NCBI GenBank assembly: GCA_028345295.1
Contig: JAOMDA010000002.1
Span: 1 to 64,000 of the forward strand
Source of the DNA: Candidatus Nitrosopelagicus sp.
GTDB lineage: Archaea > Thermoproteota > Nitrososphaeria > Nitrososphaerales > Nitrosopumilaceae
Direction: 5' to 3'
Length of the DNA: 64,000 nt
In this document: positions 1 through 64,000 of the stretch, piece after piece
Numbering within the stretch: the stretch's first letter is position 1
How the letters are laid out: each line of letters opens with the position of its first letter
The notes under the pieces: generated by a model
Told to the model about the DNA's origin: nothing
The model's input: the letters and a program-made list of their open reading frames with translations, nothing else
Databases searched by the model: none
Made by a program: the position numbers and the translations under genes

Positions 1-977
1 GGAAGATTGAATTTTCCTTTGTAAAATGACATAAGATGCACAGGTTGATAATGAATTCCAGTTTGAATATTATTTTCAAGCATTTTTTTCATAAATTCTT
101 TTCTTTTTTTAGTTTTAATCCAATACAAATGATATGAACAATTTTTGTTGAATGGCATTTTATTTTCTGTATTAATTTCCTGAAAATATCTTTTAGCTAT
201 TTTTTTTCTTTTATTAGTTAATGCATTTTGTTTCTTAAGTTGTTCAATTCCTATAGCAGCAGAAAATTCATTCATAAAATAGTTCCAACCAATTTCCTTA
301 ATATCATATTTTGTTCCGTGTCTATTACTTATCCCATTCCATCGTCTCGAATTAAGCATTTTTTTAAACACGTGACTTTTTTTCCCATTTAATGTGATAG
401 CACCACCTGCTGGCATTACCAAATTTTTTGTAGGGTTAAAACTATGGCATACTGCAATACTATGACTTCCAATTTTTTTATTCTTGTAAATAGTTCCAGT
501 TGCATGAGCAGCATCTTCAATTATACTTATTTTATTATTACATAAATCACGAATACTTTCTAAATCTGCAGCCATTCCTCCAAAATGTACAGGCAGAATG
601 GCTCTGGTTTTTTTATTTATTGATTTTTGTATCATTTGAGGATCAAGGCATAAACTATCAGGCTCAACATCAATAAAAATAGGCTTTCCTCCGTTAAGAA
701 GAATTGAATGAACAGTAGAAACAAAAGTTAGAGATGGAACTACAACTTCTTTATTTTTAATATCAAGTAATGAGAGTGCTAAATGTAGTGCTGCTGAACC
801 ACTGTTTACAGCTACACATTCATCTGAATTGACATATTTTCTAAACATTTCTTCGAAAACTGAAACATTTCCTGTACCTAGACCAGAAGACCAAAAATGA
901 CTATGAAAAGTTCTTTCAATGACTTTTCTCTCTTGTGTGCCTACAGATGGGTCAAAAATCTTTATTATTTTTTTCAT
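1..977 (-). CDS. DegT/DnrJ/EryC1/StrS-family PLP-dependent sugar aminotransferase (3' end truncated by window edge)
   Basis: Own translation of the minus strand from ATG at 977: MKKIIKIFDPSVGTQERKVIERTFHSHFWSSGLGTGNVSVFEEMF...NSGSAALHLALSLLDIK...SIIEDAAHATGTIYKNKKIGS...CHSFNPTKNLVMPAGGAI. Open to the window edge, not in the ORF track. Confidence 0.9.
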   Translation of the reverse strand, partial: MKKIIKIFDPSVGTQERKVIERTFHSHFWSSGLGTGNVSVFEEMFRKYVNSDECVAVNSGSAALHLALSLLDIKNKEVVVPSLTFVSTVHSILLNGGKPIFIDVEPDSLCLDPQMIQKSINKKTRAILPVHFGGMAADLESIRDLCNNKISIIEDAAHATGTIYKNKKIGSHSIAVCHSFNPTKNLVMPAGGAITLNGKKSHVFKKMLNSRRWNGISNRHGTKYDIKEIGWNYFMNEFSAAIGIEQLKKQNALTNKRKKIAKRYFQEINTENKMPFNKNCSYHLYWIKTKKRKEFMKKMLENNIQTGIHYQPVHLMSFYKGKFNL

Positions 978-1078
978 GAATTATCAATATTGAGTAAAAA
1001 TAACATTTCATAAATCTATAGACAGCTATACTTTGATTAGATATAGTTAAAAAGAAAAATTCCTTTTTAAAAATAATT

Positions 1079-2143
1079 TTGAGAGAAATTAGAGTATTAA
1101 TTTCAGCAATAGGACATTCTACCAGTCCTGGGGTAATTGATGCTATCAAGAATAACGGTGAAAGAGAGGCCAAAGTAATTGGTGTAGATATGGACCCTAC
1201 AGTAATAATTTCCAGTATTCTTGATGGAAATTATCAAGTTCCAAGTTATTCAGATCCAAATACTTCTGATCCATATTATATTGATAGCATTTTAAAAATT
1301 TGTAAAAAAGACAATATTGATGTGTATTATGCACAACAAGAGGAAGAAGGTATTTTCAGTAGTAAAAGAAAACAAGAGTTTGAAGATATAGGAGTTAAAG
1401 TAATTAGACCTGCATCTCATGATGTTTTAGAAATCTCAAATAACAAAAGAAAGTTTCATGAACTCTTTAAAAAAGAGGGAATTCCTCACAGTAAATTCCA
1501 AATTATTAATAATTTTAGTGAGTTGGAAAAAGCAATCTATTCTTTAGAATATCCAGAGAAAAGTGTATTTTTAAAACCAACTATTTCTGTTGGCGGAAGA
1601 GGAGCAATGTTAGTATCAGAGAATATTGGCTATAAAAAAAATGAAAGAGAAGAAAACTCTATGAAATATAATTTAAAATCAGTTTTAGAAATGTTTTCAA
1701 AAATTAATGATGATGATTTCCCTGAGTTAATTGCAATGGAATACTTAACTGGCGAATATTACAGTGTAGATGTTCTTTCAGAAAATGGAAATATAATTTA
1801 TGCAGTTCCCAAAAAACGAATTAAAGGTAATGCAAGTAATACAATTATTGGTCAGGTTGATCTAAATCATGATGTATTAGAACAAGCTAAGAAAGCATGC
1901 AATATTTTTAATTTTAATTTTTTACAGAACTATGAAATGAAAATGAATGAAGATAAACAACCAATGATATATGATATAAACCCTAGAGGTGGTGCATCAC
2001 TAGCATTTTGTAAAGCTGCGGGTGTAAATCTAATGTATTATGCAATCAAAATGGCATTAGGCGAAGAATTCCCTCGTGGTAATAAAATTAGAAATAATGT
2101 AAAGATGATAAGAGGTTATCACGAATACTATGAAAACATTTGA
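1079..2143 (+). CDS. ATP-grasp domain protein (carbamoyl-phosphate-synthase-like ligase)
   Basis: 354 aa ORF, TTG start; N-terminal Rossmann-like pre-ATP-grasp region, 'SVFLKPTISVGGRGAMLV', 'YDINPRGGASLAFCKAAGVN' ATP-grasp C-terminal signature. Confidence 0.8.
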   Translation: MREIRVLISAIGHSTSPGVIDAIKNNGEREAKVIGVDMDPTVIISSILDGNYQVPSYSDPNTSDPYYIDSILKICKKDNIDVYYAQQEEEGIFSSKRKQEFEDIGVKVIRPASHDVLEISNNKRKFHELFKKEGIPHSKFQIINNFSELEKAIYSLEYPEKSVFLKPTISVGGRGAMLVSENIGYKKNEREENSMKYNLKSVLEMFSKINDDDFPELIAMEYLTGEYYSVDVLSENGNIIYAVPKKRIKGNASNTIIGQVDLNHDVLEQAKKACNIFNFNFLQNYEMKMNEDKQPMIYDINPRGGASLAFCKAAGVNLMYYAIKMALGEEFPRGNKIRNNVKMIRGYHEYYENI

Positions 2144-2819
2144 AGAGAAATTAAAAAATATTAAATTAATTGCATTTGATCTTGATAATACACTTTATGA
2201 TGAAACAATGTATTTTAAATTTTCATTTAAAATTATTACACCATATTTAAAAACTGAATTTAACGTTGATCCAAAGAAATGTGAGAAGAAATTATGGGAG
2301 ATTTTAAAAAAAAATGGGAAACATTATCATCATCTTTTTGATGACCTTTTAATTGAATATGATATTAAACCTGAAAATTTGCAAAAATTACTCTTTCTTT
2401 TTGAATCAGTAAAGACAAAATTATCTCTTTTTCCGAATGTTAGAAATCTTCTAATTCAATTGAAGAAAAAATATCAGTTAAGTATGATTACAAGTGGAAT
2501 TCAAGATGTTCAAAGAAATAAAATCAATTTATTAGATATACAAGACTATTTTGAGCCCATAATTTATTCATCAACTCTAAAACATGACAAACCTGATGAG
2601 ACACCTTTCAGACAATTAATAAAATTAACAGGGATAGATGCTGAAAATATAGTGTATGTTGGGGATAATCCATTTGATGATTTTCTAGGACCAAATAATT
2701 TGGGTATAACTACTATACGAGTTTACAACTCAGATTTTAAAAATACCAAAATAGATAGCCAGAAAGATGCAAAAATAAAACTCGATAATATAACTAAAAT
2801 TGAGAAATTTTTCTTATAA
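2130..2819 (+). CDS. HAD-superfamily hydrolase
   Basis: DLDNTLYDE motif I, 'SMITSG' motif II, 'KHDKPDETPF' motif III, 'YVGDNPFDDFLG' motif IV; overlaps the ATP-grasp ORF by 14 nt. Confidence 0.85.
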   Translation: MKTFEEKLKNIKLIAFDLDNTLYDETMYFKFSFKIITPYLKTEFNVDPKKCEKKLWEILKKNGKHYHHLFDDLLIEYDIKPENLQKLLFLFESVKTKLSLFPNVRNLLIQLKKKYQLSMITSGIQDVQRNKINLLDIQDYFEPIIYSSTLKHDKPDETPFRQLIKLTGIDAENIVYVGDNPFDDFLGPNNLGITTIRVYNSDFKNTKIDSQKDAKIKLDNITKIEKFFL

Positions 2820-2833
2820 TAAAATTTTTTAAA

Positions 2834-4822
2834 TTAACTAATTTGTGGAATCGGTTTTTCATCAAAAATATCTATAGTGCTATACTCTTTTCCGTCATTA
2901 CCAGTTTTTAATTTTTCAAGTGGGCATTTATGAAGTCTATTTCGTCTTCCGTAAAAAATTGTTTCATAATTCCATTTTATTGGATCTTTTTCAAAAACTA
3001 AATTCTTGCACCAATAATGTATTCGCTGAGATTTTAATTCATCTCCATTTAGAAGAAATTCTTTCCAATTGAAATGGAAATTTTCTGATCGTATTTTATT
3101 AAAATCATTTCTTGGAGATAAGACAAATGTTTGAAATCTTGCAAGATCATTTAACATGTCTTGGTTTGTCCCAAAACCATGCTTTTCTTCTATAAAACTT
3201 AAAAACTTGTCAATATCCAACAACAGTTCTGATTTGTCATATGCTAATCTTAACCAACTACCTTCCTCTATCTCCCAAATTATCTCACCCAGATTTTTAT
3301 CTGTGTGGTTCCAACCATTTCCGCTGAAACCAGTATCTATGAATTTAATAATTTTTTCATATTCTTGTGCAAACAAAGAGTTTGATGTTCGACAAAATTC
3401 TAAAAATGTTTCATAGAATTTCATATAATGCATTTTATGAAATTTGTTATAAAATTCTGAAATATGTTCTAGAAGACCAAGATTTTGTAGTGTTAAAAAT
3501 GCCCAGGTATAAAGATTCATTTCTTTTAATTCATCAACAGTATGAGAAATTGTTTCAGTTACAACATATTCATATTCTTGAATACCTCTATCGTGAATTG
3601 AAGAATGTCGTAGCATTAAAGGGGAGCGAGTTGTTTTAATTTTGTATTGTTCTCTATATGATGGTACATTCATTGGAGCATTAGGTAAAATTGTGCATCT
3701 AAATACAAATACTGAATCAATTTTGGTGTGAATCAGTGTTTCTAATCCAGTTTTAAAAGTCTCTACAGTTTCTCCAGGAAGTCCTAAGATAAGTTCAGTG
3801 TATGTAGGTATTCTATTTTTCCTAAAATCTTCAGTTAAATTTGAAAAATTGTCAAATTTTATATTTGCTCGCTTTATAATATTTAGCGTTTCAGGATCTA
3901 ATGATTGTACTGCTAATGTTACGGCACCTAATATTCCACCATCTTTCAATTGCTGTGCAATAGGCATGATTTTTTCTGTTGTATTTTTTGCCCATGATAC
4001 TGCAAATAATCTCATCTCGTTTCCAGATTCTTTTCTTCTTAAAGCCATTTCTTTTAGTTTTGTCGCAATTTGTAGATCTCTTTCTACAAAAATTCCAAAG
4101 TTTGCATCACAACAATTGATGTAAACAGTACCATTATTTTCAAACCATTCAATTTCTTTCATTAATCTCTCAATTGAAAACTTTCGAATATTTGTAAATC
4201 TTGAATCACCCCAATCACAAAAAGTACATTCATAGGGGCATCCTCTGTTTGTCTCCCAAGAAGCTATCCATCTAATACCAGAATTTTTATCCACCAGATC
4301 CCATACTACATCTGTTAAGTATGGTGATGGTAATTCATCCAAATTATCAACTCTAAATTGTGGAGGATTGGTAAAATCTTTTGTTGAAATTCCTTTTACA
4401 TCAAAGAAATTCTTATCTTTTAAATAAGAACTAAAGATATTAGTCAAAATTAATTCTCCCTCACCATGAACTAAAATATCAACATAGGGGTATTTCTCAA
4501 AAAACCCTCTGATATCATTAGGAACATGAGGTCCTCCAAAAATTATCAAACAATTTGGATTTATTTTTTTTACTTCTTCCGCTAGATAGGTTTGAAGTTC
4601 CCAGTTCCAAACATAGCAAGAACATAAAAGAATCTCAGTATTTTTACACTGCGATATATATTCATCCACTTTATGCCTAGAAACAAAGGTTTTTTCAAAT
4701 TTGAAATTATTACCTAAATTTGTTTTGTGCTTGATATATGCTACCAGCGAAGCTATGCTATATGGAAAATGCATTTGATCACCATACTGATAATTAAATT
4801 GAGATGAGTTTACTTGGATCAT
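2834..4822 (-). CDS. B12-binding-domain radical SAM protein
   Basis: N-terminal B12-binding-like region ('IIFGGPHVPND...YVDILVHGEGE'), radical SAM CxxxCxxC in 'NRGCPYECTFCDWGD', 'ELILGLPGET'. Confidence 0.88.
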   Translation of the reverse strand: MIQVNSSQFNYQYGDQMHFPYSIASLVAYIKHKTNLGNNFKFEKTFVSRHKVDEYISQCKNTEILLCSCYVWNWELQTYLAEEVKKINPNCLIIFGGPHVPNDIRGFFEKYPYVDILVHGEGELILTNIFSSYLKDKNFFDVKGISTKDFTNPPQFRVDNLDELPSPYLTDVVWDLVDKNSGIRWIASWETNRGCPYECTFCDWGDSRFTNIRKFSIERLMKEIEWFENNGTVYINCCDANFGIFVERDLQIATKLKEMALRRKESGNEMRLFAVSWAKNTTEKIMPIAQQLKDGGILGAVTLAVQSLDPETLNIIKRANIKFDNFSNLTEDFRKNRIPTYTELILGLPGETVETFKTGLETLIHTKIDSVFVFRCTILPNAPMNVPSYREQYKIKTTRSPLMLRHSSIHDRGIQEYEYVVTETISHTVDELKEMNLYTWAFLTLQNLGLLEHISEFYNKFHKMHYMKFYETFLEFCRTSNSLFAQEYEKIIKFIDTGFSGNGWNHTDKNLGEIIWEIEEGSWLRLAYDKSELLLDIDKFLSFIEEKHGFGTNQDMLNDLARFQTFVLSPRNDFNKIRSENFHFNWKEFLLNGDELKSQRIHYWCKNLVFEKDPIKWNYETIFYGRRNRLHKCPLEKLKTGNDGKEYSTIDIFDEKPIPQIS

Positions 4823-4869
4823 ATGTGTGCCTTTATCTAATTGCTAATTACTCGATTTTTATACTTTTA

Positions 4870-5598
4870 TTATTCAATTTTACGAATAATTTCAAATGCT
4901 TCAGCATATTTTGTACCTGAAACAGAGCCCCATCTGGCAGATATTTTTTCTAAATTTTGAGTAGATCGTGGATGTGGAAATTTTCTCATTTCATTTTTAT
5001 ACATTTTCATTGCTTGAATTTTCTTATCTATCTGTTTTTCAATGTTGATGAAATAATTTGGATTAAAAGAGTAGGGATAATTCCATTCAGTAGAAGATGC
5101 AATCTCAAAACAAATCAATTCAGGAATTTTTTTGGATATAGGTCTACATGCTGTTAAGCATGCACTATAAGTTAATCGATGATCAATGTTAAGATCACCA
5201 TAATGATGAGTGTATATTCTATCAGGTTTTTCCTTTTTAATTTCACCTTCAATAATTTTTACAATTTCTAATAATGGAATACTATCCATTTTATTATCTG
5301 GTAAATCATAAAAATCTGTTTTTGCTACATTCAAAATTTTACATGCTTTTTTTGCATCATTTCTTAGTGAATCAATTTGTTCTTTCATAGATTTTTTTTC
5401 ATTAGATTTATCTCTAGAAGTTATTCCTGTAGCTAAATAAATTACTTTTACAAAGTCATTATTTTTTGTATGTTTTAGAATTGTTCCACCGGCACCAAGA
5501 ACTTCATCATCAGGATGTGCTACTACTACTAAAACTCGCATTACATAAAAAAAATCTTTGCCTATATTAACTATAACTATAATTTTATTCGTTAACAA
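4870..5598 (-). CDS. PIG-L / LmbE-family N-acetylglucosaminyl deacetylase
   Basis: 'VVVAHPDDEVLGAGGT' signature, 'HHYGDLNIDHRLT'. Likely start at internal 'MRVLVVVAHPDDE' (about 5541) rather than the ORF-track start. Confidence 0.88.
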   Translation of the reverse strand: MLTNKIIVIVNIGKDFFYVMRVLVVVAHPDDEVLGAGGTILKHTKNNDFVKVIYLATGITSRDKSNEKKSMKEQIDSLRNDAKKACKILNVAKTDFYDLPDNKMDSIPLLEIVKIIEGEIKKEKPDRIYTHHYGDLNIDHRLTYSACLTACRPISKKIPELICFEIASSTEWNYPYSFNPNYFINIEKQIDKKIQAMKMYKNEMRKFPHPRSTQNLEKISARWGSVSGTKYAEAFEIIRKIE

Positions 5599-5612
5599 TC
5601 GATATTCTTATT

Positions 5613-6050
5613 CTAAGTTTTAAGATAATATCCATCTTTCACTTTAGCAGGATTTCCATGCACTAATGAATAAGGTGGAATTTTTACTCCATCAACAATT
5701 GTTCCAGCAGCAATTACTGAATGATGACCTATTTCTGCTCCACCTTTAATTACAGAATGGGAACCAATGAAAACATTATTTTCAATGATGATTTCTTTTC
5801 TTTCAATTTCATCTTGTTTACCAACACATCTTTTATGCGAGTCAGCACAATTTATTGCTACAAAAGATGCAATATCACAATTATTACCAATGGTTATTTG
5901 TGATTCTTTGGCATTTATTTCAGACAAAAATCCAATACTAACATTATCTCCAATTTTAGGTTCACCTGAAATCCAAACTAAAGGATGGAACTGATTTTTT
6001 TTAAAATTAGTTAATTTAGTAAACAAATCTTGAAATTCATTTAAATCCAT
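5613..6050 (-). CDS. Left-handed beta-helix (hexapeptide repeat) acyltransferase
   Basis: Hexapeptide pattern 'IGDNVSIG...ITIGNNCDIASFVAINCADSHK...NVFIGSHSVIKGGAEIGHHSVIAAGTIV..GNPAKV'. Confidence 0.85.
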   Translation of the reverse strand: MDLNEFQDLFTKLTNFKKNQFHPLVWISGEPKIGDNVSIGFLSEINAKESQITIGNNCDIASFVAINCADSHKRCVGKQDEIERKEIIIENNVFIGSHSVIKGGAEIGHHSVIAAGTIVDGVKIPPYSLVHGNPAKVKDGYYLKT

Positions 6051-7102
6051 TATTCAAAATCCTCCAATTTTAACAAACTATTTTTTTTGATAGTTTTATT
6101 TGATTTTTTATTAGTTATTTCACTAATTAATGTAGGTGATAAACCATATCCTGGTCTTTTGGCACCGATCTTTTTTCCTAAGACTTCCCCTTTTGAAATA
6201 TCTTCTAATGCAACTATACTTTTTCTTGCTATTTTTTTCATTTCTGTTTCAGCAAGAGTTGGTTTAATCATAGAAGAACCCATCATTTTGAAAGATAATC
6301 TAATTGATTCAATCCATTGTTTTAAACCAGTTGGATCCTCAGAAAACCAATGATCTGGACCAGGTAAATTGTGATCTAAAGTAAAATGTTTTTCAAAAAC
6401 ACAAGATCCCATTGCAATTGCTAACGATGACGCTAAAGTGCCTTGAGTATGATCAGAGAATCCTAATGGAACATCAGGAAAAAGTTCTGAAAAAGTTTGA
6501 AATCTAAGTAAATTAACATCTGATGTTGGAGTAGGATATTCAGATGTACAAACTAACAAAACTACAGGGATTTTTTCAGGCGAACCAAGAATCTTAAGTG
6601 ATTCAGAGATCTCTTTAGTACTTGCCATTCCACATGAAAGCAAAATTGGTAAACCAGTGTCTTTACAACTTTTTAACAATGGTAAATTTGTAAGATCCGA
6701 GGAGCCAATTTTTACAGCAGGTACACCTAATTTTATTAAAAATTCCAAGTCAGATGGATTAACTGGTGTTGAAAGAAAAATAATCTTCTCATCTTCACAC
6801 TTCTTTTTAATTTCAAACCACTCATTTGTAGTAAATTCACATCGTTCAAACATGTCAATCATTGATTCAGTAATTTCATTACCCTGTGAATGATAAGTAT
6901 AGGTTTGATTTGGCTCAGAAATAAAATCTGTTGCTGTATATGTTTGGAACTTTATTGCATCAGAACCAGCTTCTTTAGCTATCTCAATCATTCTAAACGC
7001 TTTTTCAAGTTCACCATTATGATTAAGACCTGCCTCAGAAATTATAAAAGGACTATGATACTTTTCAATAGTATGATTTTTTATTTGAATCATTTTCTGC
7101 AT
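6050..7102 (-). CDS. NeuB/PseI-family N-acetylneuraminate / nonulosonic acid synthase with SAF domain
   Basis: 'FIISEAGLNHNGELEKAFRMIEIAKEAGSDAIKFQTYTA', 'GFSDHTQGTLASSLAIAMGSCVFEKHFTLD', C-terminal 'RKSIVALEDISKGEVLGKKIGAKRPGYGLSP' SAF/antifreeze-like domain. Confidence 0.92.
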   Translation of the reverse strand: MQKMIQIKNHTIEKYHSPFIISEAGLNHNGELEKAFRMIEIAKEAGSDAIKFQTYTATDFISEPNQTYTYHSQGNEITESMIDMFERCEFTTNEWFEIKKKCEDEKIIFLSTPVNPSDLEFLIKLGVPAVKIGSSDLTNLPLLKSCKDTGLPILLSCGMASTKEISESLKILGSPEKIPVVLLVCTSEYPTPTSDVNLLRFQTFSELFPDVPLGFSDHTQGTLASSLAIAMGSCVFEKHFTLDHNLPGPDHWFSEDPTGLKQWIESIRLSFKMMGSSMIKPTLAETEMKKIARKSIVALEDISKGEVLGKKIGAKRPGYGLSPTLISEITNKKSNKTIKKNSLLKLEDFE

Positions 7103-7172
7103 TTTTAGACTAATAGCTACCTTTTAAATTATTTGATAAATTTAACTGTAAAAATACTAAATTCACAAAAAA

Positions 7173-8201
7173 TTAATTGTTTAAAAATTCTAATATTTTT
7201 TGGCCAACAAGTGGTGTATCAATTGATTTTTTTGTAAATTTGGGTAACGCATTAAGATATTCTTGATTTAGCTGTAAATTATTTATCTGTTCAGTAGTAA
7301 TCTCATTCTTTAATTTCATCTTTGATAATTCATCTGAAATCATATTTAGTTCAATACGATTTTTATCTGTGACATAATAGAATGGAATACCATTAGTTAG
7401 ACATTCACTAATTAATCCATAACCAGATTTACAAATTACTAAATCTGAAATGGACACTAGTTCCTGACCTTCTGTCCAATTTGATAAATTAATTACATTT
7501 GAATTTTTAATCAGACTGTTCATTGTTAAAATTCTTACATTTTTATCATTATTACATATAATTTCGTTAGATGTATTTCCCATAGCAAATAAAACCACAA
7601 ACTCAGAATCTTTTATACCAATTTCTTTTCTAATTTTCTCTTTCTCCCTTTCCGTTTTTCTTGCAACAATTCCAACTTCATATCGATTTTTAAAATGTTG
7701 CATGGTAGTTCCAAATGGTAATTTTAAAGCAATTGATGCATAATCATACGCCTGATTTAGAGTCTCTAGAACGGCTTCATCTAAAAAATTTGATGTATCA
7801 TACCATGAAAAATTTGAAATCGCTATAGAAGGAATGTTTAGTGTTTTTGCAACTAGAAACGGCATTGCAGATATGTCACTGATTATCAGATCTGGTTTAA
7901 TTTCGATTATTCTATCTTTTTCTATTCTAGCATTTTCATCTAATGATTTTATCCAATTATTCATTTCATGTTTTGATTTATCTTTGTCAATAGATACACC
8001 ATCATTCTTTACTACTAATCCAACATCAGTCTTAGATGGTATTAAATTAATTCCAGGAATAGATTTTTGAATAAATTCTTTACAATTAAAATTTCTAACT
8101 GTTATATCAATCCCAAATTTTTGCAATTCTCGAATAATAGCAATTGATCTGGTAGCATGACCCATTCCATGATCTGTAATATAATAGACAATCTTTTTCA
8201 A
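7173..8201 (-). CDS. GT-B-fold glycosyltransferase-like protein (GT28/MurG/PseG-like superfamily)
   Basis: N-terminal 'YYITDHGMGHATRSIAIIRELQ' (GxGHxxR) and C-terminal 'ADLVICKSGYGLISECLTNGIPFYYV'-type nucleotide-binding region (sequence 'ISDLVICKSGYGLISECL'). Confidence 0.75.
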   Translation of the reverse strand: MKKIVYYITDHGMGHATRSIAIIRELQKFGIDITVRNFNCKEFIQKSIPGINLIPSKTDVGLVVKNDGVSIDKDKSKHEMNNWIKSLDENARIEKDRIIEIKPDLIISDISAMPFLVAKTLNIPSIAISNFSWYDTSNFLDEAVLETLNQAYDYASIALKLPFGTTMQHFKNRYEVGIVARKTEREKEKIRKEIGIKDSEFVVLFAMGNTSNEIICNNDKNVRILTMNSLIKNSNVINLSNWTEGQELVSISDLVICKSGYGLISECLTNGIPFYYVTDKNRIELNMISDELSKMKLKNEITTEQINNLQLNQEYLNALPKFTKKSIDTPLVGQKILEFLNN

Positions 8202-8294
8202 GTATTACTATAAAAAATCTATTTTAGATATAATTGTGTCTTAGAATAATTTTAAATCTAAATTATAATACTGGCAAAATTAACAAGATTAGTT

Positions 8295-9167
8295 ATGAAT
8301 GAAAGAACCTTAATTATTGGTAAAGGGTTTGTAGGTAGTTATTTAGAAAAAAAACTCAAAGAATCAAATATAGAGACATACACTACAGGTTTTAACACAA
8401 AAGAGAATGTTGATTTTAGATTAGATATTAGGAATGAAGAATCTATAACTGATTGTATTAATAAAATAAAACCAAATTATATCATAAATTGCTCTGCAAA
8501 TGTCAATATTGATTTTCTTGAAAAAAATCCAGATATTGCTTTTTCTATTAATTCTGAAGGAGCAAAAAATATTGCAAAAATTTCAAAAAAATATAACACT
8601 AGACTAATTCATGTTTCAACTGATGCAGTATTTGATGGAGAACGAGGATCATATGTTGAAGAGGATCTTACTAATCCAATTAATGTATATGGAAAATCAA
8701 AAGTTCTAGGTGAAAACTTTGTTAAAGAAAATTCAGATGACTATGTAATTGTAAGAACAAATATTTTTGGTATAGATAATCATGGTAGAGACTTCATTAG
8801 TAATATTGTAAAAAACTTAAAAAACCAAAAACAAATGATTGGGTTTGATGATATTCTTTTTACACCACTTGAGATTTCAAATTTAAGTGAAATGATTACT
8901 GAATTAGCAATAACAGATTTTTGTGGAATAATTCATTTATCATCAAATACATCCATAAGTAAATTTCAATTTATTCGTGATGTTGCAGAAATCTTTGAGT
9001 TAGATGGTACTCTTGTAAAAAAAGGAACAAGTGAGGAAATAGAGTTTGTAGCAAAACGTCCTAAAAATCTTACACTATCTAATAATAAAGCAAAAAAAAT
9101 TCTTAAAACACCAATAATTCCAATAAAAGAATCATTAGAAAAATTGAGAAGAGAGATTTTGATATAA
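8295..9167 (+). CDS. RmlD-like dTDP-4-dehydrorhamnose reductase / extended SDR
   Basis: 'IIGKGFVGSYLEKKL', 'STDAVFDGERGSYVEEDLTNPINVYGKSKVLGE' (YxxxK). Confidence 0.82.
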   Translation: MNERTLIIGKGFVGSYLEKKLKESNIETYTTGFNTKENVDFRLDIRNEESITDCINKIKPNYIINCSANVNIDFLEKNPDIAFSINSEGAKNIAKISKKYNTRLIHVSTDAVFDGERGSYVEEDLTNPINVYGKSKVLGENFVKENSDDYVIVRTNIFGIDNHGRDFISNIVKNLKNQKQMIGFDDILFTPLEISNLSEMITELAITDFCGIIHLSSNTSISKFQFIRDVAEIFELDGTLVKKGTSEEIEFVAKRPKNLTLSNNKAKKILKTPIIPIKESLEKLRREILI

Positions 9168-9222
9168 TAATTCAGGAATATGCTAGTGAATTACAAAGTA
9201 AATTAAATATTTTTTATATTAA

Positions 9223-10533
9223 TTATTTTCCTACACCGGTAGCATAGTAGTCAACACTCAAATTTTTGTTAATCAGTAATCTTCTAGTATCTATTACAAT
9301 GGGTTTTTTCATTATTTGAAAGTCTTTGTCTGATAGTTGTTTATATTGCCTCCAAGGTGTCATTATTACCACACATTCACTTTTTTCTAATGATTCATGA
9401 ATAGATTTCGCATACAAGATTTTGTTTTTAAAAATCTCTTTTGTATTTTTGATTGCTAGTGGGTCATGTACTACTATGTGTGCTTTGGCATTTAATAGAA
9501 GTTGAATTAATTTAATGGATACTGATTCGCGTATATCATCACTATCTTCTTTAAACGATAACCCAAGGATTGTAATTTGTTTTTCTCTAATTTTTCCCAG
9601 TATTTTTTTTATCTGGGAAAAAATACTCATTATTTGCTCTTCATTTGTTTTTTTTACCATTTTGAGTAATGCAGGATGATAACCTAGTTGTGTTGAGAAT
9701 GTTATGAAAGCATTGATGTCTTTTGGGAGACATGAACCTCCATATCCTGGACCTGCCTTCAAAAATGGAATACCTATTCTAGGATCCAATCCTATAGTTT
9801 TTGCAACATCATCGATATTTACTCCAGGTAATTGTTGAGAAATATTTGCAAGTTGGTTGATAAAACTAATTTTAGTTGCTAAGAATGAATTATTTGCATA
9901 CTTTATCATTTCAGCTGTTTGGGGATTTGTTGTTATAATTGGTATATTTTTTTTGTGAAAACCCTGATAAAATTTTTTCATAATGTTTATGAATTTTTTT
10001 TCAATACCACCAATTACTATAACATGAGGATTTAACGTATCATTTACCGCACTACCTTCACTGAGAAATTCAGGATTTGTAATTAATCCAAAACCAACTC
10101 CTGATTTCTTTCCTAGTTTTTTCTCTAATGTTTGTTTTATTATTTCACTAGTACCTGGAACAACGGTACTCTTAATCACTATAATTGGTCTGTTTTTTGT
10201 TTTCTTTAGATTTAATGCAATACTTCCAACTACTTTTTTTATATGACTAAGATTACTTTTTCCATCAATTAGTGTAGGTGTTCCAACAGTTACAAAAATT
10301 ATTTTACAATTATTTACGATATACTTACTATCTGTTGTAAGATTTAGTGAATGTTTTAGTGCTTTTTGCAGAAATGTTTTAAGCTTGGGTTCATAGAATG
10401 GCAAAATCCCATTTTTAATTTTATTTATTTTATCTAAATTTGAATCCATTAATGTTGTATTATAACCTCTTGACCCTAAGATTGTAGCAAGGGTTAACCC
10501 AACAAATCCAGCACCAATTATTCCAACATTCAT
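9223..10533 (-). CDS. UDP-glucose / UDP-sugar 6-dehydrogenase
   Basis: 'GIIGAGFVGLTLATILGSRGY', 'NPEFLSEGSAV', 'GPGYGGSCLPKDINAF', 'GLSFKEDSDDIRES'. Confidence 0.95.
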   Translation of the reverse strand: MNVGIIGAGFVGLTLATILGSRGYNTTLMDSNLDKINKIKNGILPFYEPKLKTFLQKALKHSLNLTTDSKYIVNNCKIIFVTVGTPTLIDGKSNLSHIKKVVGSIALNLKKTKNRPIIVIKSTVVPGTSEIIKQTLEKKLGKKSGVGFGLITNPEFLSEGSAVNDTLNPHVIVIGGIEKKFINIMKKFYQGFHKKNIPIITTNPQTAEMIKYANNSFLATKISFINQLANISQQLPGVNIDDVAKTIGLDPRIGIPFLKAGPGYGGSCLPKDINAFITFSTQLGYHPALLKMVKKTNEEQIMSIFSQIKKILGKIREKQITILGLSFKEDSDDIRESVSIKLIQLLLNAKAHIVVHDPLAIKNTKEIFKNKILYAKSIHESLEKSECVVIMTPWRQYKQLSDKDFQIMKKPIVIDTRRLLINKNLSVDYYATGVGK

Positions 10534-11357
10534 ATCTTTTCAATTAGAGAATGTGATTTATTTAAGCTAGCCCAAAATGCATCTGCTGTACCCACATCCC
10601 AAAATTCCTCATCATCAACTCTAATCGCCATAACTTTTCGTTCAGCATCGACTAATTTTTGAATAGCATCAGTAATTTGAATTTCATTATTTTTACCAGG
10701 CAAAATGTTTTCCAAATAATCAAAAATCTTACTATTGAATCCATAGATTGGCATAATTCCTAAATCTGTTTGTGGTGTTTCTGGTTTTTCAATTGCAGAA
10801 CAAACATCAGTAATCTTATTTTCATCTAAAAGTGTAACAATTCCATGACGTTTAGGATCATCAACATGTTTTACAGAGATAACAGCATCAGCCTCAAAAT
10901 TATTAATATGGTCTAATAATTCTTTTATTAGGGATATTTCATTTGGTGCTGTTGATACATCACCCGCTTGTAGAATAAAATTATCTGAGCCAACAAATGA
11001 TTTTGCATATCTTACTGCATCACCAAATCCATTTGGAGAATTTTGTGTAACCCAATCAATATTTGATTGTGTTAGTTTTTCATAAAATGGTGTCATTATG
11101 TCAGATTTTGAATCATTTGGAGTAAAATGACTCTCTATTATTTTTCTATTTTTCCCACCAACAAAACAAAATTCCCTTATTCCTGCATCAAATAGATTTT
11201 CAAAAATCAATTGAACCAATGGTTTTGTTTGCATACCATTTTTTGATTGATAGAATACTGGAGACATTTCTTTTGGTAATTCTTTTGTAAATGGAAGTAA
11301 TCTTGAGCCTAATCCTGCACATGTTATTACTGCCTTCATTTTTTCATCCTCTTTCAC
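10530..11357 (-). CDS. GalU-like UTP--sugar-1-phosphate nucleotidyltransferase
   Basis: 'AVITCAGLGSRLLPFTKELPKEMSPVF', 'KPLVQLIFENLFDAGI', 'FWDVGTADAFW'. Confidence 0.9.
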   Translation of the reverse strand: MKEDEKMKAVITCAGLGSRLLPFTKELPKEMSPVFYQSKNGMQTKPLVQLIFENLFDAGIREFCFVGGKNRKIIESHFTPNDSKSDIMTPFYEKLTQSNIDWVTQNSPNGFGDAVRYAKSFVGSDNFILQAGDVSTAPNEISLIKELLDHINNFEADAVISVKHVDDPKRHGIVTLLDENKITDVCSAIEKPETPQTDLGIMPIYGFNSKIFDYLENILPGKNNEIQITDAIQKLVDAERKVMAIRVDDEEFWDVGTADAFWASLNKSHSLIEKI

Positions 11358-12352
11358 TGAATTTTACTACTAATAATATTCATTTTCTTTAAAGTATCTG
11401 TACTAATTTTTCTAGAAAATTGTATCTTTCTTTGTTTATTACGAAGATATCTAGGATTAGAAAGTACCCACATGATACTTTTTAAAATGATTTTAAAACT
11501 TGGTTTTTCTGCAATTTTTGTTTCATATTCGGTTGGTGTCAGTGTAGTTCTTCCCTTAATTTTGTAATCTAACCAAATTTTTAATTCCCTTAGTCCATAT
11601 TGTATAAAAAATAAAGTTGTATTTCGGATTGCTAATGATGGCTCAAAATTTGTAAGTTTCATTGATAGTTGATTCTTAAATCCATGAAATGCAATTTCAG
11701 GTTTTTTACTTTTTATAGTTTGACTTCCTATGTGATAGACAATAGATTTTGGTGCTAGAACAACCTTATATCCTATCATCCACGTTCTCCATCCTAAATC
11801 TACGTCTTCAAATGAAACATAGAATTTTTCATCAAATCCTTCTAGAATATCAAAAATATTTTTTCGAATTAACATGGATGCCCCACGTGCACTAGAAATT
11901 TTTCTTATATCATTAATTTTTTTGGTTGAATTATACACTACTCCAAGATTATCGATAAAATCACCACTTGAATCAATGCTTTTATCAGGTTTTAATAAAA
12001 GACTTTGACAAATAGCAATTTGTTCATCATTTTCTATTACTGGAATCATTTCAGAAATAAAATTTGAAGTAACGATTGTATCATTATTTAAAAATAATAA
12101 ATACTTACCAGTTGCTATTTTTGCAGCAATATTATTTGGTTCCGCAAAACCTTTGTTTGAATTAAGTTTTAGTAAGATTATTGAAGGGTAATTATTTGTA
12201 ACAAATTCTACAGTATCATCTGTTGAGTTATTATCAACAACAATAACTTCAGTATTTTTATAATCAATTTTAAAAACTGATTCTAGACATTTTTCTAATA
12301 ATGTTTTTCCATTATAATTTACAATAATAATTGATACTTTTGGAAGTTGCAT
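11354..12352 (-). CDS. Glycosyltransferase family 2 (rhamnosyltransferase-like)
   Basis: 'KVSIIIVNYNGKTLLEKCLESVFK...VIVVDNNSTDDTVEF', 'GKYLLFLNNDTIV'. Confidence 0.9.
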   Translation of the reverse strand: MQLPKVSIIIVNYNGKTLLEKCLESVFKIDYKNTEVIVVDNNSTDDTVEFVTNNYPSIILLKLNSNKGFAEPNNIAAKIATGKYLLFLNNDTIVTSNFISEMIPVIENDEQIAICQSLLLKPDKSIDSSGDFIDNLGVVYNSTKKINDIRKISSARGASMLIRKNIFDILEGFDEKFYVSFEDVDLGWRTWMIGYKVVLAPKSIVYHIGSQTIKSKKPEIAFHGFKNQLSMKLTNFEPSLAIRNTTLFFIQYGLRELKIWLDYKIKGRTTLTPTEYETKIAEKPSFKIILKSIMWVLSNPRYLRNKQRKIQFSRKISTDTLKKMNIISSKIQ

Positions 12353-12396
12353 GTATCTTCGGATATTTTTTCACATAAAAACTATATTAAAGATTG

Positions 12397-13272
12397 TTAA
12401 CGGTTTTGACGGATTTTATTCAAATAAAAAGTCAGAATTCTATCTGATACCCATGATGGAGTTGCAGAAATTAATTTCATTCCTAGTTCCATTGTTTTTC
12501 TTTTTGGGGATTTTGTTTTTTGATATAATTGTAATTGATTAAAATATTTTTTTTGAAGTGATTCATCTATTTGTGCTAAAACATTATCTTTTATCTGTGA
12601 AATATAGTCTAATGTTTTTGTTATATTTTTGTGAGACATTTGATTAGAATGAATTCTATAGTTTATCAGTTGTTTTGGAATTAAACGAAATTTGGTTTGA
12701 TGTAACAATGCACAAGATAGAAAAAAATCATAGTCAATAGCAACTAAGTCATCAAGCTCTCTAAATCTACATTTTTCAAGTAATGATGATGGAATTAGTG
12801 TAGTATTGACATTGATTTGTTGACCATCAAGTAATCTGATATTAAAATCAAAATTTGAAAGGCTATTGTAATCTGATTCATGAAATTCCCTTATTGTAAT
12901 TTCATTTTCATCTATTATGTTCCAATTCGAATAGATTATGGTATTTTGATATTTTTTTGCTTCTTTAAGCAGAATTTCTATAGTTTGATTCTGCATTAAA
13001 TCATCAGGTGAAAACCACTTGAACCAATCTCCATTCATTTTATCTATTCCAAGATTTAGTGAAGATGCAAGACCATTATTTTTTTGAGTTAAAATTTTTA
13101 TTTCATTCGAGTATTTCTTTAGAATTTTTAAGGATGAATCAGTAGAACCATCATCTATTGCTATAATCTCAATATTTTTGTATGATTGTGATATTATGGA
13201 ATTTATACATTTTTCTAAATATCTTTCAGAATTATAAACAGGAATTACAATTGATACAAGTTCTGATTTCAT
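12397..13272 (-). CDS. Glycosyltransferase family 2
   Basis: 'LVSIVIPVYNSERYLEKCINSIISQSYKNIEIIAIDDGSTDSS'. Confidence 0.9.
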   Translation of the reverse strand: MKSELVSIVIPVYNSERYLEKCINSIISQSYKNIEIIAIDDGSTDSSLKILKKYSNEIKILTQKNNGLASSLNLGIDKMNGDWFKWFSPDDLMQNQTIEILLKEAKKYQNTIIYSNWNIIDENEITIREFHESDYNSLSNFDFNIRLLDGQQINVNTTLIPSSLLEKCRFRELDDLVAIDYDFFLSCALLHQTKFRLIPKQLINYRIHSNQMSHKNITKTLDYISQIKDNVLAQIDESLQKKYFNQLQLYQKTKSPKRKTMELGMKLISATPSWVSDRILTFYLNKIRQNR

Positions 13273-13295
13273 TATAATTTCATTATACTATGAAA

Positions 13296-14321
13296 TTATA
13301 ATCTTAGTGAATCTATCTTCTCTTTGATATAATTAATTGATCTCATTTGAGATGGATTAATTCCTAATCTTACAGCATAGTATATTGTAGCATAATCTAG
13401 AAGGTAAATTAAGCATACAATCTTGGATAAAATTCCACCATCAACTGAGACAATCTCTTTGTATTTTATCTGATTTTCATCAAAGTACTGACGCAGAATC
13501 TTCCATCTCTCTTTGGTCTTAATGTGATCGTCTGTACCTTTAATCATTATAGGAGACATTTCGGAAGATCTTTCCCATGAGACTATTCCATTATGACCAC
13601 TCTCAATAACATTTTCCACTATAGCATGATTCTTTGCATTTTCTTGTAAAGAATTTTTAAAACGAATAGCTGCTGATTCTAGTCCCCATGGATAGTAAAT
13701 CACAGGAACTCCTGTTATCCAGTTTGCCACATTTAATGAAGAATTGTTTTCGGAAATATTTTTTGAAGAAATTTCATTTTGTAGTTTGTCTAGACTATCT
13801 AAGGATAATAATACGTCATTTTCTTTTATTGGAATGATTGTTCTAATAGTTTTGAGTATAGAGTAGACAAATATGGGAAAAGATGCTCTAGGCGAGTGTA
13901 TTTTAGGAATTTTTCTAAATTCAATATTATTTTCTTTACAAAAAGTCTCTAACATATTACCAGATGAAAATCCAATTGTTTTACAATCAAGATTAGTAGT
14001 TTGTTTTAATATTGATAGTGTTTCATCAGTATTACCAGAAACACTAATACAAACAACAAGACTGTTTTTATCTACGGTCTTAGGTAATGTGTATCCTTTT
14101 ACTACTGATGTATGTATGTCAGTTTTAGATAATATTGATGCAAAAAGATCGCCGATAGCACCAGAACCACCCATTCCAGCAAAAACAACATGATCAATAT
14201 TTTTAAAATCAACCGCTTGGATTTCTGAGGTATATGCATCCCTTGCTAAATCTGCCCATCTGTCATATACAGAATGCATTCCGCCAGGATCATATTTTTT
14301 TAAATTTTCATTCACAGTCAA
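13296..14321 (-). CDS. Bifunctional phosphoglucose/phosphomannose isomerase
   Basis: SIS domain 'VVFAGMGGSGAIGDLFASIL', 'VVCISVSGNTDETLSIL', C-terminal 'ARLGINPSQMRSINYIKEKI'-type ending (sequence 'VRLGINPSQMRSINYIK'). Confidence 0.88.
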   Translation of the reverse strand: MTVNENLKKYDPGGMHSVYDRWADLARDAYTSEIQAVDFKNIDHVVFAGMGGSGAIGDLFASILSKTDIHTSVVKGYTLPKTVDKNSLVVCISVSGNTDETLSILKQTTNLDCKTIGFSSGNMLETFCKENNIEFRKIPKIHSPRASFPIFVYSILKTIRTIIPIKENDVLLSLDSLDKLQNEISSKNISENNSSLNVANWITGVPVIYYPWGLESAAIRFKNSLQENAKNHAIVENVIESGHNGIVSWERSSEMSPIMIKGTDDHIKTKERWKILRQYFDENQIKYKEIVSVDGGILSKIVCLIYLLDYATIYYAVRLGINPSQMRSINYIKEKIDSLRL

Positions 14322-14391
14322 TTACCTATAGTAAAAAACTAATCCATTTAATTTATTCTAAGAAATTATTTTATTAATTCTCTAAAAAATA

Positions 14392-16146
14392 CTACTTAAC
14401 AGTAACTGATTTTGCTAGATTCCTTGGATAATCAGGGTCTGTATTTTTTTCTAATGCTGCATAATATGAAAGTAATTGAATTGGTATAATTTCAATTAGG
14501 GGGTATAATTCCTCATTAATATCTGGAATTTTAATCCAGAAATCATAAACTTCATTATTTTTATTTGAAATACCAATAATCTTGGCACCTCTAGCTTTAA
14601 TCTCATTTGCACTGTTTAACGTATTCTGATAAGTTTCGTCATCTGGATTAATTATAATGACATAAACATTGGAATCCATTAATGCAAGAGGACCATGCTT
14701 TAATTCTCCTGCTGGAATTGCTTCTGCATGAATGTACGTTAATTCTTTTAGCTTTAGTGCAGCCTCTTGTGCAATTGGAAAATGAATTCCACGTCCTAGT
14801 ACATAAATGTCTGTGATTTCCTTAATCTCATTTGCTAATTTTTTAATATTTGAATCATCCTTAAGAACATTTGATATACATTGAGAAACCTTGTCCCAGT
14901 CTAAATTCATGCATTTATTACATATCTTATTTGTAATTTTGTATAGTATTACTAATTGGGATGTGAAACTCTTAGTTGCAGCAACACCAATTTCTGGACC
15001 ACAATTTAGATTAATTACTGAATCTGACTCTTGGGATAATGATGAATTTGGATGATTGATTATCGACAATATCTTTGAATTAGATTTTTTTGCAATTCTT
15101 ACTGCATCCAGAACATCAGCACTTTCTCCACTCTGAGATATTGCAATTAATGTAGAATCTTCTTCTATGCTATCGGGAGAAAATGGAAGTTCGCTTGATA
15201 TTATTGGTTCTATTTTTATTTTGGCAAAATTGGAGAACAAGAATTTTGATATTCTTGCAGCATTATAGCTAGTTCCACTGCCTGTAATGTATAGATTTCT
15301 TGCACTACTAATCCTTTCAGTAATTTCTTCAATTCTTGCATCATCTCCTGCTTGTAAAATTGTCTTTGGTTGTTCTGAAATTTCTTTTAGTGTAAAGTGT
15401 GCATAGTCACCTTTGTAAACATCAGCAAATTCTTTTGAGACTTTTGTAATATTTGGTTTAATTGAATTTCCTTTAAAATCAAATATATCTAAATTGTGGT
15501 CATTAATAATAACAAAATTTTCATTATCTATGTAAATTGCATCATCAGTTTTCTCAATGAATCCTAAAACATCACTTGAAATGTAGTAGCTATTTTTTTC
15601 AACTCCAATAATTAATGGTTCATGAAATCTTACTGCAGCTAATGTTCCATCTTCAAAAATTACAAGAAATGTATAATGACCTTGTAATTTTGAGATAGTT
15701 TTAGTGATTGTTTCTTTAATATTTGACGTTTCATCATAATTCTTTTGAATTAAATTTACTAGTACTTCTGTATCAGTATCACTTTCAAACTTAAAACCAT
15801 CTAATTTTAATTCAGATTTTAATTGTTGGAAGTTTTCAATTATTCCATTATGGACAATTGCAATTTTACCTGAATTACTATAATGTGGATGGGCATTTTT
15901 TTTACTAACTTTACCGTGCGTAGCCCATCTTGTATGACCTATTCCTATAGTACCAGACATTTTATCTAGATTAAGATTATTTTTGACCTCGGAGACTTTA
16001 CCTATATCCTTTTTGACATTTATCATACTATCATTTTTTATTGCGATACCTACACTATCATATCCACGATACTCCATTTTCTCTAATGATCTAACTAAAA
16101 TTGGTGCTGCATTTTTTATTCCTGAATAACCTATTATTGAGCACAT
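14392..16146 (-). CDS. glmS: Glutamine--fructose-6-phosphate aminotransferase (isomerizing)
   Basis: 'MCSIIGYSG' N-terminal nucleophile Cys, 'IGHTRWATHGKVS.KNAHPH', SIS domains, C-terminal 'PDYPRNLAKSVTVK'. Confidence 0.97.
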   Translation of the reverse strand: MCSIIGYSGIKNAAPILVRSLEKMEYRGYDSVGIAIKNDSMINVKKDIGKVSEVKNNLNLDKMSGTIGIGHTRWATHGKVSKKNAHPHYSNSGKIAIVHNGIIENFQQLKSELKLDGFKFESDTDTEVLVNLIQKNYDETSNIKETITKTISKLQGHYTFLVIFEDGTLAAVRFHEPLIIGVEKNSYYISSDVLGFIEKTDDAIYIDNENFVIINDHNLDIFDFKGNSIKPNITKVSKEFADVYKGDYAHFTLKEISEQPKTILQAGDDARIEEITERISSARNLYITGSGTSYNAARISKFLFSNFAKIKIEPIISSELPFSPDSIEEDSTLIAISQSGESADVLDAVRIAKKSNSKILSIINHPNSSLSQESDSVINLNCGPEIGVAATKSFTSQLVILYKITNKICNKCMNLDWDKVSQCISNVLKDDSNIKKLANEIKEITDIYVLGRGIHFPIAQEAALKLKELTYIHAEAIPAGELKHGPLALMDSNVYVIIINPDDETYQNTLNSANEIKARGAKIIGISNKNNEVYDFWIKIPDINEELYPLIEIIPIQLLSYYAALEKNTDPDYPRNLAKSVTVK

Positions 16147-16242
16147 TAACCAATCTAAAATCGATATACATACAAACTTTTACAATCTTTTGCACTCAAA
16201 TTAATCTAAAAGTCTTAAAACAAAGAGATTTTCTAAATCGTA

Positions 16243-17472
16243 ATGGAAAAGAGTCAAAATAAAAAATTTAGTAAAATTTCTTGGCTAGTTTTTATTTTCA
16301 CAATTTCAATAGTTATGATAAGCTTAGTTCCAGCCATTTTTCCAGCATTATTTTCAAATACATTTTTTAATTCTGAATTAGATACGTTTGAAGTTCCTTC
16401 AAATTATGGCATAGACTCATTTGAAATTGGTGGATTAGCACCACCACTAATCATATCTAACATTGTAATCTTGACATTTTTTTTCTTTTTTAAGAAAAAA
16501 GGTTTTCAGAAAAAGTTAGATCGAGTAGTAAAATATCAGATATCACAAAGAATTGCAATTATTACAATTATTATAATTCTTGCAGGATATGTATCAGTAT
16601 CCTATTCTGAAATAGGTATTGGATTACCTATTGGTCAAAATGATGAACTATATGGTGATTGGGATAGATTAAAGCACAAACTAGCAAATATGGAAAATAT
16701 TTGGCCACAACAAATTACTGCCGAACCACATTTTAAACACACATTACTAAAAATCTCTGGAATTATTTTTGGTAATTATTTTGTTATTCCATTCTTATCA
16801 AGTATTGGATTATTAATTGTAACATATCTATTTACAAGTAAAATTACAGACAGTAGACTGGCTGGACTATTAGCTTTGTTATTAGTTTTACAAAGTAACT
16901 TATTCTTGTCATTTGACACTTCAGCAGCTTTTTCATCATTCTGGATTCTATTTTATTTACTATCATTGTATTTATTAATCAAAATATTTCCACTATCGCC
17001 AGTATTTTATGTACTTTCAATTTTTTCAAAAACTTTGACTGCATTATTTGCACCAATGTCGATCTTTTTTATTCTTAATTCAGATATTCCAAAACAAAGA
17101 AAAATAATTATTGCATTAATATTTTTAATAATTATTCTTATAGGAATAGCTCTTTTATCATTTCAAACTGATGTTGGATTAGATTGGAATCCAAATGAGT
17201 TTTGGTTAGGATTTACAGCGTTTGCCTTTTCAATGAGGCTTGATAGTGTATTTGTGGTATTTTTAATACCACTTACAGTTGGATTATTCATAGTATCAAA
17301 GAATAATAGATATGCAAACAGCATTTTAATTCTTTTAGTAGGTACTCTGTTAAGTGCACCATTTGTTACAGGTATAACAGATATGACAAATCAGCCATAC
17401 AGATTTTTACCATTAATAGTATTCTTCTCAGTTGGCGTTGGAATGATAGTTACAAATAGAAAAACTACGTAA
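16243..17472 (+). CDS. Multi-pass membrane protein (possible GT-C-like)
   Basis: 409 aa, many hydrophobic segments; no catalytic motif recognised with certainty. Confidence 0.7.
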   Translation: MEKSQNKKFSKISWLVFIFTISIVMISLVPAIFPALFSNTFFNSELDTFEVPSNYGIDSFEIGGLAPPLIISNIVILTFFFFFKKKGFQKKLDRVVKYQISQRIAIITIIIILAGYVSVSYSEIGIGLPIGQNDELYGDWDRLKHKLANMENIWPQQITAEPHFKHTLLKISGIIFGNYFVIPFLSSIGLLIVTYLFTSKITDSRLAGLLALLLVLQSNLFLSFDTSAAFSSFWILFYLLSLYLLIKIFPLSPVFYVLSIFSKTLTALFAPMSIFFILNSDIPKQRKIIIALIFLIIILIGIALLSFQTDVGLDWNPNEFWLGFTAFAFSMRLDSVFVVFLIPLTVGLFIVSKNNRYANSILILLVGTLLSAPFVTGITDMTNQPYRFLPLIVFFSVGVGMIVTNRKTT

Positions 17473-17962
17473 TTTTAACAAAATTCCAATAAGTGATAAC
17501 AGTATCACCAGGAAATGCCATGTAACCATCATGGGTAAATCTAAGAGTGATGATCTCTTTTCCATCTTTATCTAAAAAATTAGAAACTAATTTAGAATCA
17601 GTAGACAGAGAAATTGTTTCAACTTGAGATATTTGTTGTCTTGTAATTACTTCTATTGTATTTGCATTAACTTGATAGATTGGATCATTTCCTTGAGAAC
17701 TTTCATAGTTAATTAATTCAATTATAGAGTCCTTGTCAATATCTTGCATATCATCAGATTCAATATATGCTAAAAGATTACCATCAGAATCTCTATGTAT
17801 TATTTGAACAAATGCATAAAATGAAAGAACATCTTTTTGTGAAATCTCTGTAACTGATTTACTAATGGGTGACATTTTAACATCTTCCTGAGCTGTGATT
17901 GTAGACATTATAGGAATTATTATTAGTAAAACCAATACTGGAAAAATAATCTTCGTATTCAT
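17465..17962 (-). CDS. Hypothetical secreted protein
   Basis: 165 aa with N-terminal signal-peptide-like segment 'KIIFPVLVLLIIIPIMSTITAQE'; tail overlaps the convergent ORF by 8 nt. Confidence 0.7.
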   Translation of the reverse strand: MNTKIIFPVLVLLIIIPIMSTITAQEDVKMSPISKSVTEISQKDVLSFYAFVQIIHRDSDGNLLAYIESDDMQDIDKDSIIELINYESSQGNDPIYQVNANTIEVITRQQISQVETISLSTDSKLVSNFLDKDGKEIITLRFTHDGYMAFPGDTVITYWNFVKIT

Positions 17963-18111
17963 TGGTTATAATTTGTTAGTTAATATATTAAATACATATA
18001 CAAGAAAAGGTTCATGAACTTATCAATTCCTGGAATTTCACTATAGAGATTCTTTGATGAAAGAACAACATTTTATTGCAATTTTTAAACTAAGTATCGC
18101 ATAGTGATTAT

Positions 18112-19122
18112 ATGGTTAATCTTGGTTCAGATGAAATTATCAAATATCCTTTCTTAGATGAGGCTGGAAAATATCTTAGTGATAAGGGATTCTCATTAGA
18201 AGATTTTGCATTAAATTCCGATCTAAAAAAAATTGTAGAAAATGCATTTGAGCGTATTACTATTTCTCTAGATGGCCATATCTACAAATCAGATCTTACA
18301 TCAAACACTGCATCAACTACAACTGAAACTTTCTCATTTCTAATTGCAGTAATACTTTTGAAACTTGCTGGAATGAATACGTTAACTCGAAGATTTTCTC
18401 TTGCAGAAGCGAGACGTGCTGAAAAATTTCTAGAAAAAGACCTGAAAAATCAACATGATGATAAAAGTAGAAAGATTTCATTAGAAATCCTACAAGAATT
18501 ATTCTCTGTAACTATTCAAAAAGAAGATGAATACTTTACAATTCCTATAGTTGATTATCTAAAACATTCTATTAACTTTCATGAGAGAGAATGGAAACTA
18601 ATTAATAGAAAAATTACTAATGGTAAGGTTCAACTTACTTCACACGAAACTGTTAGATTAGTACGAAAAGAACTAGATAGATATATTTTCTCAAAAATTA
18701 ATTCATCATCATCACCTGAAATGATTCAAGGGTTTGAGCCATATGTTACAAAACTTAAGTTACTTGCAAAAAAATTCGAGGTAAAAACTGTTGAATCAAC
18801 CGAGTACCCACCATGCATAAAACATGCAATAGAAGTTCTTGAAAAAGGTGAGAATCTTTCTCACTCTGGAAGATTTCTTCTTGCAACATTTCTATTGAAT
18901 AAAGGACAAACTGTAGAACAAATTGCACCACTATTCAAAAATGCACCTGACTATAATGCCAAAGTTACATTTTATCAATTGAATCAATTATCTGGAACAT
19001 CTGGAACAGTACAGTACAAGTGTCCCTCATGTGAAAAAGTTAAAAGTCAAAATCTTTGTTTTCCCATTCCAGAATGTGATCCAATAATCAATCCTATACA
19101 ATTTGGGAGAAAGCGAGTATGA
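18112..19122 (+). CDS. priL: DNA primase large subunit PriL (Fe-S)
   Basis: C-terminal 'YPPCIKHAIEVLEKGENLSHSGRFLLATFLLNKG...KCPSCEKVKSQNLC' Fe-S domain; directly followed by PriS. Confidence 0.9.
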   Translation: MVNLGSDEIIKYPFLDEAGKYLSDKGFSLEDFALNSDLKKIVENAFERITISLDGHIYKSDLTSNTASTTTETFSFLIAVILLKLAGMNTLTRRFSLAEARRAEKFLEKDLKNQHDDKSRKISLEILQELFSVTIQKEDEYFTIPIVDYLKHSINFHEREWKLINRKITNGKVQLTSHETVRLVRKELDRYIFSKINSSSSPEMIQGFEPYVTKLKLLAKKFEVKTVESTEYPPCIKHAIEVLEKGENLSHSGRFLLATFLLNKGQTVEQIAPLFKNAPDYNAKVTFYQLNQLSGTSGTVQYKCPSCEKVKSQNLCFPIPECDPIINPIQFGRKRV

Positions 19123-20240
19123 ATGAAAAAGATGTTATGTTACTAGAAGATACATTCAAAAAATTTTACTTTGAACATTTTGATCTATTACACGTACCAG
19201 AAAGTCCTAAACTACGTGAATTTGGATTTCAAAAATTCAATGGAGGAATGAATCGTCATATTACACTGAAATCCGATAAGGAACTTCATCTATTATTAAT
19301 GCAAAACAAGCCATCTGATGTTTACTGCTCAAATGCTTGTTATAGATTCCCTAACTTACCTATGACAGAAAAGGATTGGCTTAATGCAGATCTAATTTTT
19401 GATATTGATGCAAAGGACCTAAGAAAGACACATTCTGTTAATAATAGTGTGATAAAATGTTCAGACTGTAATCAAATTTCTAGTCTAAGTGACTCTTGTC
19501 ATAACTGTGAATCAACAAAACTTGCAGTAATTACATTGACATGTTCTGATTGTATTAAATCAACAAAAGACGAAGTAAAGAAATTAAATCAAATTCTAAC
19601 GGATGATTTAGGAATTAACCCACAAAGTATTGAGATCTTTTTTTCAGGAAATGAGGGATTTCATATCTATGTACCAAAATCAGAATATCAAGAAATTGGA
19701 TCAAAAGAACGAGCTGAGATATCTGATTATATTATGTTTCGTGGGGCAATACCTGAAACATTTGGTTTTAAAAAATTTAATTCGAATAAATCATCTCTCC
19801 CAAAATTTGAAGATGATGGATGGAATGGAAAACTTGCAAAACAATTGTATGGAACAAAATCAAATCGTTCAAAAAGCATACAAAAAATTATCTCTGGCGG
19901 GTATAGTCTATTCCAGAAAAGATTAGAACAATTTAGAGATACAATTGGAATTAAGATTGATCCAAATGTTACTAATGATATTCATAGAATTTTTAGATTG
20001 CCTGGATCTATAAACAGTAAGAGTGGTCTTACAAAAATTTTTGTTGAAAATTTGGAAAAATTTGATCCATATGTTGATGCATGCTTTATAGATGATGAAG
20101 AAACCAACGTTAAGGCAAATTGTCCTATAAAATTTTCCCTAAAAAATAAAAAATTTGGCCCTTACAAGAATGAGATCGTTTCATTACCAAAATTTGCTGC
20201 GATCTATATGATTTGTAAGGGAATTGCGTCTACAACGTAA
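19119..20240 (+). CDS. priS: DNA primase catalytic (small) subunit PriS
   Basis: 'DLIFDIDAKDL' catalytic acidic motif, 'FFSGNEGFHIYV', 'RIFRLPGSINSKSGL'. Confidence 0.92.
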   Translation: MNEKDVMLLEDTFKKFYFEHFDLLHVPESPKLREFGFQKFNGGMNRHITLKSDKELHLLLMQNKPSDVYCSNACYRFPNLPMTEKDWLNADLIFDIDAKDLRKTHSVNNSVIKCSDCNQISSLSDSCHNCESTKLAVITLTCSDCIKSTKDEVKKLNQILTDDLGINPQSIEIFFSGNEGFHIYVPKSEYQEIGSKERAEISDYIMFRGAIPETFGFKKFNSNKSSLPKFEDDGWNGKLAKQLYGTKSNRSKSIQKIISGGYSLFQKRLEQFRDTIGIKIDPNVTNDIHRIFRLPGSINSKSGLTKIFVENLEKFDPYVDACFIDDEETNVKANCPIKFSLKNKKFGPYKNEIVSLPKFAAIYMICKGIASTT

Positions 20241-20308
20241 TTTTTCTACTAAAATCGTGTTTTTTACTGATAAGGTATTAATTGATGAAAAAGAGATCGA
20301 GATAAGTT

Positions 20309-23158
20309 ATGTATAGTGCTGAAAAACAAGACGGTGACGCACCACCACCTGATGCTGGAAAAATAATTAGATTAGGAATAGTTGCTTTAGTTGGAGTTGT
20401 AATTTTTGCATTAGCAGGAAATTCTGCTGTAATTTTCTCCATGAATGTCACAGAATTTGCTGATACTTTTACCAAACCTCTAATGTTCTCATTAATTGCA
20501 GGATTAGTATTAGCAGGAATCGCATTAATTCGTGTAAATGTAGTAAAACGTTCTTCATTAACTTGGTTTTTTATCAAAGTTGCAATTAATTTACTAAACA
20601 GAACTCCTAATGTACAAACTAATCAGTTAATTCCAAATTTTAGAGATTACAAATTATCAGGAGTTCATTTTGTAATCTGGCAAATTACAAAACTTCTGTT
20701 ATTTGGTGCATTTTTTGCAAATTTGATGTTCGGTTTTGGACTGGTGTATTTAGTTGAAGGTAATGATCTTGCATTAGAAAGTATAACCACAATATTCTCT
20801 CTGCCATTTGTTACACCATCATATGATCCATCATTTGCAATGGATAACGTAACACCAATGATACCAGGTTTGTTGTTGATTGTTCCTCCAATTTTAGGTG
20901 CAATTGGTTTACGTTTACTGTTATACATAGGATTTCATTCCATTATCGGTGTTGCAACATCATATATTCACGATTCCACTGATGGAAAGCCCAGATATCT
21001 GAATTATCTTTCAACAATTGAAGCAATAATTGGAATCGGAATTGTTTGGGTTGCATTTAACATGTTCTTTACAGACACAATTGATTACAATACTAGGTAT
21101 GCTATTGGTGGAACATTTGTTGTCGGATTTGCATTAATTGCATTTTCAATTTTTGATAGAATGCGTGCCAAAGTTCTCACACATATGTTCAAGAGAGATG
21201 TCTATATTCGTGTAATAACAATTATCGCAATTGCATTAGTAGTTGGAATTGCTATGAGTGTTAATAACAGTGTAGCAGATGCAAAAAAGATTGAATATCT
21301 TGGTCCATACACAGCACAACAAATAGGTGTAAATCGATATCTTGGTGAATTACAATATGTTACTGAGAATACACATGAAGTAGGTATTCCTTCAGTTAAT
21401 CCTAATAATATTGCAAGTTATGTAGAAGATAATGACGATGTATTAAGTAAAATTAGAGTCTGGGATTGGAATGCAGCCTTTGCAAAATTAAAGCCAGAAA
21501 TTGGTCTAATTCCGTACGTTGATTTTGAAGATAATGATATTCTTAGGTTTGATGATAAACTATACTGGACTGCATCTATGAAACCAATATTACCATCTTC
21601 AGTTAGCCTTGAAAACCAATGGTATAACGAACATCTTGTTTATACCCATGTGCCTGATGGCTTTCTAACTTTAGAAGCAACAAGTGGTCAGATTGTAGAT
21701 AGTGCTGAATTATTTGAACAACGAGCAATCTATTATGGTGAGGGAGGATTACTTGATGAAACATGGTCAGGTTATCCAGTCAACCGTACAGAAAGTGCAG
21801 AACTAAATAATGCAAAATATGAAGGTGCTGGAGGTGTAGATGTACCTCCACCATTAAGTTGGATTTTTGAACCAAACTTTTTGCTTTCATATCCGGGTGA
21901 GTCTGTACACATAATGAGATACAAGGATGTAAATGAAAGAATGCAAACACTGTATCCATACTTTTTGTATAATCTATTTGGAAAAGAATTAGATTCTTAT
22001 CCTGTAACTGATGGAACAAGTACTTACTGGTTAGTACCACTGATTGTTGGATTTGATACAAGTGATATTCCATATTCGGCAGGAAATCCGTATCTAAGAT
22101 TAGCTGGATATGGATTAGTTGATACCTATAATGGTGATATTAGTTTAATCAAATCTGGCGATGACTTTTTTTCAAACATGATGATGTCACAATATCAAGA
22201 TGACATTATTGAAACTCCTGCATGGTTATCAGAACAGATAAGATATCCAGAAGAACTATTCAAGTGGAAGACTGAGATGTATAACATCTATCACGTTACA
22301 GATGTGGAAACATTCATTCAAGCAAACGAATTCTATGAAATTCCAAGAGGTTTGGATACATACTATATTGAAGCCAAGCCACCAGGATTTGAAGAACCAG
22401 AATTTGTAGGTCTCTTATCACTGGAATTACGAGGTTCACAAGGTCGTAACTTGGCAGGATACATGGTAGTTCAGAATGATCTTGCACACTTAGGTCAAAT
22501 GACATTCTATGAAGTTCCATTGGATTCTGAAACTAAACTTCTTGGACCAAGTTCTGTTCGTGAAGCACTAGACAAAGACCCTGACTTTGCACAACTAAAG
22601 ACACTTTTACGAAATCCAAGAATTGGTGATAATATACTGTATCAAGTAGGCGAACATGATACTTACTTTATTCCAGTTTATACTGCAGGAGCAGGTGGTG
22701 CCGTTGCACAATTAGGAACTATTGCAGCTGTTGGTGCAGCATTTACAGGAGAATATTATGTTGGATTAGGTGAAACTCAAGAACAAGCATTTGAAGCATA
22801 TTTGCAAAAACTTTCTGGTGTAGTTCCTGCAGCTACCAGTGTTGATGGTGTTGTTCAACTAGATAGAGATCAGAGAATTGAGAAAGTATTAACAATATTT
22901 GAAGAAGAGGGCTTTGCATTAATTACACCAACAACAATGCAGATACCATTATCATTTGAGGAAGGTCAGATTGTATATTATACAGATTTAGATTATGAAG
23001 CAACTGAAACTCTTGTAAATGAGTTCCTTGAAAAATCTGGAAATTCTAACAAGAGAATACTCATGTGGGAAGAAGGCTCTACAATTAATCTAGGTACTAT
23101 TACGATAGTAGATTCAGTTCCTGAAATGCATTACATTTCGATTCAGATTGGTAAATAA
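20309..23158 (+). CDS. UPF0182-family large membrane protein
   Basis: 949 aa; N-terminal TM segments, then a long extracytoplasmic region with 'LTHMFKRDVYIR', 'YTHVPDGFLTLEATSG', 'KPPGFEEPEFVGL' resembling UPF0182 family. Confidence 0.8.
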   Translation: MYSAEKQDGDAPPPDAGKIIRLGIVALVGVVIFALAGNSAVIFSMNVTEFADTFTKPLMFSLIAGLVLAGIALIRVNVVKRSSLTWFFIKVAINLLNRTPNVQTNQLIPNFRDYKLSGVHFVIWQITKLLLFGAFFANLMFGFGLVYLVEGNDLALESITTIFSLPFVTPSYDPSFAMDNVTPMIPGLLLIVPPILGAIGLRLLLYIGFHSIIGVATSYIHDSTDGKPRYLNYLSTIEAIIGIGIVWVAFNMFFTDTIDYNTRYAIGGTFVVGFALIAFSIFDRMRAKVLTHMFKRDVYIRVITIIAIALVVGIAMSVNNSVADAKKIEYLGPYTAQQIGVNRYLGELQYVTENTHEVGIPSVNPNNIASYVEDNDDVLSKIRVWDWNAAFAKLKPEIGLIPYVDFEDNDILRFDDKLYWTASMKPILPSSVSLENQWYNEHLVYTHVPDGFLTLEATSGQIVDSAELFEQRAIYYGEGGLLDETWSGYPVNRTESAELNNAKYEGAGGVDVPPPLSWIFEPNFLLSYPGESVHIMRYKDVNERMQTLYPYFLYNLFGKELDSYPVTDGTSTYWLVPLIVGFDTSDIPYSAGNPYLRLAGYGLVDTYNGDISLIKSGDDFFSNMMMSQYQDDIIETPAWLSEQIRYPEELFKWKTEMYNIYHVTDVETFIQANEFYEIPRGLDTYYIEAKPPGFEEPEFVGLLSLELRGSQGRNLAGYMVVQNDLAHLGQMTFYEVPLDSETKLLGPSSVREALDKDPDFAQLKTLLRNPRIGDNILYQVGEHDTYFIPVYTAGAGGAVAQLGTIAAVGAAFTGEYYVGLGETQEQAFEAYLQKLSGVVPAATSVDGVVQLDRDQRIEKVLTIFEEEGFALITPTTMQIPLSFEEGQIVYYTDLDYEATETLVNEFLEKSGNSNKRILMWEEGSTINLGTITIVDSVPEMHYISIQIGK

Positions 23159-23285
23159 TTAACATCCTTTAATTCCACTACCAACGAAGAAAGGATAACA
23201 GCCAAACCACATTCCTCATATCTTGGTTTCATTGAATCTTTTTCTTAAATAATGAAATTTATTACAAGCATACTTTGCTATTTTC

Positions 23286-23828
23286 ATGTTACTAGTTGTA
23301 GATAATGGATCGGTATTCATTAGGGAAGTTTCTAAAGTTCTTTCCAACAATCATACAGAATATACCATAATTCCTTTTCATAATGTCATAAAGACAGAGC
23401 TGAAAAGATTTGATTCTTTTATTCTGTCTGGTAGACGAAGAAATGACCAAAAAATGAATGCAAATAATTCAGAAATCATAAATCATGCTGTGTCTGAAAA
23501 GAAATCACTGCTTGGAATATGTTATGGAGCAGAAATTCTTGCCTTGACGCTTGGAGGTACCATACGTAAATTAGATGATCCAATCAAAGGATTACATTCA
23601 GTAAATATTACAAAGAAAAATCCACTGGTTGACAAAGAAATTAAGGTATATCAAAGTCATAGTTATGAGATTGCAAAGTTAGGATCTCAACTAGAAAGCT
23701 ATGCAAGTTCTAATACTTGCCAACATGAGATATTCAAACACCACGATTTACCAATATTTGGTACCCAGTTTCACCCAGAGATGAGTAATGATGGTAAATC
23801 ACTAATTGAATTCTTTGTAAAATTATAG
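23286..23828 (+). CDS. Class I glutamine amidotransferase (GMP synthase subunit A-like)
   Basis: 'LLGICYGAEILALTLGG' nucleophile elbow, 'GTQFHPEMSNDG' His/Glu. Confidence 0.88.
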   Translation: MLLVVDNGSVFIREVSKVLSNNHTEYTIIPFHNVIKTELKRFDSFILSGRRRNDQKMNANNSEIINHAVSEKKSLLGICYGAEILALTLGGTIRKLDDPIKGLHSVNITKKNPLVDKEIKVYQSHSYEIAKLGSQLESYASSNTCQHEIFKHHDLPIFGTQFHPEMSNDGKSLIEFFVKL

Positions 23829-23859
23829 ATTGAAATATGGTTTATAATCGTGAAAATTC

Positions 23860-23970
23860 ATGGTAAAGAAACTTGAAATTGATTATAACGACAAAGGAGA
23901 GATAATATCTCCTTCGTACGTAGACATTGTCGCAAAAATTAATGAAATAATTGATAAGATCGAAAACTGA
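23860..23970 (+). CDS. Hypothetical 36-aa protein MVKKLEIDYNDKGEIISPSYVDIVAKINEIIDKIEN
   Basis: Read directly; ATG 23860, TGA 23968-23970. Below the ORF-track length threshold. Confidence 0.45.
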   Translation: MVKKLEIDYNDKGEIISPSYVDIVAKINEIIDKIEN

Positions 23971-23986
23971 TCATAATATTAAAAAA

Positions 23987-24061
23987 TGCGGAGTGCGGGA
24001 TTTGAACACGCGACCTTCAGCTTGGGAAGCTGACGTCATAACCGATCTAGACTAACTCCGC
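23987..24061 (-). tRNA. tRNA-Gly (CCC)
   Basis: Reverse complement GCGGAGTTAGTCTAGATCGGTTATGACGTCAGCTTCCCAAGCTGAAGGTCGCGTGTTCAAATCCCGCACTCCGCA; 7-bp acceptor GCGGAGT/ACTCCGC, anticodon loop TTCCCAA. Confidence 0.95.
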
Positions 24062-24113
24062 GCGTCTCAATTTTACTGATCAGGATTATATACGTTAACT
24101 AAGAATTAGGGCT

Positions 24114-24287
24114 ATGGATGCAAAGTGTCCCGAGTGTGATCTAGTAGCAATTTTAGATGATGAGTGCACCAAAATTAAATGTCCTCACTGTAATTTTGAA
24201 TCTAATTATGATGACTACATTGAGATAATGAAAGACAAAGCAATCAATATGTCAGCTGATTACATTCCAGATAGACCAGGATTTTAA
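24114..24287 (+). CDS. Zinc-ribbon microprotein (57 aa)
   Basis: MDAKCPECDLVAILDDECTKIKCPHCNFESNYDDYIEIMKDKAINMSADYIPDRPGF; two CPxC knuckles. Not in ORF track. Confidence 0.75.
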   Translation: MDAKCPECDLVAILDDECTKIKCPHCNFESNYDDYIEIMKDKAINMSADYIPDRPGF

Positions 24288-24410
24288 TTACCAAAAGTTT
24301 CCCTTATCTGAACAATCTAGATGTGAACCACATCTTGGGCAAATTAAATGGCAGGCCTGAACATCCAACATAATCTCTTTACATCTTGGACATTCAGTCT
24401 TATCTTTCAT
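24288..24410 (-). CDS. Zinc-ribbon microprotein (40 aa)
   Basis: MKDKTECPRCKEIMLDVQACHLICPRCGSHLDCSDKGNFW; two CPRC knuckles. Not in ORF track. Confidence 0.7.
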   Translation of the reverse strand: MKDKTECPRCKEIMLDVQACHLICPRCGSHLDCSDKGNFW

Positions 24411-24499
24411 AGAAATATGATATCAAAATAAGATTAAAGATTTTTTAGCAAACTTTTTTGTCCAAAGGTTAATTAGTAGTTCAAATTTTTTCAGATCAC

Positions 24500-24946
24500 T
24501 TGGCTAATTACAAACTAACAGTATCTGACAAAAATGGAAAATCCATTTCAAAAGAAGTAAAAGAAGCTGATGCAAATCCATTACTTGGTTTAGAAATTCC
24601 CGCTGAAACTGATGGATCCATTGTTGGTCTTTCAGGAAAAATAACCATAACTGGTGGAAGTGATAAATCAGGTGTACCCATGAGATCAGATGTACATGGT
24701 CAGGCACGAAAATATGTATTATTATCAAAAGGTGTTGGATTACAAGATACAGAAAAAGGATTAAGAAAAAGAAAACTTGTTAGAGGTAATACCATCTCTG
24801 ATGAGATTTATCAACTAAATTGCAAGTTTGACGGTGAATTAAAAGCAGAAGAGGCTAACGTAGAGGCACAAGAAGAAGCACCAAATAAAGAAGCACCAAA
24901 GAAAGAAGCACCAAAGAAAGAAGCACCAAAGAAAGAAGATAAATAA
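24500..24946 (+). CDS. rps6e: 30S ribosomal protein S6e with repetitive KEAPK tail
   Basis: 'KLTVSDKNGKSISKEV', 'ITGGSDKSGVPMRSDVHG', 'GVGLQDTEKGLRKRKLVRGNTISDEIYQLN'. Confidence 0.95.
   Translation: MANYKLTVSDKNGKSISKEVKEADANPLLGLEIPAETDGSIVGLSGKITITGGSDKSGVPMRSDVHGQARKYVLLSKGVGLQDTEKGLRKRKLVRGNTISDEIYQLNCKFDGELKAEEANVEAQEEAPNKEAPKKEAPKKEAPKKEDK
24875..24934 (+). repeat. 4 x 15-bp tandem repeat (GAAGCACCAAAGAAA) in the S6e C-terminal tail
   Basis: Unit 1 GAAGCACCAAATAAA (24875-24889), then three exact GAAGCACCAAAGAAA copies (24890-24934). Confidence 0.95.
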
Positions 24947-24997
24947 AATTCTAAATTAAAGGCATACCTTAACATAGTACAATTTCAGTTTTTAACT

Positions 24998-26260
24998 ATG
25001 CATTGGAAAGATTCTCTTCCTGATTGGTATGTAAAAAAATATGGACGTCAGCCATGTGTAAATATTGGCACAGCAGGTCATGTTGATCACGGAAAAACAT
25101 CACTTATTCAGGCATTAACTGGTAAATGGACAAGTGTTCATAGTCAAGAACTTAAAAGAGGAATTACAATTAGAGTTGGATATTCTGATGCAGCATTTTA
25201 CAAATGTCCAAAATGTGAAGCACCATCAAACTATTCTGCATCAACAGAATGTCCAAACTGTAAAGCAGAAACTGAGTTGAGTAGAGTTGTCAGTTTTGTA
25301 GACAGTCCAGGGCATGAGAGTCTTATGGCAAATATGTTATCAGGTTCTGCATTAATGGATGGTGCCATATTACTAGTCGCAGCAAATGAAAAAGTTCCTC
25401 AACCTCAGAGCAAGGAACATCTTTTAGCCCTTCAAACACTTGGAATCACACAAATTGTTGTTGTTCAAAATAAAGTTGATCTAATTAGTTACAAAGAAGC
25501 ATTAACAAACTATTCTGATATTACAAAATTTACCAAGGGAACAAATGCATCTAAATCACCAATTGTTCCAGTATCAGCCCAATCAGGTCTGAATCTTGAT
25601 GCGTTAATTTCTACTATAGAAAATAATATTAAAACACCAGAAAGAGACGAATCTAAAAATTCGGTTTTGCACGTTTTACGTTCATTTGATATCAACAAAC
25701 CTGGAAGTATTATTCAAGATATGAAAGGTGGAGTGATTGGTGGAAGTCTAACACAGGGAATCTTTAATGTTGGAGACGAAATAGAAATCAAGCCTGGATT
25801 GAACAATGACAAAAAACAGAGCTACGAACCAATCCATACCGAAATCGTCTCATTAGGTACTGGTGCAGGTACAGTTGATTCTGTAAAACCGGGTGGTTTG
25901 GTCGCTATAGGAACAAAATTAGATCCTACACTAACAAGAGGTGACTCGTTGCTTGGCTCAGTTGTAGGAAAACCAGACTCGTTACCTGATAACTCTAACA
26001 ACGCAAGATTAGAAATTAGTTTGTTTGATTCAGCAGTTGGTTCTGCCAATGAAGAAAAGATAACTCCTATCAAAATAGGAGAGAATCTACGAGTAAATAT
26101 TGGAACTGCTCCAATTCTTGGAAAGGTTACTAATGTCAAATCTGAAAACATTGAATTATCTTTTAAAAGATCAGTATGCCTCTTTGAAAAAAGTAACGTT
26201 GCTATCAGCAGAAGGATTTCTGACAGATGGCGATTAATTGGTGCCGGAATAGTTGGTTAA
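24998..26260 (+). CDS. eif2g: Translation initiation factor aIF-2 subunit gamma
   Basis: 'NIGTAGHVDHGKTSLIQALTGKWTSVHSQELKRGITIRVGYSDA', zinc knuckle 'CPKCEAPSNYSASTECPNCKAETELSRVVSFVDSPGHESLMANMLSG'. Confidence 0.97.
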   Translation: MHWKDSLPDWYVKKYGRQPCVNIGTAGHVDHGKTSLIQALTGKWTSVHSQELKRGITIRVGYSDAAFYKCPKCEAPSNYSASTECPNCKAETELSRVVSFVDSPGHESLMANMLSGSALMDGAILLVAANEKVPQPQSKEHLLALQTLGITQIVVVQNKVDLISYKEALTNYSDITKFTKGTNASKSPIVPVSAQSGLNLDALISTIENNIKTPERDESKNSVLHVLRSFDINKPGSIIQDMKGGVIGGSLTQGIFNVGDEIEIKPGLNNDKKQSYEPIHTEIVSLGTGAGTVDSVKPGGLVAIGTKLDPTLTRGDSLLGSVVGKPDSLPDNSNNARLEISLFDSAVGSANEEKITPIKIGENLRVNIGTAPILGKVTNVKSENIELSFKRSVCLFEKSNVAISRRISDRWRLIGAGIVG

Positions 26261-26621
26261 AGTAATTACTGATACCAGTTTTTTGATGCTTTTAGTCTCT
26301 AATAGAATTAAAAACATGAATGACATAGACGTTGAAATTGGTCATCTAGAGTTTATTGTTCCCGAAATAGTAATTGAAGAACTAAAGCATCTCTCTAATG
26401 ATGAATCAAAAGGAAAAGTTGCACTTCAAACATTAGAACTGATAAAATCATATGAAACCAACTCAATTTCTGGTAAAACTGCTGATGATGGTATATTGAA
26501 TTTTGTAAAAGAAAATGGTGGAATGGTAGCAACTATAGATAAAGAACTAAAGAGTAAGATCAAAGAAGTCGGAGGTTCTGTTTTATCAATACATAATGAT
26601 AAGATCGTTCTTGAAAACTAG
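26253..26621 (+). CDS. PIN-domain protein (Fcf1/VapC-like)
   Basis: 'VITDTSFLMLLV', 'TADDGILNFVKENGGMVATIDKELKSKI' conserved acids; TTG start overlapping the aIF2-gamma stop. Confidence 0.8.
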   Translation: MVKVITDTSFLMLLVSNRIKNMNDIDVEIGHLEFIVPEIVIEELKHLSNDESKGKVALQTLELIKSYETNSISGKTADDGILNFVKENGGMVATIDKELKSKIKEVGGSVLSIHNDKIVLEN

Positions 26622-26656
26622 AAAACTTTATTTTTTAAATAAACATTCAAAGAATA

Positions 26657-27115
26657 ATGACTGCAGATAATCTCCAAATCTTCTCAACGGATTTTGAGGA
26701 TGGTGAGGAAATTCCAAAAAAATGTGGTTATATGCATGGAAATGTAGAACCTTCCATTAATGTTGATGGTACAGATGGACCTCTAGGTTCTTCGTACGCA
26801 TTAATCATGGATGATCCAGATGCAATGGCTGCAGTTGGAAAAGTTTGGGTTCATTGGCTGGAATATAGGTCACCAGAGGTTGATGGTGACAAAAATGTAA
26901 ATATTATAAAATGGGGTCGTGGCAAAAATGATTTTGATGTACTTGGTTATGGAGGTCCTGCTCCACCAGACAAACGTCATACGTATGTCTTCACACTTTA
27001 TGATCTTGATACAAGATTAAATCTGAAAAATGGTTTTTCCAGGCAAGAATTAGAAGATGCAATGAAAGGTCATATTATTGCAGAAGCAAAACTAACTGGA
27101 ACTTTTGCTCCATAA
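26657..27115 (+). CDS. YbhB/YbcL-family (PEBP/Raf kinase inhibitor-like) protein
   Basis: 'SYALIMDDPDAMAAVGKVWVHWLEY', 'YGGPAPPDKRHTYVFTLYDLD'. Confidence 0.92.
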   Translation: MTADNLQIFSTDFEDGEEIPKKCGYMHGNVEPSINVDGTDGPLGSSYALIMDDPDAMAAVGKVWVHWLEYRSPEVDGDKNVNIIKWGRGKNDFDVLGYGGPAPPDKRHTYVFTLYDLDTRLNLKNGFSRQELEDAMKGHIIAEAKLTGTFAP

Positions 27116-27118
27116 AAT

Positions 27119-27274
27119 TTATTTATTTTTTTCAGCGATTCTGTATCTTAGATATTTGTCATCTGGAGAAAATTTTGCCGGATGAACACCATGTGTCTTC
27201 TCTTCACACTCGTTACAGATGTCTTTGAGTGTGTATTTTTTACATTTTGAACATTTTCTTAACTGAAATCGCAT
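27119..27274 (-). CDS. nop10: H/ACA RNP component Nop10
   Basis: MRFQLRKCSKCKKYTLKDICNECEEKTHGVHPAKFSPDDKYLRYRIAEKNK; classic Nop10 with CxxC..CxxC; adjacent to aIF2-alpha. Confidence 0.92.
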   Translation of the reverse strand: MRFQLRKCSKCKKYTLKDICNECEEKTHGVHPAKFSPDDKYLRYRIAEKNK

Positions 27275-27276
27275 TT

Positions 27277-28080
27277 TTATCCTTCACCAGTCTTTTTTGA
27301 TTCTTCCCTTGTGAATTTGAATTCTCCACCTTGTTTTTTACTATCTTTTTCAATTTTTTCAATAATTGGTTTTAATATTTTTTCAGCAGTTTTAAAATCT
27401 TGTGTAATAATACTTAGTCTATATTTTGGTGCACCAATATAGGAAATCTCAATTTTGGAATCATTATTTTCTTTAAGAATATCAAGTAAAATTTTTCTAA
27501 TAATTTCAACCCCATTAGACTTATCATTTGTTAATTCTATAATTCCACGAATTTCAACAGTTGGTAGTTTAATTTTCGTACTAATATCTTCAATTACAGT
27601 TTTAATTTGTTCTGATATGTCTAATTTTTCTAATGACTCTTTATTTTTTGTGGCAATATCTATTATTGCATCATAGACTGAATCATATTTTGATAAAAGT
27701 TGATCTTCAATTTCTTCAATTTGTTTTGTTGAAAGTTTAGCTTTCTCTTGAATGTTTTTTAAAATACCTTGTTCTTTTTCAAATCTTTTTACGTCTAGTA
27801 GCTTTTTCTTTCTTTGATCTTTTGATATTTGCTTTAATGAAAGATCAATTTCTCCTCTAGCAGCCTGAACTTTTTTTACTAGTAAGACTTTTTTTTCATT
27901 TTCTTTCACATATCTTGTAACTTTTCTTACCCATCCGGGTGCAATTTCTGAAACATGCAAAAATCCCTGAATTCCATTGTATTCATCTAAAGTAACGTAT
28001 GCACCATGATCACTAACCTTTGTTATCGTTGCAATTACTATCTCTCCTATTTCAGGTAATTCTTGTATTTCAGTAGACAT
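27277..28080 (-). CDS. eif2a: Translation initiation factor aIF-2 subunit alpha
   Basis: S1 domain 'GEIVIATITKVSDHGAYVTLDEYNGIQGFLHVSEIAPGWVRKVTRYVKENEKKVLLVKKV'. Confidence 0.96.
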   Translation of the reverse strand: MSTEIQELPEIGEIVIATITKVSDHGAYVTLDEYNGIQGFLHVSEIAPGWVRKVTRYVKENEKKVLLVKKVQAARGEIDLSLKQISKDQRKKKLLDVKRFEKEQGILKNIQEKAKLSTKQIEEIEDQLLSKYDSVYDAIIDIATKNKESLEKLDISEQIKTVIEDISTKIKLPTVEIRGIIELTNDKSNGVEIIRKILLDILKENNDSKIEISYIGAPKYRLSIITQDFKTAEKILKPIIEKIEKDSKKQGGEFKFTREESKKTGEG

Positions 28081-28119
28081 TTGTTCAAATAATCAAAGCA
28101 GGTAATTTAATGGTGATGG

Positions 28120-28653
28120 TTAGAAATCAATTCCCTTTTTTGCTTTTATACCAGACTTGAAGGGATGTTTGATTTCTTTCATTTCTGTAACTAAATCAGC
28201 AAGATCTATTATCTCTTGTTTGGCATGATTCCCAGTTAATACCAAGTCCAAATCATCAGGTTTCATTTTTATTAATTCTATTACCTGCTCAGTTTTTATC
28301 AAACCTAAATCAACAGCATAGTTAATTTCATCCAAAATTACCACATCAAATTTTTTTGAATTGATTTTTTCCTTACAAATTTTTATTGCTTCTTCAGCAA
28401 TTTTTTCATGATCTTCACGTGGACTTTTATCATCTATTATTCCCACAAAACCCTTGCCAACTGCAATTAATTCCAATTCAGGTTCCAATCTTTTCACCGA
28501 ATCAAGTTCTCCATAATGCCATGAGCCTTTGATAAATTGGATCATGCAAACTTTATGGTTATATCCTATTGCTCTTAGTGCCAAACCCAATGCAGCAGTT
28601 GTTTTTCCTTTTCCACTACCAGTGTATATAATTACAAAGCCTTTTTCTGACAT
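28120..28653 (-). CDS. cobO: Cob(I)yrinic acid a,c-diamide adenosyltransferase (CobO/BtuR family)
   Basis: 'IIYTGSGKGKTTAALGLALRAIGYNHKVCMIQFIKGSWHYGE', 'DVVILDEINYAVDLGLI', 'LVLTGNHA'. Confidence 0.93.
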   Translation of the reverse strand: MSEKGFVIIYTGSGKGKTTAALGLALRAIGYNHKVCMIQFIKGSWHYGELDSVKRLEPELELIAVGKGFVGIIDDKSPREDHEKIAEEAIKICKEKINSKKFDVVILDEINYAVDLGLIKTEQVIELIKMKPDDLDLVLTGNHAKQEIIDLADLVTEMKEIKHPFKSGIKAKKGIDF

Positions 28654-28715
28654 GAATTGAATATAATAGATTATAACGATTGTAATAAAGCATATGAAAT
28701 CAATTTAAATAAAAA

Positions 28716-30071
28716 ATGCGTCAAGTAATTGAATTGAGAATTCCAAGATTAGTAATTGCTGGTTCGACAAGTGGTGTTGGAAAAACTTCAATTACAAGTG
28801 CAATAATTTATGGATTGAAAAAAAGAGGATATACAATACAGCCATTCAAGGTTGGACCTGATTACATTGATCCAACATATCTAACTTCTATTTCAAATAA
28901 TGAAACAAAGAATCTAGATGTTTGGTTGATGGGAAAAAATGAACTTATCAAAAGTTTTGTTAAGGGTTCAACCTCTGATATTTCAATTATAGAAGGAGTA
29001 ATGGGATATTACGATGGATTTGGTGGGAAAACAAACCATGCAAGCACTCATCATGTTGCCACATTACTAAAATCTCCTGTAATTTTAATTCTTGATGCAA
29101 GTAAGACATCTAGATCAATTGCAGCAACCGCATTAGGATTTACAAAATTTCACAGAAACTCTAGAATTTCAGGCATAATATTAAATAAAATTGGAAGCAA
29201 AAAACATGATACGTTATGTCGTCATGCATTAGAAAATCTTAACATTCCCATAATAGGCTCAATTCCCAAAAACTCTGAAAATATTTTAGAATCAAGACAT
29301 CTAGGATTAATTCCAATTACAGAACAGAAACAACTTCAGAAAACAATCGAACAAGCCGCAAAAGAAATATCAAACTATCTTAATTTTGAAAAGATTGTTG
29401 AGATCTGTAACAATGTACAGCAATTACCAAAAACTAAGCCACAAAAATTCAAGAAAGAAAAAACTTCTATTGCAATAGCACTTGACAGTTCATTTAATTT
29501 CTATTATCATGATAATATTGAAGCATTACGACGAGAGGGTGCAAAAATTAAGTTCTTTAGTCCAGTATCTGACAAAAAAATTCCTGTATGTGATTGTATA
29601 TACATAGGCGGTGGATTTCCAGAGATTTTAGGTAAGAAACTAAGTCAAAATACTACTATGAAGAAGTCTATCAAACAAGCTGCAGAAAGTGGTGTTCCAA
29701 TATATGCAGAATGTGGTGGCTTGATGTATCTTACTAATTCAATTAGTCATCAAAATCAAAAATACAAGATGATAGGTTTGTTTGATGCCGAAACTGAAAT
29801 GACGAAAAAAATGACATTAAATTACACAGAGGGTAAAATTAACTCGAACTGTTTAATCTCTACTCCAAGAAAATTTCATGCACATGAATTTCACTATTCA
29901 AAGATACATGGAATTGCAAAAGATGCAAAATTTCTTTATGAGCTTAACATTGGTGAGGGAATTTCATCAAAAAGAGATGGTATTTCAGAATACAATGTGA
30001 TTGCATCCTATTGTCATCTTTATTTTGATAGTGCAAAATTTGCATCAAACATAATTAGAAATATCAGTTAG
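28716..30071 (+). CDS. cbiA: Cobyrinate a,c-diamide synthase
   Basis: 'LVIAGSTSGVGKTSITSAIIYGLKKRGYTIQPFKVGPDYIDPTYLT', 'GGGFPE', 'PIYAECGGLMYL'. Confidence 0.95.
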   Translation: MRQVIELRIPRLVIAGSTSGVGKTSITSAIIYGLKKRGYTIQPFKVGPDYIDPTYLTSISNNETKNLDVWLMGKNELIKSFVKGSTSDISIIEGVMGYYDGFGGKTNHASTHHVATLLKSPVILILDASKTSRSIAATALGFTKFHRNSRISGIILNKIGSKKHDTLCRHALENLNIPIIGSIPKNSENILESRHLGLIPITEQKQLQKTIEQAAKEISNYLNFEKIVEICNNVQQLPKTKPQKFKKEKTSIAIALDSSFNFYYHDNIEALRREGAKIKFFSPVSDKKIPVCDCIYIGGGFPEILGKKLSQNTTMKKSIKQAAESGVPIYAECGGLMYLTNSISHQNQKYKMIGLFDAETEMTKKMTLNYTEGKINSNCLISTPRKFHAHEFHYSKIHGIAKDAKFLYELNIGEGISSKRDGISEYNVIASYCHLYFDSAKFASNIIRNIS

Positions 30072-30700
30072 ATTCCTTGTCTTAGTAATTTGTATAGTGC
30101 ATTAACAATTGCTGATGCACATGGACTTCCACCTTTGCGTCCTTGATTTGTAATAAACGGTATATCCATTTTGGCTAATTCTTCTTTGGATTCAACAGCC
30201 GAAACAAAGCCCACCGGAATTCCAATTACTAGCGCTGGTTTTGTTATTCCTTCTCCTACCATTTCCATAACCTCTAGTAATGCAGTAGGTGCGTTTCCTA
30301 TGACAACAATTCCACCATTCATGTCTTCTTTTGCTATACGCATTGACATTTGTGCTCTTGTTTTGTTCTCTTTTTTAGCTGCTTCAATAAGAGATGGTTC
30401 TGAGATATTACAAATTACATTATTACCAAAATCTTTAGGGTTTTGTTTGTTCATTAATCCAACTATTCCATTGACATCAACAATGACACTACATCCATTT
30501 TTTAGTGCATCCAAACCACTTTGTATGGCATTTTTATGAAAAATTATTTTGTTGTCGCGTGCAAAATCAAAATCAGCTGTAGAATGTATTATCCGTCTAA
30601 CTATTGGCCATTCTTGTTCATTGTATGGATGAGAACCAATCTCATTTTCAATAATCTGCATACTTTCATCCTCAATAGACTGTCCCTTCCTAGTTTGCAT
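30068..30700 (-). CDS. cbiC: Precorrin-8X / cobalt-precorrin-8 methylmutase
   Basis: 'VRRIIHSTADFDFA', 'VGFVSAVESKEELAKMDIPFITNQGRKGGSPCASAIVNAL'. Confidence 0.94.
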   Translation of the reverse strand: MQTRKGQSIEDESMQIIENEIGSHPYNEQEWPIVRRIIHSTADFDFARDNKIIFHKNAIQSGLDALKNGCSVIVDVNGIVGLMNKQNPKDFGNNVICNISEPSLIEAAKKENKTRAQMSMRIAKEDMNGGIVVIGNAPTALLEVMEMVGEGITKPALVIGIPVGFVSAVESKEELAKMDIPFITNQGRKGGSPCASAIVNALYKLLRQGI

Positions 30701-31442
30701 CTTCTACTTCCTTTGCTCTTTCTATAATAAGATCAATCATTTTTTCATCAGTTCCAAGATGTTTTGTAATACAAGTTTTTTTCAAACTGGAATTTTCTAG
30801 TGCAGGTTTTAAATCATTATTTACATCAATTTTTACATGTGCACCTTCATGTAGGAAATAAAATACTATTACTAACACTTCAGGATTATTCTTTTGGCAA
30901 CTTTCTATACCTTGCTCAATATTTGGTTCTTCAATCTCAAGGTAGCACCTGTCAACATTCTTGTAGGTTTGTCTTAACTCGTCTACAATATAATTAATAG
31001 AGATTCCAGCATTTGGATCCATACTTCCATGCCCAATTATCAAAACATCTACTTTGTCTTTAGATAATGAAATTTCATTTTCTTCAAGCGCTGAAACTAT
31101 TCTGTTGTCGACTAATTCTACCAATTTTTTATGCATAGTCATTGGTTTTGAGACAAGGAATTTGATTTTAGTATCTTTTTGGTATTTCATTGCATCTGCC
31201 ACTGCAAGTTTCACTTTTTTTCCAGGATAGAGAAAATATGGCACAATTGTCATTTGATCAACATTTTTCTTCAAACACTTCTCCATTCCATCTTCAATGA
31301 ATGGTGGAACTACTTCAAGAAAACAAAATTCTGTAAAATCATAGTTTCCTTTTTCCTTGACTTTTTCACATATTGTCTCTAGCTCTTCTTCAGCCTCTCT
31401 TTCTCTACTACCCCTATCAATTAACATTAATCCACGTTTCAA
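30690..31442 (-). CDS. cbiX: Sirohydrochlorin cobaltochelatase, long/duplicated CbiX
   Basis: Two tandem CbiX-like halves: N-half 'LMLIDRGSREREAEEELE...PYFLYPGKKVKLAV'; C-half 'LIIGHGSMDPNAG...FYFLHEGAHVKIDV'. Confidence 0.85.
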   Translation of the reverse strand: MKRGLMLIDRGSREREAEEELETICEKVKEKGNYDFTEFCFLEVVPPFIEDGMEKCLKKNVDQMTIVPYFLYPGKKVKLAVADAMKYQKDTKIKFLVSKPMTMHKKLVELVDNRIVSALEENEISLSKDKVDVLIIGHGSMDPNAGISINYIVDELRQTYKNVDRCYLEIEEPNIEQGIESCQKNNPEVLVIVFYFLHEGAHVKIDVNNDLKPALENSSLKKTCITKHLGTDEKMIDLIIERAKEVEDAN

Positions 31443-32494
31443 TTATTTATCCTCGCAATTGCTATTGTAAGATTTGGTGGGAATTTTTGTTTCTCAACAA
31501 TCAATATTCCTTCTGATGATTTTATTGCAGCTGCCTCTGAAACACTAGATGTTCCCTCAAACGATTGTACTGTTTTTGAAGGATTAGGTGTACTGATAGT
31601 TGCTAATTCCTCTCTATCAATATATTCAATTTCAATATTCATCTCTTTACCCAATTCAATCAAGCCTACAACATCTTTTTCTTTCTTAATGGATACAAAC
31701 CTAACTATAGATTTACCACTAAGATTAAATTTTTGGAGGCAAGATTCAAGACCATTTTTGATCGTCTCTTTTGGTGTATCCCAATGTAAACCAACACCAA
31801 CAACTAGTGTTTGTGGTCTGTAAACTACTGCATTCTCTAATATCATACCATCAAGTACTTGATCTGAAATTATCAAAAACCCCTTTGAATTGGAATTAGC
31901 CAAGTCATCAAAATTATTGTATATAGAAACATTCTCTGGCAATTCCTTTTTCCACCAATTTTTTTGACCAGCGTTCTGAAAAACTCCAATTTTTTCTTTA
32001 TTTACCATATATGCACTGATTTTGGTTACTGTTGAATCATCATCAATTTTCCATCCAAATTCTCTTCCAATCAAGTCAACTGGAATTGTTTTGTTTACAT
32101 CAGCTGCAGTAGTAATGACTGGTGTGGATCCTATTTTTTCTGCAATTTCATTTGATAGTTCATTTGCACCACCTAAATGTCCAGATAATACACTAATGAC
32201 AAATTGTGCTTTATCATCAATTACAATTACAGCAGGATCTGTTTTTTTATCTTTGATGTGTGGAGAGATTAGTCTGATAACTGCACCTAAAGAAAAAAGA
32301 CAAATCAGTGCATCATTAGATTTGAATAAATTAACAATTTTTACTGATGTAGATTCATCATACCATTCTATCATATCATTACCATCTGAAAATTTTGATG
32401 GAGCAAAGATCTGCCAATCTGGAAATAATCTTTTTAATGACAACCCCATCTCAACACCATTTTTGGTTATGGCAAGAACTGAAACTTTTTCCAT
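31439..32494 (-). CDS. cbiG: Cobalamin biosynthesis protein CbiG
   Basis: 'ALICLFSLGAVIRLISPHIKDKKTDPAVIVIDDKAQFVISVLSGHLGGANELSNEIAE', 'VVGVGLHWDTPKETI'. Confidence 0.92.
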   Translation of the reverse strand: MEKVSVLAITKNGVEMGLSLKRLFPDWQIFAPSKFSDGNDMIEWYDESTSVKIVNLFKSNDALICLFSLGAVIRLISPHIKDKKTDPAVIVIDDKAQFVISVLSGHLGGANELSNEIAEKIGSTPVITTAADVNKTIPVDLIGREFGWKIDDDSTVTKISAYMVNKEKIGVFQNAGQKNWWKKELPENVSIYNNFDDLANSNSKGFLIISDQVLDGMILENAVVYRPQTLVVGVGLHWDTPKETIKNGLESCLQKFNLSGKSIVRFVSIKKEKDVVGLIELGKEMNIEIEYIDREELATISTPNPSKTVQSFEGTSSVSEAAAIKSSEGILIVEKQKFPPNLTIAIARINN

Positions 32495-32525
32495 ACTAAA
32501 AATTCGTTTAGTTTAATTAAATGCC

Positions 32526-33677
32526 TTACTCTTTTTTGTCTCTGGATAACACTTTTCCATCAAAATCAAACAATATTACCTCCACTGGAATTTTTTCTTC
32601 TGAATGATGTCTCATTTGATTGCATACTTCTTTTGTGATCTCATCAAAAAATCCATTAACATCATCTTCCATAATTATCTCCTGGACATTTCTAGCCGTA
32701 TTTGCACCTAGAATTTTTCTGATTGTTTCTGAATTTGCATTACATCTTTTTGCAAGTTCTGAAAGAAATTTCATATCTACTTTTCCACCTTTAACATGAG
32801 TTTGTTTAACACCAGCAGCCATCTTTGCTAATTTTCCAATAAACCCTGCAACGTATGCTTTTTTTAAGCCCTTCTTTGCACATTGCTGTATTGTGTATCC
32901 TGAAAAATCTCCCATCTGAATGAACGAGTGATCTGGCAGTTTGATAATTTCTCTTGCAAAGTCTTCACTTCGACCACCTGTTGTTAAAACAACTTCCTCA
33001 TCACTCATAGAAGATACAACATCAATTTGTAGTCTTATTGCTGCTGCAAATGATGCTGTTGAATAAGGAATAACAATTCCACTAGTACCAAGTATCGAAA
33101 TCCCATTTAATATTCCTATTCTAGGATTATCAGTTTTTGTAGCTAATTCTTTTCCTTTAGGAACTGAAATTATAACTTTAATTCCATTCTTTTTTAAAAT
33201 TTCTTTAGCAACTTCTTTAATGTTTTCTAAAATCATTTTTTTAGGTGTTGGATTTATTGCAGCACTATCTATCTCTAAACCTAATCCTGGTTTAGTAACT
33301 CTACCAACACCCTGACCACCATCTATCTCTACAGTATCAATCTTATTTGTTAATGAAAGATCAACAAAAATTTCAGCACCATGAGTTACATCAGGATCAT
33401 CACCACCATCTTTGATTACAGAACATCTTGCATTATTTTTTGTAAATTCACAACTATTAATTTTGATATTTATTCTATCTCTTTTTGGTAAAAGGACATC
33501 AACATTATTGAGACTCTGCTGATTGATGATTGCTAACATGCCTGCTTTTGATGCAGCTGTAGCACATGTTCCAGTAGTAAAACCAGTACGTAATTTTCCC
33601 TTAGACTTTTCTGGTGCATCCACGTTGCAATTTTTCTCTTTAATGTAATAACTTTTGTCAGGGCTGTATAATCTCAA
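32526..33677 (-). CDS. cbiD: Cobalt-precorrin-5B (C1)-methyltransferase
   Basis: 'LRTGFTTGTCATAASKAGMLAI', 'DDPDVTHGAEIFVDL', 'GVGRVTKPGL', 'VVLTTGGRSEDFA'. Confidence 0.94.
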   Translation of the reverse strand: MRLYSPDKSYYIKEKNCNVDAPEKSKGKLRTGFTTGTCATAASKAGMLAIINQQSLNNVDVLLPKRDRINIKINSCEFTKNNARCSVIKDGGDDPDVTHGAEIFVDLSLTNKIDTVEIDGGQGVGRVTKPGLGLEIDSAAINPTPKKMILENIKEVAKEILKKNGIKVIISVPKGKELATKTDNPRIGILNGISILGTSGIVIPYSTASFAAAIRLQIDVVSSMSDEEVVLTTGGRSEDFAREIIKLPDHSFIQMGDFSGYTIQQCAKKGLKKAYVAGFIGKLAKMAAGVKQTHVKGGKVDMKFLSELAKRCNANSETIRKILGANTARNVQEIIMEDDVNGFFDEITKEVCNQMRHHSEEKIPVEVILFDFDGKVLSRDKKE

Positions 33678-34110
33678 AAACTATTATCCAGATTGCTACT
33701 ATAGCTAAACCACCATAAAGAATGAAATGGGTTGATTTCTGTGAGATTGGTTTTTCCCTATTATGGGTTTCTTCATTAAAATCACCACCAAATTCCTGAC
33801 TTGCTTTAGTGAAACTTTCATAATTAAACTTCATATCATCACCCATTTTTTGCCCTTGATACCTCCAGAAATCGGAATGACCTTGTTCAGCAGTTCTTTC
33901 CTGTCTTTTGAATATTTTTTTCCGATTATTTTTCAAAAATTCATACGCATTAGAAATTTCTCTGAATTTCTTTCCATCATCAAACTCTGGATTTCTATCA
34001 GGATGATATTTTAATGATAATTTCCTATATGCCTGTTTGATTTCTTTAGGTGTTGAAGTACTATCAACACCTAAAATCTGATAACATTCATTCACATTCA
34101 AAGTGCTCAT
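33658..34110 (-). CDS. J-domain protein with C-terminal transmembrane anchor
   Basis: 'NECYQILGVDSTSTPKEIKQAYRKLSLKYHPDRNPEF' (HPD) and terminal 'FILYGGLAIVAIWIIVFEIIQP'. Start placed at the internal ATG (34110); the ORF-track N-terminal extension (to 34227) overlaps the divergent gene. Confidence 0.8.
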   Translation of the reverse strand: MSTLNVNECYQILGVDSTSTPKEIKQAYRKLSLKYHPDRNPEFDDGKKFREISNAYEFLKNNRKKIFKRQERTAEQGHSDFWRYQGQKMGDDMKFNYESFTKASQEFGGDFNEETHNREKPISQKSTHFILYGGLAIVAIWIIVFEIIQP

Positions 34111-34158
34111 AGAATTCACTTTGAATATGTTTAAAATTAAATGTTCTAGTGTTTTTGC

Positions 34159-34965
34159 ATGGGTATGTCTTTGAAACGATCTGTGGCTATTTCCGGAAGT
34201 ACTGGATTTGTTGGAAAAAACCTGCAAAGATTCCTTATTAAGAACAAAGTAAAGTGTATACCAGTTTTAAGATCATTTTTTCAAGAAACAAGATCACTAT
34301 TACTTTCAGAATGTTTTTGTTTTGTACATTTAGTAGGTTTAGGTAACGAAACTAAGAATCAATCTTTTGAAGAAGTAAATGTAGAATTAACCAAAAGAAT
34401 TATTGATATTTGTAAAAGATCTAAAATTAAAAAAATTATTTATTTTAGTGGTCTTGGTGTTTCAAGTAAATCTACTTCTAATTATTTTATTTCAAAGTTT
34501 AAAGCTGAACGATTAATTATAAAATCAGAATTAGATTATACTATATTTAGACCCTCATACATTATTGGAAAAGATGATTATCTAACTAGAAATTTTAAAA
34601 AACAAATTCAAAAAAAGGAAATAATTATTCCTGGAACAGGAAACTATATCATTCAACCTATTTCTATTAATGATGTATGTAGTGTAGTACATCTTGCAAT
34701 ACACTCTAGAAGTTTTTCAAAGAAGATTATTGATCTTGTAGGACCAGAAAAAATTTTATTTAAACAATTTGTAAAAAATTCTATCAGAAATCAAAATACA
34801 ACAATAAAAAAAATTCCTTTAAAGAAATCTCTTATTCAGGTATCTGATAAAAAATTTCCATATGGAAATGAGGATTTGAATATTTTGTTTGGTAATTTTG
34901 AAGGAAATCACGAAAAACTAAGAAAAATATCAAAAATAGAATTTACAAAAGTTACAAGCGTCTAG
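34159..34965 (+). CDS. NAD-dependent epimerase / NDUFA9-like atypical SDR
   Basis: '[21 protein letters not shown]', '[23 protein letters not shown]', '[13 protein letters not shown]'. Confidence 0.82.
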
Positions 34966-36119
34966 AGGCCAGCATCTTTTCTTAACAAATCAGCTTTGTC
35001 AGTTTTTTCCCATGTAAATTCAGGCTCATTTCTTCCAAAGTGACCATATGCAGCTGTTTTTTGATAAATTGGTTTCTTCAAGTCAAGATGTCTAACTATT
35101 TCTGCAGGTCTCATGTCAAAATGTTTGTTAACTAAACTTTCAATCTTATCTTCTGAGATTTTGTTTGTACTAAAGGTATTCACCATTAGAGAAACTGGCT
35201 CTGCAACACCTATTGCATATGCAACTTGTACTTCACATTTATCAGATAATCCTGCAGCAACAATATTTTTTGCAACATATCTACACATGTAACATGCAGA
35301 TCTATCTACTTTTGATGGATCTTTTCCTGAAAATGCACCACCACCATGTCTGCCCATTCCACCATATGTATCAACAATAATTTTTCTTCCTGTCAAACCT
35401 GCATCACCATGGGGTCCACCTATCTCAAATCTACCTGTAGGATTAACATGTATTTTTATATCATCATTCCAAAATTCACCACAAACTGGTTTTATTACAT
35501 GTTCAATGGTTTGTTTGGTTATTTCTTCTTGTGAAATTTCAGGAGAATGTTGTGTGGATATAACAACAGCTTCTAATTTTTGTGGTTTATCATCCTCATA
35601 TCTAACTGACACCTGTGATTTTCCATCTGGTCTAACCCATGATAGTTGTCCATTTTTTCGCACATCAGCAAGTCTTTTTGTTAGTTTTTGAGCCAAAAGT
35701 ATTGGTAATGGCATTAGCTCTTCTGTTTCATTTGATGCATAACCAAACATCAAACCTTGGTCTCCAGCTCCTTGTTCTTTATTTTCATTAGCAGTTACTC
35801 CCTGAGATATATCAGGACTTTGTGAATCAAGTTTAATCATGACCTCACATGAATTAGAATCAAATTTTAAATCTGGATCATTATATCCAATTTCAGAAAT
35901 TGTTTTTCTGATTACTTGTTCAATATCAAAACTAGCTTTTGATGTAACTTCACCAGCAACACCAACAAAACCAGTTGTTGTCAAAGTTTCAACTGCAACT
36001 CTGGAATCAGGATCACCCCTTAGAAATTCGTCTAAAATTGCATCAGAAACTTTGTCACAAACTTTGTCAGGATGTCCTTCGGTAACTGATTCAGACGTAA
36101 AAATATAATTCTTGTTCAT
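34962..36119 (-). CDS. metK: S-adenosylmethionine synthetase, bacterial/eukaryal type
   Basis: '[24 protein letters not shown]', '[12 protein letters not shown]', '[26 protein letters not shown]', '[17 protein letters not shown]'. Confidence 0.96.
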
Positions 36120-36133
36120 ATCGTTTCAAAAAA

Positions 36134-36376
36134 TTAGATTTCATCTTCTAATTTGATGAAGAGTACATTATTACCTCTTAATATTGCTCTTGCAAACTTT
36201 CCAATAACTTTACCATCATGATGCTCTTCTGCTTCAGTCATTATCAAATTCATATAAGAGTCAACATTACTCATTTTTCCTTTATACTCTACTTCATTTT
36301 TTAATCTAACAATTACCTGCTTTTTTACATTTTTTTGCAGAGTTGTTAATGGTCGTTTTGCAGTTGTTTGTGACAC
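36134..36376 (-). CDS. LSm / Sm-like archaeal protein
   Basis: 'VIVRLKNEVEYKGKMSNVDSYMNLIMTEAEE...ARAILRGNNVLFIKLED' Sm1/Sm2 motifs. Confidence 0.92.
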   Translation of the reverse strand: MSQTTAKRPLTTLQKNVKKQVIVRLKNEVEYKGKMSNVDSYMNLIMTEAEEHHDGKVIGKFARAILRGNNVLFIKLEDEI

Positions 36377-36475
36377 TAATTTTTCACTTGAGTTGGATCG
36401 ACTTTGTTGAGAATATAAAGTCTTGCTTATAGAATTATACGAGATCCTTTATTGTTGCATGTTCTAAATATTTTG

Positions 36476-37132
36476 ATGATTACCACTCAATTAAAAAAAT
36501 TAGATGATATTCTTGGTGGCGGTATTAGAAATGCAATAATTACTGACATTTTTGGAGAAAATGGAACTGGAAAAACACAACTTGCATTACAAATATCATT
36601 AGAACCACTAAAACATAATCTTGATGTTTTATTTATTGATACAACTAATGAATTTAGACCAGAACGAATGCTTGAAATTATAAAAAATAGAAACATGGAA
36701 GATTCGTTACTTGATAATCTAAAAATTGCTAGAGTAACAAATACTACAGAACAAATTAGACTTCTAGAAAAAATTAAAGATTTCAAAAATCTTTCTCTTA
36801 TAGTTGTAGATAATATTGCAGATTTATTTTCATATGAATATTCTAAAAAAGATCAATTCATAGAGAAATATAATAATTTTATGACATACATGCGTAATCT
36901 TTCATCAATTGCGTTGGAGAGAGAAATTCCTATAGTTGTAACAAATCAATTATTGAAAAAACCAAAGACAGAATATGAAAAATTAGATTACGTAATGAAT
37001 TATTTTGTCCATCAACAAATAAAGCTTGAAAAAATTAAAAATTATTATCAAGGTGAAGTAAATCATCCTTTCATCGATAAACAACAATTTTTTTATAATT
37101 TTGGACCAGTAGGAATAATTGAACAATCTTAA
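36476..37132 (+). CDS. RecA-superfamily ATPase, RadB/KaiC-like
   Basis: 'LDDILGGGIRNAIITDIFGENGTGKTQLALQIS' Walker A, 'LIVVDNIADLF' Walker B. ORF track starts at 36452; ATG at 36476 gives the usual RadA-like N-terminus. Confidence 0.8.
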   Translation: MITTQLKKLDDILGGGIRNAIITDIFGENGTGKTQLALQISLEPLKHNLDVLFIDTTNEFRPERMLEIIKNRNMEDSLLDNLKIARVTNTTEQIRLLEKIKDFKNLSLIVVDNIADLFSYEYSKKDQFIEKYNNFMTYMRNLSSIALEREIPIVVTNQLLKKPKTEYEKLDYVMNYFVHQQIKLEKIKNYYQGEVNHPFIDKQQFFYNFGPVGIIEQS

Positions 37133-37166
37133 TCTATTTAATGAGTAAAATTCAGATTATGGCGTA

Positions 37167-39926
37167 ATGGTTATGTCCACATTAGATTATAATGATAAAA
37201 CAATTGAACTGATTGATTCATTTATTGTTGAGAAGTTTAGAACATTCGGTTTCAATAATCTTACTGACATTCAAAAGAAAGCATCACCAAAAATCCTTCA
37301 AAAATATAATTCATTAGTTATTGCTCCTACTGGTTCTGGAAAAACAGAGTGTGCAACAATACCAATTTTTGAGCATGTAAAAAAAACAAAATTACCGAAT
37401 AAAATTAAGGTATTATATGTTACACCATTAAGAGCATTAAACCGAGACGTTTCCAGAAGAATTGAAAAATATGCTCAGAATAATGGATTAAAAATAAAAA
37501 TTCGTCATGGGGATACATCACAAACAGAAAGAAAAAAAATCAGATCTTTTCCACCTGATATTTTAATTACTACTCCTGAGACACTTGTTGTTTTGTTATC
37601 GCAGAAAAAAGATTTGAATGCGTTATCTGATTTGGAGTGGATTGTTGTTGATGAATTACATGAACTGCTTAGCAGTGAAAGAGGTTCACAGCTGTCTATA
37701 AGTTTAGAACGTTTACAATCAAATTCTCAAAAAGAAATCCATCGTATTGGTTTATCAGCCACCATTGGTAATATCACTGATGCATCAAAATTTCTTGTTG
37801 GAAATAATAGAAAATGTGAAATTATAATAGATAAATCAGTTCGCAAGTATGACGTTGATGTAAAATTTGTGAGTGGAGGCATACATGAAGTTGCTGATGG
37901 GATTATTGGCTATATTAAAGAAATGCAAATTAATTCACCAGTACTTTTATTCACAAATTCTCGTGGTGAATCCGAAACACTTGCTTCAGTACTAAAAGAA
38001 AGAACCAAAATTAGGATAGATCTTCATCATGGTTCACTCTCCAGACAAGTTAGAGAAGAAACCGAAAGCATTCTTCGTGATGGTAGATCAGGTATTGTAG
38101 TATGTACTTCATCACTTGAACTTGGGTTAGATATTGGCTCCGTTGAATTAGTTATTCATTATGGTTCTCCACGACAAGTTTCCAAATTCATGCAGAGGAT
38201 AGGTCGAAGTAAACATAATAGAGATTCATCTGCTAAAGGATTAATAATTACAAATCATGCAGATGATGAATTTGAGACAAATGCCATAATACAAAGAATT
38301 GATGAATCCTCAATTGAAGAACAAAAAATTCATAATCTTTCACTTGATGTACTTGCTCATCATTTAGTTGGGATGACAAAGCAATTTGGTGATGTATCTG
38401 TAGAAACTGGATTTAAAATAGTAAAACAAGCCTACCCATTTAGAAATCTAACAATAGAAGAATTTTCAAATGTTTTGAATATACTAGATTCACAATCTCT
38501 CATATCTTTTGATACAGAAAAAATGTCTTTTTGGCTCAAAGGAAGATCATTTAGATATTATTTTCAAAATATTTCAACTATTCCAGACATTCTAAAATAC
38601 AAAGTGATTGACATAACCACCAACAAATGGCTTGGAACTCTTGATCAACGATTTGTTGGTAGTTATGGCGAATCAGGAAATATTTTTGTTTTACGTGGTT
38701 CACAATGGAGTATTTTAAATGTTGACAAAAAATCATTAAAGGTAAACGTTGAACCATTTCTTGGAAAGAGTAAAGTTCCATATTGGGAGGGTGAAAACAT
38801 ACCAGTTGATTATGAAACAGCAAATAAGGTTGGACAACTTAGAACAAAAGTAAAAAATGGTTTAGTGAAATTCTCAAACAAAATAATTTCAGAATTAAAT
38901 TTTGATATAATTCCAGATGAAAAAACAATTGTCATTGAATCAGTTCGTACTGAAGATGAGATTGTATTGCATGCATGTTTTGGTACAAAAATCAATTCAA
39001 CAATAGGAATGATACTAGCATCATTATTAGAATCCACATTAGCATCTCCTGTTATTACAAAGTCTGATGCTTATCGTATATGCTTATCATCTAAAAGAAG
39101 AATTTCAGAAAAAAACCTAATTAATGAATTAGAGAGCAAATTTGAAATTGATGATATAATGTCAATAGCATTGAAAAATACTAATGATATGATCTGGAAA
39201 ATCTGGTGTGTTGCAAAACAATTTGGTATTGTTGAACGCGGAGCAGTATATGATTTCAAGCAGGCTCGTTATATTTCTGAAAGATATACTGATACACCAG
39301 TAGTGAAAGAGGCAATTAGAGAATTACTTCATGATAGATTTGATCTTTTAAACACTCGATCTATATTACAAAAAATAAAGAATAAAGAAATTTGTATTGT
39401 ATGGATAGATGCTAAAAACTTTTCAACACTTGCTGAACCAATCTTAGATAATACCACCAAAAATTATCCATCACCTGTAAATATTGATAAAAGTATCTTA
39501 GATCTAGTAAAAAAGCGACTAGCTAAAACTCAACACAGACTTGTTTGTGCTAGATGTGGTATATGGCAAATGCTTGTTACACCCGATACAATTCCTTCTC
39601 AATTGAAATGTAAGTATTGTAATGGTGAACAAATCACAGCTACATATTTTTCAGATTACGATTTACAAAAAATCATTCAAAAAAATCACAGTGGGAAAAA
39701 ACTTTCTCAAGAGGAGCAGCATAAATACGAAAAAGCCTGGAAAAAAGCTTCCTTACTACAAGAATATGGCAGAACAGCATTAACTGTTTTATCAGGATAT
39801 GGTATAGGTCCAGATGCACAAGGAAGAATTCTACGAGACATGATTGATGAAGAAGATTATTTGTACAAACAGATTATTGCGGAAGAGAGAAAATATGCAC
39901 TTAACAGAGGTTTTTGGGATTCTTAA
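37167..39926 (+). CDS. Lhr-like DEAD/DEAH-box helicase
   Basis: 'IAPTGSGKTECATIPIF', 'VDELHELLSSERGSQLS', 'RIGLSATIGN', 'QRIGRSKHN', C-terminal CxxC..CxxC ('CARCGIW...CKYC'). Confidence 0.88.
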   Translation: MVMSTLDYNDKTIELIDSFIVEKFRTFGFNNLTDIQKKASPKILQKYNSLVIAPTGSGKTECATIPIFEHVKKTKLPNKIKVLYVTPLRALNRDVSRRIEKYAQNNGLKIKIRHGDTSQTERKKIRSFPPDILITTPETLVVLLSQKKDLNALSDLEWIVVDELHELLSSERGSQLSISLERLQSNSQKEIHRIGLSATIGNITDASKFLVGNNRKCEIIIDKSVRKYDVDVKFVSGGIHEVADGIIGYIKEMQINSPVLLFTNSRGESETLASVLKERTKIRIDLHHGSLSRQVREETESILRDGRSGIVVCTSSLELGLDIGSVELVIHYGSPRQVSKFMQRIGRSKHNRDSSAKGLIITNHADDEFETNAIIQRIDESSIEEQKIHNLSLDVLAHHLVGMTKQFGDVSVETGFKIVKQAYPFRNLTIEEFSNVLNILDSQSLISFDTEKMSFWLKGRSFRYYFQNISTIPDILKYKVIDITTNKWLGTLDQRFVGSYGESGNIFVLRGSQWSILNVDKKSLKVNVEPFLGKSKVPYWEGENIPVDYETANKVGQLRTKVKNGLVKFSNKIISELNFDIIPDEKTIVIESVRTEDEIVLHACFGTKINSTIGMILASLLESTLASPVITKSDAYRICLSSKRRISEKNLINELESKFEIDDIMSIALKNTNDMIWKIWCVAKQFGIVERGAVYDFKQARYISERYTDTPVVKEAIRELLHDRFDLLNTRSILQKIKNKEICIVWIDAKNFSTLAEPILDNTTKNYPSPVNIDKSILDLVKKRLAKTQHRLVCARCGIWQMLVTPDTIPSQLKCKYCNGEQITATYFSDYDLQKIIQKNHSGKKLSQEEQHKYEKAWKKASLLQEYGRTALTVLSGYGIGPDAQGRILRDMIDEEDYLYKQIIAEERKYALNRGFWDS

Positions 39927-41338
39927 TTTTTCTTAATGATCTTCGAATATGATTTTAGAAATAATTCTATTCTTCCTTCCAAACCAGCCTTAGCATTAAC
40001 TCCTAATACTGAAACAATATCACCTAAACCATAATTATCTAGAAGATTTGCTTGCTCTCTCCATCCTTTTATCCAGATCTGGCCACTATCATCTTCAACA
40101 AACATTTCAGACAATGTAATATTTTCACCCTTTTTTGTTTGTAGTTCACGTTTATCAGGTGCTTTTAGAATTATTGCTTCAATACAATATTCATTTCCTT
40201 CTTTAATTTCTGAAATTTTTGTTCTCAGATCTGATATGTTTGGCGTTCCATCATCCTCAATTTTTCTAATGAATGAATCTTGATCCAGTCTGATAGTATT
40301 TCCAAAAACTTTGGATGGCATACATTCTATTACATTATCTTGTGTAAATGATGTTAATTGATTTGCAGCATCAGTAATTCTAAACAAATTTTTCGATTTA
40401 TCTATTCCTAGAATTATCTTTTCTCCAGAATTAGTACTATCAATTGATAAAATTCTAATAATTATTGGTTCTACTTCTTTGCTACCTTCAATTTCAACAA
40501 CAGTTGCATCATTTCCATGAATTTCTAAACCCATATTTCCAGTTTTTGTTCTCACCCCCAATAACCTAACTTTGGCATTTGTAGCAATCATTTTTGGTAG
40601 GATAGATTCGTCTTTTCCCCAAAGTACAACGTTCAAATTATTTCCATTTTGTCCTTTAATCCTAAACTTGAGTGCTTTTGATGGTTGGCCACGTGAATTT
40701 GTAAATTCCATTAAATTAATGAAACCATTCACTGTTCCAGATATTACAAGATCTTTTTGATCTTCTTTAGCTGTGCCAACATCTACTGTGATAGAATCTA
40801 ATGATGGTATATTACTAGTAGATCCAACTGGTTCAATTGTTGAACCAGAACCTATGTTAATTGTAGGAGAACCTGTTAGATCTGATTTTACATAAGCCTT
40901 GATAATCTTCACTAAATCTCCAGGTTTAAGATTTTCAATTCCTGGCATGTTCGCTTTTTCATCCCACAGTTTAACACTAACCGTTGAATCAGAATCATAA
41001 ACCGTCATGGTTCTTAGTAAAAATGGCGTACCATCTTTTTTTGTAAATTGTTTTGTTGGTGAAATATTTAGAATTCGTGATTCAACAGTAACTTCCTTTG
41101 CACCGACAAAAAGATCTTTTAACTCAATTTCCGTCTTTTGTGATTCCTCTAATGATATACCTAAATCAGATGCTACTAGAAATAGTGCTCCTTGATCAGT
41201 TAAATAACCTGATCCAATCTTATCTTTTTTTTCTTTTATTCGATCTTCTATTACGGATCTTGATAATTCGGGGGCAGCGTCTAGTAACTTTGATAATAAT
41301 TCCTCAAAATTTGTCAAGTCATTATAATGACAATTCAA
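39923..41338 (-). CDS. Replication protein A-like ssDNA-binding OB-fold protein
   Basis: Multiple OB-fold segments: 'TVYDSDSTVSVKLWDEKANM..LKPGDLVKI', 'LKFRIKGQNGNNLNVVLWGKD', 'SEMFVEDDSGQIWIKGWREQANLLDNYGLGDIVSVLG'. Confidence 0.85.
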   Translation of the reverse strand: MNCHYNDLTNFEELLSKLLDAAPELSRSVIEDRIKEKKDKIGSGYLTDQGALFLVASDLGISLEESQKTEIELKDLFVGAKEVTVESRILNISPTKQFTKKDGTPFLLRTMTVYDSDSTVSVKLWDEKANMPGIENLKPGDLVKIIKAYVKSDLTGSPTINIGSGSTIEPVGSTSNIPSLDSITVDVGTAKEDQKDLVISGTVNGFINLMEFTNSRGQPSKALKFRIKGQNGNNLNVVLWGKDESILPKMIATNAKVRLLGVRTKTGNMGLEIHGNDATVVEIEGSKEVEPIIIRILSIDSTNSGEKIILGIDKSKNLFRITDAANQLTSFTQDNVIECMPSKVFGNTIRLDQDSFIRKIEDDGTPNISDLRTKISEIKEGNEYCIEAIILKAPDKRELQTKKGENITLSEMFVEDDSGQIWIKGWREQANLLDNYGLGDIVSVLGVNAKAGLEGRIELFLKSYSKIIKKN

Positions 41339-41390
41339 TTATTAATAAAATTATCATTAGCTACATTAGGAGGAAAAGAATATCATCAAC

Positions 41391-42335
41391 ATGTCATGTA
41401 TAGAGGTTCATTCGTTATCCAAATCATATAGTTCCATTTTGGCAGTTGATACAATAGATCTTAGTGTAGAATCTGGTCAAGTCTTTGGATTTTTAGGTCC
41501 TAATGGTGCTGGTAAATCTACTGTAATCAAATTACTAACTACATTAATTCAACCAGACAGTGGTCAAATTTCAGTATTAGGAGTTAATGCAATTAAAGAA
41601 CCACTCAAAATTAGAAAGAAAATTGGAGTAGTTTTACAGCAACCAAGCTACGAACCAACTCTTAGTGTAGAAAAATCCTTAGAGAAATATGGAATGATGT
41701 GGAATGTTGATAAAAAAACTAGGCAAATACGTACAGAAGAACTTTTGGAATCATTTGAATTAACCCAGATCAGAAAAAAGAAAAATGAGGATCTTTCCAT
41801 AGGTCAAAGAAGACGTGTTCAAGTTGCACGTGAATTCATGCATGATATGGATTTATTATTTTTAGATGAGCCTACAGTTGGGTTAGATCCAAGTGCAAGA
41901 AGGAAATTATTAGATTTTCTCAAAAATAAAGTCAAAGACACAGGGATGACCATATTTTACACTACACATGTACTTACAGAAGCTGAATATCTATGTGATA
42001 ATATTGCAATTATTAATAATGGTAAAATAATAACAGTTGATTCACCAAATGAACTAAAAAATAGATTTGGTAATGAAAAAACAATTAAAATTCATGTCTC
42101 AGAGCAATTTATACAATTACCAAATTTATTAAAAGATATTCCAGATTGTAATATTGAAAAAAGTGATGGAATAATAATTACAATTCATTCTACAAACTCT
42201 GAGATTGTTTTAATGAATATTTTAAAAATATTAAATCAAAATAATATTCCAATTAGTGATTTATCAGCTATGCCAACAAATTTGGAAGAAATATTTCTAA
42301 AAGTAGTGAGTGATTCAGATGCATCCAATAATTAG
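41391..42335 (+). CDS. ABC transporter ATP-binding protein (DrrA-like)
   Basis: Walker A 'FGFLGPNGAGKSTVIKLL', 'LSIGQRRRVQVAREFMHDMDLLFLDEPTVGLDPSARR'. Confidence 0.95.
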   Translation: MSCIEVHSLSKSYSSILAVDTIDLSVESGQVFGFLGPNGAGKSTVIKLLTTLIQPDSGQISVLGVNAIKEPLKIRKKIGVVLQQPSYEPTLSVEKSLEKYGMMWNVDKKTRQIRTEELLESFELTQIRKKKNEDLSIGQRRRVQVAREFMHDMDLLFLDEPTVGLDPSARRKLLDFLKNKVKDTGMTIFYTTHVLTEAEYLCDNIAIINNGKIITVDSPNELKNRFGNEKTIKIHVSEQFIQLPNLLKDIPDCNIEKSDGIIITIHSTNSEIVLMNILKILNQNNIPISDLSAMPTNLEEIFLKVVSDSDASNN

Positions 42336-43080
42336 ATTAGTTAATAGAAATATTACTATCTCAGTTAATCCTGGATTTTTAATTTGGCAAGTGATATTTC
42401 CACTGATATACATTTTTGTTGCAGGTTTTGCATATACTGCATTAATTGATAATGTTCCATTTGGAAATAAAGATCTTACATATCCAGCATTTTTAGCATC
42501 TGGTATGATTGGATTTAATATAATGAATAGTACACTTGTATCTGGCATAATAATTTGGAATGATCGTCGTCATGGTATGTTTGAACAAATCATGTCTGGA
42601 CCATTCACTAGGGTTCATTATATTCTAAGTAATATTGCGACAATTGCAATAATTGGATTAGTTAGTGCAGGATTAATTGCAGCAGTTGGTTATCCAGTTT
42701 TCTTTGAATCTGTAGAATTTAGTCCTGTTACAATTCCACTAATAATTTTTAGTTCAATTACAGGCGCAATCTTATTTGGTTCTATTGCATCAATAATTTC
42801 TACAAGACTTCGTTCTAGTGAAGGGTTTAATGTAATTATAAACACAGTCTTTCTTTTCTTTGCGTTTGTTAGTACTGCTTTTTATCCTGCTTCTGGGGCA
42901 CCACAGCCTTTAGCAACTATATTCTATCTTAATCCATTAACATATCTTGTTGATATTATAAGAGCTGGAATTTTTGGAACCATTACAGAATTCGTAATAT
43001 TAGAAATGGTAATTTTGGCAGTTTTAGCATCAATTCTCTTTATTATTGCGACAAGATTACTAACAAAACTAGATTTTTGA
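42310..43080 (+). CDS. ABC-2 type transporter permease
   Basis: 256 aa, six hydrophobic segments, 'FYLNPLTYLVDIIRAGIFG' ABC-2 signature; overlaps the ATPase gene. Confidence 0.92.
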   Translation: MIQMHPIIRLVNRNITISVNPGFLIWQVIFPLIYIFVAGFAYTALIDNVPFGNKDLTYPAFLASGMIGFNIMNSTLVSGIIIWNDRRHGMFEQIMSGPFTRVHYILSNIATIAIIGLVSAGLIAAVGYPVFFESVEFSPVTIPLIIFSSITGAILFGSIASIISTRLRSSEGFNVIINTVFLFFAFVSTAFYPASGAPQPLATIFYLNPLTYLVDIIRAGIFGTITEFVILEMVILAVLASILFIIATRLLTKLDF

Positions 43081-43092
43081 AGGAAGTAAGTA

Positions 43093-43164
43093 TAGCCCGG
43101 CCCGGACTCGAACCGAGGTCAAAGGCTCCAAGGGCCCCTATGCTTGCCGCTACACTACCGGGCT
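43093..43164 (-). tRNA. tRNA-Gln (TTG), C at position 33
   Basis: Reverse complement AGCCCGGTAGTGTAGCGGCAAGCATAGGGGCCCTTGGAGCCTTTGACCTCGGTTCGAGTCCGGGCCGGGCTA; acceptor AGCCCGG/CCGGGCT, D-stem GTGT/GCAT, anticodon loop CCTTGGA. Confidence 0.85.
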
Positions 43165-43317
43165 TCAGTATAAAATTTAATTTTGCTACTATAATATTAT
43201 TTTATAATGTCTAATCCTTCTTTAGAATGCCAAAAAGTAGGATATATTGAAAAATTACAACTATAGACTTTTTGACGCTAAGTATTTCTCTGTCTTGATA
43301 CTATCAAAATTAGTTAT

Positions 43318-44448
43318 ATGAATACTAAAGTTGTCGTTTTTGGTCTTAGTACAGAGGGTTACAGTATTGCTTCCAAGATGGCTCTCAAAGGTGCTGATGT
43401 GCAGATAATTGACGAGTCAACACCTTCTGCAATATCAATTAAATCAGATATAGCTAAAACATATCCAACTGTTCAAACATTAAAAGATGATGAACCATTA
43501 TTATCAATGACACCAATAGATATTGCGATTTCAAAAGCACAATTACTATTTTTTGTACCCGTATTACGAAAAACAGGTCAGGATGTAAAAATTGAAATTA
43601 ATTCAAAGTTTAAAGAGGCCATTTTGAATCTCAAAAAACGAAGTTCTATAGTTTATTGTTTAGGTACTGGATTTGGTGGAAATTCCGAAAACATGTCTTT
43701 AATAGAACATGTTACAGGGTTCAAGGTTGGAAAAAATATTTCATACTATTATTATCCATTATCTACAAAAAATAAAACACCAGATTTTATTGGTACTAAT
43801 AGTACCAAACCTGATGAAAGAATATTAGAATTATTATCCGACAATAAAAAACCTAAATTTATTGCTATACCATCATCAGAACATTTCCACGCTATAAATA
43901 TTCTAAAACAATTTTCATTACTTACTAGTATTTTAGAAATTTGTAAATTTGCAAAAGATAAAATATCAAAATCAGATCTCTCTACAAATAAACTTGGCGA
44001 AATTTTCTTAGATGATATGATAGATGATCTTTTTGATTTACGCTCTCTAAGTCTTTCATTTGAAGGTGCAAATACGTTAATGTACATAATTAATGGAAGT
44101 ATAAAGGGAGTAGACAACTATATCAAAAGATTAATAGATGAAATAAGATTAGTTTTAAAGAAAAATGAATTAAAAGCTAGTAGAACAAAAATCCTTCTTT
44201 TATGGTCATTAGATCAACATGTAATGAAAGGTGATAAAATTGAGGCACTACAAATTTTACAAACAAAATTACAGGATTATATTAATGATGTAGAATGTGT
44301 AGAGACTCCTCTTGATTATTTTCAGAATGAAAAGACTACAATTATTGTGGCATGTTCAAAATTAGATTATGAATATATTCAAAAAAATAAAAAAGATAAT
44401 GAAATAATTATTATTAAAGCAAACCCAGTATGTGAAGTAATACAATGA
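43318..44448 (+). CDS. Rossmann-fold protein distantly resembling UDP-sugar dehydrogenase; function unknown
   Basis: 'KVVVFGLSTEGYSIASKMALKGADVQIIDES' dinucleotide-binding-like start; immediately upstream of grpE-dnaK-dnaJ. Confidence 0.65.
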   Translation: MNTKVVVFGLSTEGYSIASKMALKGADVQIIDESTPSAISIKSDIAKTYPTVQTLKDDEPLLSMTPIDIAISKAQLLFFVPVLRKTGQDVKIEINSKFKEAILNLKKRSSIVYCLGTGFGGNSENMSLIEHVTGFKVGKNISYYYYPLSTKNKTPDFIGTNSTKPDERILELLSDNKKPKFIAIPSSEHFHAINILKQFSLLTSILEICKFAKDKISKSDLSTNKLGEIFLDDMIDDLFDLRSLSLSFEGANTLMYIINGSIKGVDNYIKRLIDEIRLVLKKNELKASRTKILLLWSLDQHVMKGDKIEALQILQTKLQDYINDVECVETPLDYFQNEKTTIIVACSKLDYEYIQKNKKDNEIIIIKANPVCEVIQ

Positions 44449-44478
44449 AATTATATTATCATTTACAAATTTAGAGAT

Positions 44479-45039
44479 ATGTCAGAAGGAAATAAAAATA
44501 ATTCTGAAAATGATAAAACCGATGAGGATATTGATTCATCAACAGAAAATGAGATTAAGACTGAATTAGAAAATGACTTTGCAAATAATTTGTTTCCTTT
44601 AATTCATGAATATAAGCAAAAATTATCTACATGTGAAGATAAGCTACAAAGAGCATTAGCTGATTATCAAAATCTTGAAAAACGTAATCAGACTGAAATA
44701 CAGAAAAGAGTTTTACAGAAAACAAATCAATTAATGCTTAATTTTATTGGAATCTATGAAGATTTTGGTCGTGCAAAAACCGCTTTAACAAGTGATGAAG
44801 TAAATAGTGAAGGTCTTAATGCAATCATAAAAAACATGGAAATTCTTCTATCTGAAAATAATATTAAACCAATTGATGCTATTGGCGAGATTTTTGATCC
44901 TAGACTTCACGAAGCAGTTTCTACTGTAGAGGATAATTCATTAGATGAGGGTACAATTACCAAAGAAGTGGCAAAAGGATATATTTCGTTTCAAGAGGTA
45001 CTAAGACCATCGAAAGTAATTGTATCAAAAAAAAAATAA
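44479..45039 (+). CDS. grpE: GrpE nucleotide exchange factor
   Basis: 'DKLQRALADYQNLEKRNQTEIQKR', 'EIFDPRLHEAVSTVEDNSLDEGTITKEVAKGYISFQEVLRPSKVIVSK'. Confidence 0.94.
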   Translation: MSEGNKNNSENDKTDEDIDSSTENEIKTELENDFANNLFPLIHEYKQKLSTCEDKLQRALADYQNLEKRNQTEIQKRVLQKTNQLMLNFIGIYEDFGRAKTALTSDEVNSEGLNAIIKNMEILLSENNIKPIDAIGEIFDPRLHEAVSTVEDNSLDEGTITKEVAKGYISFQEVLRPSKVIVSKKK

Positions 45040-45053
45040 TGTAGGAGAAAAAT

Positions 45054-46940
45054 ATGGCTGAAAAAATAATTGGAATTGATTTAGGCACAAGTAATTCGGC
45101 AGCTTCAGTAATTCAGGGCGGAAAACCTGTACTTATTCCTGCTGCAGAAGGAACAACTGTTGCTGGAAAAGCATTTCCTTCAATTGTTGCTTTTTCAAAA
45201 GATGGTGAACTTTTGGTTGGCGAACCAGCTAGGAGACAGGCAGTAACTAATCCAGATAATACTATTAGAGAAGCAAAAAGAAAGATGGGAACTGATTTCT
45301 TGTATAAAATTCAAGGAAAAGACTACAAACCACAGCAAATTTCTGCTTTTATTCTTCAAAAAATTAAACGAGACGCTGAATCATTTACAGGTGATACAAT
45401 CAATAAAGCAGTAATTACTGTACCTGCATATTTTGATGATAATCAAAGACAGGCAACTAAAGATGCAGGAATTATTGCTGGTCTGGAAGTAGTTAGAATA
45501 ATCAACGAACCAACTGCTGCATCATTAGCATTTGGCATTGATAAAAGTAAGGAGGATATGAAAATTTTAGTTTTTGACTTTGGAGGAGGAACGCTAGATG
45601 TAACAATTATGGAAATGGGTGGTGGTGTATTCGAAGTACTGAGTACATCTGGTGATACACAATTGGGAGGTTCAGATATGGATAAAGCTATAATTGATTA
45701 CGTTGTTGATGAATTTAGGAAAAAAGATGGAATAGATCTTTCAAATGATTCTACTGCTATGACTAGAATAAAAGAAGGTGCAGAGAAAGCAAAGATTGAA
45801 CTATCAACAGTAATGGAAACTGAAATTAATTTACCGTTCATTGCACAAGATTCTTCTGGATCTAAAAATTTAGAGGTTAAACTAACAAGGGCAAAACTAG
45901 AAGATCTAGTAAATCCAATAGTTGAAAGATGTAAGTCATCTATTGATAAAGCAATAGAAGACGCAAAGATTCCTCAAACTGATATCACAAAAATTGTATT
46001 AGTTGGAGGTCCAACAAGAATGCCAATAGTAAGAAAGTTTGTTGGCAATGCAACTGGTAAAGAACCAGAATCTGGAGTTGACCCAATGGAAGCAGTCGCG
46101 TTTGGTGCTGCAGTTCAGGCTGGAATAATTGCAGGAGATGTAACAAGTGATATTGTATTACTAGATGTTACACCATTAACTCTTGGAATTGAAACTCTTG
46201 GTGGAGTTAGAGAACCAATAATAGAAAGAAATACCACAATACCCACCTCAAAAGATAAAACATTCACTACTGCTGCAGACAGTCAAACTGCTGTAACAAT
46301 AAATGTTGTACAAGGGGAAAGACCTATGGTTTCTGATAATGTATCATTAGGAAACTTTAATCTTACTGATATACCACCAGCACCAAGAGGTGTTCCACAG
46401 ATAAATGTGAAATTTGATATTGATGCTAATGGAATTTTAAATGTTACAGCAAAAGATCTTGGTACTGGAAAAGATGCAAAAATAACTATAGAATCATCTT
46501 CAAAAATGTCTGATGCTGATGTTGAGAAAATGAAAGAAGACGCTGAAAAATTTGCTGAAGATGATAAGAAGAAAAAAGAGTCTGTAGATATTAAAAATGA
46601 AGCTGAAAGTTATATTTACAGTACTGAAAAATTGGTTAACCAAGATCTAAAAGATAAGATTCCTCAAGAACAAGGAATCAAAGTAACTGATGCTATAAAG
46701 GAACTTAAAGAATCATTGACTCAAGATACTGAACAGATTAAAGCTAAACTTGAGGAATTAAAATCTCTTGTAAATGAAATTACAACTGAATTATACAAGA
46801 ATGCAACTCCACCACCTGGAGATGAACAACAATCTGATCAGAAACAGGAAACTAATGAGCAACAATCAGAGGACGAACAGAATTCCAATAATGAACAAAA
46901 GACTAAATCAGATTCAGAACAAAAATCAGAAAATTCCTAA
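45054..46940 (+). CDS. dnaK: Chaperone DnaK (Hsp70)
   Basis: '[19 protein letters not shown]', '[17 protein letters not shown]', '[10 protein letters not shown]'. Confidence 0.98.
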
Positions 46941-46964
46941 TTGGTTATATTTTATAATTAAGAT

Positions 46965-48062
46965 ATGAGCGCTAAACGAGATTATTATGAGGTTCTAGGA
47001 ATATCAAAATCCGCATCTTCTGATGAAATCAAGTCACAATATAGAAAATTAGCATTAAAATTTCATCCTGATAGAAATAAATCTCCTGATGCACAGGAAC
47101 ATTTCAAAGAAATTTCTGAGGCATATGCTGTATTATCTGATACATCGAAAAGACAATTGTATGATCAACATGGTCACGATGGTGTCGATGGAAGATATTC
47201 CACAGAAGATATCTTTAGAGGTGCAGGTGGAAACTTTGATGATATTTTCAATGATCTTTTTGGTCGTCAAGGAAGAGGTGGTGGCGGATTTGGCGGAATA
47301 TTTGAAAATTTATTTGGAGGCGGCCGTGGATTTGGTGGATTTAGACAACAACGTGGTTCAGATATGCTACATGAAACATCTGTCACACTAGAAGATGTTT
47401 TACATGGAAAACAAATTGAACTTGATCTACAAAAGTATGTAGATTGTCCTGATTGTAATGGCTCAGGATGTGTATCAGGTTCAACAAAAATTACATGTAA
47501 TGATTGTAGAGGACAAGGACAAGTTAGAGTTACTAGGAATATGGGAGGTGCTACTTTTGTTACAGTTCAACCATGTAGAAAATGTCAAGGTCAGGGTCAG
47601 ATGTTTGAGAATCCATGCAAAAAATGTACTTCAGGTAAAGTACAGGGTAAAAAACATCTTTCATTTAATCTTCCACCTGGAATTAATGATGGAGATTATG
47701 TTGTACAAGGAGAGGGTCAGTCAGTTCCTAATGGCGAAAGTGGAGATCTTATTGTTCGTGTTAGAGTAAAAGATCACTCAGTATTTCGTAGAGACGAAAC
47801 AGACATTTATTGTGATTCAGTAGTATCGATGATAGATGCTAGTTTAGGAATAGAAATTGAAGTTTCCACATTAGATGGTCGTGAGAAATTAAAAATTAAT
47901 GAAGGAACACAGCCAAATACAATCTTAAAGATTAAAGGTAAAGGACTTCCAAAACTACATTCAAGTAGACGTGGAGATCTGTTTGTTAGAGTTGTTGTTG
48001 AAATTCCCAAAAAACTTTCTAAAGAACAAAAGAATATTCTAAAAGACTTCGATCAAAATTAA
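46965..48062 (+). CDS. dnaJ: Chaperone DnaJ (type I, zinc-finger)
   Basis: 'RDYYEVLGISKSASSDEIKSQYRKLALKFHPDRN', four CxxCxxGx repeats (CPDCNGSG, CNDCRGQG, CRKCQGQG, CKKC). Confidence 0.98.
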   Translation: MSAKRDYYEVLGISKSASSDEIKSQYRKLALKFHPDRNKSPDAQEHFKEISEAYAVLSDTSKRQLYDQHGHDGVDGRYSTEDIFRGAGGNFDDIFNDLFGRQGRGGGGFGGIFENLFGGGRGFGGFRQQRGSDMLHETSVTLEDVLHGKQIELDLQKYVDCPDCNGSGCVSGSTKITCNDCRGQGQVRVTRNMGGATFVTVQPCRKCQGQGQMFENPCKKCTSGKVQGKKHLSFNLPPGINDGDYVVQGEGQSVPNGESGDLIVRVRVKDHSVFRRDETDIYCDSVVSMIDASLGIEIEVSTLDGREKLKINEGTQPNTILKIKGKGLPKLHSSRRGDLFVRVVVEIPKKLSKEQKNILKDFDQN

Positions 48063-48229
48063 TCCGATTTTTTTTTGATTTGTCTAATCACTAAATCATG
48101 TCCTTCTCTGATATGGAGTGCATGAATTAATTTTACAACATCACCAATTTGTGTTTCAGTATAAAATTCATTATTATATTTTCCAAGAACTTTCTTACAA
48201 TTATGACAATAAACTTCTGATGTATCCAA
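48059..48229 (-). CDS. Hypothetical small CxxC protein (~56 aa, TTG start)
   Basis: (M)DTSEVYCHNCKKVLGKYNNEFYTETQIGDVVKLIHALHIREGHDLVIRQIKKKSD read on the minus strand; tail-to-tail with dnaJ. Confidence 0.5.
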   Translation of the reverse strand: MDTSEVYCHNCKKVLGKYNNEFYTETQIGDVVKLIHALHIREGHDLVIRQIKKKSD

Positions 48230-48305
48230 TTCTAAATATGCTAAATAGCCATAATTTCAGTATTTTGTTAAAAACGAACTTATTTTAGGAATTCAAACTA
48301 ATTGT

Positions 48306-48390
48306 GCGGGGGTTGCCTAGCCTGGTCAAAGGCATAAGGTTCAGATCCTTATCTCTTAGGAGTTCGTGGGTTCAAATCCCACTTCCCGCA
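48306..48390 (+). tRNA. tRNA-Leu (CAG)
   Basis: GCGGGGGTTGCCTAGCCTGGTCAAAGGCATAAGGTTCAGATCCTTATCTCTTAGGAGTTCGTGGGTTCAAATCCCACTTCCCGCA; anticodon stem TAAGG/CCTTA, loop TTCAGAT, long variable arm. Confidence 0.95.
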
Positions 48391-48451
48391 TTAAAATAAA
48401 ATTTTTGACTATGAACACCTTTAAAACATTGTAGTTTGTCATATTTTCCAT

Positions 48452-48715
48452 ATGGCAAAAGTAACCAGAACAAGTGGTAGAGGTACAAAAAAGAGAGCTA
48501 CAGATACTAAAAAGAAATCAACATTTTCTGGTGATTCTTATAAAGAATATCAAGCAGCCAAGAAAAAGGCAGCTGGTAATAGATCTGTAACAACAGGAAG
48601 AGGAACTGGAAGAAGAAAATTAAGTAGTATTCCTGATCCAAAACCACGAGCTTCTACAAAAGGTAAAGCAAGAGTAACCGGTAGAGGAACAGCAAAACGC
48701 AAAAGTAAAGGCTAA
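48452..48715 (+). CDS. Small highly basic protein with three (S/T)GRGTx(K/R)(K/R) repeats; putative nucleic-acid-binding
   Basis: MAKVTRTSGRGTKKRATDTKKKSTFSGDSYKEYQAAKKKAAGNRSVTTGRGTGRRKLSSIPDPKPRASTKGKARVTGRGTAKRKSKG. Confidence 0.7.
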   Translation: MAKVTRTSGRGTKKRATDTKKKSTFSGDSYKEYQAAKKKAAGNRSVTTGRGTGRRKLSSIPDPKPRASTKGKARVTGRGTAKRKSKG

Positions 48716-48762
48716 TTACTTAATGCTTTTGCAATAGTTGTTTTTTTATCTAATTCATTATT

Positions 48763-50652
48763 TTATAATTTTTTAATTTTTTCTGTTAGTAGATTATTTA
48801 CTAGGTTTCCTGATGCTTGTCCCCTTACTTGTTTCATTGCTAAACCCATTAGTGAGCTAATTGACCGCATTCCATCTTCTTTAATTTTATCTAAATTATC
48901 TTCAATAATCACATCTAAAATTTTACTTAACTCTTCTTTAGTCAAATTTTTGATAGACGCATTTTGAATTGCTTCGGATACAGATACTGCTTTTCCTGAC
49001 ATTATTTGCTTAAAGATTATCTCTATTGATTCTTTAGAAATTTTATTATCATTTAGTAAATCAAAAGCATCAAAAATTTGTTTATTTTTTAAAAGAGAAG
49101 TATCAAAATTATTTCTTTGAAGATTAGTAATTGTTGAACATAAGACTGATGCCACAAAGTTAGGAGACGCTTTATCATTGGAACAAATTTTTTCAAATAA
49201 TTCAAAATATTCAGAATCAAAAATTTGTTCTGATAGCTGTTGATTAATTTTATATTTTTTTTGAATCTGTATAATTGTTTCATCCCAAGATTTTGGGATC
49301 ATGGATATTGCATTATCTAATTCAATGTTAGATACCTTAATGGTTGGAATATCTGTTTCAGGATACATTCTTGATGCACCAGGTCTTGGTCTTAGAAAGA
49401 TTGTTTCGTTAGTTGGTGTAGCAGCTCTTGTTTCTGCTAATGGTCCATTCTTTGCATTTTTTATTCTATTAATTATCGAGTTAATTGCAAAATCAAGCGT
49501 AGGTTCTTTTCCTGCTACAATTAAAAATGCATCATCTTGTTCCAACCCTAAATATTTTCTTACTTTTTTAATGTCTTCATTTTCAATTCCATAATTTGGC
49601 AATTCGTCTGAATGAAATATACCACCAATTCCAAAGAATCTAACTAGTTGACCAATTTCTTTACCTAGTCTAATTCCAGGAAATGGTTCAAAGCCAAAAA
49701 CACCAGAAAATTTTCTTACTCTAATAGCCTTAATTACATTCTCATTTTCTAGTGATTTTTTAATTATCTTTGAATTACAGTTTTCTAATAGATTAGTAAT
49801 CACAAAAATATCATTTTCATCAATATTATATTTACCAAACGAATTAATTTTTTCAGAGATTAGTTTTAATCCATATTGTCTTTTTGCCTCATATTCGATA
49901 ATTTTTTCTAGTTGTTCTAATTGTTGAACACCTTTGATTTCTACAACACCACCACCATCAATTGAAACATTTACGTCCTGTCTAATTGTCCCTATTCCTC
50001 TTGCAACTTTTTTAGTTACTCTAAGTAGTCGTCCAAGTGTTAATGCTATTTTTCTAACAAAAATTGGATTACCAGATACAGGTTCTAATGCAATTTCGAT
50101 TAGTGGTACACCTAATCGATCTAAACTAAAAAATCTCTGGTTATTCTCATCTTTGATGAGTTTTGCAGCATCTTCTTCTAGACAAACTGCTTGAACACCA
50201 ACTTGTTTTCCATCAACTGTAATTTTTCCTCCTTGTGCAATTAACATTGTCCTTTGAAATCCTGAAGTGTTTGAACCATCAATCACCGTCTTACGCATAA
50301 CATGAATTTCACTAAAAATTTTAGAATTTAATGCAGAAGATATCAATAATGCAGTTTCCTTTGCATTTACGTCCAGATCATGAGGAGGTTCATCATCCTT
50401 TTCTACCAAACAAGAACTATTTTGATTTTCATAATACACAATTGTCTTTGATTTTGAGCTTTCAAATAATGCTGCAGGATCAATTTTTCCAAGCTCACTT
50501 TTTGCAGCTCTTAATTTTCTAGTAAATTTACCTGTATATTCAGTATTTTCAGTAGGTTCACAATTACAAAATAATTTTTTATTTGTATCTAATTGCTGAT
50601 GAATTTCAAGTCCAACTTTTAATCCAATTTTATCTATTTCTAATTCTGACAT
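48763..50652 (-). CDS. gatE: Glutamyl-tRNA(Gln) amidotransferase subunit E
   Basis: 'GLKVGLEIHQQLDTNKKLFCNCEP', 'TVIDGSNTSGFQRTMLIAQGG', 'YPETDIPTIKVS', YqeY-like tail. Confidence 0.96.
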   Translation of the reverse strand: MSELEIDKIGLKVGLEIHQQLDTNKKLFCNCEPTENTEYTGKFTRKLRAAKSELGKIDPAALFESSKSKTIVYYENQNSSCLVEKDDEPPHDLDVNAKETALLISSALNSKIFSEIHVMRKTVIDGSNTSGFQRTMLIAQGGKITVDGKQVGVQAVCLEEDAAKLIKDENNQRFFSLDRLGVPLIEIALEPVSGNPIFVRKIALTLGRLLRVTKKVARGIGTIRQDVNVSIDGGGVVEIKGVQQLEQLEKIIEYEAKRQYGLKLISEKINSFGKYNIDENDIFVITNLLENCNSKIIKKSLENENVIKAIRVRKFSGVFGFEPFPGIRLGKEIGQLVRFFGIGGIFHSDELPNYGIENEDIKKVRKYLGLEQDDAFLIVAGKEPTLDFAINSIINRIKNAKNGPLAETRAATPTNETIFLRPRPGASRMYPETDIPTIKVSNIELDNAISMIPKSWDETIIQIQKKYKINQQLSEQIFDSEYFELFEKICSNDKASPNFVASVLCSTITNLQRNNFDTSLLKNKQIFDAFDLLNDNKISKESIEIIFKQIMSGKAVSVSEAIQNASIKNLTKEELSKILDVIIEDNLDKIKEDGMRSISSLMGLAMKQVRGQASGNLVNNLLTEKIKKL

Positions 50653-50662
50653 TTTTTCATCA

Positions 50663-51952
50663 TTACTCTGTAAATTCCGATGCAGTATTTTGCAGCATCA
50701 ATTTTTTCATACCTTCAATATCTTCAGAGTTTCCTAACGCCCACATTGCTTTAACAAGAGCCACTTCTGGAATTATGTCTTGTAGTGGTGTGATACCCAA
50801 ATCCATCAAGTCTCTACCACTTTCATAAACTGTCATTCTAATGCGCCCATCAATACATTGTGATGTCATACCCAGAAACAATCCTTTTTCATTTGCCTTT
50901 TTTACTACGTTATACATTGTATTTCCAATATGACCAAGACCAGTACCTTCAAAAATAATTGCTTTATAGCCAGATTCAATTAGATGATCTATTTGTTCTG
51001 GATCATAACCAGGATAGTATTTCACTAAAGCAACTTTAGTATCTATTTGTAATTTTGGGTTGTATTCTTTTTTAGTAAAAAATTCTTTTTTTTCATTTTT
51101 CATTATTTTATCTTCATTAATTATAAATGCAGGATTGTTTCCTATAGTTTTAAACGCACTTCTTTTACTAGTATGATTTTTTCTGACTCTTGTACCAAAA
51201 TGGCAAGCAATCGCATCATCTGTATCATTGTGATGCATTACAATGAAAACTCCATTAGTATCTACGTTGACAGCAAATCTAATTGCAGCTAAGAGATTAA
51301 CTGCAGCATCAGATGATGGTCTGTCTGATGATCTTTGAGAGCCAACAAGTACTATTGGGATTGGAAATCCTGAGAGTGCAAATGATAAAAATGCAGAACT
51401 ATAATGCATTGTATCTGTACCATGTGCAATAATTATTCCTTTGTAATCTGAATTTGCCAAACCATTAATTTTTTGAGCAGTTTTAATCCAGTGTTCTGGT
51501 TGTAAATTTTCTGAATATTCAGAAAATAGTACTTGTGCATCAACATTAGCAATTTTTGAAATTTCTGGTACTGCATCATTTAGATCAGATGCTGTCAAAG
51601 CAGGTGTTACAGCACCTGTTCTATAATCTACTGTACTAGCTATTGTACCTCCAGTTGATAATAATAAAATTTTAGGCAAATCAGAATTAGTTTTCTTAAC
51701 ATTTTCTACTTCAACAGGTTTTTCAGCAGACGAAATCTTTTCAATTTTCTCAATTTTTTCTAATTCAATTCCTATGTTGTATCCACTTTTGAGTTTTAGA
51801 ACTATGTGTGAATCTTGGCTAGTCTCATATCTTGGCATTAGAATACCGGTGTATGATAGATCTGCGATAATTTTTATTAAATCACCAATCTCTATGTTAT
51901 TCTTATTGAGAAGTTCAAGAGATTTGTCTCTGTAACCTTTCAGATCAGCCAT
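50663..51952 (-). CDS. gatD: Glutamyl-tRNA(Gln) amidotransferase subunit D (asparaginase-like)
   Basis: 'ILLLSTGGTIASTVDYRTGAVTPALTASDL', 'GIIIAHGTDTMHYSSAFLSFAL', 'VLVGSQRSSDRPSSDAAVNLLAAIRFA'. Confidence 0.96.
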   Translation of the reverse strand: MADLKGYRDKSLELLNKNNIEIGDLIKIIADLSYTGILMPRYETSQDSHIVLKLKSGYNIGIELEKIEKIEKISSAEKPVEVENVKKTNSDLPKILLLSTGGTIASTVDYRTGAVTPALTASDLNDAVPEISKIANVDAQVLFSEYSENLQPEHWIKTAQKINGLANSDYKGIIIAHGTDTMHYSSAFLSFALSGFPIPIVLVGSQRSSDRPSSDAAVNLLAAIRFAVNVDTNGVFIVMHHNDTDDAIACHFGTRVRKNHTSKRSAFKTIGNNPAFIINEDKIMKNEKKEFFTKKEYNPKLQIDTKVALVKYYPGYDPEQIDHLIESGYKAIIFEGTGLGHIGNTMYNVVKKANEKGLFLGMTSQCIDGRIRMTVYESGRDLMDLGITPLQDIIPEVALVKAMWALGNSEDIEGMKKLMLQNTASEFTE

Positions 51953-51984
51953 TTACTAAGAATTAACTTGTTATTTTATTAAAA

Positions 51985-54180
51985 CTACCTGTAGTATGAG
52001 GCTACTAATTTTTCGCCAAGTTTCAAATCTTTTTGCTCTCTTACCTTCTTTACTGCTTCTTCAAAGTGCTTCATAGTGACTTTAGCTTTTGCAGCTTCTT
52101 TTTCTACGGCTTTAGGATCTGGTGCATTATCAAGATGCTCATGAACAACTAAAGATACTGCAGTATTGGCTATAGATGCAACATCTGCACCACTCAAACC
52201 ATCAGTATTTTCAGCTAATTTCTCATAGTCAATCTTATCAGGGCCATTTGGATCAGCAATAGGGATATCTTCACAATTAATCTTCAAAATGCTCTTTCTA
52301 CTTTCTTTATCAGGTAATGGTATCTGAATGATTTTATCAAATCTTCCAGGTCTTAATAATGCTGGATCAATCATATCTGCTCTGTTTGTTGCAGCAAGTA
52401 CTACCACACCATGCATATTTTCCATACCATCTAATTCTGTTAATAGTTGACTAACAACTCTCTCGGTCACTGCTGTTTCTCCACCAGCCCCTCTGATAGG
52501 TGCAATTGAATCAATCTCATCAAAGAAAATTACACATGGAGCTGATTGTCTTGCTCGTTTGAAAATTTCTCTAATTCCTCTTTCTGATTCTCCAACCCAC
52601 TTTGATAATAATTCAGGACCTCTTACTGAAACGAAATTTGCTTCACTTTGTGTTGCAACTGCTTTTGCCATCAAAGTCTTTCCAGTTCCACTAGGGCCGT
52701 GTAATAATATACCTCTAGGCATTTTATGACCTAGTTTATCATATAATCCAGGATATTTCATAGGCCATTCTACTGCCTCCATCAATTCTCTTTTCACTTC
52801 TGCTAATCCACCAACTTGTTCCCATTGTACATCAGGATTTTCAATGAATACTTCCCTCATTCCAGATGGAGTAACTTCAACTAGTGCTTTTTTGAAGTCA
52901 TCAGAATTAACAATTAATTTATCTAGTGTCTCTGGAGGAATTTTTTCTTCTTCTAAGTTTAATTCAGGAAGCAGTCTACGCAAACACTTCATAGCTGCTT
53001 CTTTACATAAATATTCTAAATCTGCTCCTACGTAGCCATGACTAACTGCAGCAATTTTATCAATAACCACAGAATCATCACCTTCAGTTGATAGAGGCAT
53101 GTTTCGTGTGTGAATTTGTAAAATTTCATGCCTACCTTTTTTATCAGGAACTTTAATCTCAATTTCTCTATCAAATCTTCCAGGTCGTCTCAGTGCAGGA
53201 TCAATTGCATTTGGTCTGTTTGTTGCAGAAATTACAATTACTTTTCCTCGTGCCTCTAAACCATCCATTAACGACAACATTTGTGAGACAACTCTTCTTT
53301 CTACCTCACCAGTTACCTCTTCTCTTTTTGGTGCAATTGAATCAATCTCATCAACGAATATAATTGATGGAGCTTTTTCTCTTGCCTCCTTGAAAATTTC
53401 TCTTAACCTTGCTTCACTTTCACCATAAAACTTACTCATAATTTCTGGACCAGAAATACTAATGAAATGTGCATTACTTTCATTTGCAACTGCTTTTGCC
53501 AAAAGTGTTTTTCCAGTTCCAGGAGGACCATACAACATTACACCCTTTGGTGCTTCTATTCCTAACTTTTCAAATATTTCTGGATGTCTTAATGGAAGTT
53601 CAATCATTTCACGAACTTTCTTTATTTCATCTCTTATACCACCAATATCTTCGTATGTTACTTGAGGTACACCTCTTAACGTCTCACCTTTTTCTGCAAT
53701 ATGGAATGCTGTTTTTTGTGTAACAAGTACAGCATCTGCTGCTGGTGTAACACCAATTACTTGGAATGTTAAACGACCACCAAAGTATGGAACCATTACA
53801 TTATCACCTTTAATCAAAGGAACACTTTCTAATGCATCAGCAAGATATCGTTCATCAATAGGTGGGATTGCTTCTAACGGAGCAACTACTACCTTTTCTG
53901 CTGGTACAGCTTTAATCTTTTTTACAGTTATTGCGTCACCTATGGCAATTCCCGAATTGTTTCTTCCCAATCCATCTATTCTAATAATGCCTTTACCTTC
54001 ATCAGATGGATATAATGGAAGACATTTTGCAACAGTTCTTCTTTTACCTTTTAATTCTATAACATCTCCTGTTGATGCACTCAATGTATCCATTGAATCA
54101 TAATCAATTCTAGCTACACCTCTACCAACATCTCTGGTATATGCCTCTAGAACTTTTAGAGTTAATTCATTTTCAGCCAT
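51985..54180 (-). CDS. Cdc48/VCP-type tandem AAA ATPase
   Basis: Two AAA modules: '[23 protein letters not shown]', '[23 protein letters not shown]'; N-domain '[31 protein letters not shown]'. Confidence 0.96.
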
Positions 54181-54286
54181 ACGATATCTCTCTTCGGTCT
54201 TTTTTTATATATTTAGCGTATTATTGTTCTGATCTCACTTTTGTTGATCACAAGCTTAAAATCATGATCCTAGACATTCGTCAACA

Positions 54287-55030
54287 TTGGGTAAAAGACC
54301 ATTAGTACGTAAGCGTGGCCGTGGAGGCATGCAGTTTAGGGCTGCAGTCACTAATAAGATAAAGCCTGCAAAATATCCTGGATTTGATCTTGATGGCTCT
54401 TATCAAGGCGAAATAATTGATATTGTACATGAGAGTGGACGTGACGTTCCTTTATCCAAAGTAAGATTTGATGATGGCTCAATTTCATTTATTCCAGCAA
54501 TTCTTGGAACAACAGTTGGTTCAAAAATTAACTTTTCATTAGCTGCTGAAGTCATAGATGGAAATGTAATTAGTATTCAGAATATTCCAGATGGAACAAC
54601 TGTTTGTAATGTTGAAAAACACTTTGGTGATGGTGGCGCATTAATCAAATCAGCAGGTGGGAATGCAACAGTGTTCACACATACTGAAAAAGGTGTTACA
54701 CTAAAACTTGCATCAGGAAAATTTACCACATTAAATCCAAAAAATAGAGCAATGATTGGAACACTTGCAGGTGGTGGTGTTGGAGATAGACCACTTATGC
54801 GTGCAGGTGTTAAATGGAGAAGATTTAGATCAAAAGGTCACAAATATCCAATTGTTAGAGGTGTTGCACAAGCTGCATATCAACATCCACACGGTGGCGG
54901 AAGACACCAACACGTAGGTCAGAGTTCTACCGTATCACGTAATGCACCACCAGGTGCCAAAGTAGGAAGCATTGCTGCCAGAAAAACTGGCAGAGCTAGA
55001 ATCAAAGAAAGAAAACAATCACAAAAATAG
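54287..55030 (+). CDS. rpl2: 50S ribosomal protein L2
   Basis: 'GKRPLVRKRGRGGMQFRAAV', 'KPAKYPGFDLDGSYQGEIIDIVHESGRDVPLSKVRFDDG', 'RGVAQAAYQHPHGGGRHQHVGQSSTVSRNAPPGAKVG'; TTG start. Confidence 0.97.
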   Translation: MGKRPLVRKRGRGGMQFRAAVTNKIKPAKYPGFDLDGSYQGEIIDIVHESGRDVPLSKVRFDDGSISFIPAILGTTVGSKINFSLAAEVIDGNVISIQNIPDGTTVCNVEKHFGDGGALIKSAGGNATVFTHTEKGVTLKLASGKFTTLNPKNRAMIGTLAGGGVGDRPLMRAGVKWRRFRSKGHKYPIVRGVAQAAYQHPHGGGRHQHVGQSSTVSRNAPPGAKVGSIAARKTGRARIKERKQSQK

Positions 55031-55072
55031 TTATTTCAAAAAACTGATTAATGCATATTACAAACCATCAGT

Positions 55073-55351
55073 ATGGTAGAAGAATCTGTACATATCTTAG
55101 TAACTGGAAAAGTTCAAGGTGTTTTTTTTAGACAGGCAACAAAAGTTGTTGCTGTAAAAAATAATGTTACCGGTTGGGTAAAGAATCTAGAAAGTGGTCA
55201 AGTAGAAATTCTACTGGAAGGTGACGCTCAAAATGTAAATTCAGTTATTGACTGGTGCCACAATGGTCCTGCTAATTCAAGAGTAGATGAAATTAAAATT
55301 AAACAACAAGAATTCTCAGGGCAATACTCAAATTTTGAAGTTTTGTATTAG
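55073..55351 (+). CDS. Acylphosphatase
   Basis: 'HILVTGKVQGVFFRQATKVVAVKNNVTGWVKNLESGQVEILLEGD'. Confidence 0.95.
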   Translation: MVEESVHILVTGKVQGVFFRQATKVVAVKNNVTGWVKNLESGQVEILLEGDAQNVNSVIDWCHNGPANSRVDEIKIKQQEFSGQYSNFEVLY

Positions 55352-55680
55352 TGAATTAAATCATACGCATCTTTTAATATTTTTTTTAGTTCAGTTGTAT
55401 CATTGTCAGGAAAAATCTCTAAAGATACAATAGGGATTTTCCTATCTTTTTGAATTTTTATTAGTATGGAATTGTGTGTTGGTTCAAAATCAGCAAACCA
55501 TCTGAAAGTCATTGATTTACAAAAAACAACCCTATGCATTCGAATATCTTCTATTGATTTGTTGCCTAGATTCAAGCAAAATACTCTCAATTCATCAAAT
55601 TTTGGTTTTACATGTTCTGGAATCTGTTTATGAAAATCCTCATACGTTCGTCCATTTCCAACTCCGATTAAATTTTCCAT
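55348..55680 (-). CDS. Hypothetical protein (110 aa)
   Basis: Intact ORF convergent with acylphosphatase; no recognised motif. Confidence 0.6.
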   Translation of the reverse strand: MENLIGVGNGRTYEDFHKQIPEHVKPKFDELRVFCLNLGNKSIEDIRMHRVVFCKSMTFRWFADFEPTHNSILIKIQKDRKIPIVSLEIFPDNDTTELKKILKDAYDLIH

Positions 55681-55730
55681 ATCATACTTCTTTTAATTCA
55701 TAATTTAATGATATATTTGAAAAATTTAGT

Positions 55731-56044
55731 GTAGTAGCCCTGCTGGTTCTAGTCTAGACTAATAGCCCCATTTCAAGGCATACAAGATCCGCCACGTTGA
55801 CGAGGAAGCGTGGATGCTCCAACTTAGGATTGCTCCCTCCCGGACCTCATCCCTTTCGATGGTTCGGTCTTAAGAATTATCCCTTCGGATAATCTCAGTC
55901 CTGCAACCACCCGCCTCGGCGTGATTTCATTTCCGCACACCAAGCGGGAATTATCTGTCTAGAGATTTACCCAGCAGTTACTGATCTCTGCTTATAGCCG
56001 GTTTCAGAATAGGGCACGGCTGGCACCCTGATCCTCCCTACTAC
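55731..56044 (-). ncRNA. Archaeal SRP RNA (7S)
   Basis: Terminal helix 5' GTAGTAG / 3' CTACTAC on the sense (minus) strand, length 314 nt, helix-8 core GAGGTCCGGGAGGGAGCAA matching the SRP signature (E. coli 4.5S CAGGTCCGGAAGGAAGCAG). Confidence 0.92.
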
Positions 56045-56060
56045 GATCTTACTTAGAACT

Positions 56061-56990
56061 TTATGTTATATTTGAATTGGATCTTTCTTTCTTGAGGTTT
56101 GTTATCATGGTGCATACGGAACAAATTTTTCCAGTACATTCATTCCCACAAATATCACAATTTCTTTTTTCTTTTTCATCATTATTTTTCATAATATCAG
56201 AAATTTTTAGAATTGAATGATACATACTGTTTTTAATTCCACTTCGATTGTCTTCTAACATATTAAGAAATTCACGTATTTCAGTTCTTATTCCTTCATT
56301 CATGTGGGGACAAGGTTCTGATTGAAATGGTAAATTATTGGTAAATGCATAAAATACAATTTCAGATTCATAGATTTCTGAAAGTGGTTTTATTTTCCTA
56401 AGTTCTACGTTTTCATTATCAGGATTCATCCATCCAATTCTGTTTGTATCTCCTGATAATGTGTTTATCAAAAATGTCTGTAAAATATCATCAAGATTAT
56501 GTCCAGTTGCAATTACATTAGCTCCAATCTGTCTTGCAGCATGATCGAGTGCTCTTCTTCTAAAAGTACCACAAATAGAACATGATGAAGTTTTTTCGTT
56601 TTCTCTAAGTTCTAGTGATTCAGTTAGTGTTACATCAAATAGTTCCTTGTACGAGTATATCTTGAATTCTACATCTAGTTTTGAACAAAACTCCTTTACT
56701 ATATTTAATGCCTCATCTCTATAACCCGGAATACCTTCATCTATTGTAACTGCTATAATTCTGAAATTATGAGTTTGAGACATTTTTTTTAATGTATCAA
56801 GCAGAACAAGGGAATCCTTTCCTCCAGAAACTCCCACACATACCAAATCACCATTTTTAATCATCTTATATTTTGAGATTGTTTTTGCTGTTTTTCTTAG
56901 AATTGAGTTGGAAAAACATTCAGAACATAGATTTTCACCAGAATATTTTCTGGAATAAACTGCAACATTTTGGCATTTATCACATTGCAT
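56061..56990 (-). CDS. Ncs6/TtuA-family PP-loop tRNA 2-thiolation ATPase
   Basis: N-terminal zinc 'CDKCQNVAVYSRKYSGENLCSECF', 'VCVGVSGGKDSLVLLDTLKKM' PP-loop, 'CSICGTFRRRALDHAARQIGANVIATGHNLDDILQT', C-terminal CxxC..CxxC. Confidence 0.93.
   Translation of the reverse strand: MQCDKCQNVAVYSRKYSGENLCSECFSNSILRKTAKTISKYKMIKNGDLVCVGVSGGKDSLVLLDTLKKMSQTHNFRIIAVTIDEGIPGYRDEALNIVKEFCSKLDVEFKIYSYKELFDVTLTESLELRENEKTSSCSICGTFRRRALDHAARQIGANVIATGHNLDDILQTFLINTLSGDTNRIGWMNPDNENVELRKIKPLSEIYESEIVFYAFTNNLPFQSEPCPHMNEGIRTEIREFLNMLEDNRSGIKNSMYHSILKISDIMKNNDEKEKRNCDICGNECTGKICSVCTMITNLKKERSNSNIT
56067..56073 (-). promoter_or_regulatory. Candidate TATA box for the SRP RNA (AAATATA on the minus strand), inside the 3' end of the Ncs6-like CDS
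   Basis: AAATATAAC lies 23-29 nt upstream of the SRP RNA 5' terminal helix; overlaps the last codons of the CDS ending at 56061. Confidence 0.5.
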
Positions 56991-57026
56991 AATTAGAAAA
57001 ATGTCTATTGTTTAATATCTCATTCT

Positions 57027-58229
57027 TTAGATTGTAAACCAACCTGATTTCATATAAGATAATCCTATATTTAGTCCAAATATTATGAACGTGAATGCAT
57101 ATACAGTCATCATTGTCCCATTTACTGCTTTTTCAGAAATTTTCTTGTCAATTATAGTATGGATAAATTTTCCTCCATCTAAAATTGGTAATGGAAGCAT
57201 GTTGATAATTCCTATAAAAAATGAAATCATCCATAACCATAACAGAAACATCGAAACATGAGGATTACTCCACTCTATGAAATTATAGATTGGCTTGAAT
57301 GATAAATTATTGTCTCGCATAATTCCTACCAAACCTCTTTCAGGATCATCTGGTGAAGGCATTATTGTTATAGGAAATAAAATTTCTTGATCATCTCTTA
57401 GTATTACTACATCTACTGTTTCTCCTGGCTTCAGATCAACCTTCTGAAAATCCATCGGCGAAATAATCCTAACACCATCGATATTTGTAATAATATCATT
57501 TTCTTTTATTCCGGCTTTTTCAGCTCCACCTCCTTCAATTACTGATAAAACCAATACACCATCAGGTGATTCATAAAACCAACCCAAAAATGGTTCAGGT
57601 AGTATCATTGCAAATAATGGATTTGTAAGTAATATTGCACCTAATACAAATGCAAAGAGAACATTTGACGTAGCTCCAGCACCAATTACTCTTAATCTAG
57701 AGACTTTTTTTGCTTTATCGAATTCTTCTTCATCAGGTTCTACAAACCCCGCAAACATTGCAATAAAGATTGCAAATCCACCAGTTTTTATCTTAATTTT
57801 CTCAAGTGTTGCAACTATTCCATGTGCACCTTCATGCATCACTAAAACAATTGGTATTGATAATAGAAAGTATAGTATTGCAGAAGCAGATGTTAAAGTA
57901 ACACCTGGAATTAAGACTGTTAGTTCTGCAAATTCAGTTGGTTCAAGAAAGAAATTTGCAATATTTGAAAATAAGAACCAAAATGCAAAACCCATCATTA
58001 AGAATCCAGCAATAACACTGACATCTGCAAAAACTCTGATACCACGTTTTGTTCTTCCAAGTAATCTAGTTAGTGCAGATTGAACCTTATAATTTTTGTA
58101 TGTAAGACTGTATGGTTTTATTGTAAAACCATATTTTTCCAGTTTTAGTACTTTTGCTGTGATAAAAATTCCTACCCAAGCGATTAGAACGTAAATTATT
58201 GCATTATCAGTTATAAAATCTAATTCCAT
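57027..58229 (-). CDS. M50-family site-2 protease with PDZ domain
   Basis: 'VLVMHEGAHGIVATLEKIKIKTGG' (HExxH), PDZ-like 'VLSVIEGGGAEKAGIKENDIITNIDGVRI', 'LPLPILDGGKFIHTI' (LDG). Start placed at internal ATG 58229 because the ORF-track extension to 58322 overlaps divergent CutA. Confidence 0.9.
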   Translation of the reverse strand: MELDFITDNAIIYVLIAWVGIFITAKVLKLEKYGFTIKPYSLTYKNYKVQSALTRLLGRTKRGIRVFADVSVIAGFLMMGFAFWFLFSNIANFFLEPTEFAELTVLIPGVTLTSASAILYFLLSIPIVLVMHEGAHGIVATLEKIKIKTGGFAIFIAMFAGFVEPDEEEFDKAKKVSRLRVIGAGATSNVLFAFVLGAILLTNPLFAMILPEPFLGWFYESPDGVLVLSVIEGGGAEKAGIKENDIITNIDGVRIISPMDFQKVDLKPGETVDVVILRDDQEILFPITIMPSPDDPERGLVGIMRDNNLSFKPIYNFIEWSNPHVSMFLLWLWMISFFIGIINMLPLPILDGGKFIHTIIDKKISEKAVNGTMMTVYAFTFIIFGLNIGLSYMKSGWFTI

Positions 58230-58272
58230 GTGAACGGTAATTTTTTTTAGTATCGTACATTTATCGGTTACT

Positions 58273-58584
58273 ATGGCTTCAGTGATTATCATCTCAACAT
58301 TTCCAGATAAAAAATCAATCACAAATATTGCAAATCAATTAGTAAAGAGAAAATTTGTAGCATGTGTGAATATTACCAAGATCTCATCAATTTATTCATG
58401 GAAAGGAAAGATTGAAAATCAGTCAGAATATCTAGGAATTTTCAAAACTACTAGAAAAAATTTGAAAATTCTAAAAAAAGAATTACAAAGACTTCATCCT
58501 TATGATGTCCCGGAAATTGCTGAGATTAATCCTAGCTCAATAAACAAACCATATTTGAAATGGTTAACTGAAGCTACAGTTTAA
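58273..58584 (+). CDS. cutA: Divalent-cation tolerance protein CutA
   Basis: 'NQLVKRKFVACVNITKISSIYSWKGKIENQSEYLGIFKTT', 'LHPYDVPEIAEI'. Confidence 0.96.
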   Translation: MASVIIISTFPDKKSITNIANQLVKRKFVACVNITKISSIYSWKGKIENQSEYLGIFKTTRKNLKILKKELQRLHPYDVPEIAEINPSSINKPYLKWLTEATV

Positions 58585-59633
58585 CCAGTTACTGGAAATC
58601 TCAGTAGAGATATTATTCCACCCAAGCCAGAGACACGCAGGCCTACATCAGTTGTACTGTCAACACTGAAAATTTTACCACCTTTTGCCTCAACATCATT
58701 TAGAAAGTCCACCACCATTTGTTCATCAAAGTCTTGAATGACTTTCTCAGAGAATACCAATGATTCTATAGCACCAAACTCGTTTGCTTTTCGTGTTTCT
58801 TCTAATCCCATCGAAAATTTCTTACTTGTTTTGTTAGCTAGAAACATCACTTGATCTATAATCTCAGATACTTTACCGAGCTTACTATCCGACATTATTT
58901 CCTTCATGCTTTCTGATTTAGTAAAAATATGAATTCCATCCTCACCACCAGAATCAACACCTTCAATTACCTTGATCTGAATTTTTTGTCCTAAACTAGT
59001 TTTAGAAAGAAAATTTCCAAACTTTTTTCGTGTTTCTCCAGGTCCAAAAATCAATAAAATGTCATCTTTTTGAATAATTGTTGATAATGCTTTAGTTACA
59101 TCATCAAAGAATTTTTCTATTTTGAAATTACTTTTGTATCTTTTTCCACTTGAACCAGAATACATGTTTGGTAAAAGATGTAGATGTGTTCCTTTGAGTC
59201 TACCTATACCACAATCTCCTGTGTCTATAGCAACCAAAAGAAATGTCTCACCATGATCTTTTGCTCTAGCAAGTTTTCTTTCAACAGAAGACCATTTCTT
59301 CTTTTCAAGATTGAATGGTTGTTCGATCTTTATAATAAATGAGTGATGTGAACCATGTGGTACTGCATCATTATTTGATTCTGTGATTATTCCTCCTACA
59401 CGAATTCTGTCTAATACATCATCCAAAGATATTTTTTCAACTTCAATTGCCAGTCTAATTTTTATTCTCTCACCTTTATCTGGCCGTGAATATTCTTTTT
59501 CTTGTTTTATAACACGTGTTGTTTCTCCAATAATCTTATTCCCCTTTTTGATTAATCTGCGAATTGTCAGTAAATCATCTGAATCTTCAGCAATAAATGA
59601 GATTGTATTATCGTCAAGCGTTTTGGTAATCAT
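58581..59633 (-). CDS. pelA: Pelota (aPelota / Dom34) mRNA surveillance protein
   Basis: 'DDLLTIRRLIKKGNKIIGETTRVIK', 'LLVAIDTGDCGIGRLKGTHLHLL', 'IFGPGETRKKF', 'LLRFPV'. Confidence 0.93.
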   Translation of the reverse strand: MITKTLDDNTISFIAEDSDDLLTIRRLIKKGNKIIGETTRVIKQEKEYSRPDKGERIKIRLAIEVEKISLDDVLDRIRVGGIITESNNDAVPHGSHHSFIIKIEQPFNLEKKKWSSVERKLARAKDHGETFLLVAIDTGDCGIGRLKGTHLHLLPNMYSGSSGKRYKSNFKIEKFFDDVTKALSTIIQKDDILLIFGPGETRKKFGNFLSKTSLGQKIQIKVIEGVDSGGEDGIHIFTKSESMKEIMSDSKLGKVSEIIDQVMFLANKTSKKFSMGLEETRKANEFGAIESLVFSEKVIQDFDEQMVVDFLNDVEAKGGKIFSVDSTTDVGLRVSGLGGIISLLRFPVTG

Positions 59634-59671
59634 ATTTTTTTTTAGTATATCTTAATTAAAAAGCCAACTTA

Positions 59672-60082
59672 TTATTCTGAGCCAGTCTGTTGTTCTTCTG
59701 CTTTCTTTTTTAGATAGTTTTCAACCCAATCCAAAGTAATAACACCACCCTCCGCGAGATTAACTAAGGAATTTGATGATGCTTCTCCTTTTACCTTACC
59801 GGTATTTCGTCTAATCTGACGCCATTTCAAACTAGTATTTCCACTTTTTGAGGAATAGATAATTCCTAATACATCTCTAGCATTAACAAAAGTGATCTCT
59901 CTAATTTTTTTTAGAGTTACTTTGTCTGCTGCCTCAACATAAATCGAACCTTTATCTTCATCACGTTCAGGAAAAACTTCAGGATCTTCAAGATAACTCC
60001 GTGGAGCAAAAGAACTACAAGTGCTTGCTATCACAAACCGTCTGAAATTTTCCACTGTTGAGGGCGCATCAATTGTTACCAT
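59672..60082 (-). CDS. Hypothetical protein (136 aa)
   Basis: Intact ORF, no recognised motif. Confidence 0.6.
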   Translation of the reverse strand: MVTIDAPSTVENFRRFVIASTCSSFAPRSYLEDPEVFPERDEDKGSIYVEAADKVTLKKIREITFVNARDVLGIIYSSKSGNTSLKWRQIRRNTGKVKGEASSNSLVNLAEGGVITLDWVENYLKKKAEEQQTGSE

Positions 60083-60156
60083 TTCTAATCCATGTAATTT
60101 TCTTACTTATCAAGCTTCGTGAAAGATTCAAGTAAGTATAATTCATATTTTATAAT

Positions 60157-60217
60157 GCAGGCAATGATGCAAAATATCCTTTGATTTGATGATAGGGATC
60201 TTGAGTTCTGAGCCTGC
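60157..60217 (+). ncRNA. Candidate C/D-box sRNA (2'-O-methylation guide)
   Basis: GCAGGC(stem) A-ATGATGC(C) AAAATATCCT TTGA(D') T TTGATGA(C') TAGGGATCTTGAGTT CTGA(D) GCCTGC(stem): 6-bp terminal stem GCAGGC/GCCTGC, boxes in canonical order, 61 nt. Confidence 0.72.
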
Positions 60218-60255
60218 ACTCTAGATTTTTATGATTAGAGTTACAAACAATACTA

Positions 60256-60675
60256 ATGAAATCATTAACAAAGTATCTATCTTTTAAAACAAAATCTAAA
60301 AAAGAATTTGTTAACATAACTTCAGATATAGAAAAATTAGTTCAAGAAAGTGGTGTTAAGAACGGTTTGTGTCTAGTCAATGCAATGCACATTACTGCTA
60401 GTGTATTCATTAATGATAATGAGTCGGGGTTACACAAAGATTATGATAAATGGCTTGAGAACTTGGCACCTCATTCACCAATTGAGCAGTATCAACATAA
60501 TAACACTGGTGAAGATAATGCTGATGCACATCTTAAACGTCAAGTAATGGGACGAGAAGTTGTTGTTGCAATTACAAATTATGAATTAGATTTTGGACCA
60601 TGGGAAGCCATATTTTACGGAGAGTTTGATGGTCAGAGAACTAAAAGAGTTTTAGTAAAAATCATTGGCGAATAA
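60256..60675 (+). CDS. YjbQ / UPF0047-family protein
   Basis: '[37 protein letters not shown]', '[52 protein letters not shown]'. Confidence 0.94.
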
Positions 60676-60678
60676 AAT

Positions 60679-60843
60679 CTAACCAAAGTCTGTATCACGT
60701 TTTTGTGACTGTTGTTCATTTTTCCTTGCTGCTTCTCGAAACTCTTCATCATGATTTTGTCTACCATGAGTACATTTTACGCAACCAAGGATTCTACCAT
60801 TAGGATCCTTTTCAAATTCATTACATCCACAAAAACATGCCAT
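60679..60843 (-). CDS. Cys-rich microprotein (54 aa)
   Basis: MACFCGCNEFEKDPNGRILGCVKCTHGRQNHDEEFREAARKNEQQSQKRDTDFG; N-terminal CxCxC plus CxxC. Not in ORF track; convergent with the YjbQ gene. Confidence 0.75.
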   Translation of the reverse strand: MACFCGCNEFEKDPNGRILGCVKCTHGRQNHDEEFREAARKNEQQSQKRDTDFG

Positions 60844-60884
60844 AAAATTTCATTCTTTTTTTAGTATATCTTCTTTTGTAAGTT

Positions 60885-61352
60885 TTATTGACCTCTTGAA
60901 GTTTTACAACATTCTCCCATGGGTATCTCTCGACCTCTTGGGCTTTTACTAGGACAGTTTAACATTACACATAATGCATCAGTAAATTGCTTACTCATAT
61001 GATGTTCTATACCACAAACCATTTCTTCGTCAATTTCAATTTTTAAAGCACTATCCATCAAAACTTCTAACAAACGACTATTTCGAATCATAGATGCTGC
61101 AATATTGTCCCCAGATTCTGTCAGTGAGACTCCTGCTTTGTTATATTTTACTAAATCTCTTTCAGCTAGTTTTTTTAGCATTTGTACCACACTTGGTTGA
61201 CGTACATTTAGTCTCTTTGCGATTGTACTTATTTTAACATCACCACCTTTCTCTCTAATATGCCAAATAGCTTTTAGATACATTTCTGTATGCTCTGCTT
61301 CTGCTGTACCTACAAAGAGTACCTCATCATCATTTAGTGCATCCATACTCAA
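60885..61352 (-). CDS. DtxR/MntR-family metal-dependent transcriptional regulator
   Basis: 'TEMYLKAIWHIREKGGDVKISTIAKRLNVRQPSVVQMLKKLAERDLVKYNKAGVSLTESG' HTH, 'CGIEHHMSKQFTDALCVMLNCPSKSPRGREIP'. Confidence 0.9.
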   Translation of the reverse strand: MSMDALNDDEVLFVGTAEAEHTEMYLKAIWHIREKGGDVKISTIAKRLNVRQPSVVQMLKKLAERDLVKYNKAGVSLTESGDNIAASMIRNSRLLEVLMDSALKIEIDEEMVCGIEHHMSKQFTDALCVMLNCPSKSPRGREIPMGECCKTSRGQ

Positions 61353-61406
61353 TAATGAAAAATTGTTTTATTAAGTATTCACTTGTTTATTGTACAACAA
61401 TCCAAA

Positions 61407-62177
61407 TTATTTTACTTGGATGGAATCTTTTAGTAGGTATTCGAAATACTCTCTTGCAAACCCAGCTAGTCCTGAGTGATCTGCCCAAATTGCGACCACA
61501 TCTGATGAGATAGAACTACTTATGTCCGGACCTAGTAAAATCACAACATATCGCTTATCACAAATAATACCTCCACCAAATAATCCTTCTTTTACTTTTA
61601 CTTTGGCTACTCTTGAAATAGAATTTAGTGATTCTTTATCAAGTTTATCAGATGTAAGAATTGTAATCTCAACTCCCTTGTCATGTAATTGTCGTAATTT
61701 TGGTAATGCTTGTTTAACAATAGCTTCACCTGCTTGAGGCACAGCTATCATTACTTCAGTTCTGCAAAGTTCAACTAATTCCATTATCTTTGCAACAATA
61801 TTCATTATTCCAGATATTACCCAAATGTCAGGTTTTTCACTGGTGCCACTTTTTTCGTATAGTGGGATTAATTCTGTCAAAATTGAATTTTGGTTTTTTG
61901 AAAACTCTGTTTCTAAATTTTGCTTAGTTGTTTCAAGTGCAGTTGACGGTGATTTTGCAAAATATTTTGTTGGTCTTGAATCATCAGAACCAATCCAACC
62001 TCTTTCTTCCAATGTTCCTAGAACTTCATAAATCTTTGAATAAGGAACACCCGAACTCTGGCTAAGTTCTGATGCATTTAATTCTCCACCTTTTAGTAAT
62101 GCAGTATAAGTTTTGATCTCATAACTTGTCAGACCAATCTTTTCAAGTGACTTTTTTGTCTTATCTGAGATACTCAT
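61407..62177 (-). CDS. TrmB-family transcriptional regulator
   Basis: 'SLEKIGLTSYEIKTYTALLKGGELNASELSQSSGVPYSKIYEVLGTLEERGWIGSDDSRPTKYFAKSP' winged HTH plus PLD-like sensor domain. Confidence 0.92.
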   Translation of the reverse strand: MSISDKTKKSLEKIGLTSYEIKTYTALLKGGELNASELSQSSGVPYSKIYEVLGTLEERGWIGSDDSRPTKYFAKSPSTALETTKQNLETEFSKNQNSILTELIPLYEKSGTSEKPDIWVISGIMNIVAKIMELVELCRTEVMIAVPQAGEAIVKQALPKLRQLHDKGVEITILTSDKLDKESLNSISRVAKVKVKEGLFGGGIICDKRYVVILLGPDISSSISSDVVAIWADHSGLAGFAREYFEYLLKDSIQVK

Positions 62178-62279
62178 GCGATCAATTCCTAATTTTGATA
62201 TTTATATTGCATATATACCCATTACCCATTTCATCTGGTGGAGAGTAGGAATTGGATTATATAGTAAGTTTGAAAAATT

Positions 62280-63956
62280 TTGTTATACATGGCTCTAATT
62301 CAGATATCCAATCAGTCTACTAAGGTAAAGGGAAAGAAATCTACTATTAGATTTACACAAAGTATTTGCCCAGACTGTAACATGATTCTGGACGCTGAAG
62401 TTTTTGAAAGAAATAACCAAGTCTTCATGTCTAAGATTTGCCCAACACATGGTGAAACTGAAGAATTGTATTTTGGCTCATATGATATGTACAAGAAATT
62501 TAGTACATACTGGGTTGATGGAAAAGGTGCACATTCACCAAATGTAATAATGGAAGACAAATGTTCTTGTCCAAACAACTGTGGTCTTTGTTCTAATCAT
62601 TTATCTCATAGTGGTCTTGCAAATATGATAGTCACAAACAGATGTGATCTTACATGTTGGTATTGTTTCTTTTATGTTAAGAAAGGTCTTGAAGGTGCAT
62701 ACATGTATGAACCAGAACTTGATCAGGTAAGAGCAATGATGAAGACTCTAAGATCAGAAAGACCAATCCCAGGAAACTCTATGCAGATTACTGGTGGTGA
62801 ACCAATGCTTAGAGAAGACATTAGTGATGTTATTAAAATTATGAAAGAAGAAGGTGTTGAACATATTCAAATGAATACAAATGGAATTAGACACGCAATG
62901 GATCCAGAAGCTGCGCGTGATGTTAGAATGGCTGGATGTAACAATTTGTATCTTAGTTTTGATGGTGTAACTGCAAGAACTAATCCAAAGAATCATTGGG
63001 AAATTCCTTACGCACTTGATAGTTGTAGAAAAACTGGAACAACTGTTGTTTTTGTTCCAACAGTAATCAAATCAATTAATGATCATGAATTAGGTGGAAT
63101 AATTAGATATGCACAAAAGAACTTAGATGTAGTTCATGCAGTAAACTTTCAACCAGTATCACTTACTGGAAGAATGGGAAAAACTGAACGTGATAAATAT
63201 AGAATTACAATTCCAGATTGTATTCAAAGAATTGAAGAGCAGACAGAAGGTCAAGTTACAGTTGATGATTGGTATCCAGTACCAAGTTGCATGCCACTAA
63301 CAAATGTTATTGAAGCATTTTCAAGTAAACCAAAATATGAATTATCAATCCACTTTGCATGTGGTGCAGGAAGTTATGTCTTCCAGGATGAAAACACAAA
63401 GAAACTTGTCCCAATGACTAGATTCTGTGATATTCAAGGAATGTTAGAATTGTTTGAAGATAAATCAGAACAAATTCGTTCTGGTGCAAACAAGTACTTT
63501 ACAATGTTAGAAGTTGTAAGAAAACTCAAAGGATTTATTGATAGATCAAAGCAACCAGCAGGATTGGATCTAGCCAAAATGTTTGGAAATATACTCATGA
63601 AACGTTCTTTTGATGCTGTAGGTTCATGGCATGTCAAGGGTTTATTCTTAGGTATGATGCACTTTCAAGACAAATACAATGAAGATTTAGAAAGATTGCA
63701 AAGATGTGATATTCATTATGTTACTCCTGATCTTAGGATAATTCCTTTCTGTGCATTTAATGTAATTCCAGAATGGTATAGAGACAGAATTCAAAAGAAA
63801 TATTCCATTACAGTAGAAGAATGGGAAGAAAGAGAAGGTGTTACACTCGAAGATGGTCTTTACAGAGGCCTCATGAGAAGAGGCGCTGGTGACGAATTAG
63901 CAGCTGGATGTGCAAAAAGTGAAATGTTCCATCAAGCAGAACAAGCAACAATGTAA
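62280..63956 (+). CDS. Radical SAM protein of the tetraether-lipid-synthase (Tes / MJ0619-like) family, putative
   Basis: N-terminal 'ICPDCNMILDAEVFERNNQVFMSKICPTHGETEELYFGSYDMYKKFSTYW', 'CSCPNNCGLCSNHLSHSGLANMIVTNRCDLTCWYCFFY' (CxxxCxxC), 'MQITGGEPMLREDI'. Real start probably the second ATG (MALIQIS). Confidence 0.82.
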   Translation: MLYMALIQISNQSTKVKGKKSTIRFTQSICPDCNMILDAEVFERNNQVFMSKICPTHGETEELYFGSYDMYKKFSTYWVDGKGAHSPNVIMEDKCSCPNNCGLCSNHLSHSGLANMIVTNRCDLTCWYCFFYVKKGLEGAYMYEPELDQVRAMMKTLRSERPIPGNSMQITGGEPMLREDISDVIKIMKEEGVEHIQMNTNGIRHAMDPEAARDVRMAGCNNLYLSFDGVTARTNPKNHWEIPYALDSCRKTGTTVVFVPTVIKSINDHELGGIIRYAQKNLDVVHAVNFQPVSLTGRMGKTERDKYRITIPDCIQRIEEQTEGQVTVDDWYPVPSCMPLTNVIEAFSSKPKYELSIHFACGAGSYVFQDENTKKLVPMTRFCDIQGMLELFEDKSEQIRSGANKYFTMLEVVRKLKGFIDRSKQPAGLDLAKMFGNILMKRSFDAVGSWHVKGLFLGMMHFQDKYNEDLERLQRCDIHYVTPDLRIIPFCAFNVIPEWYRDRIQKKYSITVEEWEEREGVTLEDGLYRGLMRRGAGDELAAGCAKSEMFHQAEQATM

Positions 63957-64000
63957 TTAGATTTTTAAAAAGATTCAAGTTAGTGATTTTCAGTTAATAT

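Follow-up and report, generated by a model that had tools for sequence, protein, structure and literature searches.

A probable box C/D guide sRNA gene upstream of yjbQ in Candidatus Nitrosopelagicus with a conserved guide to the wobble cytidine of tRNA-Leu(CAA)

An intergenic element with box C/D architecture

The window analyzed here is a 64,000-nt stretch (positions 1 to 64,000 of contig JAOMDA010000002.1) of a Candidatus Nitrosopelagicus genome assembly that comprises 1.07 Mb in 24 contigs and is about 92% complete. Close to its end, two ORFs are separated by a gap of 173 nt. The ORF on the minus strand (59672-60082) encodes a protein of 136 amino acids with no Pfam or NCBIfam match that is conserved in Nitrososphaeria and whose homologues in relatives were located by tblastn, while the ORF on the plus strand (60256-60675) is yjbQ (UPF0047/TIGR00149). 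The part of the gap that adjoins the 136-amino acid ORF holds a block, ATCAAGCTTNNTGAAAGAYTCAA (60083-60135), that is conserved in the family and looks like the TATA/BRE region of this divergent ORF, placed at the distance expected of a leaderless transcript. The same ORF is also a steady neighbour of a pelota-like gene (58581-59633).

Between this block and yjbQ lies the 61-nt element that a preliminary description of the window had proposed to be a C/D box guide sRNA, bounded by GCAGGC (60157-60162) and GCCTGC (60212-60217) and with the sequence given there. The perfect 6-bp terminal stem of that description is present but proved to be one pair longer, TGCAGGC (60156-60162) pairing with GCCTGCA (60212-60218), so that the whole sRNA as defined by sequence, relatives and stem covariation spans 60156-60218 on the plus strand. 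The stem does not quite abut the C box as had been stated, because a single unpaired A (60163) stands between the two. The C box, ATGATGC (60164-60170), departs from the consensus RTGATGA at one position, as described, and its TGA is invariant across the alignment; it is followed by the D' spacer AAAATATCCT (60171-60180) and by the D' box TTGA (60181-60184), where nearly all relatives in the family have NTGA. The D box CTGA (60208-60211), recognized from the sequence and the alignment, likewise lies where it had been placed. The C' box had to be moved. It had been read as TTGATGA at 60186-60192, a register that varies among homologues, while RTGA is found in 56 of 56 aligned homologues 3 nt downstream, in ATGATAG (60189-60195), leaving 4 nt between D' and C'. 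Because C' is placed here, the interval between C' and D shrinks from the 15 nt first given to the 12 nt of GGATCTTGAGTT (60196-60207), the usual archaeal length.

A descriptor combining the stem, the four boxes and their spacing matched the two strands of the window once, at the sRNA site, and matched none of 150 Markov-simulated 64-kb sequences, which bears out the original judgement that such an arrangement is unlikely by chance. The minimum-energy fold contains an internal hairpin between the D' spacer and the D guide. This pairing could compete with target binding; it was dropped as a conserved feature, since only 65% of cells in the alignment are paired. The element thus has C and D boxes closed by a stem, an internal D'/C' motif and, as described below, a guide with a target at D+5, as archaeal C/D sRNAs do.

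Conservation of the element and its neighbourhood

A 131-nt region around the element was matched in 56 of 101 relatives at E<=0.001. These relatives share the D guide, the boxes and the D spacing of 12 nt, and every retained homologue keeps the motif GATYTTGAGT. In the terminal stem, 97.5% of cells are paired and two-sided changes occur at five of the six pairs scored, with 20 double-change cells observed versus 3.3 in shuffles; the resulting covariation score was reached by none of 500 shuffles. The compensated variants comprise GCAGGC/GCCTGC, GCAGAC/GTCTGC, GTAGGC/GCCTAC, ACGGGC/GCCCGT and GCGAGC/GCTCGC. At one locus (L164, in genome G034) a long (TA)n run splits the D' half of the sRNA, and the D half with its tRNA guide is intact.

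As GCAGGC/GCCTGC forms an inverted repeat, and as yjbQ follows the element at a distance of 38 nt in the window and is close to it in many relatives, the element could instead be a cis-acting leader or promoter element of that gene, either an operator palindrome or a riboswitch-like stem, whose resemblance to a C/D sRNA would be secondary. The comparison with relatives makes this extremely unlikely. In 14 genomes or more, the element is present with no yjbQ detected beside it (for example at loci L004, L013, L016, L025, L028, L029, L161 and L164), so that its position in the gap upstream of yjbQ, correctly reported for the window, is frequent but does not hold throughout the relatives. The steady neighbour of the sRNA in Nitrososphaeria, and in several other families too, is the 136-amino acid ORF, also where yjbQ is missing, and it is this together with the persistence of the element without yjbQ that argues against a cis-acting role. 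Moreover, conservation tracks the C/D boxes and the 12-nt guide, which is the exact antisense of a tRNA segment, and the same guide occurs in unrelated contexts in other families and classes.

The D guide and its predicted target, tRNA-Leu(CAA)

The preliminary description had called for a comparison of the guide intervals with the rRNAs and tRNAs of the organism. For the D guide this revealed a single outstanding match, to nt 30-41 of tRNA-Leu(CAA), encoded on contig C24 of the window's genome with an intron after nt 37. Positions 2-12 of the guide form Watson-Crick pairs with tRNA nt 31-41 and position 1 forms a G.U pair, which places the fifth nucleotide upstream of the D box (G60203) opposite C34, the wobble base. 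When every rRNA and tRNA in the genome was scored, the guide reached 11.5 (11 Watson-Crick pairs and one G.U) for tRNA-Leu(CAA) versus 8.5 for the next best site. Among 200,000 shuffled guides, 352 had an 11/11 match anywhere in the stable RNA (8.2 kb), a count that did not require D+5 to fall on a wobble C. No good rRNA site was found for the D guide; the best site in 23S rRNA, at 8.5, was rejected as a target against 11.5 for the tRNA, and so was a genomic 13-mer, AACTCAAGATTCC at C1:1485, which lies outside any tRNA.

The guide was then compared with the tRNA-Leu(CAA) of each of 35 genomes, and all 35 showed unbroken pairing at positions 2-11. These positions are entirely Watson-Crick in 34 genomes, with a G.U pair at position 8 in the remaining one; position 12 is paired in 31 of the 35, and position 1 is a G.U pair or unpaired. 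The target sequence is identical in all 35 tRNAs, and compensatory change between guide and target therefore could not be scored; the sequence evidence for this predicted pair is conservation on both sides, with an invariant target. An order-level relative whose tRNA-Leu(CAA) is intronless (L203) retains the guide, and a genome outside the window's class (G155) has the same guide for its own intronless tRNA-Leu(CAA).

Spliced tRNA-Leu(CAA) offers the guide a complete pairing site. As the introns of these genes (L142 and L174-L208) mostly start with ATC or ATT, echoing the start of exon 2 (ATCC), pairing across the 5' splice site is also possible in most unspliced precursors, over 10-12 nt, and spliced and unspliced tRNA are thus both possible substrates. 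The likely cause of the echo is the bulge-helix-bulge splice motif. Since the introns repeat the start of exon 2, ARAGORN misplaces intron ends, and the longer introns that it gave in several cases were discarded as boundary errors, given that resetting exon 2 by anticodon-stem pairing yields the same 12-nt target everywhere. The anticodon-stem rule returned no intron for L179, whose intron repeats ATCCTT.

The genome of the window also encodes proteins of the C/D RNP. Genes for fibrillarin (C5:2826-3479; E 8e-89) and Nop5 (C5:3637-4302; E 4e-68) were found adjacent to one another on contig C5, and it is on these two that the evidence for the RNP proteins stands. Taken together, the boxes, their spacing, the covarying stem, conservation, the D+5 target and the fibrillarin and Nop5 genes support the C/D guide sRNA identity proposed at the outset, and two of the properties on which that proposal had been made to depend, complementarity of at least 9 bp to an rRNA or tRNA and conservation of the boxes in relatives, are present. 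Judging from sequence comparison, the element is thus very probably a gene for a box C/D guide sRNA that would direct 2'-O-methylation of C34 in tRNA-Leu(CAA). The locus is presumably transcribed, and the sRNA is predicted to contain two folded motifs, a terminal kink-turn formed by C/D and the 7-bp stem and, internally, C'/D', and to assemble with L7Ae, Nop5 and fibrillarin. Pairing of the 12-nt D guide with nt 30-41 of the anticodon arm would then position fibrillarin to methylate the wobble cytidine, and the resulting Cm34 would be expected to promote decoding of UUG and to limit misreading by C34.

The mismatch in the C box and the A/T-rich D' spacer might suggest that the copy in the window's genome is a decayed or unexpressed remnant of such a gene. 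We consider this very unlikely, as nothing is lost from the stem, the D box, the guide or the box spacing, pairing of the guide with the tRNA of its own genome extends over 12 nt, and the close relatives G020, which has the same C box, and G029 retain all parts.

The D' guide, related systems and distribution

The preliminary description had presented the element as a dual-guide sRNA, and only the D guide can be demonstrated to be a guide. The best rRNA or tRNA match of the D' spacer AAAATATCCT in the window's genome is 8 bp long and is not conserved, and no consistent rRNA or tRNA site for the D' guide was found in that genome (G000), in G059 or in relatives. Candidate D' targets, including 23S 624, tRNA-His, tRNA-Ser(CGA) and tRNA-Ala, were rejected as none is conserved. 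The case for a dual guide, with D' also directed to the tRNA-Ser(CGA) precursor or to 23S rRNA, comes from elsewhere: the D' guide of one Nitrosopelagicus subclade, ACGCTATCCT, is complementary at 10/10 positions to the pre-tRNA-Ser(CGA) of its own genome, at the 3' end of the intron and the anticodon stem, the best match of the D' guide in the distant genome G155 is pre-tRNA-Ser(CGA) at the equivalent place (10 bp with wobble pairs), and many relatives have a CCCT-like core in the D' spacer. Against it, only six contiguous pairs form at the tRNA-Ser(CGA) site in the window's genome, the D' guide of most relatives misfits although that site is unchanged, and rRNA offers no site that is consistently matched. 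A targetless second guide also has precedent, as the tRNA-directed sRNAs of Pyrobaculum have one guide on a tRNA and the other without a target (PMC7994747). A functional second guide is therefore unlikely, and in the window's genome D' is probably an orphan. At the ACGCTATCCT loci (L017, L021, L147, L154 and kin), D'+5 falls on the last base of the intron, with the boundary as set here.

Methylation of the wobble nucleotide of tRNA is achieved by several routes. Bacterial TrmL and eukaryotic FTSJ1/Trm7 account for Nm34 in tRNA, at the same or the equivalent position as the sRNA described here would, but they are protein-only enzymes without a guide RNA. Like the present sRNA, sR50 is a C/D guide for methylation of a wobble C (Cm34, with Um39, in pre-tRNA-Trp), but it is encoded within the intron of the tRNA that it modifies, whereas the present sRNA has an intergenic gene to itself and one of its guides is probably an orphan. 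The sR49 / Haloferax sRNA that directs Cm34 in elongator tRNA-Met (PMC2584109) is, like the present one, a free-standing C/D sRNA that addresses C34 of an intron-containing tRNA, and in both cases pairing can involve intron nucleotides. It differs in targeting another tRNA; the present guide finds its full complement in the spliced tRNA and can pair with most precursors too. Closest in target are sRNAs of three Pyrococcus species for which the tRNA-Leu(CAA) wobble base is the predicted site (PMC7994747, citing Clouet d'Orval et al. 2001). Compared by description, these are box C/D, trans-acting and directed to the same nucleotide, C34, of the same tRNA, but their phylum differs from that of the window's archaeon. 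In P. furiosus, C34 of tRNA-Leu(CAA) is a predicted site (snoRNAdb prediction cited by Wolff et al., PMC7668247); of the predicted sites, Cm34, Am38 and m22Gm26 were seen in that study only in some tRNAs, and no mention of Cm34 in tRNA-Leu(CAA) itself was found there.

No Rfam family, the archaeal sR families and snoPyro_CD included, matched the element at its gathering score, the best scores being 28.1 for snoZ196 (threshold 55) and 18.4 for sR20 (threshold 44), and searches of the open-licence literature returned nothing on C/D sRNAs in ammonia-oxidising archaea. Guides for the wobble base of tRNA-Leu(CAA) are already known in archaea, and the present locus adds a new member whose target is precise and whose conservation is unusually deep. 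Most C/D guides mapped so far come from hyperthermophiles. The present locus makes the specific prediction that tRNA-Leu(CAA) carries Cm34 in mesophilic, streamlined marine ammonia-oxidising archaea that are among the most abundant cells in the ocean.

The signature formed by the D guide and D box, GATYTTGAGTNCTGA, was present in 120 genomes out of a phylum-wide set of 399, versus nine hits for the reversed pattern. When 24 further loci were inspected, RTGA stood exactly at the C' position in 19, most of which also had a C-box match upstream. A near-invariant guide across the phylum that is kept in genomes of roughly 1 Mb suggests strong selection on wobble methylation of tRNA-Leu(CAA) in archaea. 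In one family (f8), most of whose genomes measure 2.7-3.4 Mb, a single sampled member has the exact pattern, and it is missing from many other lineages, where the absence of an exact pattern covers loss and a changed guide alike. We would tentatively entertain, while leaning somewhat against it, a single orthologous sRNA family descended from an ancestor of much of Thermoproteota, in which the 12-nt tRNA-Leu(CAA) wobble guide stayed nearly fixed while D' drifted or acquired targets particular to a lineage, pre-tRNA-Ser(CGA) in the one Nitrosopelagicus subclade being an example. If so, this would be an unusually old tRNA-methylation guide, retained in mesophiles.

Five hits lacked C/D boxes and were set aside as chance matches (L168, which is the second hit in G036, and the pattern hits L210, L212, L216 and L233). 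An extra GATYTTGAGTNCTGA match at G042:C4:192147-192161 also lacks boxes and is probably coding. Three extra GATYTTGAGTNCTGA matches were observed in genome G393.
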